The notes below the pieces were generated by a model. That model searched no databases and was not told the origin of the DNA. It saw only the letters and a program-made list of their open reading frames with translations. From Symmachiella macrocystis (GTDB lineage Bacteria; Planctomycetota; Planctomycetia; Planctomycetales; Planctomycetaceae): a stretch of 64,000 nucleotides of DNA. Positions 1 to 64,000 of the stretch are shown piece after piece (positions within the stretch are counted from its first letter, which is position 1; every line of letters begins with the position of its first letter). The stretch spans positions 62,001 through 126,000 of the forward strand of contig NZ_SJPP01000003.1 of assembly GCF_007860075.1 (NCBI RefSeq), given 5' to 3'. The position numbers and the translations under genes are program-made.

Positions 1-5
1 ATCTA

Positions 6-902
6 ATGATCGCCGCGTTGGCCTTGTTGCCGACTTACGCCTCGGCAGCCGAGGGCGTGGTGAAACTAGACAAAAAAGCAGACACCGTCGACGTTTCGAT
101 CAACGGAGCCCCCTTCGCCGTCTACAATTTCAGCCACGACCTGCCGAAACCATTTTTCTCTCCCATCCGCGCCGCTGATGGTGCAATCATTACCCGCGGA
201 CTGAAAGATCCCGAGGATCATCCCCACCATAAAGGGGTCTGGGTCTCAGTTGATGAAGTGAACGGCCTGAGGTATTGGGCGGAACGCGCGAAAATCCAAA
301 ATGCTTCCGTGAAAATCCTCAAAGCGGAAGGCGCGCCCGCGGTGATGGAAACTGTGAACCATTGGCTCAACGCGGATTCGCAGCCCTTGCTGGAAGAGAA
401 AACCACGATTTCCATCTTTCCCAACGGCCTGATGGTCTATGACATCAATTTCACCGCTCTGTCGGAAAACGTGACGTTTGAAGATACCAAAGAAGGGCTG
501 TTCGGCATCCGCCTGGCGAATACGATTCGCGAAAAAGAAGGGGGACACGTGGAAAACGCTGAAGGCCTCAAAGGAAGCGGCGCATGTTGGGGAAAGGTTT
601 CCGATTGGGTCGACTACTACGGCCCGGTCGACGGCAAGACGTACGGTGCCGCCCTCTTCGACCACCCGCTGAATTTTCGCCCCTCAAGATATCACGTCCG
701 TAACTACGGCCTATTCTCCATCAGCCCGTTCGGCCCCCACGCCTATACCAATAAGAAACGACCGGAAGACCCGGTGACGATTCTAAAAGGTAAAACGCTA
801 CGGCTGCGTTATGGACTCTATGTCCACCCGGGTACGACCTCATCAGCGAATGTCGCCGCGACCTACCAACAGTTCCTCAAGGCAGCCGGCGATTCGAAGT
901 AA
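6..902 (+). CDS. DUF6807 (PmoA-like) secreted protein, probably 5'-truncated
   Basis: About 298 residues are visible. The fold family is DUF6807, often labelled 'methane oxygenase PmoA' in planctomycete genomes; the label is historical and no methane oxidation is implied. Visible hallmarks are the DHPHHKGVW block at residues 71-79 and a C-terminal [10 protein letters not shown]. The first residues ([14 protein letters not shown]) form the hydrophobic core and cleavage region of a signal peptide but lack a basic n-region. The frame is still open at base 3, so the true start is probably upstream of the window. The protein is likely exported. Family members often lie beside sugar-related oxidoreductases, but nothing here fixes a substrate. 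Confidence 0.8.
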
Positions 903-1042
903 AAAACGTTTGGATTGCGTAAGATTACCGATGGGGCATCCTCCTGGGGAAGCCCCCATTGCAACTGCTGTCTGTCAGATTGATATCACGGCCACAAACG
1001 GAATGACGCTCAACGTGAGCCACTTAACGACTAAAGGATAAA

Positions 1043-1405
1043 ATGATGCCAAAGTTAACTGTGGAAGGTGTGGGAGAGTTTGAAGTTCCCAAAGGCAAGC
1101 GGCTTGTGTTGGCGCTGACCGACGAGGCGGGTGTGGATCAACTCCACGCCTGCGGCGGGAATTCCCGCTGCACCACCTGCCGGGTCGAATTTATTTCCGG
1201 CGAACCGGACCGCATGACGGCCGCCGAAAAACAGACGTTGCAAGCCCGAGATTTGACTGACGCACGTCTCAGTTGCCAAATTATGTGTGATCACGACATG
1301 AGCGTACGGGCCACCAGCCGCCTGGAAGGCAGCGGCCGCGCCGATGCCGGGCATGTCCCAACCGAAGAAATGCAGCCACAACCGGTGGAGTGGGTGGAGA
1401 AATAG
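1043..1405 (+). CDS. [2Fe-2S] ferredoxin
   Basis: 120 residues. Cysteines C37, C43 and C46 (C-x5-C-x2-C, in LHACGGNSRCTTCRV) plus C78 (RLSCQI) are the four ligands of a [2Fe-2S] cluster in a beta-grasp ferredoxin. The C-x5-C spacing is the adrenodoxin/bacterial type rather than the plant C-x4-C type. No reductase domain is attached, so it is a soluble electron carrier. The start is one of two adjacent ATGs (1043 or 1046), with AAAGGATAAA as a weak ribosome site. It stands alone, and its redox partners are not encoded next to it. A second ferredoxin of the same spacing lies at 40459. Confidence 0.9.
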   Translation: MMPKLTVEGVGEFEVPKGKRLVLALTDEAGVDQLHACGGNSRCTTCRVEFISGEPDRMTAAEKQTLQARDLTDARLSCQIMCDHDMSVRATSRLEGSGRADAGHVPTEEMQPQPVEWVEK

Positions 1406-1410
1406 TCCGT

Positions 1411-1447
1411 CGGGTGCCAATGCAGGACCAGTTAGCAGCGGCACCCG
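1411..1447 (+). terminator. Hairpin after ferredoxin gene
   Basis: CGGGTGCC (1411-1418) pairs with GGCACCCG (1440-1447) six bases after the ferredoxin stop. A short T-run (CTTTTC) follows only about 13 bases later, so it is a terminator-like hairpin rather than a textbook terminator. Confidence 0.4.
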
Positions 1448-1505
1448 GCATTCTGTTAGCTTTTCACCGTGAACAGAGTTGCGTATCCTCTACCGGTGGA
1501 CAATT

Positions 1506-1901
1506 ATGACGATCGACACAACGAATTTGACGTGTCCGAGTTGGGCACGTCGAATTGTGGTGGGCATCTTGATCGCAAGCTGCGGTGGCTGTGCGAGACA
1601 AATGGGTGTAACCATGATTCCGCCGGATGCATTGACCGAGAGCGCGCTCACCGTCCTAGAGCAGAGGATCCGAAGTTATCACAGCAACCATGGAACTCTG
1701 CCGCCGGACCTCCACAGCTTGCCACTTCAACCCGAAAAATCGAACGACCTGAGCGATGGGTGGGATCGTCCTATCGAATTCACACGCGAGAGCGATTCTT
1801 TATGCTACATCCGCTCTCTAGGGGCCGACGGTGAAATTGGCGGAACTGGAGACAATTCCGACGTCGTAAGAACCGTCAACGTGGGACTTTCCCACGAATA
1901 A
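1506..1901 (+). CDS. Small lipoprotein, pseudopilin-tail-like
   Basis: About 131 residues from the ATG at 1506; an in-frame ATG at 1479 is less likely. A hydrophobic segment ending in ASCGGCARQ resembles a lipoprotein signal with lipobox cysteine. The soluble part has LEQRIRSYHSNHGTLPPDL, DGWDRPIEF and SLGADGEIGGTGDNSD, the layout seen in the C-terminal domain of type II secretion GspG-type major pseudopilins (helix, then a calcium-loop-like GADG segment). It lacks an N-terminal prepilin cleavage site, so it is probably a lipoprotein that reuses this fold rather than a pilin. No secretion genes are nearby. Confidence 0.65.
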   Translation: MTIDTTNLTCPSWARRIVVGILIASCGGCARQMGVTMIPPDALTESALTVLEQRIRSYHSNHGTLPPDLHSLPLQPEKSNDLSDGWDRPIEFTRESDSLCYIRSLGADGEIGGTGDNSDVVRTVNVGLSHE

Positions 1902-2012
1902 TGCGTCCCAGTCGCCCGTGCAACTGCCACTCGAACCGGTGAACTGAGACGAAGCATCGAAGTGGTCACAGAACACACGGACTGGTGCGATTCTCGAAAC
2001 CGTGTTAGCAGC

Positions 2013-2057
2013 AATCCGGCATCTAGCGTCTTTCCGCTAACGACTGCGTGCCGGATT
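2013..2057. terminator. Nested hairpin between convergent genes
   Basis: AATCCGGCA (2013-2021) pairs with TGCCGGATT (2049-2057). Inside it, TAGCG (2024-2028) pairs with CGCTA (2035-2039). The structure ends two bases before the SulP stop, between convergent genes, so it could end both transcripts. No T-run is present. Confidence 0.4.
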
Positions 2058-2058
2058 C

Positions 2059-3786
2059 TCAGAGCATCTTGGTGATATGATAGTGTTGGTCTTCTGAAAT
2101 CTCGACTTCTGCCAAGTTGCCTGCTTTTTCAATCATGCGTTTGCAATCCGCATTCAGATTCCGCAGCAGCAGACATTTGTTTTCCTGGCGATACCGTTCA
2201 GCCAGCTTGTGGATGGCTTCCATCGCAGACTGATCGTAAACGCGTGAAAAGTAGAAATCGATGGCGACCACATCGGGGTCGTTCGCCGGATCGACGATTT
2301 CGCGGAGGCTGGTGACCGAGGCGAAGAAGAGCGGGCCGTGCAGCTGATAGACTTTTTTGTCATCTTCAAAGTGAATATCAGCCATCAAGTGCGTCGCATG
2401 ATGCCAGGCAAAAATGAGTGCCTGCACGACAATCCCCAGTAACACGGCAATCGCCAAGTTGTGAAACAAGACGGTGTAGCCAGCCACGAGCACCATCACC
2501 AGCACATCGCTTTTGGGAATACGATTCCAGGTGTGCAGCGTACTCCATTCAAACGTGCCGATCACGACCATGAACATCACGCCGACCAAGGCTGCCATGG
2601 GAACCAGGGAGATCACCGGTTTTAACAGCACGACCATCGTCATTAAGCCGATCGCAGCCACAACACCGGACAGCCGCCCACGTCCCCCGGAATTAACGTT
2701 GATCAAAGATTGACCAATCATCGCACAGCCCCCCATGCCGCCAAACAGTCCACAGACGATATTAGCAGCGCCTTGCCCGATGCATTCGCGATTTCCATAG
2801 CCGCGCGTGTCGGTGATTTCATCGATCAAGGTGAGCGTCATCAACGATTCGATCAATCCCACCCCGGCCAGAATTAGAGAAAACGGCAGGATAATCCCCA
2901 ATGTTTCCCATGTCATGGGAGCGAGCACGTAGCGAGAATCGAGAAAAAACAACATCGGCAACGGCTCTGCTGTGGGCTTGACTGATGCAATCGTCGCCTC
3001 GACCTGTTCGGGGCTTAACACCGACAGCGGAGCGACCGCCTGCGCGTCCAATTCAGCAACAGTCGCATTTTGACTGTGAACTACCACCGCAGCCTCATGA
3101 ACGGCTTTGGCCTTCAAATTGTTCATCATCAGGTCGTCAACAGTCTGGACTGCATGGGCCTGTCCGGTAGGCAACCAGTTTTGAGGCGCGTATTGATTGA
3201 TTCCAACAGAAATCATGGAGACGGCCAGAATGGCAGCCAGAGAACTGGGCACAGCCTTGGTCAGTTTGGGGAGCAACACAATGATTGCCATCGTCAAGAC
3301 GACGAGGCCGATCATGATCATCAAGGGCGCGCCTTGCAGGTACGTCATTGCCCCGTCAGCGCCCAACGTCTTGAAACTCCCCAGCTGAGCGAGACCAATC
3401 ACAATGGCCAAACCATTGACGAAGCCCAGCATGACCGAATGCGGTACGAGCCGAATCAGTTTTCCTAAGCGGAGCACGCCGACGGTGATCTGTAACAATC
3501 CGCAGAGAATGACAGCGGGAAACAGGTATTGGATACCATGCAGGGCGACAAGGGACACGACCACGACCGCCATCGCTCCCGTCGCTCCGGAAATCATTCC
3601 CGGCCGCCCGCCTGCCAATGAAGTGACCAAGCCGATGAAGAATGCGGAATACAATCCCACGGTTGGGGGAATTCCAGCAACAAAGGCGAACGCGACAGCT
3701 TCGGGGACCAATGCTAAGGCCACCGTCAAACCCGATAAAATGTCATCCTTGACCGAAGCGGTGTGCTTCGAAAAAAACTGTAACAT
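2059..3786 (-). CDS. SulP-family anion transporter with STAS domain
   Basis: 575 residues from the ATG at 3786, preceded by TGGAG at good spacing; the TTG one codon upstream is less likely. The N-terminal two thirds carry about ten or more membrane helices with SulP features ([33 protein letters not shown]-type loops, [20 protein letters not shown]). The C-terminal roughly 110 residues are a cytoplasmic STAS domain. SulP proteins move sulfate, bicarbonate or other anions, often with Na+ or H+; the sequence does not say which. An unusual hydrophilic insert of about 70 residues (roughly 215-285) separates two helices. No carbonic anhydrase or sulfate-assimilation gene is adjacent. Confidence 0.92.
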
Positions 3787-4335
3787 CAATACTCCAAAAA
3801 AATTCTCGGAATCAATCTGTCTGTCGCACGCGAGCGTTATTCAGACTTTCCTCGCCAATACTGAAAAATGGGCGCATTTGGAGCCATTCATTCTGGCGCC
3901 AAAGCGGTTTGGTATTTCGGGTTCGCACTGAAGCCAACCTGCCCATACCGGGTCACACAACACTATTTTTTAGCCGTTCCATGCGAACGGAACCTTGCAA
4001 CGTAAACGCTGCATTGGATGCCGACAAACGTCGAAAGGAAGTGCTGTTGGAGGACCAAACGGGAGCATTGATGGTGCATTCGCGCCCCAAATTTTTGTCT
4101 CAACGACTCCACCGCCGCATCCTACTGCATCACGGAACTCTTCAGAAGAGAAATTGCGCAGGAACTTTGAAAATAGCTCCCTCTTCGAGTTCGCATCTCC
4201 CCTGATTATGCACTTATGCAGTGATAAGAACGCTTCTTCTTTTTTCTGGGAAAGTTCTTTCTTATTGCTGAAGTCCGGCTCAACGGGGGAGTTGTTGCAG
4301 CAAGTCGATCCCGAAATATTAGCGATAGACGGTGA
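3787..4335. other. Intergenic region, no gene seen
   Basis: 549 bases between the 5' end of the SulP gene and the 3' end of the CoA-transferase gene. It is more A+T-rich than its neighbours. The short frames in it have no plausible ribosome site or protein character. It probably holds the SulP promoter, but I cannot pick out a convincing -35/-10 pair. Confidence 0.5.
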
Positions 4336-5115
4336 TCAGAGTGAGCGGCCGATGATATATCCGTGCGGATCCACCTGGTCCCGCAAGGCGTCGAGTTGAT
4401 CGCTCGTGGGCAGAGCAGTCGTTGCCAGTTGTTCGGCAACATCGATATCAAACGACGTTCTGCTGCGGACCGCTTCTAACGTCACGCCCGGGTGCAGCGA
4501 CTCGACTTGCATCCGCTTCGTGTCCGGGTGAAAACCGAGGATGGCCAAGTCGGTGATGACTTTGTGCGGCCCGGTCCCGGGTGGCAGCCCGGCCGCTTCG
4601 CGGGCTCCTGGGCCATCGAGGTACCCGGCGGTCGTCACATAATCGACTCGCTCCACGAATCGTCGAGGATCGTGCGGCGTGATGACCAACGTTTTTCGGC
4701 ACAGCGACCCGAGATCATTAGCGCCACCGCTGCCCGGCAACCGCACCGCCGGCGTGTCGTAATCGCCGATGACTGTGGAATTGAGATTGCCATAACGATC
4801 GATCTGCGCCCCTCCCAAAAAGGTGTAGTCGACCATTCCCCGTTGGCAGGTTTCCATAATGTCCGCCATGCTGGTCGCCATCAGACCTTGGTAAAACGTG
4901 CGAGAATCCCCCACGCTGATCGGCATCCGCGGCAATCGCGGCCCAACGCCCCCCGCTTCGAACATCAACGTCAATTTGGGAGCCGTCGTCAATTGCGCCA
5001 GCATCGCCGCCGCACAGGGCGCTCCGGTCCCCACAACCACCAAAGCGCCATCTTCGAGCAATCCAGCCGCCGTGCAGATCATTTGTTCGATGGGTGTGTA
5101 GGTCTTTGTGGTCAT
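4336..5115 (-). CDS. CoA-transferase beta subunit (family I)
   Basis: About 259 residues from MTTKTYTP (5115); the upstream in-frame extension crosses a repeat and is not protein-like. The protein matches the beta subunit of family I CoA-transferases (glutaconate or 3-oxoacid type): GALVVVGTGAP near the N-terminus, FLGGAQIDRYGNLNSTVIGDY and PGSGGANDLGS. These enzymes transfer CoA between acyl donors and acids in the cytoplasm, normally as an alpha/beta pair. No alpha subunit gene is next to it: upstream are a GxxExxY gene and a cyclase gene, both on the same strand. The substrate cannot be assigned. Confidence 0.85.
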   Translation of the reverse strand: MTTKTYTPIEQMICTAAGLLEDGALVVVGTGAPCAAAMLAQLTTAPKLTLMFEAGGVGPRLPRMPISVGDSRTFYQGLMATSMADIMETCQRGMVDYTFLGGAQIDRYGNLNSTVIGDYDTPAVRLPGSGGANDLGSLCRKTLVITPHDPRRFVERVDYVTTAGYLDGPGAREAAGLPPGTGPHKVITDLAILGFHPDTKRMQVESLHPGVTLEAVRSRTSFDIDVAEQLATTALPTSDQLDALRDQVDPHGYIIGRSL

Positions 5116-5141
5116 GGTTGCTGCTTTGGGGAAAAGGGGGC

Positions 5142-5170
5142 CTCGCGCAAAGACGCAAAGGCGCAAAGAA
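5142..5170 (+). repeat. Left inverted repeat of the GxxExxY unit
   Basis: 29 bases built on CGCAAAG-type words repeated with a period of about 8 (CGCGCAAAG, ACGCAAAG, GCGCAAAG). It matches the reverse complement of 5659-5687 at 27 of 29 positions. Confidence 0.85.
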
Positions 5171-5219
5171 AAAGAAAGAAAAAGAGAAACAGTAAATCAT
5201 TGCATTGATAGGCAGGAGG

Positions 5220-5612
5220 TTACTCTATCAGCTTATTGACGAGTCGAACCAGTCCGTCTTTCATCAACGGAGCCCCGAAGTTCAATAGTAAGCCCAATCG
5301 CTTCTTTGCTAGTTTGAGGTATGTTAACAGTTGTTTCTTATGGACCGGCAAGAGTGTTTCAATCGATTTTAGTTCCAAAATCACTTTGTCGTTGACGATC
5401 AAGTCCGCCACAAAAGCTCCTTCGAACTGGATGGAATCGTAGGTCACTGGAATTAGAACCTGCCGCTGCACAGATAGTCCCCGTTTTTTCAACTCGTGCT
5501 CAATACACGTCTCGTAGACAACCTCGAACAACCCTGGTCCAAGAGTGGAATGGACCTTTATCGCAGCATCTACCACTTGAGTAGCAATTTCGTTTTCAGT
5601 CAATTCAGGCAT
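5220..5612 (-). CDS. GxxExxY protein (PD-(D/E)XK nuclease superfamily)
   Basis: 130 residues from the ATG at 5612, which has AGGGA at suitable spacing; an ATG at 5618 is also in frame. The family-naming motif is GLFEVVY (G-x2-E-x2-Y), followed by HELKKRGL. A nuclease-like core follows: DLIVNDKVILELKS supplies the D...E-x-K residues, and QLLTYLKLA the downstream helix. Pfam places the family with PD-(D/E)XK nucleases; its biochemical role is unknown. The length (about 125-135) is normal, so the gene looks intact. The flanking 29-bp inverted repeats at 5142-5170 and 5659-5687 suggest that gene and repeats travel or act together. Confidence 0.9.
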   Translation of the reverse strand: MPELTENEIATQVVDAAIKVHSTLGPGLFEVVYETCIEHELKKRGLSVQRQVLIPVTYDSIQFEGAFVADLIVNDKVILELKSIETLLPVHKKQLLTYLKLAKKRLGLLLNFGAPLMKDGLVRLVNKLIE

Positions 5613-5658
5613 TGTCATTTCCCTATATTCGCTCGTAAATACTTGGAACGAAACTTGG

Positions 5659-5687
5659 TTCTTTGCGTCTTGGCGTCTTTGCGCGAG
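5659..5687 (-). repeat. Right inverted repeat of the GxxExxY unit
   Basis: Inverted partner of 5142-5170 with two mismatches; reads TTCTTTGCGTCTTGG... on the plus strand. It ends five bases before the stop codon of the cyclase gene. Confidence 0.85.
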
Positions 5688-5691
5688 TCCT

Positions 5692-6474
5692 TTAAGCAGA
5701 AGGCACCAAGGCCACGGCGCGGCACCAGCCGGCGCTGGCGGCTTTGATTTTTACGGGGAGGCATGAGACGTAGAATCCGTGTGGTTGGGGGAGTTGATCG
5801 AGATTGGCCAGTTTTTCGATTTGACAATATTCCGCTGTGATGCCGGCGAAATGCGCCGGCCAGATGTGTCGGCCGTCGCCCGTTTTTTTGTAGTCCGCGA
5901 CCATGTTGGCAAATGGACGGTCGAGCGTATAGGCGTCGATGCCGATCACCCGTACCCCCTGCTCCACCAACCAGAGCACCCCCTCGCGTCCCAAACCGGG
6001 TTGCTGGAAATAGGCGGCTGAATCGATCCGCTTATCCGCGTCAGTGCGAAGCATCACGATGTCCAGCGGCTGAAGCGTGTATTCAATCCGCTCCAGTTCT
6101 GCTTGAAGATGCGCGACGGTAATTTCTTCGCCATCAGGCACATTACGTACGTCGAGAACGACTCCGGATGCGAAACACCACTCAAGCGGCACATCGTCGA
6201 TCGTTCGCGCCGGTTCGCCAGCTGATGTTGCACCGTAGTGGTAAGGGGCATCGACGTGCGTTCCGCTATGGGTGATCGCCTGCACCTGCTCCACCGCCCA
6301 GCCCTGCCCCTCGGAATAGACAAGGTCCTCCGGTGGGATGCCGAAGAACTGCTGCATCTGCGCCAAGCCCTCACCTGCGTGGTCGAAATAGTGAATTTGC
6401 GCGGGCAGCGGTTCGCTGGGAGCATTGTGTTCCAAGGGGACGCTGAGGTCGATCATTTTGCAATTGTCAAACAT
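5692..6474 (-). CDS. Cyclase / kynurenine-formamidase-like metal hydrolase
   Basis: 260 residues. HSGTHVDAPYHYG (residues about 69-81) is the H-x-G-T-H-x-D-x-P-x-H metal-binding signature of the cyclase family (bacterial kynurenine formamidase, isatin hydrolase and polyketide-cyclase-like enzymes). These are cytoplasmic Zn- or Mn-dependent hydrolases of amides or lactams. The N-terminal MIDLSVPLEHNAPSEP is also typical. No tryptophan-degradation genes are present, so the substrate is open. It is co-directional with the CoA-transferase beta gene about 580 bases downstream; without the intervening GxxExxY unit the two would be close enough for one operon. Confidence 0.85.
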   Translation of the reverse strand: MFDNCKMIDLSVPLEHNAPSEPLPAQIHYFDHAGEGLAQMQQFFGIPPEDLVYSEGQGWAVEQVQAITHSGTHVDAPYHYGATSAGEPARTIDDVPLEWCFASGVVLDVRNVPDGEEITVAHLQAELERIEYTLQPLDIVMLRTDADKRIDSAAYFQQPGLGREGVLWLVEQGVRVIGIDAYTLDRPFANMVADYKKTGDGRHIWPAHFAGITAEYCQIEKLANLDQLPQPHGFYVSCLPVKIKAASAGWCRAVALVPSA

Positions 6475-6961
6475 GGTGACTCACATCGTTTTCAGACTGG
6501 AAAAGAGACGGATTGCCCAAGGTGTTGTGATCCGAGCACGTTGAAACATGATGGCCATGCCGTTCCGCGAAAACAACGACGATCCGGGATTTCAGGTGTG
6601 TCCTCGCTAGCCAGATCGCGCATCGCCACAACAGTCGTGCTTGCTGTCCTGGAGAGGATGTGGGTTTCGGCGGTGGATTTCTCTGAGATCGGCGATGAGA
6701 AAACGTTTCTAAGTGCCTCAGAAGCAACAAATTCCGGGTAAACAGCGAACTTGTTGACCGTTGTGCGTGTCCGACAAGTCGGCGTAAGTTACTTGGTTGG
6801 AAAACTTTGCGCACATTTCACCACCGGGCCGTATTGTGTGAATTGCTCGTATTTGGGGGGAGGACCTGGTTCCACACTTTCCCCCTGGGTATTCGCAAAG
6901 TAAAATGCTCATAGGTTCGCGCACCGTCGCGATGGATTAGAAAGCCTCTTGGTAGGGAAGC
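6475..6961. other. Divergent intergenic region, no gene seen
   Basis: 487 bases between the divergent cyclase and phoH genes. It must contain both promoters. I see no reliable open frame, RNA gene or strong hairpin. Confidence 0.5.
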
Positions 6962-7918
6962 ATGACCGAAACGACCATATCGTTTCTCGATCCGAGCCAA
7001 ATACTGGTTTTGTTCGGAGCGCGCGATCAACACCTCCGCCGTGTGCGGGAATCGACCGGCGTCGAGGTGACCGTTCAAGGGGATGAAATCCATCTCAAGG
7101 GAACCGAAGAGCAGATCCGTCGAGGTCTCGCTACTTTTGGGGAACTGCGGGAAATCATCGCAACGAAGGGGCACTTGGACGAGTCTGACGTCTCCGAAGT
7201 ACTCGGTGAATCCAACGGGGACTCAGAAAAACACGAAGAGATCGACCTGCTCGAGAAGGCACGGAGCGTCGTCCCCCGAACCAAAGGCCAAGCGGAATAC
7301 ATTACTGCGATTCGTGACCACGACGTCGTGTTTTGTACCGGACCGGCCGGTTGCGGCAAAACTTATCTCTCAGTGGCCATGGCTGTGAATGCACTTCGCC
7401 AGGAGTTGGTGCGCAAAATCGTCTTGGTCCGGCCAGCGGTCGAAGCGGGTGAGCGGCTCGGTTTTCTGCCGGGTGATATGTTGGCCAAGGTCAATCCTTA
7501 CCTGCGTCCGTTGCTGGATGCACTTAACGATATTTTGAGTTTTGATCAGGTCACGCGGTATCTGGAACGAGATGTGATTGAGATTGTGCCCTTGGCATTT
7601 ATGCGGGGCCGGACGCTCAACGATACGTTTATCATCTTGGACGAAGGACAGAATACGACCGCGACGCAGATGAAAATGTTTTTGACGCGGATGGGAATGG
7701 AATCCAAAATCGTGGTCACTGGGGACACGACTCAAACGGATCTCCCCGATCACGTGCAAAGTGGTATGGCGGATGCCATCAAACGGTTGTCGGCGATCGA
7801 GGGTGTTAAGACGGTGCGTCTGACGGGACGCGATATTGTCCGGCATCCATTGGTACGAGAAATAGTGAAGGCCTACGATGCAGAAGCAAAAAACAACCGA
7901 TCTCGCCGTGGGCGATGA
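6962..7918 (+). CDS. PhoH-family ATPase
   Basis: 318 residues, normal for the PhoH/YbeZ group. An N-terminal KH-like segment (roughly 10-65) precedes a P-loop ATPase with Walker A GPAGCGKT (127-134) and Walker B FIILDEGQ (about 223-230). TGDTTQTDLP is also characteristic. In E. coli YbeZ acts with the endoribonuclease YbeY and is linked to RNA metabolism. Here the ybeY gene is two genes downstream, supporting the same partnership. The ATG at 6962 has GGTAGGGA upstream. It starts a run of four plus-strand genes. Confidence 0.95.
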   Translation: MTETTISFLDPSQILVLFGARDQHLRRVRESTGVEVTVQGDEIHLKGTEEQIRRGLATFGELREIIATKGHLDESDVSEVLGESNGDSEKHEEIDLLEKARSVVPRTKGQAEYITAIRDHDVVFCTGPAGCGKTYLSVAMAVNALRQELVRKIVLVRPAVEAGERLGFLPGDMLAKVNPYLRPLLDALNDILSFDQVTRYLERDVIEIVPLAFMRGRTLNDTFIILDEGQNTTATQMKMFLTRMGMESKIVVTGDTTQTDLPDHVQSGMADAIKRLSAIEGVKTVRLTGRDIVRHPLVREIVKAYDAEAKNNRSRRGR

Positions 7919-7984
7919 AACCGACGAACCTCCAAGTCCTAAGCGGCCGGTGTTCGTCCCTAAACGATCGTTAAGGTTGCGAAA

Positions 7985-10288
7985 TTGACGATGTTTTTAT
8001 TCGGCAATAAGCGCGCGCGGACGCAAAAGTCGGCGGAATTGCGATCGGTGTCATGGCTGCATAGCTTTTCCAACCGCTATGTCGTGGCTAAGCTCGTCGC
8101 CTGTTTCGTGGCGCTGTTGGTATTGATGGTCGCCGTCAAAGCGTGGGAAACGCCGTTTCCCTACCGCTTGGGACAGCGGCCTGCTGTCGGTGTGATTGCG
8201 CAGACGGACTTTAGAAAGGTCAATCCCTCGGCAACGCGTCGCGCCAAAGAAGAGGCTGCCGATGCGGTTCCCTACGTGTTCGTCAGCGATTCTGCTCCGC
8301 TGCGCGAACTGCCCAGTCAGCTGCGGGCTCAACTGCGGCAACTCGCCGAAGCCCCCTCGGTCGATGCGACCTCGCCGGAATTGCGTTCGGCGTTTCAATT
8401 GGTCATCCCGGATGGGACAGCTGAAGCCGATGTTCCCGCTCAGCAAGAGCAACTGGTCGAGCGTTTCGGGCGTTTAAAAAATGCCGTCGCCACGGCCGAA
8501 AGTCTCAACATTCTGATCAGTGAATTCGCCGAATTCCTGTTGCCGCTGGAAGATTCCGGATTACTTGTTGGCAGTTTGCCCGACGATGTTCCCGCGCCCA
8601 GTGACCGGATTACGATTATCTTTCCCAACGACACCCGCAGCGACGTCGAAGTGGCGGCGATTGAGTTGCGCGCCGTATTGGCGACCGACGGCAGTCTCGG
8701 TAGCCGCTGGTCGCATTTTCCTGCGCTCGTTCCATTACGAGAAATGCTGTCCAATTGGATCCGCAGTCGTCCTCCTGCGGCACTGCAATTCATAAGATAC
8801 GACCCGGAGCTAACGCGTGACGCGAAACGAAAACAACAAGAGGAAACGCTGGACGTTTTCGATCCCTATATCAAAGGCCGCGAGCTAATCTTGCCCGGCG
8901 ACGTGATCGATGAAGAAAAACTGAGCCTGCTGCAAACGGAAAACGCCGCACTTGAAGCACAGGCAACGGTGAGCGACCGTGGAATTCGCATTGCGACCGT
9001 AATCGCCTTGCTGTTGGTTGTGGGGGGCCTGAACGGCTACTACTTGGCGAAAAACGAACCCGTTTTGGTTGGGAGCCTAGGCCGGTTGAGCGTCTATTTG
9101 GCACTGATCGTCGGGACGATTGCCGCTTCGCGTTTGTTGTCGTTTGATCCGTGGCGCATGCAAGTCGTACCGTTGCTGGCTGCCGTGATGATCTTGGCGA
9201 TCGCCTACAACCAAGTGCTCGCGATTATTACTGCATTTTCGCTGGGGCTGATCCTCACCTTGTCCACCGGTGCGGGTGTGGATCAATTTGTGATTTTCAC
9301 CAGCGTCTGTGCGGTGTCGGTCATCTTGTTGCCCAGTGTCAACTCACGCTCCACGTTGATAATTGTTGGCTTGTGGGCCGGAATCACCTATTTATTGGTG
9401 TCGACCGGTTTGGGGATTTTGGGCAACCATCTCGTGACCAATCCTTGGATGGAATCGGAATTCTGGTGGGATGGCCTGCGAGGATTCGCTTGGTGTTTGG
9501 TCGCAGGATTTTTGGTGGCGGGAAGTCTACCGTTTATTGAATCGATGTTTGGTATTGTCACCAACATTAGTTTGCTGGAATTGAGCGACGTTTCGCATCC
9601 ACTGCTGCAAGAATTAGTCCGCCGCGCACCGGGGACTTACAACCATTCGATTTCCGTAGCGACGATCGGCGAAACGGCCGCCGAAAGTATTGGAGCTAAT
9701 GGGCGTTTGGTGCGGGTAGGCGCCTATTTCCACGATGTGGGGAAAATGCTCAAACCGCAATACTTTATTGAAAACATGATGCTGGGTGCGGAATCACGGC
9801 ACGATCATCTGGCCCCGGCAATGAGCACGTTGATCATCATCGGCCATGTGAAGGATGGTGTCGATTTGGCTCGGCAACACAATTTGCCCAAATCGCTGAT
9901 TGATTTCATCGAACAACACCACGGCACGACGCTGGTGGAATATTTTTATCGCGCAGCAACCAAACAAGCGGGTGAACACCCTGAACAAAAAACAGATGTG
10001 GAAGAATCCTCGTTTCGATATCCCGGCCCCAAGCCTCAGTCGCGCGAATTGGGCGTGATGATGCTCTCCGATGCTGTGGAGAGCGCCAGTCGGACACTCA
10101 GCGAACCGACACCGGCCCGCATCGAAAGACTAGTCCATGAAATCACGATGAAACGTCTCTTGGACGGCCAATTCGAGGAATGTGGGCTGACGTTGAGCGA
10201 AATCAATCGTATTGAAGAATCATTGGTAAAATCACTCACGGCCATCTATCATGGCCGCATCAAATACCCCGAACAGAAGACCGCATAA
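7985..10288 (+). CDS. 7TM-HD family phosphohydrolase (PgpH/YqfF-like)
   Basis: 767 residues from a TTG at 7985 (AAGG eight bases upstream); the ATG at 7991 is the alternative. An N-terminal membrane helix (about 38-55) is followed by a large extracytoplasmic domain to about 335, then seven membrane helices (about 340-530), and a C-terminal cytoplasmic HD domain with HDVGK (583-587) and HNLPKSLIDFIEQHHGT. The best studied relative, PgpH, hydrolyses cyclic di-AMP; the architecture supports the same general reaction, but the substrate is not proven here. The stop codon abuts the ybeY start, so the two are translationally coupled. Confidence 0.93.
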   Translation: MTMFLFGNKRARTQKSAELRSVSWLHSFSNRYVVAKLVACFVALLVLMVAVKAWETPFPYRLGQRPAVGVIAQTDFRKVNPSATRRAKEEAADAVPYVFVSDSAPLRELPSQLRAQLRQLAEAPSVDATSPELRSAFQLVIPDGTAEADVPAQQEQLVERFGRLKNAVATAESLNILISEFAEFLLPLEDSGLLVGSLPDDVPAPSDRITIIFPNDTRSDVEVAAIELRAVLATDGSLGSRWSHFPALVPLREMLSNWIRSRPPAALQFIRYDPELTRDAKRKQQEETLDVFDPYIKGRELILPGDVIDEEKLSLLQTENAALEAQATVSDRGIRIATVIALLLVVGGLNGYYLAKNEPVLVGSLGRLSVYLALIVGTIAASRLLSFDPWRMQVVPLLAAVMILAIAYNQVLAIITAFSLGLILTLSTGAGVDQFVIFTSVCAVSVILLPSVNSRSTLIIVGLWAGITYLLVSTGLGILGNHLVTNPWMESEFWWDGLRGFAWCLVAGFLVAGSLPFIESMFGIVTNISLLELSDVSHPLLQELVRRAPGTYNHSISVATIGETAAESIGANGRLVRVGAYFHDVGKMLKPQYFIENMMLGAESRHDHLAPAMSTLIIIGHVKDGVDLARQHNLPKSLIDFIEQHHGTTLVEYFYRAATKQAGEHPEQKTDVEESSFRYPGPKPQSRELGVMMLSDAVESASRTLSEPTPARIERLVHEITMKRLLDGQFEECGLTLSEINRIEESLVKSLTAIYHGRIKYPEQKTA

Positions 10289-10816
10289 TTGTCTGCTTAC
10301 GAAAATCCCGCATACGAAATTGATGTCGCCAATTCCCAAAACTGTTGGACGGTCGACGAGGAGTTCCTTCGAGAAACCGTGCAAAGAACGTTGGCATTGG
10401 AAGAAGTCCGCGCCGCTGAGATCAGCGTTGCTGTCATCGACAATGGCGAAATCCAAGAACTCAATCGGCAATTCTTAGAACATGACTATGCCACCGATGT
10501 GTTGAGTTTTCTGCTGGAGTGCGATGTTGAGCTGGCCGACGATGGGACAGCTGCGCCTCCGCTGGGACGCGGCAAGACTCTCAGCGGTGAGGTGATTATC
10601 AGTGCCCAGATGGCTGCGGATCGTGCTGCGGAATTTGGCTGGGAAGCGGACAAGGAGTTGTTGCTGTATCTTGTCCATGGATTGCTACACCTTTGTGGAT
10701 ATGATGACCACACCGACAAGCAGCGGGCGCTCATGCGGTCACGGGAGCGTGCGGTGCTTAGCCAATGGAACATCGTGCCACGCGACGAGGTCGATTTATC
10801 GAGGAGCGATTCTTGA
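10289..10816 (+). CDS. ybeY: Endoribonuclease YbeY (rRNA maturation)
   Basis: 175 residues from a TTG start immediately after the upstream stop. The zinc site is HGLLHLCGYDDH (H130, H134, H141). The common form is H-G-x-L-H-L-x-G-Y-D-H; here an extra Asp (GYDDH) displaces the third His by one, or the second Asp occupies that position. YbeY is a single-strand endoribonuclease used in 16S rRNA 3' maturation and ribosome quality control. The region around TDVLSFLLE also matches. Its grouping with phoH is the conserved bacterial context. Confidence 0.95.
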   Translation: MSAYENPAYEIDVANSQNCWTVDEEFLRETVQRTLALEEVRAAEISVAVIDNGEIQELNRQFLEHDYATDVLSFLLECDVELADDGTAAPPLGRGKTLSGEVIISAQMAADRAAEFGWEADKELLLYLVHGLLHLCGYDDHTDKQRALMRSRERAVLSQWNIVPRDEVDLSRSDS

Positions 10817-10868
10817 TCCAGTTGTGTTTGCGAAATCACATTCCGGAAACATGCGAGGCGCATAAAGT

Positions 10869-12158
10869 ATGATTCCGCTGCTGTTCACGGGAATTTCGAC
10901 TGCGCTCTTATTTTTCAGCGCATTGGCAGCTTATAGCTTTTCCGATTTTTCCCGCCGCCGATTAGAAGAGATCTGCCGTCACCGCGGTCTGAACGATCGA
11001 TTCGGCATGATCCTCCGCCATTACGAGCAAGCCGTATTGGGCTGGCAGTTGGTCTCGCTGATCAGTTTTGTCGCTGCGCTAATCAGCGGCGCTCGAAGTT
11101 GCGGGTTTTCGCTTTCCGACACGGGCGAGTGGACTCTCGCCGATGTCGGTAGCGCCGTGCTGCTGGGCGGAATGTTGTTCTTCTCAGCTGTAATCTTCCC
11201 CTGGGCCATCTCGCGCGTGGCGGGTGAGTCATTCATCTGTTTCACGTGGTCTATGACGCGTGGACTGCTGTTGCTCTTCAAACCCGTTATTTGGTTCACC
11301 GGTTGGGTCGATACGATCGTGCACCGGTTGGCGGGGCGACAGGAACCGGAAAACGGTGATGCGACGAATATCACAGAAGAGATCCTAACAGTTGTCGACG
11401 AAGGACAGCGCGAAGGAGTCCTGGAGTTAGAAGCAGGGACGATGATCCACCGCGTGATGGAGTTGCAGGAAGCGGATGTCGCCGACATCATGGTTCCGCG
11501 CACCGACATGACCTGCATTCACGTGGAATCCCCGCTGCAAGCTGCGCGGGAAAAACTGCTCGAAGCGGGGCATTCCCGCGTGCCGATTATCGGCGAAAGT
11601 CCAGACGATATTATTGGCGTTTTGTATGCCAAGGATCTGCTCAATTTTCTAAATTCTGACGGCAATTCATCGGCGGAATTACGAGATATCGTGCGGCAGC
11701 CGTTTTATGTTCCCGAAAGCACCGGCATCGATACGCTGTTGCAAATGATGAAAACCCAGCGGGTGCATTTGGCGATCGTGCTGGATGAATATGGCGGCGT
11801 CGCCGGGTTGGCCACCATGGAGGATATTCTTGAAGAGATCGTCGGCGAAATCGTCGACGAGTTCGACAGCGCGGAAACCGAGCCATTTCGCCAGATTTCC
11901 GATGCGGTCACCGAAGTCGATGCTCGCGTGCATGTCGATGATGTCAATGAGCGGTTGAAGCTCGCCCTGCCCGATGATCGCGATTACGACACGATCGGCG
12001 GCTTTGCGTTCTCCGTCTTGGGGCACATCCCCACCGCAGGCGAATCCTTCGAGTGGGAACAGGCACAGTTTACGATACTGGAAGCGGACAAACGTAAAAT
12101 TGTCCGCCTGCAGATCGAAATCGAACCCTCCGTCGCCGCTGAGGCGGACGCTGGCTGA
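10869..12158 (+). CDS. CorC/HlyC-like CNNM transporter-associated protein with CBS domains
   Basis: 429 residues. The N-terminal CNNM-type membrane region has about three to four helices (roughly 1-150). It is followed by two CBS domains (about 205-330, with IMVPRTDM at the start and AIVLDEYGGVAGLATMEDILEEIVGEI at the end) and a C-terminal CorC_HlyC (TerC-associated) domain. Proteins of this build are linked to Mg2+/Co2+ efflux; 'hemolysin' is an old name. In E. coli the related CorC (YbeX) gene is in the ybeZ-ybeY-ybeX operon, and the same order is present here with the HD protein inserted. Confidence 0.92.
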   Translation: MIPLLFTGISTALLFFSALAAYSFSDFSRRRLEEICRHRGLNDRFGMILRHYEQAVLGWQLVSLISFVAALISGARSCGFSLSDTGEWTLADVGSAVLLGGMLFFSAVIFPWAISRVAGESFICFTWSMTRGLLLLFKPVIWFTGWVDTIVHRLAGRQEPENGDATNITEEILTVVDEGQREGVLELEAGTMIHRVMELQEADVADIMVPRTDMTCIHVESPLQAAREKLLEAGHSRVPIIGESPDDIIGVLYAKDLLNFLNSDGNSSAELRDIVRQPFYVPESTGIDTLLQMMKTQRVHLAIVLDEYGGVAGLATMEDILEEIVGEIVDEFDSAETEPFRQISDAVTEVDARVHVDDVNERLKLALPDDRDYDTIGGFAFSVLGHIPTAGESFEWEQAQFTILEADKRKIVRLQIEIEPSVAAEADAG

Positions 12159-12190
12159 TCGCTCTAGCTCCTCTGCTCGCTGTCGATCCG

Positions 12191-13279
12191 CTACCAATTC
12201 GCAATCGGGCCGCTGGGGACGGGAATGTGGTACTCGGGCAGTTCACCGGTTTTTGTCCCAACCGCCGGCCCCGCTTCAGCAATGCGATCCAAGGCCGCTT
12301 GCAGAGACTCGCCGGTACGGGCTTGTTGAAAATCATTTCGCAGCGCGGCTCGTACGTTCATAGATTTCAAATACCAATGCCCCATTTTCCGAAACGATGA
12401 AATCGCTCGTTCCAGACCACGCTGCTCGACAAGATAGCCAAACTGCCGTTTGAGCAATTGCATACGCTCTTCGAAGTTCCCGGAAGGCGCGTATTGTCCG
12501 GTCTGTTCCCACTGGACAAGTTGCCGAAAGATCCAAGGATTGGCCAGCGCGCCGCGCCCGACCGAAATGGCATCGCAACCGGTCTCATCGAACATTGTCG
12601 CCGCATCGGCGATGTTGCGAATGTCGCCATTGCCGACCACTGGAATGGATTGCACGGCTTCGACCACTCGCCGAATGCCCTCGCGACTAACTTTGCCGCT
12701 GAAACCTTGTTCCCGGGTGCGGCCATGGATCGCAATTGCGACCACGCCGACTTGTTCGAAAGCTCGGGCAAACTCCGGAGCGGTGATGCTTTGGTCATCC
12801 CAGCCCAGCCGCATCTTGACCGACACGGGAAGCGCCACGGATTTAACGACAGCTTCGACCAGTTGCACAGTTTCATCGGCCTGCCGCATCATGGCCGAAC
12901 CGGCGCCCCCTTTGGTGATCCGATGCACGGGGCACCCCATATTGATGTCAATCGAATCGACACCACGGGCTTCGAGAAACTGCGCCGCTTCTGTCATGGC
13001 GGGAATCTCGCTGCCGAAGATTTGCACGGCAAACGGCGAATCCTCTTCGCAGGTGGCGATCAGGTCGCGCGTTTTGGCATTGCCGGCCAACAAGCCCCGC
13101 GCATTGACCAAATCAGTCGTCCCCAAGCCGAGGCCGCCGATTTCTCGCACAATGCGACGAAACGGCAGATTGGTATACCCGGCCAAGGGAGACAATAAAA
13201 ACCGTGACGGCAATTCCAAATCGCCGTATTTCAGCGGGGGACGAGTCGACGGCTGGGGGTGAGTGAATGTCTGTGGCAT
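12191..13279 (-). CDS. tRNA-dihydrouridine synthase (Dus)
   Basis: About 362 residues from the ATG at 13279 (MPQTFTHPQP); a GTG five codons upstream is possible. The FMN-binding TIM barrel shows LLSPLAGYTNLPFR, DINMGCPVHRITKGGAGSAM with catalytic Cys116, SVKMRLGW, IHGRTREQGF and GNGDI. Dus enzymes reduce uridine to dihydrouridine in the tRNA D-arm. The overall pattern is closest to DusB, though DusA and DusC cannot be excluded without a tree. It converges with the upstream CorC-like gene, with only 32 bases between stops. Confidence 0.93.
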   Translation of the reverse strand: MPQTFTHPQPSTRPPLKYGDLELPSRFLLSPLAGYTNLPFRRIVREIGGLGLGTTDLVNARGLLAGNAKTRDLIATCEEDSPFAVQIFGSEIPAMTEAAQFLEARGVDSIDINMGCPVHRITKGGAGSAMMRQADETVQLVEAVVKSVALPVSVKMRLGWDDQSITAPEFARAFEQVGVVAIAIHGRTREQGFSGKVSREGIRRVVEAVQSIPVVGNGDIRNIADAATMFDETGCDAISVGRGALANPWIFRQLVQWEQTGQYAPSGNFEERMQLLKRQFGYLVEQRGLERAISSFRKMGHWYLKSMNVRAALRNDFQQARTGESLQAALDRIAEAGPAVGTKTGELPEYHIPVPSGPIANW

Positions 13280-13362
13280 GATCCAGGAAAACACCTCGAA
13301 ACCGCGCAGTTCGATGCGAACGGGCGCAACGAAAACGTCATCTCTAACGGATGACGAATGCG

Positions 13363-16300
13363 TTACGACAATAACATCGTTAGATCTTCCATCGTCAAAG
13401 TCTTGATGATGTTATTATCCGCTTGCAAAATGGCGTCGGCCAAATCTCTTTTCTTGCTCTGCAATTCGGCAATCTTCTCCTCGACCGTATCACGGCATAT
13501 CAACCGGTAGGCAAACACCTGTTTGGTTTGGCCGATACGATGCGTCCGGTCAATGGCCTGCGACTCCACGGCAGGATTCCACCAGGGGTCCAACAGAAAG
13601 ACATAGTCGGCCGCCGTGAGGTTCAAACCAAAACCACCCGCTTTGAGACTGATCAAAAACAGCGGGCAATCGGGGTCGTTCTGGAACCGATCGACGCATT
13701 TTTGCCGATTGCGTGTTTGCCCATCGAGATACTCGTAAACGACACCGCGGCGATCCAGATGGTCGCGCACAATTGAGAGCATGCTCGTGAATTGTGAAAA
13801 CACGAGTGCTTTGTGCCCTTCATCCAGCAATTCGTCCAGGTGCAAAAACAGCGCGTCCAACTTGGCACTGGAATCCTCGACGCGTCCGCGATCAAGCAGT
13901 GCCGGATGACAGGCGGCCTGACGAAGTCGCAACAATGCCTCCAACACGTGCATTTTCGATTTGCCCAGTCCATCACGCGAGATTGCTCCGAGCAATGAGG
14001 CACGATAATGCTCGCGCAATTCGTCGTATAGTTTACGTTGCTCGGTGCCCATGTCGCAGTGGATGGTCTGCTCGAATTTGTCCGGCAACTCCTTGGCGAC
14101 TTCTTTTTTCGTACGCCGCAGAATAAACGGTTTGAGCGCCTGAGACAGTGTCTTTCGTGAGTGGGCGTCTTGGGAATCCGCAGCGTGTAATTTAAACACC
14201 GAGGCCCGCCCTAACATGCCGGGATTGAGGAATTCAAAAATTGACCACAAATCACCAACATGGTTTTCAATCGGGGTACCACTGAGCGCCAACCGTTGAT
14301 GTGCCCGCAACAGTCGCGATGCTTTGGCAATTTGCGACCCGGCATTTTTAATAGCCTGGGCTTCATCCAGTACAACATAGTCGAACTGAACGTCTTTCAA
14401 TTCCAAAATATCTCGACGCAGTGTGCCATAAGTCGTCAGGATCAAGTCAGTTTCAGCGAACTTAGCGCGCTGCTCGGCCCGTTCCAGTCCAACATATTCG
14501 ATAATGGATAAATCGGGAGTAAATCGCTTGGCTTCTTCTTTCCAGTTGAAAATCAGCGATTTGGGGACGACCACCAACGAAGGAAGCGGTCCGTGCGGAC
14601 TCAGACGTTTGCGGTCCTGCAGCAACGCGAGAAACTGAATTGTTTTTCCCAAACCCATGTCGTCGGCAAGACAGCCGCCGAATGAAAACTCTTGCAGAAA
14701 GCGGAGCCAACCCAATCCTTCGCGTTGATAGGACCGCAATTCGCCTTTAAAGCCATCCGGTTCATTAATGTCATCAATGCCGGAAAAATCTCGCAACTGC
14801 GTGCGCATGTCGTCGAATTTTTGGTCGAACTTGAAATCGTCCTGAGCTGACAACAACGCATCGAGCAAGCCGACTTGGTTTTGGGAAAAGCGAACGTGAT
14901 CCTCTTCCGCTGTTCCCAAACCGGCCAGCAAACCGTATTGAGCGATCCATTCCTCCGGCAAGATCCCCAGCGAACCGTCATCCAAACGCACGGTGCTGTC
15001 GCCGCGGGATAGGGCCGACAACAGGTCTGGGAAATCAATGCTGCGTCCGTCAAAGTCGACATCCGCGTGCAATTCAAACCAGTCGATGCCCGACTTAATC
15101 TGAAATCCCATATGCAGCGGTTGGTGGATGCGACTGCCGTCCGCTTCGACAATCCAACCTTCACCGACCAACGTGCGGACGCCGGGGCCAAGATTGCGGG
15201 CGTTGATTTCCACATCGGCGTTGCGCCGCCGATGGTCCAGTAGCCGCTGAAAACCGTTTTCGCCCAACAGCTTCCAGTCGCGTTCTTCAACAGCCCGATC
15301 GCGGGGAATACACCGCCGCTCGCTGCGTTGCACGACAGCCCCTTGCGGACTGGTCGCGCGGATATTGGTTCCGTCGTAATTGAAAAACACTTCCCCTTGC
15401 AACTTGCGCGATTGCCACTTCAAGCCCCGCGGTGAACGGAGAATCAAACGCGGTTTGGGGGTACAGCGGACCTCTTCCAACTGCAATGCTTCAGGAAGAA
15501 TCATCTTGGGTAGCAACGGCATATCGAAAAGTCGATCGACCAGTTCGTTCTCTTCACCGTTGGGCACAGAAATCGGATCGCCACCTCGCAGCTGTCGAGC
15601 CCATTCAAAAACGCCGTAGTCCTGGAATTCACTGATGTGAGTCTCCGTGAAGATATATCCCCCCGGCACGATCAATTGCGGTTCGCGGACTTGCATTTCG
15701 TCCCCTTCCCGCTGAAACGACCCGTCGACCCGCCATTGGTCGAATTCGTCGTAAAACTGCACGTTGAGGCATAACTCCCAAGCCGATTCCTCATCCCACG
15801 CCAGCGGAACAGGATGTTTTTCAGAACCGTGCAAATACCGCCCATGCCCCGATGCGCAGATCATCGGCAGCACCAACCCGCACAATTCAAAAGGGACCAA
15901 ATAGCGAAACGATGTTGATTGTGTTTCCGCTTGCCGCGCATGCCAATTGCCACGGTCCGCCGTGCTGCCTGCCAGATAGGCTAGAATCTTGCGATCCTCT
16001 TCATCTTCGACGTCGTCGAGTTGGCCGGGACGCAATTTCAATGGTTTGAGTTTGCCCCATTGGCCGTTGGCGCGCCGCTCGCGCTGGGATGTTTGGATGA
16101 CCAATTGGTTGGCTTCATCGCTCGCAGCGATGTCGATTTCGAAAAAGATTTCCCGGTCCTTGGCGGAAGTCCCCTGCACCGTGCCGCCCACTTGCATGGC
16201 GTCACTAACGGCTTGCAGTTTCTGCGCCCAGGCCGGCAATTCTTTTTCGACTTTGACCGCAATTTTCGTGCTACGGCTCGAACCGGTCCCATAGACTTCA

Positions 16301-16674
16301 CTATCGTCCCAGTCCTCATCCCAATCCGCATCGAAACTCAACGAGGGAGAAGGATCGGCAGCAAACGGAGGAATATGCCCCGGCTTGACCGTTCCGCCAA
16401 TCAGCCCCTCAGACTCGACCGCTAAAATAGTCGCCCACAAATGCTTGCAGTGCATCAACGGCTTTTCGCCGCTGAAACAGGTGCAATACATCTGCAGTTC
16501 TTCGCCGTTACTGCGATCGATATGCGTTTCAAATCCGACCCCGTCACTCACAACCGCCGAGATGCGGTCAACCGTGACGTGCGTAATTGTGACTCGTTCC
16601 GCCTTGATATAAGCAGCGCCGCGATAACGAATATCGCCACGAAACTTCGGTTCCATCAACGTCGTAATACCCAT
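13363..16674 (-). CDS. SWIM zinc-finger SNF2-family helicase
   Basis: 1103 residues. A SWIM zinc finger lies near the N-terminus: C64, C66, C76, H78 (CTCF...CKH). A long middle region of unknown fold runs to about 640. The SNF2 ATPase core follows: Walker A DDMGLGKT (about 672-679), VLDEAQ (about 770), SGTPIENH, and C-terminal helicase motifs (VFSQFTSM, SLKAGGFGLNLTAADYVFLLDPWWNP, DRTHRIGQ). The RapA/HepA-like bacterial SNF2 group translocates on DNA and remodels protein-DNA or RNA polymerase complexes; the specific partner is unknown. A second, shorter SNF2 gene without SWIM is at 38336. Confidence 0.95.
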   Translation of the reverse strand: MGITTLMEPKFRGDIRYRGAAYIKAERVTITHVTVDRISAVVSDGVGFETHIDRSNGEELQMYCTCFSGEKPLMHCKHLWATILAVESEGLIGGTVKPGHIPPFAADPSPSLSFDADWDEDWDDSEVYGTGSSRSTKIAVKVEKELPAWAQKLQAVSDAMQVGGTVQGTSAKDREIFFEIDIAASDEANQLVIQTSQRERRANGQWGKLKPLKLRPGQLDDVEDEEDRKILAYLAGSTADRGNWHARQAETQSTSFRYLVPFELCGLVLPMICASGHGRYLHGSEKHPVPLAWDEESAWELCLNVQFYDEFDQWRVDGSFQREGDEMQVREPQLIVPGGYIFTETHISEFQDYGVFEWARQLRGGDPISVPNGEENELVDRLFDMPLLPKMILPEALQLEEVRCTPKPRLILRSPRGLKWQSRKLQGEVFFNYDGTNIRATSPQGAVVQRSERRCIPRDRAVEERDWKLLGENGFQRLLDHRRRNADVEINARNLGPGVRTLVGEGWIVEADGSRIHQPLHMGFQIKSGIDWFELHADVDFDGRSIDFPDLLSALSRGDSTVRLDDGSLGILPEEWIAQYGLLAGLGTAEEDHVRFSQNQVGLLDALLSAQDDFKFDQKFDDMRTQLRDFSGIDDINEPDGFKGELRSYQREGLGWLRFLQEFSFGGCLADDMGLGKTIQFLALLQDRKRLSPHGPLPSLVVVPKSLIFNWKEEAKRFTPDLSIIEYVGLERAEQRAKFAETDLILTTYGTLRRDILELKDVQFDYVVLDEAQAIKNAGSQIAKASRLLRAHQRLALSGTPIENHVGDLWSIFEFLNPGMLGRASVFKLHAADSQDAHSRKTLSQALKPFILRRTKKEVAKELPDKFEQTIHCDMGTEQRKLYDELREHYRASLLGAISRDGLGKSKMHVLEALLRLRQAACHPALLDRGRVEDSSAKLDALFLHLDELLDEGHKALVFSQFTSMLSIVRDHLDRRGVVYEYLDGQTRNRQKCVDRFQNDPDCPLFLISLKAGGFGLNLTAADYVFLLDPWWNPAVESQAIDRTHRIGQTKQVFAYRLICRDTVEEKIAELQSKKRDLADAILQADNNIIKTLTMEDLTMLLS

Positions 16675-16977
16675 TCCGGCGTGTCAGCCTCCCTGATATA
16701 GCGCAAACAAATTCGCGAGATTACGGAAAAATCGCGCATCGGACAATTTTAGGGAACTTGACGCGTTCTGTGAACCGCAGTGCATGAAGTTTGTGAAAAG
16801 ATGGGCGAACTTCCGTGGTTTTAAGTCGCCAATAAGTCCACGAATCTTTGCCGTTCCCCTGGTAAAAACGGGATTGGCGATGCTTCTGCTGTGCTGCGTG
16901 CCCGTCTGGCAGAGTGCCGGACAATTCCAAAATGATGCGTTACGCCGTCCCGATTGCTGGTTGAATGACCATTATCA
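16675..16977. other. Intergenic region, no convincing gene
   Basis: 303 bases between the metG stop and the SNF2 start, both on the minus strand. A 65-codon plus-strand frame (16784-16981) begins with a signal-like MKFVKRW...GLAMLLLCCVPVW but has no ribosome site, so I do not call it. The stretch probably carries the helicase promoter. Confidence 0.45.
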
Positions 16978-19029
16978 CTAATGCACCCGTTGCCCTGGTT
17001 TTGCTCCTTCGTCGGGGCTGAGAACAAAGATGTCCTTGCCTCCTGGGCCGGCGGCCAGGACCATGCCTTCGCTGACGCCGAAACGCATTTTGCGGGGGGC
17101 CAGATTCGCGCAACAGATCACCAGGCGCCCGACCAGTTTCTCCGGCTCGTAGACTCCTTTGATTCCCGCAAACACATTGCGGGTCACGTCGCCGCCCAAA
17201 CTGAGTGTGAGTTGTAGAAGTTTGTCCGCCTTCTCGACCTCTTGAGCGGCAACCACGCGGGCGACGCGCATGTCGACTTTGACGAACTCGTCGTAGGTGC
17301 ATTCTTCGGCCAACGGCTCATTGGCCAAGGCTTCGGGACTATCGTTGTATTGGTTCTCTGCTTCTTCGGGAGCGGCTTCTTCGGGAGCGGCTTCTTCTTG
17401 ACTTTCTTCGATCATCGCGTGTACCTGACTTTCTTCGACTCTGGTTAGCATATGCTGAAATTTATTAACCGCCGTGCCGACGAGCGGTCGTTGTGATTCA
17501 TTCCATTGCTGGATCGGCGTGCTTAAGAGTTCGCCGGTATGTTGTGCCAATCGCGGCAACACTGGTGCCAAATAGATGGCCAATTGCCGAAACAGGTTCA
17601 AGGCGATTGTGCAGACGTCCTGCAGTTGTTGCTGCTTGTCCGGTTCTTTGCGGAGTTTCCACGGTTCCGCATCCTCGACAAATTTGTTGGCCTTGTCGGC
17701 CAGCGCCATAATGTGCCGCATCGCAGCGTTGTAGTCGCAGTTCTCATAATTCGCCGCGATCTGTTTCCCAGCTGCGGCGGCCTCAGCGAAGAGTCCCCCA
17801 TCGTCGGGATATTCTGTTGAGAGTCCCAACTCTTTGACAAACTTAGCAGACCGACTGGCCAGGTTGACGACCTTGCCGACCAAATCGGAGTTCACCTTGG
17901 CGACGAATTCTTCGAGATTCAAATCCAAATCATCCAAGCGTGGCCCCAGCTTTGTGGCAAAGTAATATCGCAGGTACGCCGGGTCCAGGTGATTCAGATA
18001 GGTCGACGCTCGTACGAATGTCCCTTTGCTCTTGGACATTTTCTGCCCGCCCACGGTCAAAAAACCGTGAATGTGCACTTTGGTGGGGAGGTTATACTCA
18101 GCCGTTTTGAGCATCGCCGGCCAAAACAGCGTATGGAAATAGGTGATGTCCTTGCCGATGAAATGGTGAATTTCGGTCTTTTCGTTCCGCCACCAATCGT
18201 TGAAATCCTCGCCGTTCCGGTCGCACCATTGCTGCGTCGATGCCATGTAGCCGATCGGAGCGTCGAACCAGACATACCAATAATTACCGGGGCTGTCCGG
18301 GATTTCGAAACCGAAATAGGGAGCGGGCCGTGAGATGTCCCAATCACGGAGCGGCTCGTGCAGAAAATGCCCCTTCAGATAATTGGCCACTTCATCCTGC
18401 AGATGCTCACCCGACTGCGTCCACTCTTCCAGAAACTCGTGTAGTTCCTCGATATTCACAAACAGATGCAGCGAACTGCGGACTTCCGGCGTCGCCCCGC
18501 TCACCGTACTAATCGGATCGATCAAATCCGCAGGGCTATAGGTCGCGCCGCAACTATCGCAATTGTCGCCGTATTGCCCTTCCGATTTGCAGCGGGGACA
18601 GGTACCGCGGACGAATCGGTCGGCTAGAAACGTGCCCGCCTCCGGATCGTACAACTGCGTGACATCTCGCTCGGCGACAAGGCCGGCTTGGCGAAATGCC
18701 GCCCAGAACTCATTGCAAAACTTTTGGTTTTCAGGGCTGTTGGTGCTGCCGTAGTTATCAAACTCGATGCCAAACCCCGCGAAATCCGCTTCGTGGGCCT
18801 GTTTCATTTCAGCGATCAACGCTTCTTCGCTCCGCCCTTCTTGCCGCGCCCGCAGCATGATTGCCGTTCCGTGCGTGTCGTCGGAGCACATATACAAGCA
18901 GCGATTGCCGTACAGTTTCTGAAACCGCACCCAAATATCGGTCTGCAGATATTCCACCAAATGCCCAATATGAATATGCCCATTGGCATACGGCAAAGCA
19001 GCGGTGACAAGAATTTGTCGTGTGGTCAT
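16978..19029 (-). CDS. metG: Methionyl-tRNA synthetase
   Basis: 683 residues, typical for the long dimeric type. The class I signature [11 protein letters not shown] (about 14-24), a zinc knuckle ([18 protein letters not shown]) and GQKMSKSKG (about 328-336) are present. The C-terminal roughly 105 residues are an EMAP-II/Trbp111-like tRNA-binding domain ([46 protein letters not shown]). The linker before it is an acidic low-complexity stretch containing repeated APEEA units, encoded by a short DNA tandem repeat at about 17366-17400. The enzyme charges tRNA-Met in the cytoplasm. Confidence 0.98.
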
Positions 19030-19116
19030 CGAGGAAATTCGTTCGTTGGTTTGCGGTCTATGAGGCCACGAATTGAAGACAGATCAAACACTGATCGAAA
19101 AGGTGGCCTCGCTGGG

Positions 19117-19145
19117 TACCACTGCTGGCTACTCCAGCAGTGGTA
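19117..19145. repeat. REP-like perfect hairpin
   Basis: TACCACTGCTGG (19117-19128) and CCAGCAGTGGTA (19134-19145) form a perfect 12-bp stem around the loop CTACT, between metG and fumC. It resembles palindromic ACTGCTGG units that I recall as common in planctomycete intergenic DNA. Confidence 0.7.
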
Positions 19146-19180
19146 TCGCCGGACGCATGTTTGCACTGGCGGGCAAGCCG

Positions 19181-19246
19181 TCGGTTTGGGACGTTTCGGT
19201 TTCACGCCCGCGAATCTGTGTTTTATCCGTGTTTCATTTGTGGCTG
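19181..19246 (+). repeat. Dispersed repeat, copy A (TCGGTTTGGGA...GTGGCT)
   Basis: About 66 bases starting TCGGTTTGGGA, containing TCACGCCCG, then two to three near-tandem 11-base units of the type ATCCGTGTTTC and ending GTGGCT. Ten bases separate it from the fumC stop codon on the minus strand. It closely matches copy B at 23295-23358 and, more loosely, copy C at 59203-59265. Confidence 0.75.
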
Positions 19247-19256
19247 AGAGGTTTCA

Positions 19257-20681
19257 TCACGCCTGTGGTTCGGTCATGCTCATGGGGTCGAGCGCTTTGT
19301 TCAATTCCTCTTCGGGAAGGACATTTTGTTCCGTGCAAAGTTCGCGGATTGTTTTGCCGGTTTTGAATGCTTCTTTGGCAAGCGCGGAAGCTTTTTCGTA
19401 GCCAATATAGGGATTCAGGCTGGTGACCATCGAGAGGCTCTTCTCCACGGCGGCTTCGCAATGATCCGGATGCGCGTGCATGTCATCGGAACAAAACTCG
19501 ACAAATGCATCGGTCACGTTGGCCAACAGCGTGATGCTTTCCAATGTCGTTTGGCCCATCACGGGCATCATAATGTTCAATTGGAATTGACCACCTGTTG
19601 CTCCGCTGATGGCGATGGCTTGGTCGTTCCCCATCACGCGGGCAGCGACTTGCATCATGCTTTCGCACATCACCGGATTGACTTTGCCCGGCATGATCGA
19701 GCTACCCGGTTGCCGGTCAGGCAGTACGACTTCGCCAAAACCACACCGCGGCCCGGAACTGAGCCAGCGGAGATTGTTGGAGACATTGAACAATGTCGAG
19801 GCAATCGCCCGCAACTGCCCGTGGCATTCCACCAGACCGTCGCGTTGGGCGTTGGCTTCGAAATGATTGACCGCTTCGATAAAGGCGATGCCCGTTTCAT
19901 CGGCCAAAACCTTAGCGACGCGGCTGCCGAATTCTGGATGCGTGTTGATTCCCGAACCGACGGCCGTCCCACCGACTGGCAATTCCAACACGGCATCCCG
20001 TGCCCGTTCGGCCCGGCCAATCGACAATTCAATCTGCCGCGCCAGTCCGCCGATTTCCTGTCCCAGTCGAAGCGGAGTCGCGTCGGCGAGGTGTGTGCGG
20101 CCGATTTTGATGATCTTGTCCCACTCCGCCGCTTTTTTGGCGAGCGATCCGGCGAATTTTTCCAGAGCGGGGATCAGATTTTCCTGGATACTGACCGCAA
20201 CGGCGACGTGAATCGATGTCGGAAACGTGTCGTTGGTGCTTTGCCCCATGTTCACATGGTCGTTGGGATGCACCGATTTCTCGGGGCTGAAGCGATCGTC
20301 GCCCAATATCTCGACTGCTCGGTTGCTGATCACCTCGTTGACGTTCATGTTACTGGACGTGCCCGAACCGGTTTGGAAGACATCGACCGGGAATTCGTTA
20401 TCGAATTTCCCCTCAGCGACTTCGCGGCACGCGGAGAGTAGTGCGTCGACTTGTTTGTCATTCAGCGGCTTTTTGCCTGTACCGGTCAGTTTGCCCACAT
20501 CGCGATTGGCGATGGCAGCCGCGTATTTGACCAGCCCCATCGCATGAATCAGATCCGTGGGTAAGGCCCAACCCGAAATGGGAAAATTATCAACGGCCCG
20601 TTGGGTTTGTGCCCCGTAGTAGGCTTTTGCGGGGACCTGGACATCTCCCATGGAATCGTGTTCGGTACGAAATTCGCTCAT
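19257..20681 (-). CDS. fumC: Class II fumarate hydratase
   Basis: 474 residues. The fumarase/aspartase superfamily signature GSSIMPGKVNPV (about 323-334) is present. GSGTSSNMNVNEVI and GRTHLADATPLRLGQE support fumarase C rather than aspartase. The enzyme converts fumarate to L-malate in the TCA cycle as a cytoplasmic homotetramer. The ATG at 20681 follows directly after a suitable leader. No other TCA genes are adjacent, and a repeat copy lies just behind its stop codon. Confidence 0.95.
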   Translation of the reverse strand: MSEFRTEHDSMGDVQVPAKAYYGAQTQRAVDNFPISGWALPTDLIHAMGLVKYAAAIANRDVGKLTGTGKKPLNDKQVDALLSACREVAEGKFDNEFPVDVFQTGSGTSSNMNVNEVISNRAVEILGDDRFSPEKSVHPNDHVNMGQSTNDTFPTSIHVAVAVSIQENLIPALEKFAGSLAKKAAEWDKIIKIGRTHLADATPLRLGQEIGGLARQIELSIGRAERARDAVLELPVGGTAVGSGINTHPEFGSRVAKVLADETGIAFIEAVNHFEANAQRDGLVECHGQLRAIASTLFNVSNNLRWLSSGPRCGFGEVVLPDRQPGSSIMPGKVNPVMCESMMQVAARVMGNDQAIAISGATGGQFQLNIMMPVMGQTTLESITLLANVTDAFVEFCSDDMHAHPDHCEAAVEKSLSMVTSLNPYIGYEKASALAKEAFKTGKTIRELCTEQNVLPEEELNKALDPMSMTEPQA

Positions 20682-20949
20682 CGCTCGTATTTCCTGCCTC
20701 GTGGGTGCCTAATTTAAAGACCGACAGCCAAAAACGCTGTGCTGCTTCGAACATCGTAGCGAGTTGCCCGGCGGATCAAAAGTGAGACCTTATTCCCCTG
20801 GAAATCCACCGGAATGGGGCAATCATGGCCCGATTGGTGGGCCGCATGAAATCGAGGTGTTATGATAGGCTCACCGCCGCAAGCCAAGACGCAGCCGACG
20901 GCCTCATGAGATTCATTCCATCGAAACGGCATAGGATTAGAGACGAGAT

Positions 20950-22074
20950 ATGAGTGAAGAATGGATTGCCGACCGCATGCATCGCATCGACGCTTCGGGC
21001 ATTCGTAAGGTCTTTGATCTGGCGGCCAAACTGACCGATCCGGTGAACCTGAGCATCGGGCAACCCCATTTCGATACCCCTCAGCCGATCAAGGACGCAT
21101 TAGCGAAAGCAACGGCCGACGGGCACAACGGCTATAGTCAGACACAGGGCATCGCCCCCCTGCTAAAAACCATTCAGGACCATGTCGACAAGACGCTGGG
21201 GCAGACCGATCGTCAGGTGTTCATCACCAGCGGGACGAGCGGCGGGTTGATGTTGGCGCTGTGCGGACTGGTCAATCCGGGCGACGAGGTCATCGTCTTT
21301 GATCCTTGGTTTGTGATGTACAAACACCTGGTCACCTTGGCCGGGGGGACGGTGGTGGAGATCGATACGTATCCCGATTTCCAAATCGACGTCAACAAGG
21401 TCCGCGATGCGATCACCGACCGCACCAAGGTAATTCTCTGCAACAGCCCGGCCAATCCGACCGGTTGTGTCGCCAGCAGCGAGCAACTGAAAGATTTGGC
21501 CGAGTTGGCGGCGGAAAAAGACATCGCTTTTCTGAGCGACGAAATCTACAAGTCGTATTGCTACGACCAAGAATTCCAATCTCCGGCGCAATGGAACGAC
21601 CAAACGATCGTCATCGATGGTTTCAGCAAATCGCACTCGATGACCGGTTGGCGGTTGGGGTATATGCACGGACCGTCGGCACTGATGCAGCAAATGTTGA
21701 AGCTGCAACAGTTCACCTTCGTCTGCGCTCCGCACCCGGTGCAATGGGCCGGGTTGGCCGCCTGGGACTACGATGTTTCCGAATACGTCGAGCAATACAG
21801 TCGTAAACGGGATTTCATGGTTTCGGAATTGCGGAACGACTTTGAAATCCACGGCGCCGATGGAGCCTTTTACTTGTTTCCCAAAGCGCCTTGGGGCACG
21901 GGTACGGAATTCGTGACCGAAGCGATCAAGAACAATTTGTTAATCATCCCCGGCAACGTCTTTAGCCCCAGTGACACACACTTTCGGATTTCCTACGCAG
22001 CGGAAGATGCCGTTTTAGAGCGCGGTGTTGAGTTACTCAAAATACTGGCTCGGCAAGGCAAACCCAGCGTGTGA
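20950..22074 (+). CDS. PLP-dependent class I aminotransferase
   Basis: 374 residues of fold type I. The Schiff-base lysine is K227 in GFSKSHSMTGWRLGY. NSPANPTGCV and SDEIYKSYCYD are the other cofactor-site segments. The overall pattern is that of the aspartate/aromatic/LL-DAP aminotransferase group (family I-gamma); the donor and acceptor are not determined. Its last bases overlap the GTG of the next gene (GTGA), so the two proteins are probably made together. Confidence 0.9.
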   Translation: MSEEWIADRMHRIDASGIRKVFDLAAKLTDPVNLSIGQPHFDTPQPIKDALAKATADGHNGYSQTQGIAPLLKTIQDHVDKTLGQTDRQVFITSGTSGGLMLALCGLVNPGDEVIVFDPWFVMYKHLVTLAGGTVVEIDTYPDFQIDVNKVRDAITDRTKVILCNSPANPTGCVASSEQLKDLAELAAEKDIAFLSDEIYKSYCYDQEFQSPAQWNDQTIVIDGFSKSHSMTGWRLGYMHGPSALMQQMLKLQQFTFVCAPHPVQWAGLAAWDYDVSEYVEQYSRKRDFMVSELRNDFEIHGADGAFYLFPKAPWGTGTEFVTEAIKNNLLIIPGNVFSPSDTHFRISYAAEDAVLERGVELLKILARQGKPSV

Positions 22075-23000
22075 GTGGTGAAAAAGGCAATAACCTGATG
22101 CCCAGTTGGTCTCAAGCGCTCAAATTGAATGAAAACCGCGAGGTGGTTGCCGGCAGCGCCAACGCATTGTGCGACGCCATTCGTCGCGGTGCGGACTTAC
22201 GCATTGGGACTGCTTTTCGTCACAACGAACACATCGACGTCACGTCAACCAATAACGAATTGATCCGCGAAGTCATGGACTTTCGCGTGACCTATCTGCT
22301 GCAGGATCGTTGGGCGGCGGGGATCCAAAACTTGCGGATGCCGATTGAATTGCCTGACGGATTTGGGCCGCGAGCCTCGATGTCGTTCTTTCTCTACAAC
22401 CAAGAAGGACATCAAGGGGTAGGCAGACCGTTTCTCGACGGCGAACCGGCGAAGGGTACCATCGGCCCAGCGCCGCTCAACGACCACACCGACATGCCCA
22501 AGTATCATGAGCTTGCGAATTGGGACGCGGATACGAATGCTCCCAGCAGCAATTTCATCTACGATTTTGAATACTTCGAATACCACGTCCGCGATTGTTG
22601 GCGAGAGGTCTTCGCACACGATGCCGACGGGCAAGTGATCTTCGGCGATTTGGATATGCTAGCCGAAGCGGTTCGCCAAGGCAGCGAGGTCAAAATCGCT
22701 GTGCGTGGGTTGTGCGACGACCTAACGCCTGCCGGCGACACAGCGATGGAGCACGAAGTCTTCCTGCACTTGGGAGCCTGTTACTATTACACCGAAACGC
22801 GGCAAATGATGGCCTCGGCCAACCCGGTCGTCCGCACCCGCGCCGCCATTCCACTCGGCTATGCCAGTGGCGAATGGGACTACGGCTGGCTCATGCCCCG
22901 CACAGACGGACACGTGGCACGTTGGTTGTGCGACCCGCAAACGCTCCAATTCCAAAAATCAACCACCCACCACGCAATCCGCTGGTTCATCAACAGCTGA
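22071..23000 (+). CDS. Unknown protein coupled to the aminotransferase
   Basis: 309 residues from a GTG overlapping the aminotransferase stop; an ATG at 22098 (MPSW) is an alternative. I do not recognise a characterised family. The sequence is soluble, acidic and rich in aromatic residues, with conserved-looking blocks FRHNEHIDV, MSFFLYNQEGHQG, YDFEYFEYHVRDCWREVF and HLGACYYYTETRQM. There is no signal peptide or membrane helix. Overlap with the aminotransferase suggests a shared pathway, but no reaction can be assigned. Confidence 0.75.
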   Translation: MSGEKGNNLMPSWSQALKLNENREVVAGSANALCDAIRRGADLRIGTAFRHNEHIDVTSTNNELIREVMDFRVTYLLQDRWAAGIQNLRMPIELPDGFGPRASMSFFLYNQEGHQGVGRPFLDGEPAKGTIGPAPLNDHTDMPKYHELANWDADTNAPSSNFIYDFEYFEYHVRDCWREVFAHDADGQVIFGDLDMLAEAVRQGSEVKIAVRGLCDDLTPAGDTAMEHEVFLHLGACYYYTETRQMMASANPVVRTRAAIPLGYASGEWDYGWLMPRTDGHVARWLCDPQTLQFQKSTTHHAIRWFINS

Positions 23001-23096
23001 TCATAATGTAGGGTGCGTCGCGACGCACCTTTCTCGCGTAGGACCATGAATTCTCCCCATGAACCAATGCGCTACGTACGTTTGGGCGGAAGGATT

Positions 23097-23128
23097 TTAG
23101 CCACAGAGTTCACCGAGGACACAGAGAA
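23097..23128 (+). repeat. Short-period repeat GCCACAGAG-TTCACCGAG-GACACAGAG
   Basis: Three near-tandem 9-base words (GCCACAGAG, TTCACCGAG, GACACAGAG). It begins TTAGCCACAGAG, as does the reverse complement of copy B (TTAGCCACGGATG), so the two face each other. Confidence 0.6.
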
Positions 23129-23294
23129 GGAAACGGTGTTTTCACCGTGCGCGGATTTCCCCAGAAGCTTCCGTGGTCTTTGCGGATTCACTGGTGCTGG
23201 TAAATCGCCCTCCAGCTCAAAATCCTAATGTTTCACATCATAAATTATGCCGGCGCGTCGTCGGTCACTGTTCCCACAATGCGACCGCATACGG

Positions 23295-23358
23295 TCGGTT
23301 TGGGATTTTGAGAGTCACGCCCGGAAATCCGTGTTTCATCCGTGTTTCATCCGTGGCT
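23295..23358 (+). repeat. Dispersed repeat, copy B
   Basis: Same unit as 19181-19246, with clearer tandem ATCCGTGTTTC words (three, the last ending ATCCGTGGCT). It lies 45 bases behind the minus-strand DUF188 stop codon. Confidence 0.75.
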
Positions 23359-23403
23359 AAGAAAATTACGGCCATGTTTGATTATGGATCCGTCGCGCTC
23401 AGG

Positions 23404-23850
23404 CTACTTCTTGCGCTGCAGTTTTTGAATCGTCTGGTCTAATGTCTGCAAGAATTGGGAGCGGTCTTGTTTGCTAAACGGAGGTGGGCCGCCGGTGATT
23501 GTGCCGAGGTCGCGGAGTTGCGTCATCAACTCTCGGCTAGCGAGTGCGCTACCGATCGATTCGGCAGAAAATTTTCCACCACGGGAATCGAGCACGTGGG
23601 CCTGTTTTTCTAAACATCGCGAGGCGAGCGGAATGTCAGCAGTGATCACAATATCGTCGCCGGCGACCTGCTCGGCAATCCAATCATCGGCAGCTTCGTA
23701 GTGTCCTTTGACGACGACCAACGTCAACCAATCCGCCGTCGGCACCCGCATTGGCGCATTGGCAACTACCGTTACCGACAGTTTGTATCGCTTTGCGACG
23801 CGATAGACCTCCTCCTTGACCGGACAGGCATCGCCGTCAACAAAAATCAT
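23404..23850 (-). CDS. DUF188 (YaiI/YqxD, UPF0178) protein
   Basis: 148 residues from the ATG at 23850 (a GTG at 23856 is also possible). The family signature IFVDGDACPVKEEVYRVA is at the N-terminus, followed by VITADIPLASRCLEK and GGPPPFSKQDRSQFLQTLD. Members are small cytoplasmic proteins with a PIN-like nuclease fold predicted from conserved aspartates; the function is not established. The gene converges with the unknown protein at 22071. Confidence 0.93.
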   Translation of the reverse strand: MIFVDGDACPVKEEVYRVAKRYKLSVTVVANAPMRVPTADWLTLVVVKGHYEAADDWIAEQVAGDDIVITADIPLASRCLEKQAHVLDSRGGKFSAESIGSALASRELMTQLRDLGTITGGPPPFSKQDRSQFLQTLDQTIQKLQRKK

Positions 23851-24001
23851 CGTCACGCCTGGACCTTTCGGCTCTGGAGCAGTTGAGGGTTGAATCTCCC
23901 AACATGGTAACTAGGACACGAAATTTGACAACCAGCTGCAGCTTGAGACAATGTCGCATGTTGGACAACATCGCCAGGCCCAATTCTTGGAGGGAAATCA
24001 A

Positions 24002-24400
24002 ATGGCGAATCGGTTGGAGCACGCGAATCTCACAGTGCCAGACATCGACGCAACGGTTCGGTTTCTGAGAACCGCATTTCCGGAATTCATTGTACGGGGC
24101 GAGGGGATCCAAAATGGGGACCGTTGGCTGCATGTCGGCAGCGACGACTCGTATATAGCGCTCAACGAATCGTCGGAGGGATATTCCGAAAACGGACCGC
24201 TGAATCATCTCGGTTTTGCGGTCGACGACGTCAGTGCCGTCGTTAGCCGATTGCTGGAAGCAGGTTATCGAGAAGGATTTATCGCACCGGAGCATCCGCA
24301 TCGTCGCCGAAAATACTTTTTCGATGCCGACGGAATTGAGTGGGAGTTCGTCGAGTATGCCTCAGGCGATCCGGCTCAGCGAAACGACTATTCGCTGTGA
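24002..24400 (+). CDS. VOC/glyoxalase-like protein
   Basis: 132 residues from the ATG at 24002, with TTGGAGG well placed upstream. The single vicinal-oxygen-chelate domain shows paired beta-alpha-beta units: LEHANLTVPDIDATVRFL, then LNHLGFAVDDVSAVVSRL and a final DGIEWEFVEY. The metal ligands are probably His near residue 7, His in LNHLGF and Glu in WEFVEY. VOC proteins include glyoxalases, dioxygenases and resistance proteins; this one cannot be assigned further. Confidence 0.88.
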   Translation: MANRLEHANLTVPDIDATVRFLRTAFPEFIVRGEGIQNGDRWLHVGSDDSYIALNESSEGYSENGPLNHLGFAVDDVSAVVSRLLEAGYREGFIAPEHPHRRRKYFFDADGIEWEFVEYASGDPAQRNDYSL

Positions 24401-24437
24401 TGCTTCGTGGATGACTGTCGTAATTCGCGCATGAAAA

Positions 24438-24467
24438 GGGCCCCTCGATTCATCAGAGTCGGGGGGC
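24438..24467 (-). terminator. Terminator for the minus-strand secreted-protein gene
   Basis: GGCCCC (24438-24443) pairs with GGGGCC (24462-24467). On the minus strand the stem is followed by CTTTTCA. It lies between convergent genes and best serves the gene at 24519. Confidence 0.65.
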
Positions 24468-24518
24468 CGTCAATAATCGCTATGGCCAAGCTGCCCCTCT
24501 GCACGGACAACACGGCTC

Positions 24519-25001
24519 TTAAAATTGATTCTCTTCAGTAACGACACCGGCGGCTTGATACAGTTTTTGGATGCGGGTGACCGGATACATTTGAATCAGC
24601 CGTTTTTTGTAGGTCAGCCGTCCTTCGGCATCACGACCGAGTTGTTCGTCCACTTCGTCAATGGCCAATCCGGCATACAACGCGGCGAACGTGCCGGGGT
24701 CGACACCGACACCCGCCTCCAAATCGGCTTGGGCGTTTACCCCACCGGCTAAAATATCAATGGGATTCAATCCCTTGGTCGCCGGCTTATAAAGCCCCTC
24801 TGAAACCAACGCATCGTGCGCGTCTTGCAATGCGTTTCGCGCTGCGGCGATTTTGTCTAACGTGTCTTGCGAAACGGCATTCGTTGCATTGCCATCACCC
24901 TGAGCCCACAACGATGTTGGGGAGAGTGTATTCGTCGAACCGAGAAGATACCCCACCGCAAGCAGCGAGAATGCAAACAATAGAGAGGCACTTTTCCGCA
25001 T
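24519..25001 (-). CDS. Small secreted protein of unknown function
   Basis: 160 residues from the ATG at 25001, preceded by CAGGAGTTCAAA. A signal peptide or membrane anchor (MRKSASLLFAFSLLAVGYLLG) precedes a helical acidic region (DTLDKIAAARNALQDAHDAL) and a Gly/Ala-rich part with DILAGGVNAQADLEAGVGVDP. The C-terminal segment (RLTYKKRLIQMYPVTRIQKLYQAAG) is basic. I do not recognise a family. It is probably periplasmic or membrane-attached. Confidence 0.75.
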   Translation of the reverse strand: MRKSASLLFAFSLLAVGYLLGSTNTLSPTSLWAQGDGNATNAVSQDTLDKIAAARNALQDAHDALVSEGLYKPATKGLNPIDILAGGVNAQADLEAGVGVDPGTFAALYAGLAIDEVDEQLGRDAEGRLTYKKRLIQMYPVTRIQKLYQAAGVVTEENQF

Positions 25002-25337
25002 TTTGAACTCCTGAATTTCCGGTTGCACGTATTTCACATTACGCCGGTAAGCCATCATCCGGCAGGGAGACATCACAATCAGCTAGTGGGCAATATGGTA
25101 ACGGTGTGCGATGAGAATTCGCAAGGGGAGCGTTACCGGCTTAAAAACTCAGCTGACCGGCATGGCGCGCCCACACATCCATCCTGAACAGAAATCCAGG
25201 AGGTTTCAAGGCTAAAACCGGGGAATTGAAAGCAATCTGAGTGCGCTGGACGGGCGCAGTCGCGCCAATGCGGCATTCCGCAGCTAGAAAGCATCCAGCT
25301 GGGCCAACACCGGCAATCCATCAACATTCGCCGACAA
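25002..25337. other. Intergenic region, no gene seen
   Basis: 336 bases between two minus-strand genes. No credible frame or strong hairpin; it likely contains the promoter for the secreted protein. Confidence 0.45.
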
Positions 25338-25652
25338 TTACGTCTGAATCCGGCCCATATATTCCAGCACCGAATCGAGCGATTGGCCGACACGATCGAT
25401 GTCGTTTTCCTTGCAGGCCTGTTCTAACTCGGCGGCAACAGAACTGAGGCCGTCAAAACCGTACCCGCCGCCTGCCCCTTTGAGTTGGTGGGCGGTGACG
25501 CGCATATCATCGACATTGCCTGCGCGAAACTGTTGTTGCAACAATACCCGCCGTTCCCCGACAGTCTCGGCGAACATCTCCAACAGGTCCTCAAAATCGG
25601 GATCGTCGGCAAAATCGGAAAAGATCGGTCCACTGGTTTGTGTGCTGTTCAT
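25338..25652 (-). CDS. Stand-alone HPt phosphotransfer protein
   Basis: 104 residues from MNSTQTSG (25652). It is a single histidine-phosphotransfer domain: four-helix-bundle pattern with AHQLKGAGGGYGFDGL, where H55 is the phospho-accepting histidine. It has no kinase or receiver domain, so it must shuttle phosphate between a hybrid kinase and a response regulator encoded elsewhere. No two-component gene is in the window. The length is usual for a single HPt domain. Confidence 0.88.
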   Translation of the reverse strand: MNSTQTSGPIFSDFADDPDFEDLLEMFAETVGERRVLLQQQFRAGNVDDMRVTAHQLKGAGGGYGFDGLSSVAAELEQACKENDIDRVGQSLDSVLEYMGRIQT

Positions 25653-25871
25653 GAGAGTCCTCATTCTACCCCAGGCAATCATCACGGGAATATCAGGTTG
25701 TTCTCATCTATAGCATGCGAACTGGGCAGAAATTGCCCACTCCTCCTGAACAGGGAGTTTTCCGTAAGCGTCGAGGCCCGCGCACCGCAGGGTTTTCCGT
25801 TCGCACGGATTTTAGCAACGAATCCCGCTACGACGAATGCCCTGTCTCGCGCAGCCACGATACGGGAAGGC

Positions 25872-26099
25872 TCATGCGGCCTTTTCACGAATGGGGGCTT
25901 CGTTTTCAGAAATCGTTTGCAGCTTCAAGCGTTGCGAGCGCTCGTCGCTACCGAGCCGTTTTCCACGCGTCATGTTTCCGACGTGCGCGCTCAGGTGCAT
26001 CATCGAACCGGTTACCACCACGGCGGCAAAGCAAATTGAAAGCACGATCTGATCATAGGTTGCGTTCTGCAGCAAATCAGTCACGGTCAGCATCTCCAT
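25872..26099 (-). CDS. Small single-span membrane protein (tentative)
   Basis: 75 residues. One predicted membrane helix (QIVLSICFAAVVVTGSMMHL, about 17-36) is followed by a basic, then mixed-charge tail (RGKRLGSDERSQRLKLQ). No ribosome site is evident upstream of the first ATG, though GGAG lies just ahead of the second (codon 3). No family is recognised. The call rests on the membrane helix and its charge pattern. Confidence 0.4.
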   Translation of the reverse strand: MEMLTVTDLLQNATYDQIVLSICFAAVVVTGSMMHLSAHVGNMTRGKRLGSDERSQRLKLQTISENEAPIREKAA

Positions 26100-26394
26100 T
26101 TAGCCAAGCAAAAACTGAATCGTCCGAGAAAACAGGGGCCGCCACGAAATTTGTCGCGTCTCAAAACCATCCTGTTCGCTCCAATGAAACCAAACCTAAG
26201 AACGGTTTCTAGGCCGGTTACATCTTAATTTCGGAACAATCAGCAGCCCGGCTTCAGCGGGACGTACCGGATGCCAGATACGAGATAGTCACCGGCGTTA
26301 CAATCGGCGCGGCCGGTATAACGACACTCGGTGATTCGGAATCCAAATGCCGCTCAACGCATTCATTCATTTTCCATGCATAGCATCACTTCGC

Positions 26395-27735
26395 TTATTG
26401 CGGACCTTCCGGAGCCACGCGGCGGTGCCGCCAGAGGTCGTAACGATCGAACCACGCGATATTCGCAGGGTGGCTCTCGCCCCACACGCCATCGCGAAGT
26501 TCTTCATACTTGATCAGTTCGCCCTGCTTAAGCGTCATGCGTGAGATCGCGTTGCCATCTTCCGTACTCGTCGTCCACACGCCTTCCATATACCCATTCT
26601 TCCATTCGCCCTGTACCAAGACCGCGTCGCCGCCTGGCACATAGGTTTTTTGCTCGCCGTGGTAGCGTCCCTCATCGGAAACACCGACTTCAATGACTCG
26701 ATTGCCGAGCAAAGATATTGTTGCCTGCTTTTGCTCAGTTCCATCCGGTAACTGAACCGTGGAGATTTGCTCCTCAGGATAAAACATCAGGCCGACAGTG
26801 GCGCATACGAGCAACACAAATGCCGCAGCATAAGCAGCCAGCGACGCCAAAATTGTCCCCACCCCCGCCGGTTTGGCCATCAGGCGTTCCCAAATCGAAC
26901 GCACGGCCCAGGCATCCATGCCGAACCGCAATGTGAAAGGCACATGCTGCCGCAGTTCTTTGACAATACTTGCGGCGGACTCCAGAGAAACGTGACCTGA
27001 TTCTCCAAGTTCTAAATCCGGAAACTGGCCGTGCAACCGCTGCGCAATGCTATCGAAGCGAAAGTTCAGGGTTGTCCAGAACAAGGATCCTAAGCCCAAG
27101 ATCACTGTGTATTTCATTCCCAGCATCCAACCAATCAGCACGAGGAACGACGCCAAAGTGAGTTGGACCATTGCCATCAAATACCGACGACGCACAAGCA
27201 CAACCCGCTGCAGCAACCGACCGCCATCGAATGGCAAGCAGGGTAAAAGTGAAATTGAGTTGAAGGCCAGAAAGCAAATCGCCGCGAATCGTATCGAATC
27301 AGAGAACTCCAGCACGGCGAGAAACGACAAAATCAAACCAATTAACATCCCTGGTAACGGGCCCAGCAGAATGACAATTGCCTCGCGCAGCGGAGAAGCG
27401 TGTGTGCGCACCCCTTGAGCGGAATCGGACAGATAAGGCAAGAACAATAGGCCGACACCCCGATAACCGCAGAGTCGCATCCCGACAAAATGCCCGAATT
27501 CGTGAACTAAAATAACGGTGGCAAAGTAGACCGTCTTGGGACCGGTTAATTTGAGAACGCCCAAGTAGTTCAACAGCAGCAAAATGGCGCCAATCACCAG
27601 AGCAGCACGAAACTTTTCTCGCTGCCTTTTCTCAACGTTATTGACATTGGCAAACGTCTCAAAAAAGCGGGCGTCGAGAACCGGACCGATGCTGGTTTCC
27701 GCATCCGGGTAGGTTTTGACAGGAGCATCGGGCAT
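26395..27735 (-). CDS. M50 site-2-protease-like membrane protease with MORN-like tail
   Basis: 446 residues. The zinc site HEFGH (78-82) lies in a membrane helix, and the second motif LPCLPFDGGRLLQ supplies the third ligand Asp170, as in M50 metalloproteases. At least five membrane helices follow to about 240. A further helix lies near 310-330. The C-terminal 100 residues (GRYHGEQKTYVPGGDAVLVQGEWKNGYMEGVW) resemble MORN/YwqK-type repeats. M50 proteases cut transmembrane segments of regulators or signal peptides; the substrate here is unknown, and no anti-sigma factor is adjacent. Confidence 0.88.
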   Translation of the reverse strand: MPDAPVKTYPDAETSIGPVLDARFFETFANVNNVEKRQREKFRAALVIGAILLLLNYLGVLKLTGPKTVYFATVILVHEFGHFVGMRLCGYRGVGLLFLPYLSDSAQGVRTHASPLREAIVILLGPLPGMLIGLILSFLAVLEFSDSIRFAAICFLAFNSISLLPCLPFDGGRLLQRVVLVRRRYLMAMVQLTLASFLVLIGWMLGMKYTVILGLGSLFWTTLNFRFDSIAQRLHGQFPDLELGESGHVSLESAASIVKELRQHVPFTLRFGMDAWAVRSIWERLMAKPAGVGTILASLAAYAAAFVLLVCATVGLMFYPEEQISTVQLPDGTEQKQATISLLGNRVIEVGVSDEGRYHGEQKTYVPGGDAVLVQGEWKNGYMEGVWTTSTEDGNAISRMTLKQGELIKYEELRDGVWGESHPANIAWFDRYDLWRHRRVAPEGPQ

Positions 27736-27922
27736 GGACTGGACCTTTTCGCATTCACCCTAGCGAAGCTGTTCGACAGACAACCATGCGCCCTGATCGA
27801 TCGTCCAGAACCAAACGCCAGACAAAGCAAGAGCGCTGCTACGCACGCCAATTTACCCCGCAACGGTAGCGGTCGCCACTCAAAACAGCAAAAGCCTTCA
27901 GGGTACGGTCTAGCTGGCCGGA

Positions 27923-29686
27923 CTATTGCCCCATCCACGCATCGGCAACCTTCGTATAGGCCGCGTCGTCGTTGTCGTTGATCGTGGCGAGACGGGCTTG
28001 GTTGCGGCGGTCGGCGATTTTTAGATACAGCAATCCGGTTTGCAAATCGCGTTCGGTACTTGAATCGTTCTGTGAGACCAATTGCACCAATCGCGAATAG
28101 ACGCAGCTCGCCATAAACAACTCCGTGCCGATATCGCCAATCCGGCCGTGATGGTATTGTCGATCGAGAATCGCTTCACGATGCGTCATCAATAAGCCTT
28201 GGCAGGCGCGGCCGAATTGCACGATCTGTCGTCCGAGTGCCTTCGCCGCCGGCTGTAAACGTGCATGGGGAACCGGTAGTTGCGCCGTGGACCAGACACG
28301 GCTGGTCGTCGACGCAGCGAAGCCCCACAATTTTCCTGCTCCCGTGAAGGGGTTTTTTGCGGCTTGTTGCACCTCTTGCAGATTCATTCCTACGCCGCGT
28401 AGACCGACCATGGCGATGAATGACCGCAGCACATCGTTGGCCCCTTCGCCAATTTGATTGATCCGCGCGTCCCGCATCATCCGCTCCAGCGGTTCCGTGC
28501 AGAAATACCCCGCCCCGCCGTATAGTTGAAGCGTGTCATTGACGATCGTCCACAGTCGCTCACTGGCAAATACTTTGAGCATGGCCGTTTCCAACATGTA
28601 ATCCTCAGCGTCGCTATCGATCAGCGCTGCCGTGTGATAGACGGCGCTCTCCATAGCAAAAGTATCCGCAGCGGCGACGGCGATTTTTTCCTTCACCAAC
28701 TCGAATTCACCGATGTTCTTCCCGAATTGTCGCCGTTGGTTGGCATAGTCGGTCGCTTTTTTCAGGCAGGCCTTGGCTCCGCCCGTACAACAAGCGCCGA
28801 ACGTCACGCGGCCGAAATCCAAAACGGTCAGCGCCAATCGCAACCCTTTGCCTTCTTTTCCAAGCATGTTTTCAGCAGGGACGAACATGTCCTTAAAGGC
28901 CAACCGGGCTGTCGCCGTGCCGCGAATCCCGCACTTATCCATCCGCGCTTCGACCACCTCAAATCCTGGCATGTCGGGGGTGACGAGAAAAGCGGTGACC
29001 TTACCGTCCGGTTCGTCGGGATCGGGAGTACGAGCCATGACCGTTAAAACACCGGCGATCGCACCGTTGGTGATGTAGCGTTTCTCGCCGTTGATGACAT
29101 ATCCGCCGCGCTCGGGATCGGGCGTCGCCCGTGTTTGCACGTTCGAAGCATCCGAACCGGCCTCGGGTTCAGTGAGCGCAAAGGCGGCCAGGACCTCTCC
29201 GCTCGCCATCGGTTTCATCCACCGCGCCTTCTGTTCTTCGGTGCCAAACAAATCCAAACCGCGTACGCCGATCGAGTGGTGCGCATTGACAAACACTCCC
29301 GTAGCGGCGCAATGCCCGCCGATGACTTCCATCACGCGACAATAGTTCTGCTGCGACAACCCGCGGCCGCCCAACTCCGGCGCGATGGTCATTCCCAAAA
29401 CGCCGACATCAGCCAGTCCGCGAATTACCTCCGGAGGGATGTCGGAGTTGCGATCAACTTCAGCCGCGTCGAGATGTTGTTCGAGGTACTCCCGCACTTC
29501 GGCGACAGCCTTGTCTCCGATTGCGTTTTGTTCGGCGGAGAGTTTGGGGTAGGGCATGATGGCGTCGGTGAAGAAACGCCCGAAAAACAATTCTTTGCAA
29601 AAGCCGACCTTCTGCGGTCCCGAGAACAACAATTCCTCTGCTTGCCGAATTTGCTTTTGCTGCAGTTCATCCATAGCCTGTGCCAT
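27923..29686 (-). CDS. Acyl-CoA dehydrogenase (VLCAD/ACAD9-like)
   Basis: 587 residues, longer than the usual roughly 380, as in very-long-chain acyl-CoA dehydrogenases with a C-terminal extension. ACAD signatures are present: FALTEPEAGSDASNVQT, ITNGAIAGVLTVMART, RRQFGKNIGEFELVKEKIA and LYGGAGYFCTEPLERMMRDARINQIGEGANDVLRSFIA. Glu in QIGEGAND (about 411) is the expected catalytic base of the long-chain type. It uses FAD and performs the first step of beta-oxidation. No other beta-oxidation gene is in the window. Confidence 0.95.
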   Translation of the reverse strand: MAQAMDELQQKQIRQAEELLFSGPQKVGFCKELFFGRFFTDAIMPYPKLSAEQNAIGDKAVAEVREYLEQHLDAAEVDRNSDIPPEVIRGLADVGVLGMTIAPELGGRGLSQQNYCRVMEVIGGHCAATGVFVNAHHSIGVRGLDLFGTEEQKARWMKPMASGEVLAAFALTEPEAGSDASNVQTRATPDPERGGYVINGEKRYITNGAIAGVLTVMARTPDPDEPDGKVTAFLVTPDMPGFEVVEARMDKCGIRGTATARLAFKDMFVPAENMLGKEGKGLRLALTVLDFGRVTFGACCTGGAKACLKKATDYANQRRQFGKNIGEFELVKEKIAVAAADTFAMESAVYHTAALIDSDAEDYMLETAMLKVFASERLWTIVNDTLQLYGGAGYFCTEPLERMMRDARINQIGEGANDVLRSFIAMVGLRGVGMNLQEVQQAAKNPFTGAGKLWGFAASTTSRVWSTAQLPVPHARLQPAAKALGRQIVQFGRACQGLLMTHREAILDRQYHHGRIGDIGTELFMASCVYSRLVQLVSQNDSSTERDLQTGLLYLKIADRRNQARLATINDNDDAAYTKVADAWMGQ

Positions 29687-29853
29687 CGCGCCATCCTTAC
29701 ATTTTCTTCGAAAGTAAATGCTAGTGAATTGATCTCGTGGAGTGCCACGGGAATTTTACGCCGCACGTTGTGCGTCCTGCTAGTGAACTTTAGGATAACC
29801 TATCAAGTTTTTAATGGTCCGTGAGCATCGAATTGTCAAAAAGGAGCATAGGA

Positions 29854-31440
29854 ATGCGGCTTCCGCTTGCCGTCAGTTGCGTGTTGATGATCGTGGTGTC
29901 TCTCATCGCCGCACGCCGAGCTGAACAGACATGCGCACTCGACATTTCGCTGAGCGACGCGCAAACCGGTGCTCCGCTTGCGGGTCAGATCAAGGTCAAG
30001 ACCGCGACCGGCGAGGTGATTACCGTCAACGAGTTGCTCTCCCGGGGACTCGGATTAAAAGCGGGGGAGCCGATCCAACACTGGGCCGTGCTCACAAAAT
30101 CGAAAACGATAGCGCTTCCCGCACAACGATTGACGATCGAGGCGTTTTCTGGACTCGAAACCGAGACCACACGGATCGAGATCGACCTGCGTGACAAGAC
30201 AAAACACACACTTTCGATTCCGTTGCATCGGTTTTACAATGCCGCCGACCGCGGGTTCCGCTCGGCCAATACGCATTTGCATCTCATGAAACTCAGCCGC
30301 GCTGAGGTGGACCGCTATCTCACCGAGATCCCCCGCGCGGACGGGTTGGATATCGTGTTTCTCTCCTATCTGGAACGCGCCGGCGCCGACCACGAGTATA
30401 CCTCGAACAGCTACACTGCTGACGATTTGGCGCGTTTGTCGAAGGCGTCCGGAACGGGATTCGGCAACGGCGAAGAACATCGTCACAATTACGGCGGCGG
30501 TGGCGAGGGATATGGCCACGTGATGTTCTTGAACATCAAAGAGTTGATCCAACCGGTCAGCATCGGTCCGGGAATCATGAAACTCGGCACCGATGGCCTG
30601 CCCATCCAGCGCGGCATCGACACCGCCCGCGGCGATGGGGCGACAGTTGTTTGGTGCCACAACGATTGGGGGCTGGAAGACCTCGCCAATTGGGCCACCG
30701 GACGCATTGATGCGCAAAACATCTTCGATGGCGGCATCCACTCCAGTTACAAGCAGAGTTTCTACCGCTACTTGAATGCCGGAATCGACGTGCCATTCTC
30801 AACCGGTACCGATTGGTTTATGTACGACTTCTCCCGCGTCTACGTCGCCGCTGGAAAATATGTGACCCCCGCGCAATGGTTGGCAGCATTCTCTTCCGGT
30901 AAAACGTATATCACCAACGGTCCGCTGTTGGAATTGACTGTCAACGGCCACGGCCCGGGAAGTACGATCGACATCGACAACGGAAAGCCGCTCAAGATCG
31001 AAGCCCGTGGTTGGGGCCGGCATGACTTCAAACGTCTGGAATTGATCAAAAACGGCAACGTGGTTGATTCCGCGCCCGCCAAGCGGCAGAATAACCATTT
31101 CGTAGCCCGACTCAATGCGTCTCTCGATGAAACCCAACCCTGCTGGTTGGCCCTCAGAACACCGGCTCCGCCTCTGGCAGGGGATGCCGAATTAACGGAA
31201 CCGGTGAACAAAAACGAGTTTGGCAAAGACCTCTTCGCCCATTCCAGCGCGATCCACATTGTTCGGAACGGTCGGCGGTATGTGGATCGGCAGGTCGCTG
31301 AAGGGATGATCCAGGAGATGACCGAAATCCGCGCACAAATCGACAAGCAATCCAACTTTGCCGACCCTCAAGAACGGTCGCGCGTTTTGGACGTCTATAG
31401 TGACGGCATTGATGCCATGCGTAAGCGACTGCAGGATTGA
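29854..31440 (+). CDS. CehA/McbA-family metallohydrolase-like secreted protein
   Basis: 528 residues from the ATG at 29854, which has AAGGAG seven bases upstream; a GTG at 29821 is less likely. An N-terminal signal segment (MRLPLAVSCVLMIVVSLIAA) is followed by a beta-rich region and a PHP/CehA-like domain with NTHLHLMK, VWCHNDWG and STGTDWF as probable metal-site segments. CehA and McbA hydrolyse carbamate insecticides; most family members have unknown substrates. A C-terminal Ig-like part (SSGKTYITNGPLLELTVNG) is typical. The start of the SGNH hydrolase gene lies 83 bases downstream. Confidence 0.8.
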   Translation: MRLPLAVSCVLMIVVSLIAARRAEQTCALDISLSDAQTGAPLAGQIKVKTATGEVITVNELLSRGLGLKAGEPIQHWAVLTKSKTIALPAQRLTIEAFSGLETETTRIEIDLRDKTKHTLSIPLHRFYNAADRGFRSANTHLHLMKLSRAEVDRYLTEIPRADGLDIVFLSYLERAGADHEYTSNSYTADDLARLSKASGTGFGNGEEHRHNYGGGGEGYGHVMFLNIKELIQPVSIGPGIMKLGTDGLPIQRGIDTARGDGATVVWCHNDWGLEDLANWATGRIDAQNIFDGGIHSSYKQSFYRYLNAGIDVPFSTGTDWFMYDFSRVYVAAGKYVTPAQWLAAFSSGKTYITNGPLLELTVNGHGPGSTIDIDNGKPLKIEARGWGRHDFKRLELIKNGNVVDSAPAKRQNNHFVARLNASLDETQPCWLALRTPAPPLAGDAELTEPVNKNEFGKDLFAHSSAIHIVRNGRRYVDRQVAEGMIQEMTEIRAQIDKQSNFADPQERSRVLDVYSDGIDAMRKRLQD

Positions 31441-31523
31441 GAAACCTCGTTTTTACGACGGGGCAGCCGACTAGGATTCAGAAAACAATTTTCACTATTT
31501 CCACTTCAATGAGGACGACAGCT

Positions 31524-32888
31524 ATGAAACGGTTCCCGCGACTGTTTTTGATGATGTTGATGGCAGCACTGTTTGCGCCCTGCATTCCGGCAATGGCCGA
31601 TGAGCTACCGGCTCCAGTGACGAAGCTCGATCTACAGGATGGGGACACACTGGTATTTCTCGGTGACAGCATCACGCATCAATGTTTGTACACACAGTAC
31701 GTCGAGGATTATTTCTACACCCGTTACCCCAAGCTGCGAATCAATTTTCACAATGCCGGCGTGGGAGGAGCAAAAGCCCTCGATGCGTTGGCCCGTTTTG
31801 ACCGGGATGTCGCCGCTTACAAACCCAAATACGTGACCGTATTGCTCGGTATGAACGACGGAAGATACGTCCCCTACAACGAAGAGATTTTCCAGACCTA
31901 CCGCAAAGACATGCAAGAGGTCGTCCAGCGAATTCGCGATGCCGGTGCGACGCCGATCCTCATGACCCCCACCATGTTTGATTCCCGCGCCGTCCGACTC
32001 AATCCCAAACGTCTCGAAGCCACGCCGGCGGAACGGTTGGAATTGTACAACTCGGTGCTCGCTTATTACGGCACATGGTTGCGCGAAATTGCTGTCAAAA
32101 ATGGCGACGGATTTGTGGATATGTGGAGCCCGCTGAATCACCTCACGTTGCAGCAGCGCGACACGGATCCCAACTTCACCATGATCCCCGACGCCGTTCA
32201 TCCCGGCCCAGCGGGACAATTGGTGATGGCCTATGCGATTCTGAGTGACATGAACGCGAAAAAGGGCGTTTCCAACATCAACATCACTATCAATCCCAAA
32301 GGCAAAGCCAAGGCCAGAGCGGCCGGGGGCGAAGTCGCCAATCTCGAGTTCGCCGACGATACGCTCTCCTTTGAGTGGACGGCCAAAAGTCTACCCTGGG
32401 TGCTGCCTACCGACGCAGAAGTCGCCGTCAAACTGCTCAAATTGGGACACCGCATGAGCCGCGAAGCCTTGTCTGTCCATGGACTCCCGCCGGGGAAATA
32501 TGAATTGTCGATCGATGGGGAAGTCGTCGGCAGCTATCGCAGTCAAGGACTGGCGCGGCACATTGAATTGCAAGCCAATGACAAGACACCGCAATATCAA
32601 CAGGCACTGAAAGTCGCCATGTTGAACAAAAAACGCAACGAAGGCCCCGTCCGCTCATTGCGCGGAGAATGGAGCAAGTTTCAACAACTGGATCGTCAAC
32701 AACGCGCGTTGAAGGCCGATCCGGATAATGAAAAACTGGCCAAACTGGTTGCCGGGATCGAAGCCAAGGTCGCCGGAATGGAAGAACGAGTGGTGGCCCA
32801 CGAAAAGGCCGCTCAGGAGATTGAGGAGCAAATTTTCGCCGCCAATGTTCCTCCAACCCGCAAGTATGTGCTGAAACGGGTTAAATAG
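31524..32888 (+). CDS. Secreted SGNH/GDSL hydrolase
   Basis: 454 residues from the ATG at 31524. The signal peptide MKRFPRLFLMMLMAALFAPC...AMA is followed by SGNH blocks: FLGDSITHQ (Ser49), GMNDGR (block III, about 109) and DAVHPGPAGQ (Asp-His of the triad, about 223). The enzyme is probably a periplasmic or outer-surface esterase acting on acetylated sugars. The C-terminal third is charged and helical, with a coiled-coil-like EGIEAKVAGMEERVVAHEKAAQEI. It probably shares a transcript with the upstream CehA-like gene. Confidence 0.88.
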   Translation: MKRFPRLFLMMLMAALFAPCIPAMADELPAPVTKLDLQDGDTLVFLGDSITHQCLYTQYVEDYFYTRYPKLRINFHNAGVGGAKALDALARFDRDVAAYKPKYVTVLLGMNDGRYVPYNEEIFQTYRKDMQEVVQRIRDAGATPILMTPTMFDSRAVRLNPKRLEATPAERLELYNSVLAYYGTWLREIAVKNGDGFVDMWSPLNHLTLQQRDTDPNFTMIPDAVHPGPAGQLVMAYAILSDMNAKKGVSNINITINPKGKAKARAAGGEVANLEFADDTLSFEWTAKSLPWVLPTDAEVAVKLLKLGHRMSREALSVHGLPPGKYELSIDGEVVGSYRSQGLARHIELQANDKTPQYQQALKVAMLNKKRNEGPVRSLRGEWSKFQQLDRQQRALKADPDNEKLAKLVAGIEAKVAGMEERVVAHEKAAQEIEEQIFAANVPPTRKYVLKRVK

Positions 32889-32908
32889 CGCTGCACCCCC
32901 TGCTTACT

Positions 32909-33766
32909 TCATGGCGAGAGCGGGGGCGAGGATATCGCGGGCGATTCTTCCGGCACCTCGAAATTGGTAGCCGGAAGGATTTCCCCGCGCCTTGATTCCG
33001 TATAGTTCAAATCGTCCAACAGCGATGCAAACCCGTTGTGCCCGGGATGCAATGCCAATTGTCTTTCAATATCACGGCGCGCACCGGTGAAATCGCTTGC
33101 TCGAAATCTCGCCATCGCGACGAGATACCAATCATCGGAAGACATGTCGCGCGTCCGCGCTCCCGCATCCAGCGCAGGTATCGCCTGCTTCCAACGGGCC
33201 GTCCGTACGTAGGCCACACCCAACAACCATTGTGCGCGCGACTTTTGTTCCTCGGACGACATGGGGCAATGGATGACCTGTCGCAGTACCGGCGCCGAAC
33301 GGGCTGCGCGGCCGTGGTCGATCTGAATCGCTGCCAAACGCAACGCCGCCTCCGAATTCTGCACGTCGCACGACACCGCACGATGATAGGCACTGATGGC
33401 TTCCGCATCCTGCCCCGAGTGTTCTTCGAGTTGCCCTTTGAGCGCCCAGGCCGGCCCACTGTTCGGGTTTAATTCCAAAGCACGGGCAACGTGTCGCTCT
33501 GCCTCGGCGTATTGCTCTTGCTGCATAGCCTTTTCTGCCGAACGGACGTAGGCGTCGGGATTGTCCGCATGCATCGACGCACGATTCGCCGTTCCGTCGC
33601 CGTGTGTCGAACGCGACATATCAGCCGCAGCAGTTTGTGATTCGCGCGCCTGATTGCCCGGCACCAGATTGTGCATCCAACGACAACCGCCCAACCCAAT
33701 GATCATCCACGCCACCAGCGCGCAGCGCCAACCACCCAGCTGTTGTGTAAACAGCTTGCGAGACAT
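32909..33766 (-). CDS. TPR-containing lipoprotein
   Basis: 285 residues from MSRKLFTQQ (33766). The lipobox is IIGLGGC. At least three to four tetratricopeptide repeats follow (EQYAEAERHVARALELNPNSGPAWALKG, and further units of AISAYHRAV type). It is probably a periplasmic or outer-membrane scaffold. It converges with the SGNH gene and is divergent from the TPR-glycosyltransferase gene. No specific partner can be named. Confidence 0.82.
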   Translation of the reverse strand: MSRKLFTQQLGGWRCALVAWMIIGLGGCRWMHNLVPGNQARESQTAAADMSRSTHGDGTANRASMHADNPDAYVRSAEKAMQQEQYAEAERHVARALELNPNSGPAWALKGQLEEHSGQDAEAISAYHRAVSCDVQNSEAALRLAAIQIDHGRAARSAPVLRQVIHCPMSSEEQKSRAQWLLGVAYVRTARWKQAIPALDAGARTRDMSSDDWYLVAMARFRASDFTGARRDIERQLALHPGHNGFASLLDDLNYTESRRGEILPATNFEVPEESPAISSPPLSP

Positions 33767-34174
33767 TCCATCGGTCTGCAATCGGACCGCCACGGGCGCG
33801 ACAACTCCTGTAGAAGGAGATACGAGACGACTATGAATTACAAAACCCAGTTGTGCTGATTTCAGAAACATACAGTTCTGTCTCAGCTGAACGCATCAAA
33901 GGGTTCTGAAACGACTTGTAAGAGATAATCATTTGAAGGGGATAGATATTAGCAAACTACGTAAAAATCGAATAGACGAAGCCACTCGCCGCCGCATCTC
34001 AAAACGCGGGCCCTAATAAGCAGTACGCACAGCCGAGAAATCAAACCATGGTTGCCGGCTCGAGTTTTTTGAGGTGCCTAAAAAAGCCGATTCTTGTTAA
34101 AGAGTGGTCTCGCCAACCAACCCCGACGATCGACGCGGGTGATATCTGGGCCATATGTACTTTTGGGATGGATC
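33767..34174. other. Divergent intergenic region
   Basis: 408 bases between two divergent TPR genes, more A+T-rich than the rest (33880-33990). It must contain both promoters; I cannot assign -35/-10 boxes. No gene is seen. Confidence 0.5.
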
Positions 34175-36304
34175 ATGGACAGCGGAACCCCACCATTCTC
34201 GCAGGCAACGCAGCCGAAGCGCGATGAACAACATACAGCTACCGAAAACAGTTATCTTGAAACGTCGGCCACTGCTCCTCGCAATGCCGATGTGCGATTT
34301 CAGTTGGCGCAAACCTGCGAAACCCAGGGCCGGACTGTCGAAGCCTTGGCGCATTATGGCGAAGTGATTCGAATTGATGCCCAACATCTCAACGGACATC
34401 TCGGGCGGGCCAAGCTATTGCATATCAATGGCCGCGTGCATGATGCCGCCGCCGATTACCGCCGCATCCTAAAATTTGCGCCGGTGCATCCGACCGCCCT
34501 TGTTGGTTTGGCTCACATTGCCATTCAGGACGGACGACTCGACGACGCGGCACAGTCGCTGCAGACTGCCTTAGAGCATCATCCCGGTTTCGCCTTCGCG
34601 CACCACAGTTTGGGGCGCGTCCGCAAAGCGATGGGAGATTTCTCGAATTCCGCCGTATCGTTTCAACGAGCCACGGAGTTGGCGCCTCAGTCCGTCGAAA
34701 GTTATACCGAATTGGCCGCTGTCTATGAGAAACTGGGACAAGCCGCGGACGCCGAAACGACCTACCGGGCAGCGCTAGACAATGCGACTCCGAACGGTGC
34801 CATCTGGAACGGCCTGGGCTTGCTATTACTGGCCGATGAACGAAACAGCGAGGCAGCGGATTGCTTTCGCGCCGGCTTGGAAATCAATCCCGAGTTTCCT
34901 CAAGCGGCTAACAATCTCGGCTTGGCGCTCAATAAACTTGGCGATCCTGAGGCGGCCATCGAAGCGTTTCGCAACGCGCGTCGCGGTCTCCCCAGATCAG
35001 CCGATGTACTGAGCAATTTGGCGCATGCCTATCTCACAGTGGGACAACTCGACGATGCCGAACAATCCTGCCGCGCTGCTTTGATCATCGATCCCTGCCA
35101 TGTCCCCACGCTCTCCAACGGAGGGCAGATCGCGCTGCGTCGTGGCGCGGCCGAACGAGCCCGCGCGTTTTTTCAACAAGCCGTCAATCTGTCGCCCAAT
35201 TTTGCAGAGGGACACAATAATCTGGGGACCGCCCTGTACGCACTGAATCACGACGATGAAGCTGCCGCCAGTTTTGGCACATGTATCTCGCTGAACCCGC
35301 AACACGTCGAGGCACATTACAACCGCGCGCTGGCGAATTTTCGCTGCGGCCAATCCGACGCTGCCTGGCCTGACTACCAGTGGCGCTGGCAGCGCAGCGG
35401 CGCGAGAAGACCCCAATTGTCCATCCCCGAATGGAAAGGGGAAGCGTTAGGTGGAAAGACATTGCTGGTCTATGGCGAACAAGGCGTTGGTGACGAACTG
35501 ATGTTGGCCTCGTGCTATGCCGAGATCATTGGCCAGGCAAAGGCCTGCGTGCTGGTTTGTGAATCCCGGTTAGTAGAATTGTTCGCGCGCTCGTTCCCCG
35601 GTACGACGGTCATTGCCACACGCGATGCTGAGTCATTTCTCGCCAGCGGTCGTATCGGCCCGGTTGATTTCCAGACGGCGGCCGGTGAATTGCCGCGCTA
35701 TTCAGCCACGAGCCTGGGAAACGGCCCTGCATCGGCCGCCTTCCTGCAACCCGATGCTGCTCAGGTCCGCAACTGGAGTGATCGGTTTGCGCAATTGAAT
35801 GCCAAATTCTGTGTGGGCATCTCATGGCGGGGTGGGGCAGCGGCAGATGATCGGCAGCGGCGCTCCACGACGTTGTCGCAATGGCAACCGTTATTGGTGC
35901 AACGCGACATTGCCTTCATCAATTTGCAATACGGCGATTGCCGTGACGAACTGGAAAGATTACGGCAACAATACGGCTTCGTCGTGCACGACTGGGACGA
36001 CGCGAACCCCCTTGTGGATCTCGACAATTTCGCCGCACAAATCGCCGCACTCGATTTGGTAATCTCCGTCGATAATTCCACCGTACACATGGCGGGCGGA
36101 CTGGGAGTCCCCACTTGGGTGGCTCTCCCCCATTCCGCCGATTGGCGCTGGGGGACAACCGGGACGTGCAGTTATTGGTACGAATCCTTGCGACTGTTTC
36201 GTCGCGAAACAGATGCAGCCTGGAGTGAGACGTTCCGGAAGATGGCTCAGGAGTTGGCCGAACTCGACAAGCGGGCTTGTCGCCGAGCGGGGAACAAAGT
36301 TTAA
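34175..36304 (+). CDS. TPR protein with GT-B glycosyltransferase-like C-terminus
   Basis: 709 residues from the ATG at 34175; an in-frame TTG farther upstream is unlikely. The N-terminal about 430 residues hold roughly ten TPR units (AEAxxxYRxAL and ALxxNPQxVEAHYNRA patterns). The C-terminal part (about 440-700) has GEQGVGDELMLASCYAEI and DLVISVDNSTVHMAGGLGVPTWVALP, the features of heptosyltransferase/O-GlcNAc-transferase-like domains found fused to TPRs in many bacteria. It may glycosylate proteins or polysaccharide, but the acceptor is unknown. Confidence 0.85.
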   Translation: MDSGTPPFSQATQPKRDEQHTATENSYLETSATAPRNADVRFQLAQTCETQGRTVEALAHYGEVIRIDAQHLNGHLGRAKLLHINGRVHDAAADYRRILKFAPVHPTALVGLAHIAIQDGRLDDAAQSLQTALEHHPGFAFAHHSLGRVRKAMGDFSNSAVSFQRATELAPQSVESYTELAAVYEKLGQAADAETTYRAALDNATPNGAIWNGLGLLLLADERNSEAADCFRAGLEINPEFPQAANNLGLALNKLGDPEAAIEAFRNARRGLPRSADVLSNLAHAYLTVGQLDDAEQSCRAALIIDPCHVPTLSNGGQIALRRGAAERARAFFQQAVNLSPNFAEGHNNLGTALYALNHDDEAAASFGTCISLNPQHVEAHYNRALANFRCGQSDAAWPDYQWRWQRSGARRPQLSIPEWKGEALGGKTLLVYGEQGVGDELMLASCYAEIIGQAKACVLVCESRLVELFARSFPGTTVIATRDAESFLASGRIGPVDFQTAAGELPRYSATSLGNGPASAAFLQPDAAQVRNWSDRFAQLNAKFCVGISWRGGAAADDRQRRSTTLSQWQPLLVQRDIAFINLQYGDCRDELERLRQQYGFVVHDWDDANPLVDLDNFAAQIAALDLVISVDNSTVHMAGGLGVPTWVALPHSADWRWGTTGTCSYWYESLRLFRRETDAAWSETFRKMAQELAELDKRACRRAGNKV

Positions 36305-36358
36305 TCTCAAGCTGATGCTTCTCAACGACTCATCCCACTCATTCCCGAAGGTTTAGTT

Positions 36359-37612
36359 GTGCCCGCCCCCACGTCTTCGGATCCACCGACGATTCCGCAG
36401 TCTACTAGCGTGTCCGTCAACGCGGTCCATTTTCGACAGCTCTGCCCTTGGCTGCGCATGTCTGAGATCTTTCGGATGGCCGTGGATTTGCAAAAGCTAC
36501 TGTTAGCCGTCGCTGCCCTGCTACTGCTATGGGGCGGAAATTGGTGCATCCTCAAATTGCCCTTCGCCACCCCCGAAGCCATTCATCCCCAGTCGAAAAT
36601 TTTCACGTTCGGATCAGCCGATCCCACCGAGCTGACCCCAGCGCAACAAGCTGCTGCATTCGGTAAGCCGTTCGGCGCTGATTGGAGATCTTGGACCCGC
36701 GTATTGAGTCCGCTGGACACGGTCGTGCGGCCAGTGCAAATTCTCTTTCGCTTCGATGCGTCATGGTCGCAACTGGCATTGTCGTGGACTCAATTGTTAT
36801 GGACGTTAGCTGTCTGGGCAGTCTTTGCCGGTGCGATCACTCGCATTGCTGCAGTGCAAATCGGCACGGATCGCAATACGAGTCTCATGGACGCTCTCAA
36901 GTTTTCGGTCCGCCGGTTTTTATCGTATTTCTCTTCCCCCTTAATTCCCTTGAGCGGCATCGGCGTGTTGTGGGGACTCTGCTTGCTCGCCGGACTTGTG
37001 GGGCGAATTCCCACCGCCGGTCCATGGATCGTGGGCGCTTGTTGGGGCATCGTATTGCTACTTGGGTTTTTGATGGCTTTGACGTTGGTCGGGCTGGCGA
37101 TCGGCTGGCCGTTAATGTTTGCCACTATTAGCGTCGAGGGGAGCGATGCTCCCGATGGATTAACGCGTGCTTACGGCTATGTCTTCGCCAAACCGGTGTA
37201 TTACGTTCTGCTGGTTGCGATCGCTGTCCTAGGCGGGGCTGTGGCGACATTTCTTGTCTTCCATCTCGCTGGTTTCGCAGCGTATATGGCCGACTGGGGA
37301 GTTGCTTGGGGCATGGGTTCCAGCAACATCCTGCAAAACAAACTTGCGGCGAGCTGGGTGAGCGTGTTAGAAACCTTCGTCGTCTCATTTGCGCACAGTT
37401 ATTTCTGGAGCGCTGCAACCATGATTTATTTCCTGCTGCGCCGTAGCGTCGACGCCAATCCGTTTCACGAAGTCTATCTCGAAGAAGATCCAAGTGACGA
37501 ATTGTTGCCCTGGGTGGACGAAGATCAAGCGTCCCCAAATGAAACCCCTACTTTGACGCCGCTAACACCTCCCGACAACGACGCCACTGGTGACGCAAAT
37601 CCCCCCTCTTAA
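36359..37612 (+). CDS. Polytopic membrane protein of unknown function
   Basis: 417 residues from a GTG start. About six membrane helices are visible: one near 43-65, others near 140-165, 195-240 and 270-310, plus one near 345-365. Short hydrophilic N- and C-termini flank them; the C-terminus is acidic and Pro/Thr-rich. Planctomycetes carry several such proteins, but I recognise no named family. It lies 54 bases after the TPR-glycosyltransferase, so it may share its transcript. Confidence 0.75.
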   Translation: MPAPTSSDPPTIPQSTSVSVNAVHFRQLCPWLRMSEIFRMAVDLQKLLLAVAALLLLWGGNWCILKLPFATPEAIHPQSKIFTFGSADPTELTPAQQAAAFGKPFGADWRSWTRVLSPLDTVVRPVQILFRFDASWSQLALSWTQLLWTLAVWAVFAGAITRIAAVQIGTDRNTSLMDALKFSVRRFLSYFSSPLIPLSGIGVLWGLCLLAGLVGRIPTAGPWIVGACWGIVLLLGFLMALTLVGLAIGWPLMFATISVEGSDAPDGLTRAYGYVFAKPVYYVLLVAIAVLGGAVATFLVFHLAGFAAYMADWGVAWGMGSSNILQNKLAASWVSVLETFVVSFAHSYFWSAATMIYFLLRRSVDANPFHEVYLEEDPSDELLPWVDEDQASPNETPTLTPLTPPDNDATGDANPPS

Positions 37613-37820
37613 ACCACGCATCGCGTGCGTTGACCGCCCGTGTCATCTCACAACTCCGACAACTCCTCAAGTCGGCATCCTGGCGACGACGATGACTTCC
37701 ATACCGGAATGATTGACAACCGGTTTTGGGATAACGGTGCGTCCCGGCAGCAGTTAGCAAAGTGACGGAGCTGTAGACCAAGATTTTCTGACACTGCATG
37801 ACAACCAAGGATAACCATTC

Positions 37821-38339
37821 ATGACGGCAGCCGAACGGCAGGACAAACTGCGGCTGGGTTTTTTGACAGCCATCCAAGTGCCGCAACAAGGCTTCATGGG
37901 AGGCCTGCTGGTGACGAACCATCTGGGCCGCCCCTTGGAATTCCAATGCACCAACCCCGTCAAACCCAATCGCACACAGGAAGTGCTCTACGGGCCGACG
38001 TTGCAGCCGTTTGTTTTGGCAGAACTTATCGGAAAAACGTTGCTGGAAAAAGCAGGCGTGAAACCCCATATCGTGTTTGTCACCGAAGCGGCACTGCTTG
38101 AACTTCGCGAACACATCACCGCGTGTCTAGCCATGGTCGTTGTGCACGACCACGAGTCCGCAAAAACCGGTTTTGCCTTCGGGCGACAAACCTTGATCAC
38201 GCACGCCGATTATGGCAGCGACCGCAATCAATTGGAAAACAAACTGACCGCATTGCCTGATGATGTCGATCTGCTGGAACCATTCGAGCGCGTCGAAGAA
38301 GCGCTCCGTCAAGCGACCGGAGGCACAGCTGCAGCGTGA
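37821..38339 (+). CDS. Unknown 172-residue protein coupled to SNF2 helicase
   Basis: 172 residues, soluble, with no signal peptide. Visible blocks are [46 protein letters not shown] and [17 protein letters not shown] recognise no characterised family. Its final codons overlap the GTG start of the SNF2 gene (GTGA at 38336), a strong hint of stoichiometric co-production. The adjacent helicase has an N-terminal proline/charge-rich extension that could bind it, but this is inference. Confidence 0.7.
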
Positions 38340-40300
38340 ATCCCTCAACGCCCCAACCCCCAATGCCTGAAACGGATGTCAAGACATGGGAAGCGTTGCC
38401 GAATACATCGCCGCCCCCTGAATCGCCCACTCCATCCACGTCGATCATTCGTCCTGCGCCGGCGGGTGCTGACGGGATCCTGCGCATCGACGCGAAACAC
38501 GATGCGCACTCGGCTATCGCTGCGCCGCAGATCACCACCATGCCGCTGGACCTCGCCGCCAATGTCTTCGCCTCAGGGCTCAACGGCGCGCTGCGGCGGA
38601 CCCCGAAGATGGAATGTGAAAACGTTCCGCTCCTGGGGCGTGTCACCTTCAGCCCCCGTTGGCGGCCCACTTCAAGCGGCGTGCGAACGACGAAGCTGAC
38701 GTTTCCCGACGGCATGGAGTTTCTCCCCCCGCCGAAATCCCCCGAGGAATCCGAGAACCTCAAACGTATCAAGCCCCCCAAGGCGCAGGGCGGTTCGGAA
38801 CGCGAAAAACCAAAATCGACACGCATCAAACCTCCCAGCGACGCACTCTCGCTCGAAGACCGATTGTTCTACGTCCTGCAACCGCCACTGGAAACCTGGT
38901 TGGCCGGGCAGGAATTGATCATGCCGTTTGAGCCGTTCCCCTACCAATACGAGGGAATCGGATGGATGTTCTCGCAGAAGGCGGCACTGTTGGCCGACGA
39001 GATGGGGCTGGGCAAAACCATGCAAACCATCACTGCGATTCGACTGTTGCTCCGCAGTGGACAAGTGCGCCGCGTGCTGTTGGTCTGCCCCAAGCCGCTG
39101 ATTCCCAACTGGCAGCGTGAATTTAAATTGTGGGCCGAGGAACTGCCCATCACCACGTTGGAAGGGGACTCCGCCCGCCGCAACATGCTCTGGAACATGC
39201 CCGGCGTTCCGATTCTGTTGGCCAATTACGAAGTCGTTGTCCGCGACTTCGAAGCGTTCGGTGATGACCCGCCCAAGTATGACCTCGTCATTTTGGATGA
39301 AGCGCAGCGGATTAAAAACCGCGACTCACGCACGGCAGCGATGATCCGCAGCATCCCTCGCCGCCGCAGTTGGACGCTGACCGGCACCCCGATTGAAAAC
39401 CGGCCTGAGGAATTGGCATCGCTGTTTGAATTCATGGAGGTCATCCCGCCCCGCAGTAACCCTGACATGAAGGGGCTGACCCAACTGGCGGATCATTATA
39501 TCCTCCGGCGGACCAAAGACCTCGTGATGTCCGATCTGCCTCCCCGCCTGGATCGCGATGCCCATCTGGATCTCAACCCCGCACAACAACACGCCTACGA
39601 CACGGCCGAACGTGACGGCGTGATCCAACTCAACGAAATGGGAGAATCGATTTCCGTCCAACACGTTTTCGAATTGGTGTTGCGACTGAAACAAATCACC
39701 AATTTCGATCCGCTCACCGGCGATAGCGCAAAACTAGATCGCTTAGAAGCCGACATGGAAGAAATCTCTAATTCCGGCGGCAAAGCCATTTTGTTCAGTC
39801 AATGGACGAAGTGCATCGACTGGCTCGACGAAAAGCTAAAGCGCTTCAATCCGTTGGTCTATCACGGCAAAGTCCCCACAAAAAAACGGGAGCCCATCCT
39901 CAGCCAATTCAAAGAGGATCCCAATTGCCCGTTGTTGCTCATGAGCTACGGGACCGGTGCAGTGGGCTTGAACCTGCAATTCGCAGGATACGTGTTTCTC
40001 TACGACCGCTGGTGGAATCCTGCGGTCGAGGACCAGGCGATCAACCGGGCGCACCGTGTCGGTCAAAAAAGTCAGGTGATTGTCACCAAATTCATTTGCA
40101 ACAACACGATCGAAGAGCGAATCGACCGCGTGCTCAATGAAAAACGGCAGATTTTTGCCCGTGTGCTGGGCGATGGGGATAGCACCATCGCCTCGCTGAG
40201 CCTGAATGCGTCGGAAATATTTGGACTTTTCGACCTCAAAGCCCGCCAAGGCGAGGTGACCCGCAAGATTGCTCCCAAGGCGGAACTCGAAACGAAATAA
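38336..40300 (+). CDS. SNF2-family helicase without SWIM domain
   Basis: 654 residues from a GTG overlapping the upstream stop. After a low-complexity N-terminal region (to about 175, rich in Pro, Lys and Glu) the SNF2 core shows Walker A DEMGLGKT (about 221-228), ILDEAQ (about 319-324), [56 protein letters not shown]. It is 450 residues shorter than the SWIM-type protein at 13363 and has no zinc finger. It probably translocates on duplex DNA, with specificity set by its N-terminus or the overlapping gene's product. Confidence 0.93.
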
Positions 40301-40458
40301 CGGCCTCTAAAGAATGTGCGCTCCCTGTGACGGCTTCACTGGAATTTGCGGCGGCGACTATTTATCATCGGGAAGCATGAAGCTGTGGAGAATGGTTTCT
40401 GCACCATTTCGACACGTAAGTTCCAACCGACACCGCCGTCAGCGGAAGAAATCTCCCG

Positions 40459-40824
40459 ATGCCCACGATCAAATTCATCAAAGAAAAACGGACTCTCGAA
40501 GTCCCCGCCGGTTCTAACTTGCGCAAAGAAGCCTTGAAGGCCGGCGTCGAACTCTATCCCGGAGTTCACAAACACGCGCTGCTCAATTGCCACGGACTCT
40601 CCGTTTGTGGTTCCTGCCGCGTGTTGATCAAAAAGGGGATGGAGAACACGAGCAAAGAGGGCATCCTGGAGCGAATGACACCGCTGCACAACCCGTTGAT
40701 GGCCATGGCCAAAATCGGCCACGAAGAAGAAATGCGACTCGCCTGCCAAACCACCGTCAACGGCGACATCGAAGTCGAAACCTGCCCCCCCATGAACTGG
40801 CACGGCGACAAATTCTGGGCCTAG
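40459..40824 (+). CDS. [2Fe-2S] ferredoxin, second copy
   Basis: 121 residues. C44, C50 and C53 (C-x5-C-x2-C in LLNCHGLSVCGSCRV) and C96 (RLACQ) are cluster ligands; a fifth cysteine is C109 (VETCPP). The spacing equals that of the ferredoxin at 1043, but the rest differs, so they are paralogues or independent acquisitions. The start ATG at 40459 lies in CCCGATGCCC. It follows the SNF2 gene by 158 bases, without an obvious redox partner. Confidence 0.9.
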   Translation: MPTIKFIKEKRTLEVPAGSNLRKEALKAGVELYPGVHKHALLNCHGLSVCGSCRVLIKKGMENTSKEGILERMTPLHNPLMAMAKIGHEEEMRLACQTTVNGDIEVETCPPMNWHGDKFWA

Positions 40825-40917
40825 GCGGCATTGCCGCTTGGTGCGAGCTTCCGCTCGAGCTTGCATAGGCCGCTCCCGTTGGTCGCTGCGGCAGCAAGTG
40901 GACTTGGGGATTGGGAG

Positions 40918-40970
40918 GACAGACTCCTCCCTCTGCCTCTGGGAGAGGCCCGGGGTGAGGGTATTCGCTC
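40918..40970. repeat. Dispersed-type repeat: CTCTGGGAGAGGCCCGGGGTGAGGG
   Basis: The core is CTCCCTCTGCCTCTGGGAGA followed by GGCCCGGGGTGAGGG. It contains a self-complementary part (CCTCTGGGAGAGG). As I recall, sequences of the type GGGAGAGGC-GGGGTGAGGG recur in planctomycete intergenic DNA. Only one copy is seen here. Confidence 0.5.
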
Positions 40971-41043
40971 TACAATAGAGAATCCACCCTACTCACCGGA
41001 GCTAGTGAACGGGTGAGTTTCACTCAACTTGGCGCTGATCGCA

Positions 41044-42144
41044 TTAACGGCGTTTGCTATTGCCAGTTGTCAGCATTGCAACGGGCGCCGTCGCGCGAAC
41101 TTCGCCAACAAGACGCTCCAAATTCCACAACCGAATCGCGCATTCTCGTTCGCGGCCGGCGGTCGCCAGGAGTTTTGCGTCGCTTGAAATCGCGATCGCT
41201 CCGATCGGCCCTGCATGTGAAATCGTCCTTAATTCTGTTCCCGTGCGATAATCCCACAGTCGAACAACACCGTCGCGACTGCCCGAGATCAATGTGCGAT
41301 GATCGGGCGAAAAGACCAGCGATGTGACGTAATCGTTGTGCGGCAGCGAAACGGTTTTTGTACCGGTGGCGAGCTCCCAACAGGTCACCGCTGAGCAGTG
41401 CTGGGCATTGCGTTGATCGATGGTCCCACAGCCGGCAGCGATCGTTTCTCCATCGGGCGAAAACGCGACCGTGGAAACCGAACGCGCAGTCCCATCGAGT
41501 TGGAGCGTGGAGGTGCAACGTGCCGTTTCGACGTCCCACAGTTTCACCGTCCCATCCCAACTCCCCGTCGCCACTGACCAACCGTTGGGAGAAAACGCGA
41601 CCGTTTTGACGTCGTCGGTGTGCCCTTCGAGCACCACCGGATTTTCTAAGCCGGGTAAATCCCACAATATCGCTTGCGTACCGTAACTGACCGTTGCCAG
41701 TCGCTTGCCGTCAGGCGAAATGGCCAACGACTGCACTAACCAATCTTGTGTGACAGCAGTAAGTTGTTTTTTGTTTTGCCAATCCCACACCTGAATCACC
41801 CCCGCCCGTTGGCCTTGCACACCGCCGCCGGTGACGGCCAATTTGCCATCGGGTGAAAACGCCACTGCCCAAAATCGGGCAGCGGACTCGATGGCTGCCA
41901 TTTCGGTCCGTACGTCCATGTCCCAGAACTTCAACTCACCATATTCGCGTAACTGTTTGGTTTCGGGATCTAGGTGGAAATCGCCGCTGCCCGAGGCCAA
42001 CGTCTTGCCGCCGGGGGCGAATGCCAATGTGAATACCTCGTGCGAATGCCCGCGCAAGACTCCACAGCCTTGCTCGCTGGATTGCACGAATAACGTCGCC
42101 GCAATGGCAGCCACTACGCCACAAATTGACAGTTGTTTCCACAT
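41044..42144 (-). CDS. WD40-repeat protein
   Basis: 366 residues from MWKQLSICG (42144). The signal peptide or anchor (CGVVAAIAATLFVQSS) precedes seven-bladed-propeller-like repeats: VFTLAFAPGGKTLASGSGD, AVAFSPDGKLAVTGG, VKTVAFSPNGWSVATGSWDGTVKLWD and VTSLVFSPDHRTLISGSRDGVVRLWD. It is probably an exported propeller that binds protein or sugar. It is divergent from the BlaI gene and shares its upstream region (42145-42274). Confidence 0.92.
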   Translation of the reverse strand: MWKQLSICGVVAAIAATLFVQSSEQGCGVLRGHSHEVFTLAFAPGGKTLASGSGDFHLDPETKQLREYGELKFWDMDVRTEMAAIESAARFWAVAFSPDGKLAVTGGGVQGQRAGVIQVWDWQNKKQLTAVTQDWLVQSLAISPDGKRLATVSYGTQAILWDLPGLENPVVLEGHTDDVKTVAFSPNGWSVATGSWDGTVKLWDVETARCTSTLQLDGTARSVSTVAFSPDGETIAAGCGTIDQRNAQHCSAVTCWELATGTKTVSLPHNDYVTSLVFSPDHRTLISGSRDGVVRLWDYRTGTELRTISHAGPIGAIAISSDAKLLATAGRERECAIRLWNLERLVGEVRATAPVAMLTTGNSKRR

Positions 42145-42195
42145 GGCGGGGATCTTATCCCGAATCCGATTTTTTCGCGAGATCTCTTGATATTG

Positions 42196-42249
42196 GTCTT
42201 GCAAACCACAACAACCCGGTTAAGCTTAGCCAAGTAAGCTTAGCAAGAC
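42196..42249. promoter_or_regulatory. Putative BlaI operator region
   Basis: Between divergent WD40 and BlaI genes. GTCTTGC (42196-42202) is inverted at GCAAGAC (42243-42249). TAAGCTTAGC occurs twice (42221-42230 and 42235-42244), and GCTTA (42224-42228) faces TAAGC (42235-42239). The arrangement is consistent with a dimeric winged-helix regulator binding site; it does not match the classical TACA-n-TGTA BlaI box. Confidence 0.4.
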
Positions 42250-42274
42250 TGCCATCCAGGAGAGGACCATCGGC

Positions 42275-42685
42275 ATGGTCGACCATCGAACACCTACGGA
42301 GCGGGAACTGGAAATCCTTAAAATCCTTTGGGTCCGCGGCGAAGCGACCGTCCGCGCGGTTTACGAGGAGATGAGCCGGTCGGCTCCCATCGTGCAAAAC
42401 ACCGTCCAGGCGTTTTTGCGGACGATGGAAGAGAAGCAACTCGTCACCCATCGCGTCGCAGGCCGCTCGTTCATTTACCGCCCGCTGGTCAAACGCGACC
42501 AGACAAATCGCAACTTGGCGACCAATCTGCTGGACCGTGTCTTCGACGGTGCCATCGACCAGATGGTGCAATCGGTCATCTCCGCCCAGCAGCCGACCAC
42601 AGCGGAAATCGCTCGCTTGGAAGAGTTGCTGCAGACGGCCAAACAAAACGCCAACCAGAATTCGCTGAAAGGGGAACGATCGTGA
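42275..42685 (+). CDS. BlaI/MecI-family transcriptional repressor
   Basis: 136 residues, normal length. The winged-helix region reads TERELEILKILWVRGEATVRAVYEEM and QNTVQAFLRTMEEKQLVTHRVAGRSFIYRPLV. BlaI/MecI repressors bind operators as dimers and are inactivated when the partner M56 sensor protease is triggered. The start ATG has CAGGAGAGG upstream. Its TGA stop overlaps the GTG of the M56 gene, a typical blaI-blaR1 layout. No beta-lactamase is present, so the target is probably other genes. Confidence 0.93.
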   Translation: MVDHRTPTERELEILKILWVRGEATVRAVYEEMSRSAPIVQNTVQAFLRTMEEKQLVTHRVAGRSFIYRPLVKRDQTNRNLATNLLDRVFDGAIDQMVQSVISAQQPTTAEIARLEELLQTAKQNANQNSLKGERS

Positions 42686-45576
42686 ACGAGACCTTGCATT
42701 TTCTGGAGAGCCACGGCGGCATGTTGATCACCGGTGCATCGGCGTTATTGGTTGTCGGCGGCGTAGCCCTCTTGCTGCATCGCGCGCCGATCAATCGGCA
42801 ACGCGCCGGCGAATTGACAATTGTGGCGGTCATGGCCTGGATGCTCATCGCCTGCATTCCCTTGCCGCGCTTCTCGACGAACGAATTGCTCCCGCAAACA
42901 CCAGTGCCGCCGGTTGCGACACAAATTCTAGATCAAGTTCCGATTGCCGCCCCCCCCGTCCCGGAAGCCATCGCGCAAGACCGATTGGCCGAGGAGGACG
43001 CTCGGATTCATGAAACAGCGGAGATTCTTGAGCAGTTGGCGCAGCTCGATGCCGAACAGCCGGTGCTTCCCCTGGTCGACGGCGATCTCCCGCTGAACGA
43101 TTCACCACCAACATTCGAGGCAAACGTTGCCGTCGTGGCGACACCGATGATTGCACCATCATCCCCCGGCGCGGCGCTCGCGGCCGAAGGGTTTTCGTGG
43201 CGGCAAATCGTTGCAGCTCTCTATCTGGGCGGCGCGGCACTTTGTATTGCATGGGTTGTGCTGGGATGGTTGCTGTTGTTTCGCCTCACACGGCAAGCAA
43301 TTTCGCCGCACGGCTGGTTGCGGGATCTGTATACCTCACTATCTAGCGACCCGCTGCCGCGTTTGTTGGTTTCCTCAAAATGCCGCCGCGCGTTTTCGTG
43401 CGGATGGTGGCGGCCGACAATAGTGTTGCCGTTGGAATGTTGTGAGGAAAGCCGCGCGGACCAATTGCGGCAGATTCTGCTGCACGAATTGGCCCACCTT
43501 CAGCAGGGAGACCAACGGGGCCGCGTGCTATTCAACATCGCCCTGCCCTTGCTGTACGTCCATCCGCTGTACTGGTGGATCCGCAGCCGCACCTATTTAG
43601 CCGCTGAACTGGTCGCCGACGATTGGGCAGCGGGCCATTCGTCCACGACCGCCTATGCGGGAGAACTGATCGCTTTAGTCAAAGAACAAGGTCGGCGGGG
43701 GATGGCCCACGTCGGAACGGTTGGAATATTTAGCTCGCCCACCCAATTTTACAGGAGAATGGAAATGCTCGTCCGTCGCCAAACCCCACTCATGACCACC
43801 TGCACCCGCCGCTGGAGATTGCTCACCACACTGACCGCCGCCGCGGCGGTGATCCTACTCAGCAGTACGCTGGGGGTGCGCCTGGTTCAAGCGGAACCGG
43901 ATGACGGTGACAAGCCATCTGAGACGGTCGAAGCGGCCCCGGAGACCCAAGCCAAACCGGCAAATCCCCAAACGCCGGTCACTGTGGATGCCCCGGACGT
44001 CGGCGAGAAGCAATCCGAAACCGTCGAAGCGACTCCGGATACAGATACCACTCCAGCCAAACACGTAGACGACCGCGTACGCAAAGTTTTCGGTGTTAGT
44101 GGGCGCACAGAGGACGATGACGATGAATCCTCCGGAAGATCAAACCGTCGGATTTCGTTTGGCGGAGGACGAGTTTCAAGTCAACGGACCCCCGAATTCC
44201 TTTTGTCACTTATCAAATCGAAATACCGTGACGTCTTAATCATGCGGCTGCAATTGATCAACCGACGAGCGACGGACAAGGAAAAGGAAATCCGCAAGTT
44301 GCTGACCGACGAAAACATTTCGGATATCGTTCTGATCGAGCGACTTTACAAAAACGTCCTCAACCGACCCGTCGATGATGCGGAGATGGCAATTGTCCAA
44401 AAAATCCTGATGCTTTCCGATAATCGCGGCGACTCGATTCGCAGCATGTTCGAATCGATGGGCAAACTCGACGAAGCAGTGTCTGCCGCATTAACAGTCT
44501 TGGAGTTGGAGCCACAATTGGCAAAGATGGAAACTGAACTTCGTGAGTTAATAGAACAAGTCGATACTATCACCGCCGACTTTAACCCAGACGAGGAAGC
44601 ACCGGATACTGTCCGAAAAAAAATAAAACTCTCTAATCGCTCAGGTGAGGAGGTGAAATCGTGGGGGGATGTGTGGCGAATTTTGAACGAACAAAACGAT
44701 TCGCTGGCAGTAAGAACAAATGACCTGAAAAAAGAATTCAACGAACTCGCCAAGCTCGACCAGGAACTCCAAAAGCAACGTAGCACCTCAAATTTGTCGA
44801 GGTATTGGTACGGGACGCCAAAAACCCCATCTCGAACCGGAAAACCGGCCGCAGATGATAGTTGGTACGCCCAAACGCAGAAGCCACAAACCGGCGCCAC
44901 GCCGCCCAAACAGAGGACCCGCACCGTGATCAAACGCGTGCCGGTTAGGGTCGCACGCACAACACCTGACGGACGGACGGTCTACGAGACCCGCATTGTT
45001 GAAAAGGAAGTCGTCGTGCCGGAAAAGGACACTTATCCACAAGACCCGCAGGTCCCCACTGATAATCCCAAAAACGTGCAACCGTATGCACCGTCACAGT
45101 CAGATGCACCGACATACAATGCTCCCCGCCCTTCGGCGCGGCAGACACCTGTACCGATTCCTCGCACTCCCCAAGTACCCACAACGCAAAAGAAAATCGA
45201 ACCAATCCCCGACAGCCGGCTGCCCTCCACGCATCACGATGTGATCAAACTGGCGACCGATTATTCTCAAACGCACAGCGAACTTGACTCGGCTAAACGC
45301 ACCTATGAACGCGTTCAAAAGCTCAATGAGAAGGGTGTCGTCTCACAAGCGGAGTATGAGAAAGCCGCCGAAAAACTGGCCTCGATGCGGGAACGCTTAA
45401 AAACAATGCAGACCATCGCTGAAATTCTGCGAGAGTCGCTGGAGGCGGAGTTGAACGCTTTGAAACTTGAAATGAATCAGGCGGACAAGACTAAGGATGA
45501 AGTCCGCAAAGCACAACTCCACACGCGTTTCACGCGGGTCTCCGGCAATCTCAGGATCCTCAAAACCATGAAATAA
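42682..45576 (+). CDS. M56 (BlaR1-like) sensor metalloprotease with long extension
   Basis: 964 residues from a GTG overlapping the BlaI stop. Membrane helices at about 14-32, 36-55, and near 185-205 and 280-300 frame the M56 domain with HELAH (268-272). A last helix lies near 382-402. The rest (about 405-964) is outside the usual M56 domain: acidic stretches, a LYKNVLNRPVDDAEMAIV segment like the tail of DUF1553 proteins, a Pro-rich linker, and a C-terminal coiled coil (RTYERVQKLNEKGVVSQAEYEKAAEKLASM) that resembles HlyD/RND adaptor hairpins. It lacks an obvious penicillin-binding sensor domain, so it probably senses another signal. Confidence 0.85.
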   Translation: MNETLHFLESHGGMLITGASALLVVGGVALLLHRAPINRQRAGELTIVAVMAWMLIACIPLPRFSTNELLPQTPVPPVATQILDQVPIAAPPVPEAIAQDRLAEEDARIHETAEILEQLAQLDAEQPVLPLVDGDLPLNDSPPTFEANVAVVATPMIAPSSPGAALAAEGFSWRQIVAALYLGGAALCIAWVVLGWLLLFRLTRQAISPHGWLRDLYTSLSSDPLPRLLVSSKCRRAFSCGWWRPTIVLPLECCEESRADQLRQILLHELAHLQQGDQRGRVLFNIALPLLYVHPLYWWIRSRTYLAAELVADDWAAGHSSTTAYAGELIALVKEQGRRGMAHVGTVGIFSSPTQFYRRMEMLVRRQTPLMTTCTRRWRLLTTLTAAAAVILLSSTLGVRLVQAEPDDGDKPSETVEAAPETQAKPANPQTPVTVDAPDVGEKQSETVEATPDTDTTPAKHVDDRVRKVFGVSGRTEDDDDESSGRSNRRISFGGGRVSSQRTPEFLLSLIKSKYRDVLIMRLQLINRRATDKEKEIRKLLTDENISDIVLIERLYKNVLNRPVDDAEMAIVQKILMLSDNRGDSIRSMFESMGKLDEAVSAALTVLELEPQLAKMETELRELIEQVDTITADFNPDEEAPDTVRKKIKLSNRSGEEVKSWGDVWRILNEQNDSLAVRTNDLKKEFNELAKLDQELQKQRSTSNLSRYWYGTPKTPSRTGKPAADDSWYAQTQKPQTGATPPKQRTRTVIKRVPVRVARTTPDGRTVYETRIVEKEVVVPEKDTYPQDPQVPTDNPKNVQPYAPSQSDAPTYNAPRPSARQTPVPIPRTPQVPTTQKKIEPIPDSRLPSTHHDVIKLATDYSQTHSELDSAKRTYERVQKLNEKGVVSQAEYEKAAEKLASMRERLKTMQTIAEILRESLEAELNALKLEMNQADKTKDEVRKAQLHTRFTRVSGNLRILKTMK

Positions 45577-45615
45577 CGACGGAGGAGTGAATGGACCGGC
45601 ATACTCACATCGCTT

Positions 45616-45642
45616 GGGTGCGAGGTTGGGAGGCCCGCGCAC
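45616..45642 (+). repeat. Intergenic repeat unit 1 (GGGTGCGAGG...CCGCGCAC)
   Basis: 27 bases matching 45772-45798 at 23 of 27 positions, same orientation, between the M56 and DUF1501 genes. A related partial unit (ACGTTGGGAGACCTACGG) lies between them. Confidence 0.65.
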
Positions 45643-45771
45643 TATAAAGGCGGGGAGTGGCCGGTGGCCAGAAAAGAGTGGGGGGAAGCTAGGGTTGGGG
45701 GCTCGTTTGATTTTGTCTGCGAGCCTCACGCCTGTTCCCTCATGCCTACGTTGGGAGACCTACGGTCGGCT

Positions 45772-45798
45772 GGGTGCGGGGTCAGGAGACCCGCGCAC
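45772..45798 (+). repeat. Intergenic repeat unit 2 (GGGTGCGGGG...CCGCGCAC)
   Basis: Second copy of the 27-base unit, with GGAGACCCGCGCAC. The core is of a type that I recall as common in planctomycete intergenic DNA. Confidence 0.65.
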
Positions 45799-45812
45799 AA
45801 CCTTGGGTTGGT

Positions 45813-47228
45813 TCAGCCCAATAGCGGCTCGATGACCCGGCCAGCGACGTCGGTTAAACGATAGCGGCGGCCTTGGAATTTGAACGTCAACCGCTCGTGG
45901 TCGACTCCCATCAAATGCAAAATCGTTGCGTGCAAATCATGGATGTCACGGGGGTCTTCGACGGCGTGGTATCCCAAATCGTCGGTTTTGCCTACCGTCA
46001 CCCCCCCTTTCACGCCCCCGCCGGCCAGCCACATGGTGAAGGCGTCCTTGTGGTGGTCGCGGCCCGGTTTTTTGTTCACGTCCCCTTGCAACATCGGCGT
46101 GCGACCAAATTCGCCGCCCCATACGATTAACGTTTCATCTAACAAGCCCCGCTGTCGTAAATCGCGAATCATAGCGGCAATGGGTTGATCGACCTGTTGG
46201 CATTTGTTCCGCAGAGCTGCGGCGACGTTGCCGTGGTGGTCCCAGCCTTGATCATACAACTCCACCACCCGCACGCCCCGTTCGACCAGCCGCCGCGCCA
46301 ATAAACAGTTGTTCGCAAAACTCGGCGCACCCGGTTTGATGCCGTAACTTTCCTGAATGTGTTTTGGTTCGCCGGTGATGTCCATCAGCTCCGGAACGCT
46401 GGTTTGCATACGAAATGCCATTTCGTACGATGCGATCCGCGTAGCGATTTCCGGATCGCCCGTTTCGGCCAATTGCAATTCGTTGAGGCGACGAATGTCG
46501 TCCACAATCCGCCGCCGCGCTGCTGTGTCAATTCCCTCGGGATTGGAGACAAACAACACCGGGTCGCCCTTGGTGCGAAACTGCACGCCTTGATGCACCG
46601 ACGGCAAAAATCCGCTCCCCCACAGCGACGTCCCACCGCCGGGCGTGAGCCCCGTGACCAACACCACAAACGCCGGCAATTCGCTGCTCTCGCTCCCCAA
46701 TCCGTACGTCAACCACGACCCCAGACTTGGCCGCCCCTGTTGGCCAAACCCGGTATGCAGATAGACCTGTGCCGGGCCATGATTGAACTCTTCCGTCTTC
46801 AAGGTTTTGATCACCGAGACTTCATCGGCCACGCTCCCCAAGTGCGGTAACAGTTCGGAAATCTCCAACCCCGACTCGCCCCATTTTTTGAATTTGAAAT
46901 TACTGCCAAGCAGTTTGGGATCCTTTTGTAAAAACGCGAACCGCTGCCCTTCCAACAACTCCTGCGGACATTGCTGGCCGTGATGTTTACGCAACACCGG
47001 TTTGTCGTCGAACAATTCCAGCTGCGACGGCGCACCGACCATGTGCAGATAGATCAAGCTTTTCGCGGTTGCCGGAAAATGTGGCTGCGGGGTGGCCGGC
47101 GATTTTGCCTGTGCCTGTTCTTGTTCGAGCAAGCCGGAAAGCGCGATCGATCCAATACCAATCCCCGACCGCCGTAGGAACTCACGGCGACGCAGGGCTG
47201 TGGCGTAATGTTGGAATAGGTCGTGCAT
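45813..47228 (-). CDS. DUF1501 protein with Tat-like signal
   Basis: 471 residues. A twin-arginine-type N-terminus ([22 protein letters not shown]) leads into a DUF1501 domain (sulfatase/alkaline-phosphatase-like superfamily) with [40 protein letters not shown] and [18 protein letters not shown]1501 genes of planctomycetes are typically adjacent to PSD1-type cytochrome genes, as here (19 bases apart, same strand). The enzymatic role is unproven. Expected location: periplasm, exported folded. Confidence 0.95.
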
Positions 47229-47247
47229 GCTCGAAAATATTTTGCCG

Positions 47248-49809
47248 TTAGCCCTTGGTGATGACTTCGTCCAGATTCAACAGAATGTTGGCAACATGCA
47301 GCCACGCAGCGAATTCGGCGGGATCGATTTTTTCGTCGGCAATCCAGCTGTCGGCCATCTTCTCAGCTGCGGCTGCATCTTGTTGATAACGGGCCAATTC
47401 CCGTTCATACCGCTCCGTAAGGATCGCCGTTTCCGCTGCATGGGGTCGACGACCGGTCGCTAGACGAAACGCGTAATCAACGCGCTGGGTGGGAGAAGCC
47501 TCCGGATGTTCAGTCAGCAACCGGCGCGACAGCGCCGCCGCTGCTTCGACAAACACCGGATCATTCATCAGCGTCAACGCTTGCAGCGGCGTATTAGAAC
47601 GACTCCGCTGGACCACGCACGCTTCACGACTGGGAGCGTCGAAGTTGACGAAACTGGGATAGGGGACGGTTCGTCGCCAATAGACATACACGCCGCGGCG
47701 GTACAGATCTTCGCCCGTGCTGGTTTTCCACAAATTGCTCGTGCGGCCGATGTGATTCCAAATCCCCTCCGGTTGTCGTGGAAAGACCGGCGGACCATGC
47801 ATCTTGTCGCTGAGCAATCCGGAGACCGCCAGCGCGTTGTCACGAATCAATTCCGCCCGCATGCGAAAACGTGGCCCCCGCGCGTACAGTCGATTGTACG
47901 GGTCCTGCTCTAACAGTGGGGGAGTGATTTTTGAGGCTTGACGATATGTGGCGGACGTAGCGATGAGGCGGTGCATCGCCTTCACTTTCCAACCGCTGTC
48001 CATGAATTCCGTTGCCAGCCAGTCAAGCAATTGCGAATGCGTGGGACGGCTGCCTTGCGTGCCAAAATCCTCGGGCGTATTGACCAGCCCCTGCCCGAAA
48101 AACTCCGCCCAAAACCGATTCACCGTCACGCGGGCGATGAGCGGATTGTCTTGATCCACCAACCAGCGGGCCAAGTCCAAACGGTTGGGTTCGGCGGAGG
48201 CCGTGAAGGGATGCAGCACCGACGGCGTGCCTGGTTGGACCGCTTCTCCGGGATTGAGAAAATCACCGCGATTGAAGACGTGTGTCATCCGCGGTTGATC
48301 CTGCTCTGCCATCACCAACGTCGTCTCCACCGCCAGTTCTGCGGATTGCGACTTCAATTCCTGCTGACGATCGGCCAGTTTTTGATAAGAGGCGAACTGC
48401 CGCAGGTAAAACTCCGTCAGTTGTTTTTGCTGTTTAGAATCCCGTTTCTCCGCAGCTAGGGTCAAGATCTCGCGAATGTTCTGTGGAAATTTATCCTCGC
48501 TAGACTCCAGGTGCGGCAGGTCGGTTTCCCAAGCCCCAAGGTTTTTGACGAGTTGCGATTTGAGGACCTTGAGCGATTCATTGGCCGCCTTCCATTCGGC
48601 TTCGATCAAACGTCGCTGTGCCGTTTTCTGTTGCGGTTCGGGCAGTTCCATTTTTGGGCCCACGAAGTCGCGATTGCGTTTGTCGACCTCGATCTCTGCC
48701 TCGGTATTGTTGAAAAACGCGAACAGCCGGTAATAGTCCGCTTGCGAGATCGGGTCATATTTGTGGTCGTGGCATTGAGCGCACTGGATTGTGATCCCCA
48801 ACCACACCGTGCCGGTTGTGTTCACGCGATCAAAAACCGACAACACGCGTTGTTCCTCAACATCAGTCCCCGCCTCGACATTGGCCATCGTATTGCGATG
48901 AAACCCGCTGGCGATGCGTTGCGGCAGCGTCGCATTTGGGAGCAAGTCGCCGGCGATTTGTTCGATCGTGAATTGATCAAACGGCATATTGTCGTTCAGC
49001 GCGCGAATTACCCAATCTCGATACGACCATGCCTCACGCCGCCCGTCGCGTTGATACCCGTTGCTATCGGCGAACCGCGCCGCATCCAACCAGGGCAGCG
49101 CCCAACGCTCGCCGTATTGTGGCGACGCCAACAACCGGTCGACGACTTTGTCGTAAGCCTCGGGACTGTCGTCGGCCAAAAACGCATCGATCTCGGCAAT
49201 TGTCGGCGGCAAGCCGATCAGATCCAGCGAAACGCGTCGCAGCAATTGTTCCTTGCTGGCCGCTGGCGAAGGCTGCAGGTTGTTCGCTTCTAATTTAGCC
49301 AACACAAACGCATCGATTGGATTGCGCGGCCAATCTTTGTCATTCCCCACCGGAGGTTCCAGGCGTTGCGGTTTTTCAAACGCCCAATGCTGAATCGTGC
49401 CGGAATCCGCATCGTCCGGCCAATCGGCGCCCTGGTCGATCCAGGCACGAATGGTCGCGACCTGCGCTGCGGTCAGCCGATCGGCGTCCAACGGCATGCG
49501 ATCCCCTTGTTCGTCTCCGATGATTCGGGCCAGTAGCAAACTATCGTCGCTATTGCCGGGCTCGATCACTTTGCCGGAATCGCCGCCACGCAGGAAAAGC
49601 TGTTTCGTGTCGACGCTAAATTCCGCTTCCTGCACCTTCTCACCGTGACAGGCCATGCAATGTTCGGCAAAGATCGGCCGGACATCGCGGGCAAAGTCGA
49701 TACGTGGCGACTGCGCTGCAACCGCATCGTCCCCCCAAGCCTGCCCCCCCATCGAGGAAGCGACCGTCAACAGCACGGCGAAACGTCGAAGACCGTTTGA
49801 TGTGAACAT
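47248..49809 (-). CDS. PSD1/DUF1549-DUF1553 c-type cytochrome-domain protein
   Basis: 853 residues. A signal peptide ([19 protein letters not shown]) is followed by a cytochrome-c-like PSCyt1 domain with CMACH (51-55). DUF1549 comes next ([26 protein letters not shown]), then DUF1553 in the C-terminal half ([41 protein letters not shown]). Members are planctomycete-enriched, membrane or periplasmic, and of unknown reaction. It precedes the DUF1501 gene in the same transcript. Confidence 0.95.
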
Positions 49810-49909
49810 GCGGTTTTCCCACGGCTAACATAACGTGGCGTCATGTTCCATTGGACCAGATTAGACGGCGACTTTCCAGGGCGGATTGGCCATCGGCGGC
49901 GAAGCGCGG

Positions 49910-50788
49910 TCAGCCTTCAACCCGCTCTATCACCGCCTGCCAAGCCGTCAAGCAATCCCCCACAGCGGCGACGTCGTGGACGCGAATGATATCGACCCCT
50001 TGTTGGGCTAAGGCAATCGCGACGCCGGCGGTGCCGTACACCCGCTCGTCGAGTGGTTTTCCCAGGACCTTGCCCAAAAACCGCTTGCGAGAATGCCCAA
50101 TCAAGACCGGGTAACCCAATTCTCGAAACCGGCCGATGTGCGACAGGATCTGCAGGTTGTGCTCCGCCGTTTTGCCAAATCCAATTCCCGGATCCAACAC
50201 GATTCGCTCGTTGGCAATCCCCACTGCGGCCAATTCCTCAAGCCGCGCGGTGAAGTGGTCGCAGATTTCAGCGATCACATTGTCGTAATGCGGATCGTTC
50301 TGCATGGTCTGGGGTGTTCCCTGAATGTGCATCACGATCACCCCGCAGTTTGACTCAGCACAGACCGCCGGCATTTGCGGGTCGAAGGTTAGTCCTGAGA
50401 TGTCGTTGACGATTGTTGCGCCGGCATCGAGTGCTTGCCGGGCGACTTCCGCTTTGGTGGTATCGATTGAAATCGGGACCGAGACTTCGCCAGCCAGTCG
50501 TGAGACAACGGGGATCACGCGTCGCAATTCGTCTGCTGCGGAAACCGGTTCCGCACCGGGTCGTGTCGATTCGCCGCCAACATCCAGAAAGTCCGCGCCG
50601 GCCGCTGCGAGTTCCAACGCATGCCCGACAGCTGCATCGACGTCGCAAAACTGACCGCCATCGGAAAAGCTATCGGGGGTTGTGTTCACAATCCCCATCA
50701 ATTTGGGGAAGCGCCCCAACGGGATCGGTGTCTCCCCCACCTGCCAAGCTATCTGTGACTGAGATGGAGCACGGGGATTAGACTTCAC
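49910..50788 (-). CDS. folP: Dihydropteroate synthase
   Basis: 292 residues. GIVNTTPDSFSDGG (about 28-41), DVGGESTRPGA, SIDTTKAEVARQALDAGATIVNDISG and DPGIGFGKTAEHN are the standard loops binding pterin pyrophosphate and p-aminobenzoate. The enzyme makes dihydropteroate in folate biosynthesis. It is the sulfonamide target. The gene sits about 100 bases from the PSD1 gene with no other folate gene nearby. Confidence 0.95.
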   Translation of the reverse strand: MKSNPRAPSQSQIAWQVGETPIPLGRFPKLMGIVNTTPDSFSDGGQFCDVDAAVGHALELAAAGADFLDVGGESTRPGAEPVSAADELRRVIPVVSRLAGEVSVPISIDTTKAEVARQALDAGATIVNDISGLTFDPQMPAVCAESNCGVIVMHIQGTPQTMQNDPHYDNVIAEICDHFTARLEELAAVGIANERIVLDPGIGFGKTAEHNLQILSHIGRFRELGYPVLIGHSRKRFLGKVLGKPLDERVYGTAGVAIALAQQGVDIIRVHDVAAVGDCLTAWQAVIERVEG

Positions 50789-51325
50789 GTTTCGGGCGGC
50801 CTTTGAGAATCAACAGCATGTCGGCGGTGCGGCAAAAGACAATGGGAAATATTTCCCAGCACACATCATAGGCCTGCCTTCCCGCAGACGCGACTGTCCG
50901 GGTTCAAAGTGGGTGGAGCTGTAACGACTGTGAGGCGAGGACTTTTTGAATCATCTCGCGCTTTTCGGCACAATTAGTGCACGTGCGACCACCAGCCCCG
51001 ACCGGGTGCCTAAGAAGTAAATTTGCTATATTTTCCCCAAAATGGCTGTTTGTCTTTGACATCCCAAGCCTTCTTCCCTATCTATATACGTAATACAAAA
51101 CAACACATTGGAGCTTCCAGATGGTCTGGGGGCTTTCAAAAGATATGGCGAAGTAGCCATATCCTATATGTACATCCTGGTTGCCCGGAGCTTTGCATCC
51201 AAGGCAACCTACGCAAACATCCCTGTCTGTCCTGTTGGCGGGCTGGTGCGAACCCGAGTTGGGTTGGATTTTCGTGTTAGTGGTTTAGCAACTTTCCAAT
51301 TTGAGTGAACTGCAGGAGGACTACG
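50789..51325. other. Leader and promoter region of the cysteine-rich gene
   Basis: 537 bases between folP and the cysteine-rich gene. It contains an A+T-rich promoter-like stretch near 51056-51095 and about 230 bases of possible untranslated leader. No gene is seen. Confidence 0.5.
51056..51088 (+). promoter_or_regulatory. Putative sigma-70 promoter
   Basis: TTGACA (51056-51061) is a perfect -35 box. TATCTA at 51079-51084 (17-base spacer) or TATATA at 51083-51088 would be the -10. The position implies a leader of roughly 230 bases ahead of the cysteine-rich gene. Confidence 0.4.
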
Positions 51326-51796
51326 ATGAGTCGCAAAGTTTTGGGATTGTCGGCCGTTTTCGCCATGCTGGCGGGACTGGCTCTGACGGGTGGAAATCAA
51401 GTCGAAGCCGGTTTGTTCGGTAGCCACAAAAAGAGCTGTGGATGCTACCAAGAACAAGGCTGCTTCAAGAAAGTCAAGCACAGCTGGTTTAAGAAAAAGC
51501 ACCGTCGGAACCGCTGCTGTGGTCCGGTAGACACCTGCTGCGCCCCGTCCAGCTGCTGTGCTCCGGTCAGCTGCTGTGCTCCAGTTGAATATGCACCGGC
51601 CACTTGCTGTGCTCCGGCTCCGACCTGCGAGCCCGCTTGTGCCCCGGCCACTTGCTGTGCCCCGGCTGCCACTTGCTGTACCGCGGCGCCCAGCTGTGCA
51701 GGACCCTCGGCTGCTCCGCACGTCGAAGACGCTCCTCCGGCCCCGGCTCCGCCGGCCGAAGAAGCGCCGGCTCCCGCTCCGAAACCGGAAGCCTAA
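51326..51796 (+). CDS. Secreted cysteine/proline-rich protein with CCAP repeats
   Basis: 156 residues from the ATG at 51326 (GCAGGAGGAC upstream). The signal peptide is [20 protein letters not shown]...VEA. The mature part has 20 cysteines. A basic segment ([16 protein letters not shown]) precedes five CCAP units (TCCAP, SCCAP, SCCAP, TCCAP, TCCAP) with CCG and CCT variants, and the tail is Ala/Pro/Glu-rich ([18 protein letters not shown]). No enzyme domain is visible. Planctomycete walls were described as proteinaceous and rich in cystine and proline, so a structural, disulfide-linked role is a reasonable guess. Gene boundaries are clear: a strong terminator follows. Confidence 0.85.
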
Positions 51797-51846
51797 TGTA
51801 TTGATTTGAATTGCCGTTCTCTAACGAGCGGTGAAACTGCGACATG

Positions 51847-51899
51847 GAACCGGACTCAGATCATTCCGCCTCACCGCGAATGATCGAGTCCGGTTTTTT
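51847..51899 (+). terminator. Strong intrinsic terminator of the cysteine-rich gene
   Basis: AACCGGACTC-AGATCATTC pairs with GAATGATC-GAGTCCGGTT around a short loop, with seven T's following. It is the best terminator in the window. Confidence 0.92.
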
Positions 51900-52045
51900 T
51901 GCGCACCGTGATCAATGCCTCCCCCCATTCCTGCGACGACAACGCCTCTGGGTCCCAGGTAGCGGATGAGGACAGCCTGTTGTATCTTGGAAGGTCGAAC
52001 CAGAAAGTCCAAATCTACGTCCTGAAATAGGGAAACAAAATCGGC

Positions 52046-53440
52046 ATGACCATTCGACACATGATCCTGACCATGTCTCTGCTGGGTGCTGTTTGGCTGG
52101 GGGCCGATCGTGTCCAAGCCGCCGAACCGCCGCGGCCTAACTTTGTCATTTTTATGACCGACGACCAACGCTTCGATGCGCTGAGCTGCGCTGGCAACAC
52201 GATTCTGCAAACACCCAATATCGACCGCTTGGCCGCCGAAGGTTTGCGCTTCACAAATATGTTCGTCACCAATTCGCTCTGCGCACCGAGCCGCGCTACA
52301 TTGTTGACCGGACAATACTCGCACACTCACGGCGTGCGCGATAACAAGAAAAAACAAATCCCCGCCACGACGGCCATCTTGCCGGAGATCCTCCGCGAGC
52401 ATGGTTATGAAGTCGCTTTTTGCGGAAAATCGCACGTCCGCGGCGCGCTGCGCGATCGCAAATGGGACTACTACTTCGGCTTTAAAGGTCAGGGAAATTA
52501 CCTCAAACCGGTGATTGCCGAAGGCGTCGACGGCAAGGATTTGCCCCGTGAAGGGTATATGGACGACATAGTCACCGGCAAAGCGGTGCAGTGGCTGAAG
52601 CAGCGCGATTCGGACAAGCCGTTTTGCCTGTTTGTGTGGTTTAAAGCCCCGCACCGCAGTTGGTTGCGGGCGCGACGGCATCACGACCTGTTCAAAGATG
52701 TCGCCATCCCCAAACCAAAGACCTACGACGCCGACCTAAAAGGCATGCCGGGTAAACCGGACGCTTTTCGTAATGCCAATAACCGCATTGGCGATTTTAA
52801 CGACGTCCGCTCGTTGGACGGCTTCGTTAAGGACTATTACGCAACGTTGGTCGCCGTCGATGAGAACGTCGGCCGTGTCTATGATGCGCTCAAAGAACTG
52901 AAAGAACTCGACGACACGGCCATCCTTTATACCTCTGACAATGGGTTTTTCCATGGGGAATGGCGGGCGTTTGACAAACGGCTGATGCACGAACCGTCCA
53001 TCCGCGTACCGCTGTTGATCCGTTATCCCAAACAGATTGCCGCAGGCCGCGTCGATGACCGCATGGTAACCAACGTCGACATCGCCCCCACAGTGCTCGA
53101 TTTGGCCGGCGCGAAAACACCTGAATCGATGCACGGTCATAGCACGGTACCGTTGTTCGCCGGAGATAAGAAGACCCCCTGGCGTGATGCTTGGCTGTAT
53201 GAATACTACGAATTCCCCGGCGCGCACAGTGTCCGCAAACATCGCGGGGTCCGGACGGATCGCTGGAAGTACATTCACTACTTCGCGGAACCACAGGAAT
53301 ACGAATTGTATGATCTGCAAGCCGATCCGGACGAAGTGCACAACCTCTACGGGCAACCAGAGCACGAACAAACCGTGCAGATTTTGCGACAGCGGTTGCT
53401 GGATTTACGCCGCGAAACGGACGATCCCGATTTGGAGTGA
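52046..53440 (+). CDS. Formylglycine-dependent sulfatase
   Basis: 464 residues with a signal peptide (MTIRHMILTMSLLGAVWLGADRVQA). The sulfatase motif C79-x-P-S-R (LCAPSRATLLTGQ) gives the formylglycine, and VIFMTDDQRFD provides metal aspartates; YTSDNGFFHGEW is the distal metal site. Substrates of planctomycete sulfatases are usually sulfated polysaccharides, but none can be named here. It is exported, and modification requires a formylglycine-generating enzyme elsewhere. It converges with the acidic lipoprotein gene. Confidence 0.95.
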   Translation: MTIRHMILTMSLLGAVWLGADRVQAAEPPRPNFVIFMTDDQRFDALSCAGNTILQTPNIDRLAAEGLRFTNMFVTNSLCAPSRATLLTGQYSHTHGVRDNKKKQIPATTAILPEILREHGYEVAFCGKSHVRGALRDRKWDYYFGFKGQGNYLKPVIAEGVDGKDLPREGYMDDIVTGKAVQWLKQRDSDKPFCLFVWFKAPHRSWLRARRHHDLFKDVAIPKPKTYDADLKGMPGKPDAFRNANNRIGDFNDVRSLDGFVKDYYATLVAVDENVGRVYDALKELKELDDTAILYTSDNGFFHGEWRAFDKRLMHEPSIRVPLLIRYPKQIAAGRVDDRMVTNVDIAPTVLDLAGAKTPESMHGHSTVPLFAGDKKTPWRDAWLYEYYEFPGAHSVRKHRGVRTDRWKYIHYFAEPQEYELYDLQADPDEVHNLYGQPEHEQTVQILRQRLLDLRRETDDPDLE

Positions 53441-53449
53441 ATAAAAAAA

Positions 53450-53483
53450 CGGCGGTCGCGATTTCCGAGAATCGCGACCGCCG
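53450..53483 (-). terminator. Terminator between convergent genes
   Basis: CGGCGGTCGCGAT (53450-53462) pairs perfectly with ATCGCGACCGCCG (53471-53483). On the minus strand it is followed by GTTTTTTTAT, so it ends the lipoprotein transcript; on the plus strand it may attenuate read-through from the sulfatase. Confidence 0.85.
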
Positions 53484-53516
53484 TGGATGTTGCGTGGTTT
53501 ATGCCACTGTTTCGAC

Positions 53517-54908
53517 TTAGGCTTCTTCCTCTTCCTCTTTATCATCCGCCGGGGCCTCATCGGCGGGATCCGGCAGGATGATGTCGTCTGCCGGCGGGGC
53601 AAAGTCGCCAGGTCCGGGTCCAGGGCCAGCGGGTCCGCCCATGCCATTCATCATGGCCATCATCATGGCGGCTTGCATCAGCGTTTGGTAGTTGATGTCG
53701 TTCAAGCCTGCCATGTCGATAACGACGTCGGCACCAGCTTGTTCGGCGCTGATACCGGCCAACATTTTTTGCACTTCTTTCAGAACCGGCAGCATCATTG
53801 CGGCGGCCCCTCCTGGAGGTGCGGCTTGCATCTGTTTTAATTGGGCATCCAGCCCGGTGCTCGCCTCCTGTACGGATTGCGTGATTGCTTTCGCAAATGC
53901 ACTAGCCGCCTGCTCGTCGACCAGTGAAAAGGTAGACTGCACACGGATATCCGGCGAGATTGTCCCCCGCACCACAGCCATCTCCAACTGCTCGGGGAGT
54001 TTCTCATACGGCGTGCCTGCGGCACGTTGCGTCTGCGAGGCTGCCATTTCGCGCAGTTGGTCATTCACCGTCACCAACAACACAAGATCAGACGATGCAT
54101 CGACTTTGGCCAAGGCTTCGGTCAGAGGTGTTTTTACTGACCCTTTGCCGTCAATCAACTTTTTGATGACCGCTTCGTCCTGTGCCAAGATGGCGGTCGA
54201 CTCATCGGCCAACAGCACGTACGAGTCAGTAGCAGGCTTGGGGGACGGCTCGAACGGAGAGGCTTCGGCTGCGTCATCCCCTTCAGCCGGCTTCGCTGGT
54301 ATCGCATGGTAAAAGGTGGTCCCGGCATACTCGACATCGACTAACTCCGCGATCTCATCGTTGCCAGCCACGATTTTATCGAGCATGGCCTTGCCACCAT
54401 GTGGCTTGGAGAAAGTGGCGACAATGGAAACTGGTTCCTGGATTCCTTCAGGCCCTGTTGGGGGACCACCGCTGATCACGATTTCGTCCATGTCAGACGG
54501 GTCGACGCCAAACTTTTTGGACGTTTCGGCCAATTGTCCAGCCACAGTGGGGTCTTCCGACAGCAACGGCGATTTGAGCAATTGTTGCGGATGAATCACC
54601 AAGACGGCAACCGCTTCGGGGAGCACATAGGTGGTATCAACGCCAACTCTGTCCCCTGTGGCCAACGAAGTGGGTTTGCCAGCCGCAGCGGTTTTGGGCT
54701 GTTCTTCAGAATTCGGTTCGGTCGTAGCAGGCGTTTCAGCTTTGGTTTCAGGGGTGGCGGCCACATCGGGTTCGCCCACTTTAGTGGTTCCTGCCGCAGC
54801 ATCGGTCTCTGCCGGTTTTTCGGGCGTCTGGGCATCCTCGCCGCCGCCGCATCCTATAAACGCGACCGACAATGCCAGCACGCCCGGCAACAGCAATAAT
54901 CTACGCAT
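53517..54908 (-). CDS. Acidic lipoprotein of unknown function
   Basis: 463 residues from the ATG at 54908 (GAGGAGAG upstream). The lipobox is FIGCGGG. A long acidic Ala/Pro/Thr/Glu-rich linker (to about 95) precedes a globular domain (about 105-400) with VLPEAVAVLVIHPQQLLKSPLL. The C-terminus is Met/Gly/Pro-rich (MMMAMMNGMGGPAGPGPGPG) and ends in a run of Glu. I recognise no family. It is expected on the periplasmic face of a membrane. Confidence 0.8.
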   Translation of the reverse strand: MRRLLLLPGVLALSVAFIGCGGGEDAQTPEKPAETDAAAGTTKVGEPDVAATPETKAETPATTEPNSEEQPKTAAAGKPTSLATGDRVGVDTTYVLPEAVAVLVIHPQQLLKSPLLSEDPTVAGQLAETSKKFGVDPSDMDEIVISGGPPTGPEGIQEPVSIVATFSKPHGGKAMLDKIVAGNDEIAELVDVEYAGTTFYHAIPAKPAEGDDAAEASPFEPSPKPATDSYVLLADESTAILAQDEAVIKKLIDGKGSVKTPLTEALAKVDASSDLVLLVTVNDQLREMAASQTQRAAGTPYEKLPEQLEMAVVRGTISPDIRVQSTFSLVDEQAASAFAKAITQSVQEASTGLDAQLKQMQAAPPGGAAAMMLPVLKEVQKMLAGISAEQAGADVVIDMAGLNDINYQTLMQAAMMMAMMNGMGGPAGPGPGPGDFAPPADDIILPDPADEAPADDKEEEEEA

Positions 54909-55426
54909 CACAGCTCTCCTCAATCGGATGGAAAAAATAGCGCCGATGCCTGGACGCCAGTGACTGACGCCATTCAGCGCTTTTGACGATTTCAGCCAGA
55001 ATCACAACTGCACTAAGCAGTGCAACGTACGGAAACCCGCCCCGGATCAAAATCGCCCGTACTAATTTACAAACAATGCCCGCTCGTAATAAACCACGGT
55101 ATCAATCTCAGTGAGACGCACGCACAGACTGGGCCGATGAACGCTTCGTTGAAGTTTGCATTCATGATCCAGCGACGCCGGTTTACTAGCGCTGCACCGG
55201 TGACAATATGCGATCACTGATTGAAATACAAGAAATTTTGACCGTCTGAGCCGCAAATTCAATTGATTGTCATCCCTCTCAACATCGAGTAACGTGGCGG
55301 TAGAGATCGGCTTATGCCGGACTTTGCCTGCCGCCGGACCGCAACAGCGCACGACGGCGTGCCCCTCCCCCTACAAGAAAAACCGACCGCGACAAAGATT
55401 CGCGGCTTCGCATGGAGTTGAGCAGC
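54909..55426. other. Divergent intergenic region
   Basis: 518 bases between the divergent lipoprotein and SDR genes. No gene, RNA or marked repeat is visible; both promoters must lie here. Confidence 0.5.
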
Positions 55427-56215
55427 ATGAGTATCTTGGACCGTTTTTCGCTTGCCGGAAAAGTTGCCCTCGTGACCGCCGGAGCGGGACCTCAATTCGG
55501 CAGCAGCCTTTCCGAAGGACTCGCTGAGGCAGGCGCCACGGTGATCACTGCTTCGCGATCACTGGAGCGAAATCAGGAGTTTGCAGCTCAGCTGCGCGAA
55601 AAAGGTTACGACGCGCACGGAATGGAGTTCGAATTGGGGGACCCCGAATCGACGCAGCAGCTACACGATCAAATCATCAGCCGCTTCGGAAAACTCGACG
55701 TGTTGGTGAATAGCGCACTGCAACGCGCCGGACATGTCGGCGACTTGAAGGCGCAAAACATGGACGTGTGGCGCAAGGCGGGCGAAGGGGATTTGGGCGG
55801 GTTGTTTCACATCTGCCAACTCTTTGTGGAAGACATGGCACGTCAAGGCGGCGGATCGATTGTCAATATTTCCAGCATCTACGGCGTGGTCTCGAATGAT
55901 CCCACGTTGTACGAAGGGACCGACATGGTCCAGCCGCCGACCTATACGTTCGTCAAAGCGGGGATGATTAATTTCACGCGGTATTTGGCGAGTTACTACG
56001 GCAAGCAAGGCATACGGGCCAACTGCATCAGCCCCGGCGGGTACTTCAATAATCAACCACAATCGTTTGTGGACAACTACACCAAGCGCGTTCCGGTCGG
56101 CCGCATGCTGGACAACGAAGACATCAAAGGAGCCGTTGTCTTTTTAGCCTCCGACGCGAGCAGCTACATCACCGGTGACAACCTCATGGTCGACGGTGGC
56201 TGGACCTGCATTTGA
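55427..56215 (+). CDS. SDR-family oxidoreductase
   Basis: 262 residues from MSILDRFSLAGK (55427; GGAG nine bases upstream). This is a Rossmann-fold short-chain dehydrogenase with catalytic SIVNISSIYG and Y-T-F-V-K (Y-x3-K), NCISPGGYFNN and the C-terminal DGGWTCI. The dinucleotide-binding loop is atypical: TAGAGPQFG in place of TGxxxGIG. The substrate is unknown; related planctomycete SDRs act on sugar acids. The Gfo/Idh/MocA gene lies downstream. Confidence 0.9.
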   Translation: MSILDRFSLAGKVALVTAGAGPQFGSSLSEGLAEAGATVITASRSLERNQEFAAQLREKGYDAHGMEFELGDPESTQQLHDQIISRFGKLDVLVNSALQRAGHVGDLKAQNMDVWRKAGEGDLGGLFHICQLFVEDMARQGGGSIVNISSIYGVVSNDPTLYEGTDMVQPPTYTFVKAGMINFTRYLASYYGKQGIRANCISPGGYFNNQPQSFVDNYTKRVPVGRMLDNEDIKGAVVFLASDASSYITGDNLMVDGGWTCI

Positions 56216-56552
56216 GGTTTTTGGCGCATCATTACCCCGAAGGGGTAACACATGCCAGCCCAGGGCTAGCGGCACAGCCGCGCCGCCCTGGGAAAATGCA
56301 CAGCGACAACCCCTTCAGGGTTGCGTTCCAATGTCCGCTCTCTAACCTAGGGTGCGCTCAATACATTCGCGCCCCTAGGCTACGATGTCTCACGCCTGCG
56401 GCGTTATAATCCCAACGGAGTTTCTTGGTCATGATGTTGGTCAAGAGACGTTGAACAGAACCCCTGACTGCCCGATCCACGACCGTCTCTCCCTGACGCG
56501 GTTGTAGCGACACCATCAATCGTCCCCCCACAACTTTATCACGGACGCTCCC
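56216..56552. other. Repeat-rich intergenic region
   Basis: 337 bases between the SDR and oxidoreductase genes. Most of it is the multi-hairpin repeat at 56232-56404; no gene is seen. Confidence 0.6.
56232..56404. repeat. Composite repeat of five hairpins
   Basis: TTACCCC/GGGGTAA (56232-56248), CCCAGGG/CCCTGGG (56259-56265 and 56286-56292), CAACCC/GGGTTG (56307-56323), CCTAGGG/CCCCTAGG (about 56347-56379) and ACGCCTGCGGCGT (56392-56404). The words ACCCCGAAGGGGTAACAC and CCCTTCAGGGTTG are of a kind that I recall as recurring in planctomycete and verrucomicrobial genomes. Confidence 0.7.
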
Positions 56553-57557
56553 ATGCCCCAGTCCACACCCAGAAAAATCCTTATCGTCGGCGGCGGTTCT
56601 ATTGGAGAACGGCATCTGCGCTGTTTCCGCGATATTGATAATGACGCAGAAATCGGACTGTGCGATGTCCGCGAAGAAATCCGCAACCAATTGGCCGAAC
56701 GGTATGGCTTGGCGAAAACGTTCGCCGACCTGGACGAAGCGACTCAACAGCAGTGGGATGCCGCTGTGATTTGTACGCCGGCGCATTTACATGTCGCGCA
56801 TGCGGTCGCGTTGGCAGAGCATGCAGACGCACTCATGATTGAAAAGCCGTTGTCCACCTCGCTGGAGGACATTCCCCGTCTCCGTGCTGCCTGGTCGGGA
56901 CGCGTGGTGAATATTGCTTATGTGCTGCGGGTTAATCCCTTGGTGCAGGCGGCAAAACAGATTTTAGATTCCGGCGAATTGGGAGACCTGCTGGAAGTCG
57001 TTGCCGCTTCCGGCCAACATTTCCCCACGTTTCGACCGGCGTATCGCGAGATTTATTATACGCGGCACGAAACGGGAGGCGGTGCGATACAAGACGCGGC
57101 CACACACCAATTCAACATGGTGCAGTATCTCGCCGGTGATTTTGATTGGGTGTTCTGCGACTCCGGACATCAGGCGCTCGAAGGGGTTGAGGTCGAAGAC
57201 ACGGTGCACCTCACCGGACGAACTGGCGGCGGTCGCACGATGGTCAATACGTCGCTCAATCAGTTTATGGCCCCCAACGAAACCGTCGTGCGTCTCAATT
57301 GTCGCGGCGGGAGCGTGAAGTTGCTCTTCCACGAACAAAACATCGGCACGCTGCGGCATGGCGACGAGGATTGGACTTGGAATCCCCCAGCGAAACTGGA
57401 ACGCGACGACCTATTCCGCGAACAAGCCCGCCGCTTCCTCGCCGCCGCAGACGACCAAGAACCAGTCCGCTGCACGCTCGACGAAGCGGAGCACACGTTG
57501 AAGGTGAATCTAGCGGCGCTGAAATCTGCTGGGCGCGAGCGGGTGGAGATTCAATAA
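56553..57557 (+). CDS. Gfo/Idh/MocA-family oxidoreductase
   Basis: 334 residues. NAD(P)-binding loop VGGGSIGERHLRCF at 11-24, EKPLSTSLEDI (the EKP motif) and a C-terminal substrate domain with GGGAIQDAATHQFNMVQYLAGD. Members oxidise or reduce sugars and inositols. Here it follows the SDR gene by about 340 bases on the same strand, consistent with a carbohydrate pathway. The substrate is not determined. Confidence 0.93.
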   Translation: MPQSTPRKILIVGGGSIGERHLRCFRDIDNDAEIGLCDVREEIRNQLAERYGLAKTFADLDEATQQQWDAAVICTPAHLHVAHAVALAEHADALMIEKPLSTSLEDIPRLRAAWSGRVVNIAYVLRVNPLVQAAKQILDSGELGDLLEVVAASGQHFPTFRPAYREIYYTRHETGGGAIQDAATHQFNMVQYLAGDFDWVFCDSGHQALEGVEVEDTVHLTGRTGGGRTMVNTSLNQFMAPNETVVRLNCRGGSVKLLFHEQNIGTLRHGDEDWTWNPPAKLERDDLFREQARRFLAAADDQEPVRCTLDEAEHTLKVNLAALKSAGRERVEIQ

Positions 57558-57576
57558 TCTACTGTTGTCCCCTACT

Positions 57577-58959
57577 CTACTCCAACGAACCCGGTCGGAG
57601 TCGCTCCGGAGTGTTGGGGATGCGTTCGACTAGCTCGTTCACTTGACCGTCTCGTTTATTCAGCGTGAACGCGTCGTACAATTCGCCGGTGGCGGATTTG
57701 GCATCGTAGCGTAATTCGTCGCCGTCGATGCTGATGATTTGGTACAGTTGCGTATCCTCCGCACGACGGGCGAATTGAAAATCGTTGCGATCGTACATCT
57801 TGGGACCGCTGACCGAGACGACATACATCGTCCCCGCCCGCGGATCATGCACGTTTTTGCCGGTGCCGGCATTTTCGTGGACCATCAAGCCGGTGCGGCC
57901 GTAGCTGTGGTCATGTCCTTGCAGCACGATATCGACGTGGTGTTTGTCAAAAATCGGCTGCCAAGCATTGCGGATTTGGGGATTGTCGCGGCGACGACTG
58001 GCTGAATAGATCGGTGCGTGTTGTGTGACAATCGTCCAGCGGTTGGGATTCTCAGCCAGCACTTCGTCCATCCACACGGCCTGCTCTTTGATCTTGTCGT
58101 TGGTGTTCAAGCAGACGATTCGCACGCCTTGGAAGTCGAGCCAATACACCGTTTCCTCGAGTCCTTGCGGACCGTTGTCGGGGAACTCAAATGTAGGTCG
58201 CCAGTGCGGCGCGAGGCGGCGACGGCCGATGGGGTAGGTGTTGCCATAGATATCTTCCTTGGCATATTCGTGATTTCCAGGGATGGCGATGCTGGGGAGC
58301 ATGCCATTGACCCATCCGCCAGCATCGTGCCATTCGCCCCATTCTTCGTCGCGAATGGCATTGTTAATCAAATCGCCGGCGTGCAACATAAATTTCGCGC
58401 GGGGAGCATCGGCGTACGCTTCACGCACAACCCGTGCCCAATGCGCCTTCAGCGAGTTCTGTGCGTCGCCGAAATAAATGAACGTAAAAGGTTCCGGTTC
58501 GGAACTGGGGGTGCGAAAATGGATCCAGGAACTCCAATTCACCCCGTCTCCAACGCGATAAACATAAAGCGTCTTGGGTGTCAGGTCGGTGAATTCGGCC
58601 GAGTGATAATGCGACTTGCCCAGGTCGGACTCCAACTCCTGTGTCGTACCATTGATTTGAAGTGCCTTATTCACAAACCAAGGCCCCTGCTCCGCGAGCG
58701 CGATTTGTGCGACCGGCTTCGTGACGGACGTATCGGTCCGCCAAGTGACCGCTTGTGTGGTAGCCACATCATTTTTCCAAGTCAGCACAATCCGTTCCGG
58801 CACCGCGCTGGGGCGATAGGTCTCCTTCGCAGCCGCAAGTTGCGGCGTCACCTGCCGTTCGTCACGCCCTTGCGTTTCCTGGGGAAGAGACAAATAGACC
58901 GACGCTCCCAACGCCAAGACTGTCACCGCGCCGCAAACCAGTTTCATTTTTGTGTTCAT
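57577..58959 (-). CDS. Secreted purple-acid-phosphatase-like metallophosphoesterase
   Basis: 460 residues from MNTKMKLVCG (58959). The signal peptide is followed by a Fn3-like N-terminal domain (ERIVLTWKNDVATTQAVTWRT; TPKTLYVYRVGDGVNWSSW) and a calcineurin-type phosphoesterase core: FIYFGDAQN, LHAGDLINN, GNHEYA, VTQHAPIY and GHDHSYGRTG. The arrangement matches bacterial purple acid phosphatases, with a dinuclear metal site. It is probably periplasmic and releases phosphate from esters. Confidence 0.93.
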   Translation of the reverse strand: MNTKMKLVCGAVTVLALGASVYLSLPQETQGRDERQVTPQLAAAKETYRPSAVPERIVLTWKNDVATTQAVTWRTDTSVTKPVAQIALAEQGPWFVNKALQINGTTQELESDLGKSHYHSAEFTDLTPKTLYVYRVGDGVNWSSWIHFRTPSSEPEPFTFIYFGDAQNSLKAHWARVVREAYADAPRAKFMLHAGDLINNAIRDEEWGEWHDAGGWVNGMLPSIAIPGNHEYAKEDIYGNTYPIGRRRLAPHWRPTFEFPDNGPQGLEETVYWLDFQGVRIVCLNTNDKIKEQAVWMDEVLAENPNRWTIVTQHAPIYSASRRRDNPQIRNAWQPIFDKHHVDIVLQGHDHSYGRTGLMVHENAGTGKNVHDPRAGTMYVVSVSGPKMYDRNDFQFARRAEDTQLYQIISIDGDELRYDAKSATGELYDAFTLNKRDGQVNELVERIPNTPERLRPGSLE

Positions 58960-59330
58960 GCAACCGTACCTGAATTTTCCTGTGTTGCGCGTAGCGCTGA
59001 GTATAAATGGACCCAAAACGCGGACGCACCGCGCGGCAATGAGGGAGAGACGTACCTCCCACGTATGACTACCACTGACTCGCTAAGAATTTATGAATTT
59101 AGCGCTTTTGCAGACAGGATGCAACGATGGCCCGAGATGAACGTGCGTTTTCATCCTGTGGTGCGGCTCTTGGCGTGGCTTGCTCAGCAGGACGGCAACC
59201 CGTCGGATTGGGTTTTGTTGGCGTCCACCTTGGATCTGTGTATTATCCGTATTCAATCTGTGGCTAAAAAAACAGCATCATTTAAGGTGCAGCTTAGATA
59301 TGACGAGGATTGGGTCTTGGCGATCCACGG
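58960..59330. other. Intergenic region with repeat copy C
   Basis: 371 bases between two minus-strand genes. It carries copy C of the dispersed repeat (59203-59265). No gene is seen. Confidence 0.5.
59203..59265 (+). repeat. Dispersed repeat, copy C
   Basis: Looser copy of the unit at 19181 and 23295: TCGGATTGGG, then CACCTTGGATCTGTGTATTA and ATTCAATCTGTGGCT. It lies 65 bases behind the minus-strand stop codon at 59331. Confidence 0.6.
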
Positions 59331-60374
59331 TTAATTGTCGGCGATGTTTGCCCCTAGCTGAAATGCGGTAAATACCGCGATCGGAATCCAAATGAAATCT
59401 AGTAAGCCAAAGCTGAAGATGAAAATGTCGCCAACATGCGCACTTTCGAATTCCTCTTGGCCGTCTTCAGCGCGGTCCTGCTCGTTTTCCGCTTCTTCGC
59501 GCCGCGCTTGTTGTTCCTCGATCGGCATCTCCTCCCAACGCATTTCCGCCTCGGCCCAAATGTCTGGCGGATATCCCGATGAGACGTCTTGTTGTTGGCC
59601 CATCCCCTGCAACGGCTGTTTCTCGGGCCAATCCACGTCTTGCCCAGCGTCATTACGTTCGTCAACGATTTCATCGGCGATTTGTTGAATCGACAGTTCC
59701 TCGACATCCGCCGGAACTCCGACAAACAGGTCAGCTAACCAAGCCGCGATTATCATGGCTGTGATAAATTTAGCGATAATGATTGAGAACAACGTGATGA
59801 CAGCAGCGGTCACCCCCGGGCCAACCCCATCGTTCTCCCCCGCAGACAATCGCACGCCCAACCCCACCATGAACCCCATCCCTACGGCCATCCAACCTAG
59901 TGGAAACGGAATTAGGTAACCCATGAGCGCCCAGAGGCCAAGGCCTACCAGACTGCCAAGGCAACCACCAATGATCCACATCGGGAAACCCAACCCCATC
60001 GAGAGCCAACCCTCTTCGTCCTCCAACTCTTCGGCCGGGTTAGTTTTTTTCTTCAGTCGTCTTAACTGCGGACGGGCCAATGCCAACGGCACTTCCTCAG
60101 GTTCGTGGTTTCCCTCCTCCAGTTGCGGAGACCGTCGGCGTTTGCGGCGGGCACGTCGATTTGCGTCGATGTCGGCAAGAAACACGTCCTCGTCCGATTC
60201 CAATTCCGGAGCTGGTTTGGGTTTGGGCTTCGGTTTAGATTTCGGTCTGGGCTTCTGAATGACAAATTTGCCGGTGCACTTGGGACAGTCGACGGTCTTT
60301 CCAATGGCCCCTGCGCTTTTCACACGGAATGTACTGGAGCAATGTGTGCACTCCACTCTTATCGGATTGCTCAT
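59331..60374 (-). CDS. Zinc-ribbon membrane protein of unknown function
   Basis: 347 residues. The N-terminal zinc ribbon uses C9, C12, C30 and C33 (CTHC...CPKC), as in MJ0042-type finger domains. A Lys/Pro-rich linker (PKSKPKPKPKP) and an Arg/Lys/Glu-rich region follow. Four membrane helices are visible: three at about 125-215 and one near 325-340, with an acidic, Gln/Glu-rich loop between. I recognise no named family; related finger-plus-helix proteins are common in planctomycetes. Confidence 0.8.
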   Translation of the reverse strand: MSNPIRVECTHCSSTFRVKSAGAIGKTVDCPKCTGKFVIQKPRPKSKPKPKPKPAPELESDEDVFLADIDANRRARRKRRRSPQLEEGNHEPEEVPLALARPQLRRLKKKTNPAEELEDEEGWLSMGLGFPMWIIGGCLGSLVGLGLWALMGYLIPFPLGWMAVGMGFMVGLGVRLSAGENDGVGPGVTAAVITLFSIIIAKFITAMIIAAWLADLFVGVPADVEELSIQQIADEIVDERNDAGQDVDWPEKQPLQGMGQQQDVSSGYPPDIWAEAEMRWEEMPIEEQQARREEAENEQDRAEDGQEEFESAHVGDIFIFSFGLLDFIWIPIAVFTAFQLGANIADN

Positions 60375-60563
60375 TGATGAATCTCACAGCCGCGACAGAT
60401 TGAGGAAGGGGAGGCGACGAACCAGGATCGTCGCTGGGGCGTTTCGCTCACCGTGAGATGGACCGTCTGCGAAACGCTGTCGCTATTCTAACCCCGGTCC
60501 TGCCAAAAAATCGAGCAGAAAATCACAGTATTGAAGCTGAATCCCCAGCTGGCCACTCAATCG

Positions 60564-62081
60564 TCACCCGTGACGGCGCATCGTCCACACAGTGGCGCCT
60601 GCCGTGCTGACCAATGCCGCCAGGAAGAGCATCGTTTTCCAAACCAGTCCCCGTTGCGCTTGGACTGTGCCAGTGAGTTGATAGGGACGACTACGGCGTA
60701 CCGGAATATCCTGCATCGCTCGTTTTGTCCCTGCGAGCCAATGCAGACTCCGCAGCACGAATGTTCCCGCGGCATACTGACGCGGCCCGGTCATTCCGCG
60801 ATTGGTCGCGAACTCGGCGTCCCCCACGACAACCAACATCGGCGCCGGCGTGGTGCGATCGGTCCGTTCGACCGCGACCGCTAATGAGACAGGACCGGGT
60901 AAGTCGCGGCCTTCATTCCACTGCGGCACGTTTCTGGAGACGACATCGGTTTCCGCCCAACAATGCGGACCATCCGGCGAAAGCAGCAGCGGCGTACAGA
61001 CTGCAGTTGGCGCAGCTGTGACAGGCAATAGCCGCACGCTCCGCGCTTGTCTAAAGTCCAACGATGCACGCGGCATGGAACGTGCTAACGGATGATCCCC
61101 GTCCGCCGGCAAGGCCCGTACCACTGTCGACAACTGGTTATCGACCGTGGTCGTGACCACAAAATCGTTTCCTAATAACACACCCCACTTGCGCAACAAA
61201 CGGTCCAGTCCTGTGGGAACCACCGCACCGTCACGATGATTTTGCACAAGATCCAAGAGCAACAACCCGCTCCCGCCATGTTTGAAATACGTCTCCAACT
61301 TGGCTGCGTCCGAGGCAGCGTATTCAGCCTGCGGTCCGGCGAGCAAGACAACATCGGCATCGGCTGGAACATGCGTGGCTTGACTCAAGTCGAGCAGCTC
61401 CATCTGGACGCCTCCCATCCGTAGGTAGTCGGCCAGTTCGCTGAGCGAGCGCGTGCTATCGGGACCTTCGACGACCAATGACGCTTCTCCATGCCCGGTG
61501 AGGCAACACACTTTCACCTGCAGTTGTCCCTCCGCCAATCGGGCTAAAGCAGCAGTGACCGTTTGCTCGGCAAAGAAATCGACTCCCGCGACTCGTCCCG
61601 CCGGGGCTCCGTGGAACTCCGCCAAGTCTTCGTGCTGCAAGACCTCATGCCGCGGCTCTTCGCCCGGCAGTTGATACGTGATCACCACGCAAGGTGCGGT
61701 GATATCAGGAAAGCGTTGTTTCAAGCGTTGGCCGGCCACCGAATCGTTGGCGGTGACGCGCTCAATATCGAACTTGCGGGCATGTTGTTTGTAGCGTTTT
61801 AACAAGTCCGAGAGCATCGCCGCTGAGTCATCAAAGGTCCGTTCGCGCGCCGTACGAACCTCGCTTTCGGCAAACAACGTCACGGTGACTGTTCCTTGAA
61901 GTTCGGCCAGTACGTCTTGCGTTTGCGGTGACAGCGTGAGCCGCCTCTGTTCGGTAACATCCCACGCCTGCGGCGCAACGGCAGCGACACCCCAATTGGC
62001 GGCCAACAACGCCGCCACCACGCACACGCCGCTCGCAATGCCGCGTCGTTCCCGCCGCCAGTATTGGCTTAAGAATTTCAT
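60564..62081 (-). CDS. Gld-type ABC system membrane protein (GldG-like)
   Basis: 505 residues. An N-terminal membrane helix (ASGVCVVAALLAANWGVAAVA) is followed by a GldG/IFT-52-like extracytoplasmic region: LTLSPQTQDVLAELQGTVTVTLFAE and VCCLTGHGEASL. A second helix lies near the C-terminus (KTMLFLAALVSTAGATVWTM). In flavobacteria GldG acts with GldF and GldA in gliding; homologues in non-gliders have unknown substrates. It is downstream of the permease gene in the same operon. Confidence 0.85.
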   Translation of the reverse strand: MKFLSQYWRRERRGIASGVCVVAALLAANWGVAAVAPQAWDVTEQRRLTLSPQTQDVLAELQGTVTVTLFAESEVRTARERTFDDSAAMLSDLLKRYKQHARKFDIERVTANDSVAGQRLKQRFPDITAPCVVITYQLPGEEPRHEVLQHEDLAEFHGAPAGRVAGVDFFAEQTVTAALARLAEGQLQVKVCCLTGHGEASLVVEGPDSTRSLSELADYLRMGGVQMELLDLSQATHVPADADVVLLAGPQAEYAASDAAKLETYFKHGGSGLLLLDLVQNHRDGAVVPTGLDRLLRKWGVLLGNDFVVTTTVDNQLSTVVRALPADGDHPLARSMPRASLDFRQARSVRLLPVTAAPTAVCTPLLLSPDGPHCWAETDVVSRNVPQWNEGRDLPGPVSLAVAVERTDRTTPAPMLVVVGDAEFATNRGMTGPRQYAAGTFVLRSLHWLAGTKRAMQDIPVRRSRPYQLTGTVQAQRGLVWKTMLFLAALVSTAGATVWTMRRHG

Positions 62082-62135
62082 GCCGTCACTCTCAAGTATT
62101 TTAATGGGAATTGCTCACTGTAATTACCGTGTTGT

Positions 62136-62999
62136 TCAATCGTGGCCCCGTGTTGCCTGACAGGCGATCCACAGCAGCAACACAGCGAAGCTGACGTGGC
62201 CGCAAATCACACTGGGGTCAATTGCTCCGGTGCTGAAACGCGCCAAATGTTCCCAACAGGCAAAACGTTCCGCGACGGACATCCATGCTTCACCGATGTG
62301 CCAATGCAACATGGCCCGCGGCACGATACTCAACAGCAACAGTCCAATCATGGCTGAAACAGTCGCCACACTAGCAGCAAAAGGGGCCTTGCAAAGGGTG
62401 GTGCAAACCATGCCGACCGCGCAAAGCGATAGCGAAATCGTAGCGATGCCGATCACGCCGCCGATCACATAGCCGCGATCGAATTCCAAACCGATCCCGG
62501 GCCAGTAACGCAGTGCCAGCAAACAACAAATCCAAGGCAGCACATTAACGACCACCGCAACCCAAGCCGCCGCGAATTTCCCAGTGAGGACCTGCCACGG
62601 TTGGACAGGACTCGTTAATAGCATTTCCCAAATCCCGCGCCGCCGTTCGTCCGCGACCATGCCCATCGTCACCACGGGAACAATCAGCATCAGCGAGAAG
62701 ACCAAAAAGACATTCGGGCCCAAAAACTGCGACAACGGGTCATCCGCCTGACGCAGCGGCACAACGCGCCCTTGCGCAAGCAGGGTCATCAACAACGAGA
62801 AGTGCCAGCCTGCGACCAAAGTCGCCGCCAACAACATCACATAGGCAGCCGGGCGGCGAAAATGACCGAGAATTTCCCAGATGGCAATGGTGCCAATGGT
62901 CGACGCATCCCCCAGCAACCGCCCGCCGGCCGAACGGAGAATGCTCCCGGATTGTGTGGCAGGTCGCGTATCGTCGCGATGAGAAACAACTGCGGACAT
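62136..62999 (-). CDS. ABC transporter permease (GldF-like)
   Basis: 287 residues with about six membrane helices (roughly 50-70, 90-110, 140-160, 180-205, 215-240 and 265-282). The cytoplasmic loop DERRRGIWEMLLTSPVQPWQVLTGKFAAA is the hallmark of ABC-2-type permeases. Its ATG overlaps the upstream ATPase stop by one base (TGATG), so they are coupled. It probably forms the pore with the GldG-like protein as partner. Confidence 0.9.
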   Translation of the reverse strand: MSAVVSHRDDTRPATQSGSILRSAGGRLLGDASTIGTIAIWEILGHFRRPAAYVMLLAATLVAGWHFSLLMTLLAQGRVVPLRQADDPLSQFLGPNVFLVFSLMLIVPVVTMGMVADERRRGIWEMLLTSPVQPWQVLTGKFAAAWVAVVVNVLPWICCLLALRYWPGIGLEFDRGYVIGGVIGIATISLSLCAVGMVCTTLCKAPFAASVATVSAMIGLLLLSIVPRAMLHWHIGEAWMSVAERFACWEHLARFSTGAIDPSVICGHVSFAVLLLWIACQATRGHD

Positions 63000-63937
63000 C
63001 AGGCCGCCTTTCTGGGTTCAGAAAACACGGCCCTTACGAATCGCGTCTCAAGCTCAGGGAGCGAATTGGTGAGTTCACGGATCGGCCAACCCTGCTCTAC
63101 ACAAATCTCCGCCACCCGCGGACGCACGTCATGCTCATTGCCGCAACGCAGTTCAAAACGTTGCCAATGATCGCCAGATGCGGATTGCTCGACAGCGAGA
63201 ACACCGTCAATGGTCAATAAGGACGCGTGAATCACCGCGGCTGTCCCGGAGACTTCCAAGCGGAAATGGTGAAATTCGGTACCGGTTCCTAAATCGACGT
63301 CATCCACAAGGTGGCCTTGCGACATGACCAACACCCGACCACAAATGGCTTGGGCTTCGGCTAAGATATGTGTCGAGAGGAGCACCGTGTGCTCGGTGGC
63401 TAACTCAGCAACGAGACCTCGAAATTGCCGGACTTGTAACGGATCCAATCCGGCGGTCGGTTCATCAAGGATCAACACAGTCGGATCGCTCAACAATGCA
63501 TCGGCCAGCGCCACGCGCCGCCGCTGACCGTGCGACAGTCGCCCAATGATCCGATGCCGTAAGTTGACGATTCCACAGGCGTGCAAACAGCGATCGAGCT
63601 CGCCGACGCGCGAGCGACGCGGCACGTTTTTCAATTTCGCACGGAATGACAAAAACTCTCCGACGCGTGCATCCGGGTAAATCGCGGTCGATTCGGGAAG
63701 ATACCCCATCTGCCGACGGACCTCCTGTGCGCGGTCGACCGTATCGAAACCCGTTATACAGACCGATCCACGGGTCGGCTTGAGAAATGTAGTCAACATC
63801 CGCAATGTCGTGGTTTTCCCCGCTCCATTGGGACCAATCAGACCGACGATCCCCGGCCCGGGTATCTCAAAATCAATTCCGTCGACCGCTCGCGTTTCCC
63901 CAAAGGTTTTGACGAGGTTGCGGACAACAATCGACAT
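62999..63937 (-). CDS. ABC transporter ATP-binding protein
   Basis: 312 residues. Walker A GPNGAGKTT, LSHGQRRRVALADALL (signature) and VLILDEPTAGLDP (Walker B) are present. The CcmA/GldA-like pattern fits the adjacent ABC-2 permease. A C-terminal domain of about 90 residues follows the ATPase core. It is the first gene of the three-gene operon read leftward and energises the permease. The exported substrate is not known. Confidence 0.93.
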   Translation of the reverse strand: MSIVVRNLVKTFGETRAVDGIDFEIPGPGIVGLIGPNGAGKTTTLRMLTTFLKPTRGSVCITGFDTVDRAQEVRRQMGYLPESTAIYPDARVGEFLSFRAKLKNVPRRSRVGELDRCLHACGIVNLRHRIIGRLSHGQRRRVALADALLSDPTVLILDEPTAGLDPLQVRQFRGLVAELATEHTVLLSTHILAEAQAICGRVLVMSQGHLVDDVDLGTGTEFHHFRLEVSGTAAVIHASLLTIDGVLAVEQSASGDHWQRFELRCGNEHDVRPRVAEICVEQGWPIRELTNSLPELETRFVRAVFSEPRKAA

Positions 63938-64000
63938 GACGGAACGCCAATCAATTCAGCAAGTTGCGGTTCGGGCGGAATGAAGGCGGATTTATACGAC

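Follow-up and report, generated by a model that had tools for sequence, protein, structure and literature searches.

A GxxExxY nuclease-fold gene between inward-facing word arrays in Symmachiella macrocystis: a candidate gene-plus-repeat system

RAYTs are related to the IS200/IS605 tyrosine transposases and are flanked by short palindromes (PMC2817692). As described in the available parts of that paper, REP/RAYT systems have features that recur in the material presented here: inverted repeats flank the gene, gene and repeats coevolve, the gene diverges more than its neighbors, and the presence of the gene correlates with the abundance of the repeats (PMC2817692). In TIRYTs and TIRtrons, too, inverted repeats bracket a small gene and in part belong to dispersed families, but the enzyme is a tyrosine transposase, and neither CGCAAAG nor TTTGCG appears in the main text as available (PMC3733652). 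The COG4636 proteins resemble ours in another way: they are proliferating PD-(D/E)XK proteins, mainly cyanobacterial, and have been proposed to be selfish. They form a separate family, however, and cognate inverted repeats are absent from the available part of their description (PMC551604). GxxExxY genes themselves receive passing mentions in the accessible portions of the open-licence PMC literature, and in that literature we found no earlier description of the repeats reported below or of an association between GxxExxY and repeats.

Here we consider a GxxExxY gene of Symmachiella macrocystis that lies in the window, by which we mean the whole 64-kb stretch of DNA that was analyzed (Table 1). 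A sequence-only reading of the window had described the gene as lying between 29-bp inverted repeats identical at 27 of 29 positions and the whole unit as placed between co-directional genes. Comparison of the arms (27/29 positions agree) and the profile matches of the gene bear this out, as does the orientation of the cyclase, GxxExxY and CoA-transferase genes, all on the minus strand. The repeats had further been described as made of an 8-base word; the 8-base step is right, and the words themselves are 7-mers, three to an arm and all read inward. A repeat finder lengthens the arms to 5139-5170 and 5659-5690 (32 nt, 91%). Four bases separate the end of the right arm from the cyclase stop codon (5692-5694). 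The pair is unique in the 64 kb at a length of at least 25 bp, with at most 2 mismatches and within 1 kb, and a chance origin was set aside, as 0 of 20 dinucleotide-preserving shuffles of the window hold such a pair.

Table 1. The GxxExxY unit and its neighbors in the window
Feature	Position	Strand	Remarks
Left arm	5142..5170	+	Outer motif CTCG, then inward CGCAAAG words starting 5146, 5154, 5162
GxxExxY gene, 132 aa, predicted PD-(D/E)XK nuclease	5220..5618	-	Profile matches, alignment and model
Right arm	5659..5687	-	Inward minus-strand words CGCAAAG 5677-5683, CGCCAAG 5669-5675, CGCAAAG 5661-5667
Flanking CoA-transferase family gene (PF01144)	4336..5115	-	Outside the unit; ATG at 5115
Flanking putative cyclase gene (PF04199)	5692..6474	-	Outside the unit

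The open reading frame matches TIGR04256 (GxxExxY) at 141.3 bits (cut-off 35) and PF13366 (PDDEXK_3) at 139.1 bits (cut-off 22). These are the only profiles matched in NCBIfam and Pfam, and their family descriptions give GxxExxY no function. In an alignment of 74 sequences, the window protein included, G27, P28, G29, L30, E32, Y35, D72, E82, K84 and N113 are invariant, and Q96 and Y100, a pattern for which we take QxxxY to be the motif name, are present in at least 90%. The AlphaFold model (mean pLDDT 93.9, pTM 0.87) has as its nearest solved folds SSO0001, which we take to be a Cas4 protein, lambda exonuclease and AdnAB/AddAB. The matches are modest, the best TM scores to the query being 0.45-0.52 with one match at E < 0.001; a search for sequence relatives in the PDB, with E values of up to 1 allowed, gave none. 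The fold result is in line with weak matches to Cas4 or CRISPR-associated profiles. Fold and catalytic residues together thus suggest a nuclease of Cas4 or RecB-like type, with the fold scores modest. The likeness to the RecB/Cas4/lambda-exonuclease branch consists in the fold match and the invariant D72, E82 and K84, whereas the window protein differs in being stand-alone, 132 aa long and accompanied by its own inverted word arrays. In all seven Nostocaceae GxxExxY pairs with dS > 0.1, dN/dS is 0.12-0.29; judged from these ratios, the gene is under purifying selection.

The unit differs from the RAYTs in its protein, which belongs to the PD-(D/E)XK group, and in its arms, which consist of short words in series. 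The matches give no sign of an HUH motif or of the catalytic tyrosine of IS200/IS605, the profiles being those of GxxExxY and PDDEXK_3 and the best folds those of nucleases. The enzyme is unrelated to RAYT, and the relationship is one of analogy, not of membership. As an analogy, REP/RAYT appears to be a closer working model than a classical transposon.

Arms of this kind are general around GxxExxY genes. We scored them by local alignment of the 250-bp flank on one side with the reverse complement of the opposite flank. The window gene, with its true bounds, scores 26.5, and none of the other 45 long frames of the window (46 in total) reaches 18.5. This cut is the 95% point of one sampled null of mismatched flank pairs; in two other such nulls the point lies at 22.9 and 20.0 (the latter from the hold-out set), varying and running high owing to the likeness between arms from different loci. 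Three sets were scored: a family set of 33 (the four copies of the S. macrocystis genome and 29 matches that scored high in 120 family genomes), a named set made from the best 80 of 581 loci in one scan of genome contigs, of which 78 were scored, and a hold-out of 40 further loci from the same family of genomes, the unit of the sister species G066 included, for which the criteria were set beforehand. L081 and L121 were left out for their short flanks, and L024, the same element as L022, is counted in the family 33 and omitted from the word-code comparisons below.

A score of at least 18.5 is found in 28/33 family, 58/78 named and 36/40 hold-out loci, against 129/1054, 440/6006 and 54/592 mismatched flank pairs (7-12%). 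At 23 or more the counts are 24/33, 40/78 and 27/40, and those of mismatched pairs 39/1054 (family) and 79/6006 (named). Above 16 are 64/78 named loci vs. 783/6006 mismatched pairs, and displaced flank pairs of the named loci exceed 16 in 0 of 62 cases. Some loci fall short: five of the 33 and four of the 40 lie below 18.5, and 14 of the 78 at 16 or less. The arms have polarity. Inward arrays with at least two CRCNNAG words occur on both sides at 21/33, 47/78 and 20/40 loci (88/151 in total), and outward ones at 15/151. At the remaining loci the words are related ones, such as CACGAAA and CGCGAAT, or there are no arms; a passing score needs no CRCNNAG, as L223 and L245 illustrate. The record titles of the named loci come from many phyla and include one MAG labeled Methanosarcinales (L117), and the same arms there led us to set aside a trait of this lineage only. 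Cargo of phages or plasmids was also set aside, GxxExxY matches with one Nostoc protein as the query amounting to 0 of 50,697 phage records and 8 of 72,556 plasmid records; against this rejection, the available part of one paper lists a single GxxExxY gene in an algal virus.

The words covary with the protein. Among the 87 of 110 loci that score at least 18, protein distance and arm distance are correlated, with a Mantel r of 0.41 for the 27 family loci, 0.21 for the 60 others and 0.21 for all 87 (p = 0.0005, the lowest value that 2000 permutations allow). Residue 95 of the window protein, a lysine, adjoins Q96 of the QxxxY pattern. At the 98 of 110 loci that score at least 15, lysine at this position goes with 31 CTC and 0 ACC outer motifs (10 without a call), and alanine with 28 ACC, 4 CTC and 1 of both (17 without a call); seven loci have another residue. 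The outer-motif patterns and the rule for residue 95 were picked after viewing this discovery set, and a cruder version gave 24:2 vs. 2:31. In the hold-out, with four low-scoring loci omitted, lysine is found with 4 CTC and 0 ACC (2 without a call) and alanine with 16 ACC, 4 CTC and 1 of both (6 without a call), three loci having another residue (Fisher p = 0.0066). The words thus appear to track the protein, K95 going with CTC-type ends and A95 mostly with ACC-type ends.

The S. macrocystis genome has four TIGR04256 loci, every one between inverted arms, and the arms are of three kinds. CGCAAAG-like arms are found at the window unit and, more diverged, at L003 (G000:C1:4244408-4244758); L001 has arms built of CACGGAG words, and L004 (G000:C1:1391920-1392264) those of the longer CCACGGATT type. 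An in-frame TGA is present in L004, and in L003 the lysine K84 of nearly all relatives is replaced by R; therefore not all of the copies are likely to be active. The arms also occur without the gene. The pattern CGCAAAGNCGCAAAG has 15 exact occurrences in this genome and its reversed control 0; within 600 bp, an inward-facing mate array accompanies 12 of these sites and an outward one 0 of 15. This yields eight units that lack a GxxExxY gene and measure 64-329 bp; at least eight such mini-units share the words of the window unit. Their left outer edge has at least 4 A in 8/8 and their right edge at least 4 T in 6/8, and in 6/8 the folding z is below -2 (vs. 50 mononucleotide shuffles). By eye no target duplication is seen at the window unit or at these mini-units, at boundaries that no clean paired empty site fixes.

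Across 120 family genomes, the number of GxxExxY genes correlates with that of CRCNRAG triplets (Spearman 0.54, kinship ignored; 0.53 in the 96 genomes of at least 90% completeness). The triplets total 2869, vs. 268 for the reversed pattern, whose correlation with gene count is weak (0.21). The median is 19 sites in the 83 gene-bearing genomes and 0 in the 37 without the gene. Ten of these 37 have at least three repeats with no GxxExxY found, and 18 of the 83 have zero sites of the searched pattern.

In the sister species G066 the window site is occupied, by a cassette whose arms contain CGCAGAG. The two GxxExxY proteins are 80% identical, and the genes agree at 10 of 45 four-fold sites (35/45 differ), vs. 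a four-fold identity of 0.69-0.80 (20-31% differing) in five neighboring genes. This contrast, seen in the sequences of two genomes, may mean either that one cassette was replaced or that the gene evolves far faster than its neighbors. The RAYT authors, in the part of their paper available, read a similar divergence as faster evolution than that of the neighbors (PMC2817692). Fast evolution could likewise account for the divergence from G066. The sequence-only reading had counted a gene always present at this locus amid diverged flanks as evidence against mobility; at G066, the one relative that allows the comparison, it is the flanks that are conserved and the cassette that differs. Allele-like differences of this kind, together with the weak Cas4 profile matches, are also what one might see at a polymorphic locus for self-recognition or defense, at which the nuclease would cut or spare DNA depending on its own arrays and diversifying selection would act on alleles that homologous recombination exchanges. 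For such a locus, however, the dispersed mini-units would be superfluous, and in the defense library the weak Cas4 and PDC-M36A matches stand alone, so that we regard this explanation as improbable.

An empty site in relatives had been proposed as the means of deciding on mobility. For the window site none is available: G066 is occupied, and G023 was dropped as a witness as synteny is broken there. A comparison of 400 kb (C3:1-400000 of our genome with G066:C1:4214501-4614500) shows units common to both genomes and two, ragged at the edges, that are confined to G066; it yields no clean empty site of the GxxExxY unit type. Other palindromic repeats (such as CCAGTTTCAAAACC..., CACTGGCGG...CCGCCAGTG) are present in one species only at aligned sites of these two genomes.

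Sites with and without the unit do exist in the Nostocaceae, where the 3' ends of a convergent gene pair, which we take to be DVR and MGL, enclose it. The set consists of 30 loci from a search of 80 genomes plus 5 more. A GxxExxY frame with the motif is found in 15 loci, of which L253 has a frame that ends prematurely; the unit of L271 runs off its contig, and L255 and L258 have a damaged or shortened gene with both arms kept. Five loci (L257, L260, L269, L273, L274) have a mini-hairpin or partial scar alone, and 12 have no array, with both neighbors kept in six of them (L180, L182, L256, L266, L276, L277). L264 carries the gene turned round with respect to its flanks. One site is thus on record in full, reduced, inverted and empty form, a natural progression from the complete element to its absence. 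Between the occupied L179 and the empty L180, DVR protein identity rounds to 100%, and the empty sites may be losses. In L177, downstream of the DVR gene, both arms contain an identical inserted sequence at mirror-image positions, as would be seen after copying from one arm to the other.

The 15 Nostocaceae proteins form two groups, one with CGCAGAG-type and the other with CGCAAAG-type words at both ends as judged by eye, so that gene type and arm type match in 15/15, a few words deviating. The type changes five times on the DVR tree (some nodes of which are weak) and once on the GxxExxY tree. Five changes vs. a shuffled mean of 5.27 indicate no tie of type to the flank tree; here, as at the G066 site, the history of the cassette is at odds with its flanks. 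Swaps of cassettes could be the work of ordinary homologous recombination. Counts of CGCAAAG:CGCAGAG triplets are 10:15 and 48:23 in two genomes with a CGCAAAG cassette, 5:16, 2:11, 0:11 and 10:18 in four with a CGCAGAG cassette, and 11:6 and 2:2 in the empty-site genomes G123 and G127 (relatives of G120); they are 12:5 in S. macrocystis, 17:17 in G066 and 0:9 in G023. In these 11 genomes the counts loosely follow the resident cassette, and other copies may be present in the same genomes.

The sequence-only reading had suggested a mobile element. That gene and arms act as a unit, that gene-less arms occur elsewhere in the genome and that the Nostocaceae have the site both with and without a unit agree with the suggestion; no insertion event with target duplication was found in any of the compared sites. 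A conventional cut-and-paste transposon, with the PD-(D/E)XK protein as its transposase, would have terminal inverted repeats and, at several locations, derivatives that lack the gene, and orthologous sites would occur both occupied and unoccupied, as is the case here. Against it, no target duplication was seen, plasmid and phage matches to the Nostoc query given above are scarce, and the four copies in one genome bear three kinds of arms and are not near-identical; we hold it to be quite unlikely.

Word arrays are also found around genes of another family. Four-helix-bundle genes (TIGR02436) are present in 45 of 61 family genomes, and 18 of the 30 loci fetched have an arm score of at least 18.5, the 95% point of their mismatched null being 16.5. 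Their arrays too are inward and have a vocabulary of their own (words such as TCAGTNN, TCAGT, AGTGGCC, GGAGTTA and GAGAGTT); an example is L184 (G000:C3:423606-423923), one of L183-L212. Arrays may therefore arise without the GxxExxY nuclease, which is the most serious objection to the reading we prefer. Each of the two protein families may read a code, or a process outside the control of both may build arrays round small genes; the former is favored because words and protein covary. An alternative is that the arrays are repeats of the host or of other elements, such as two-way terminators or repeats that another transposase mobilizes, and GxxExxY a tolerated passenger. The edges of the mini-units, with A on the left and T on the right, do resemble two-way terminators, other repeat families also differ between S. 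macrocystis and G066, and the four-helix-bundle genes likewise sit between word arrays. A passenger, however, would not be expected to have a type that the words track across phyla and within one site, nor to be under purifying selection, and the two gene families use different vocabularies. We consider the passenger unlikely, if the least so of the alternatives raised here.

The explanation we prefer, with a probability of roughly 0.6, is a widespread gene-plus-repeat system: the gene for a minimal RecB/Cas4-like nuclease lies between two word arrays that face inward and are its predicted recognition sites. The nuclease would cleave paired arrays, probably once these have folded into a hairpin in single-stranded DNA. 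It would do so at its own unit as well as, in trans, at the gene-less mini-units, which would spread by this action. Whole cassettes, gene and both arms together, would swap at established sites, and internal deletion would let units decay to hairpins, scars and finally empty sites. We would go further only tentatively, and put the following at somewhat less than an even chance: that there is a class of nucleases with word arrays in bacteria and at least one archaeon, whose enzyme reads the words at its own ends and on dispersed hairpins and whose cassettes re-home into sites where remnants of earlier copies persist, the four-helix-bundle proteins being a second class with this architecture and another code.

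No tested system fits these units, which may thus be of a new kind; a broader kind, an endonuclease gene with its own dispersed repeats, would include them. GxxExxY genes, which are present in many genomes, are now tied to a repeat family and to a code between protein and words that can be tested. If the preferred reading is true, they would be a second, independent solution to the role that RAYTs have for REPs, by a different chemistry, and could explain a large set of short intergenic repeats.
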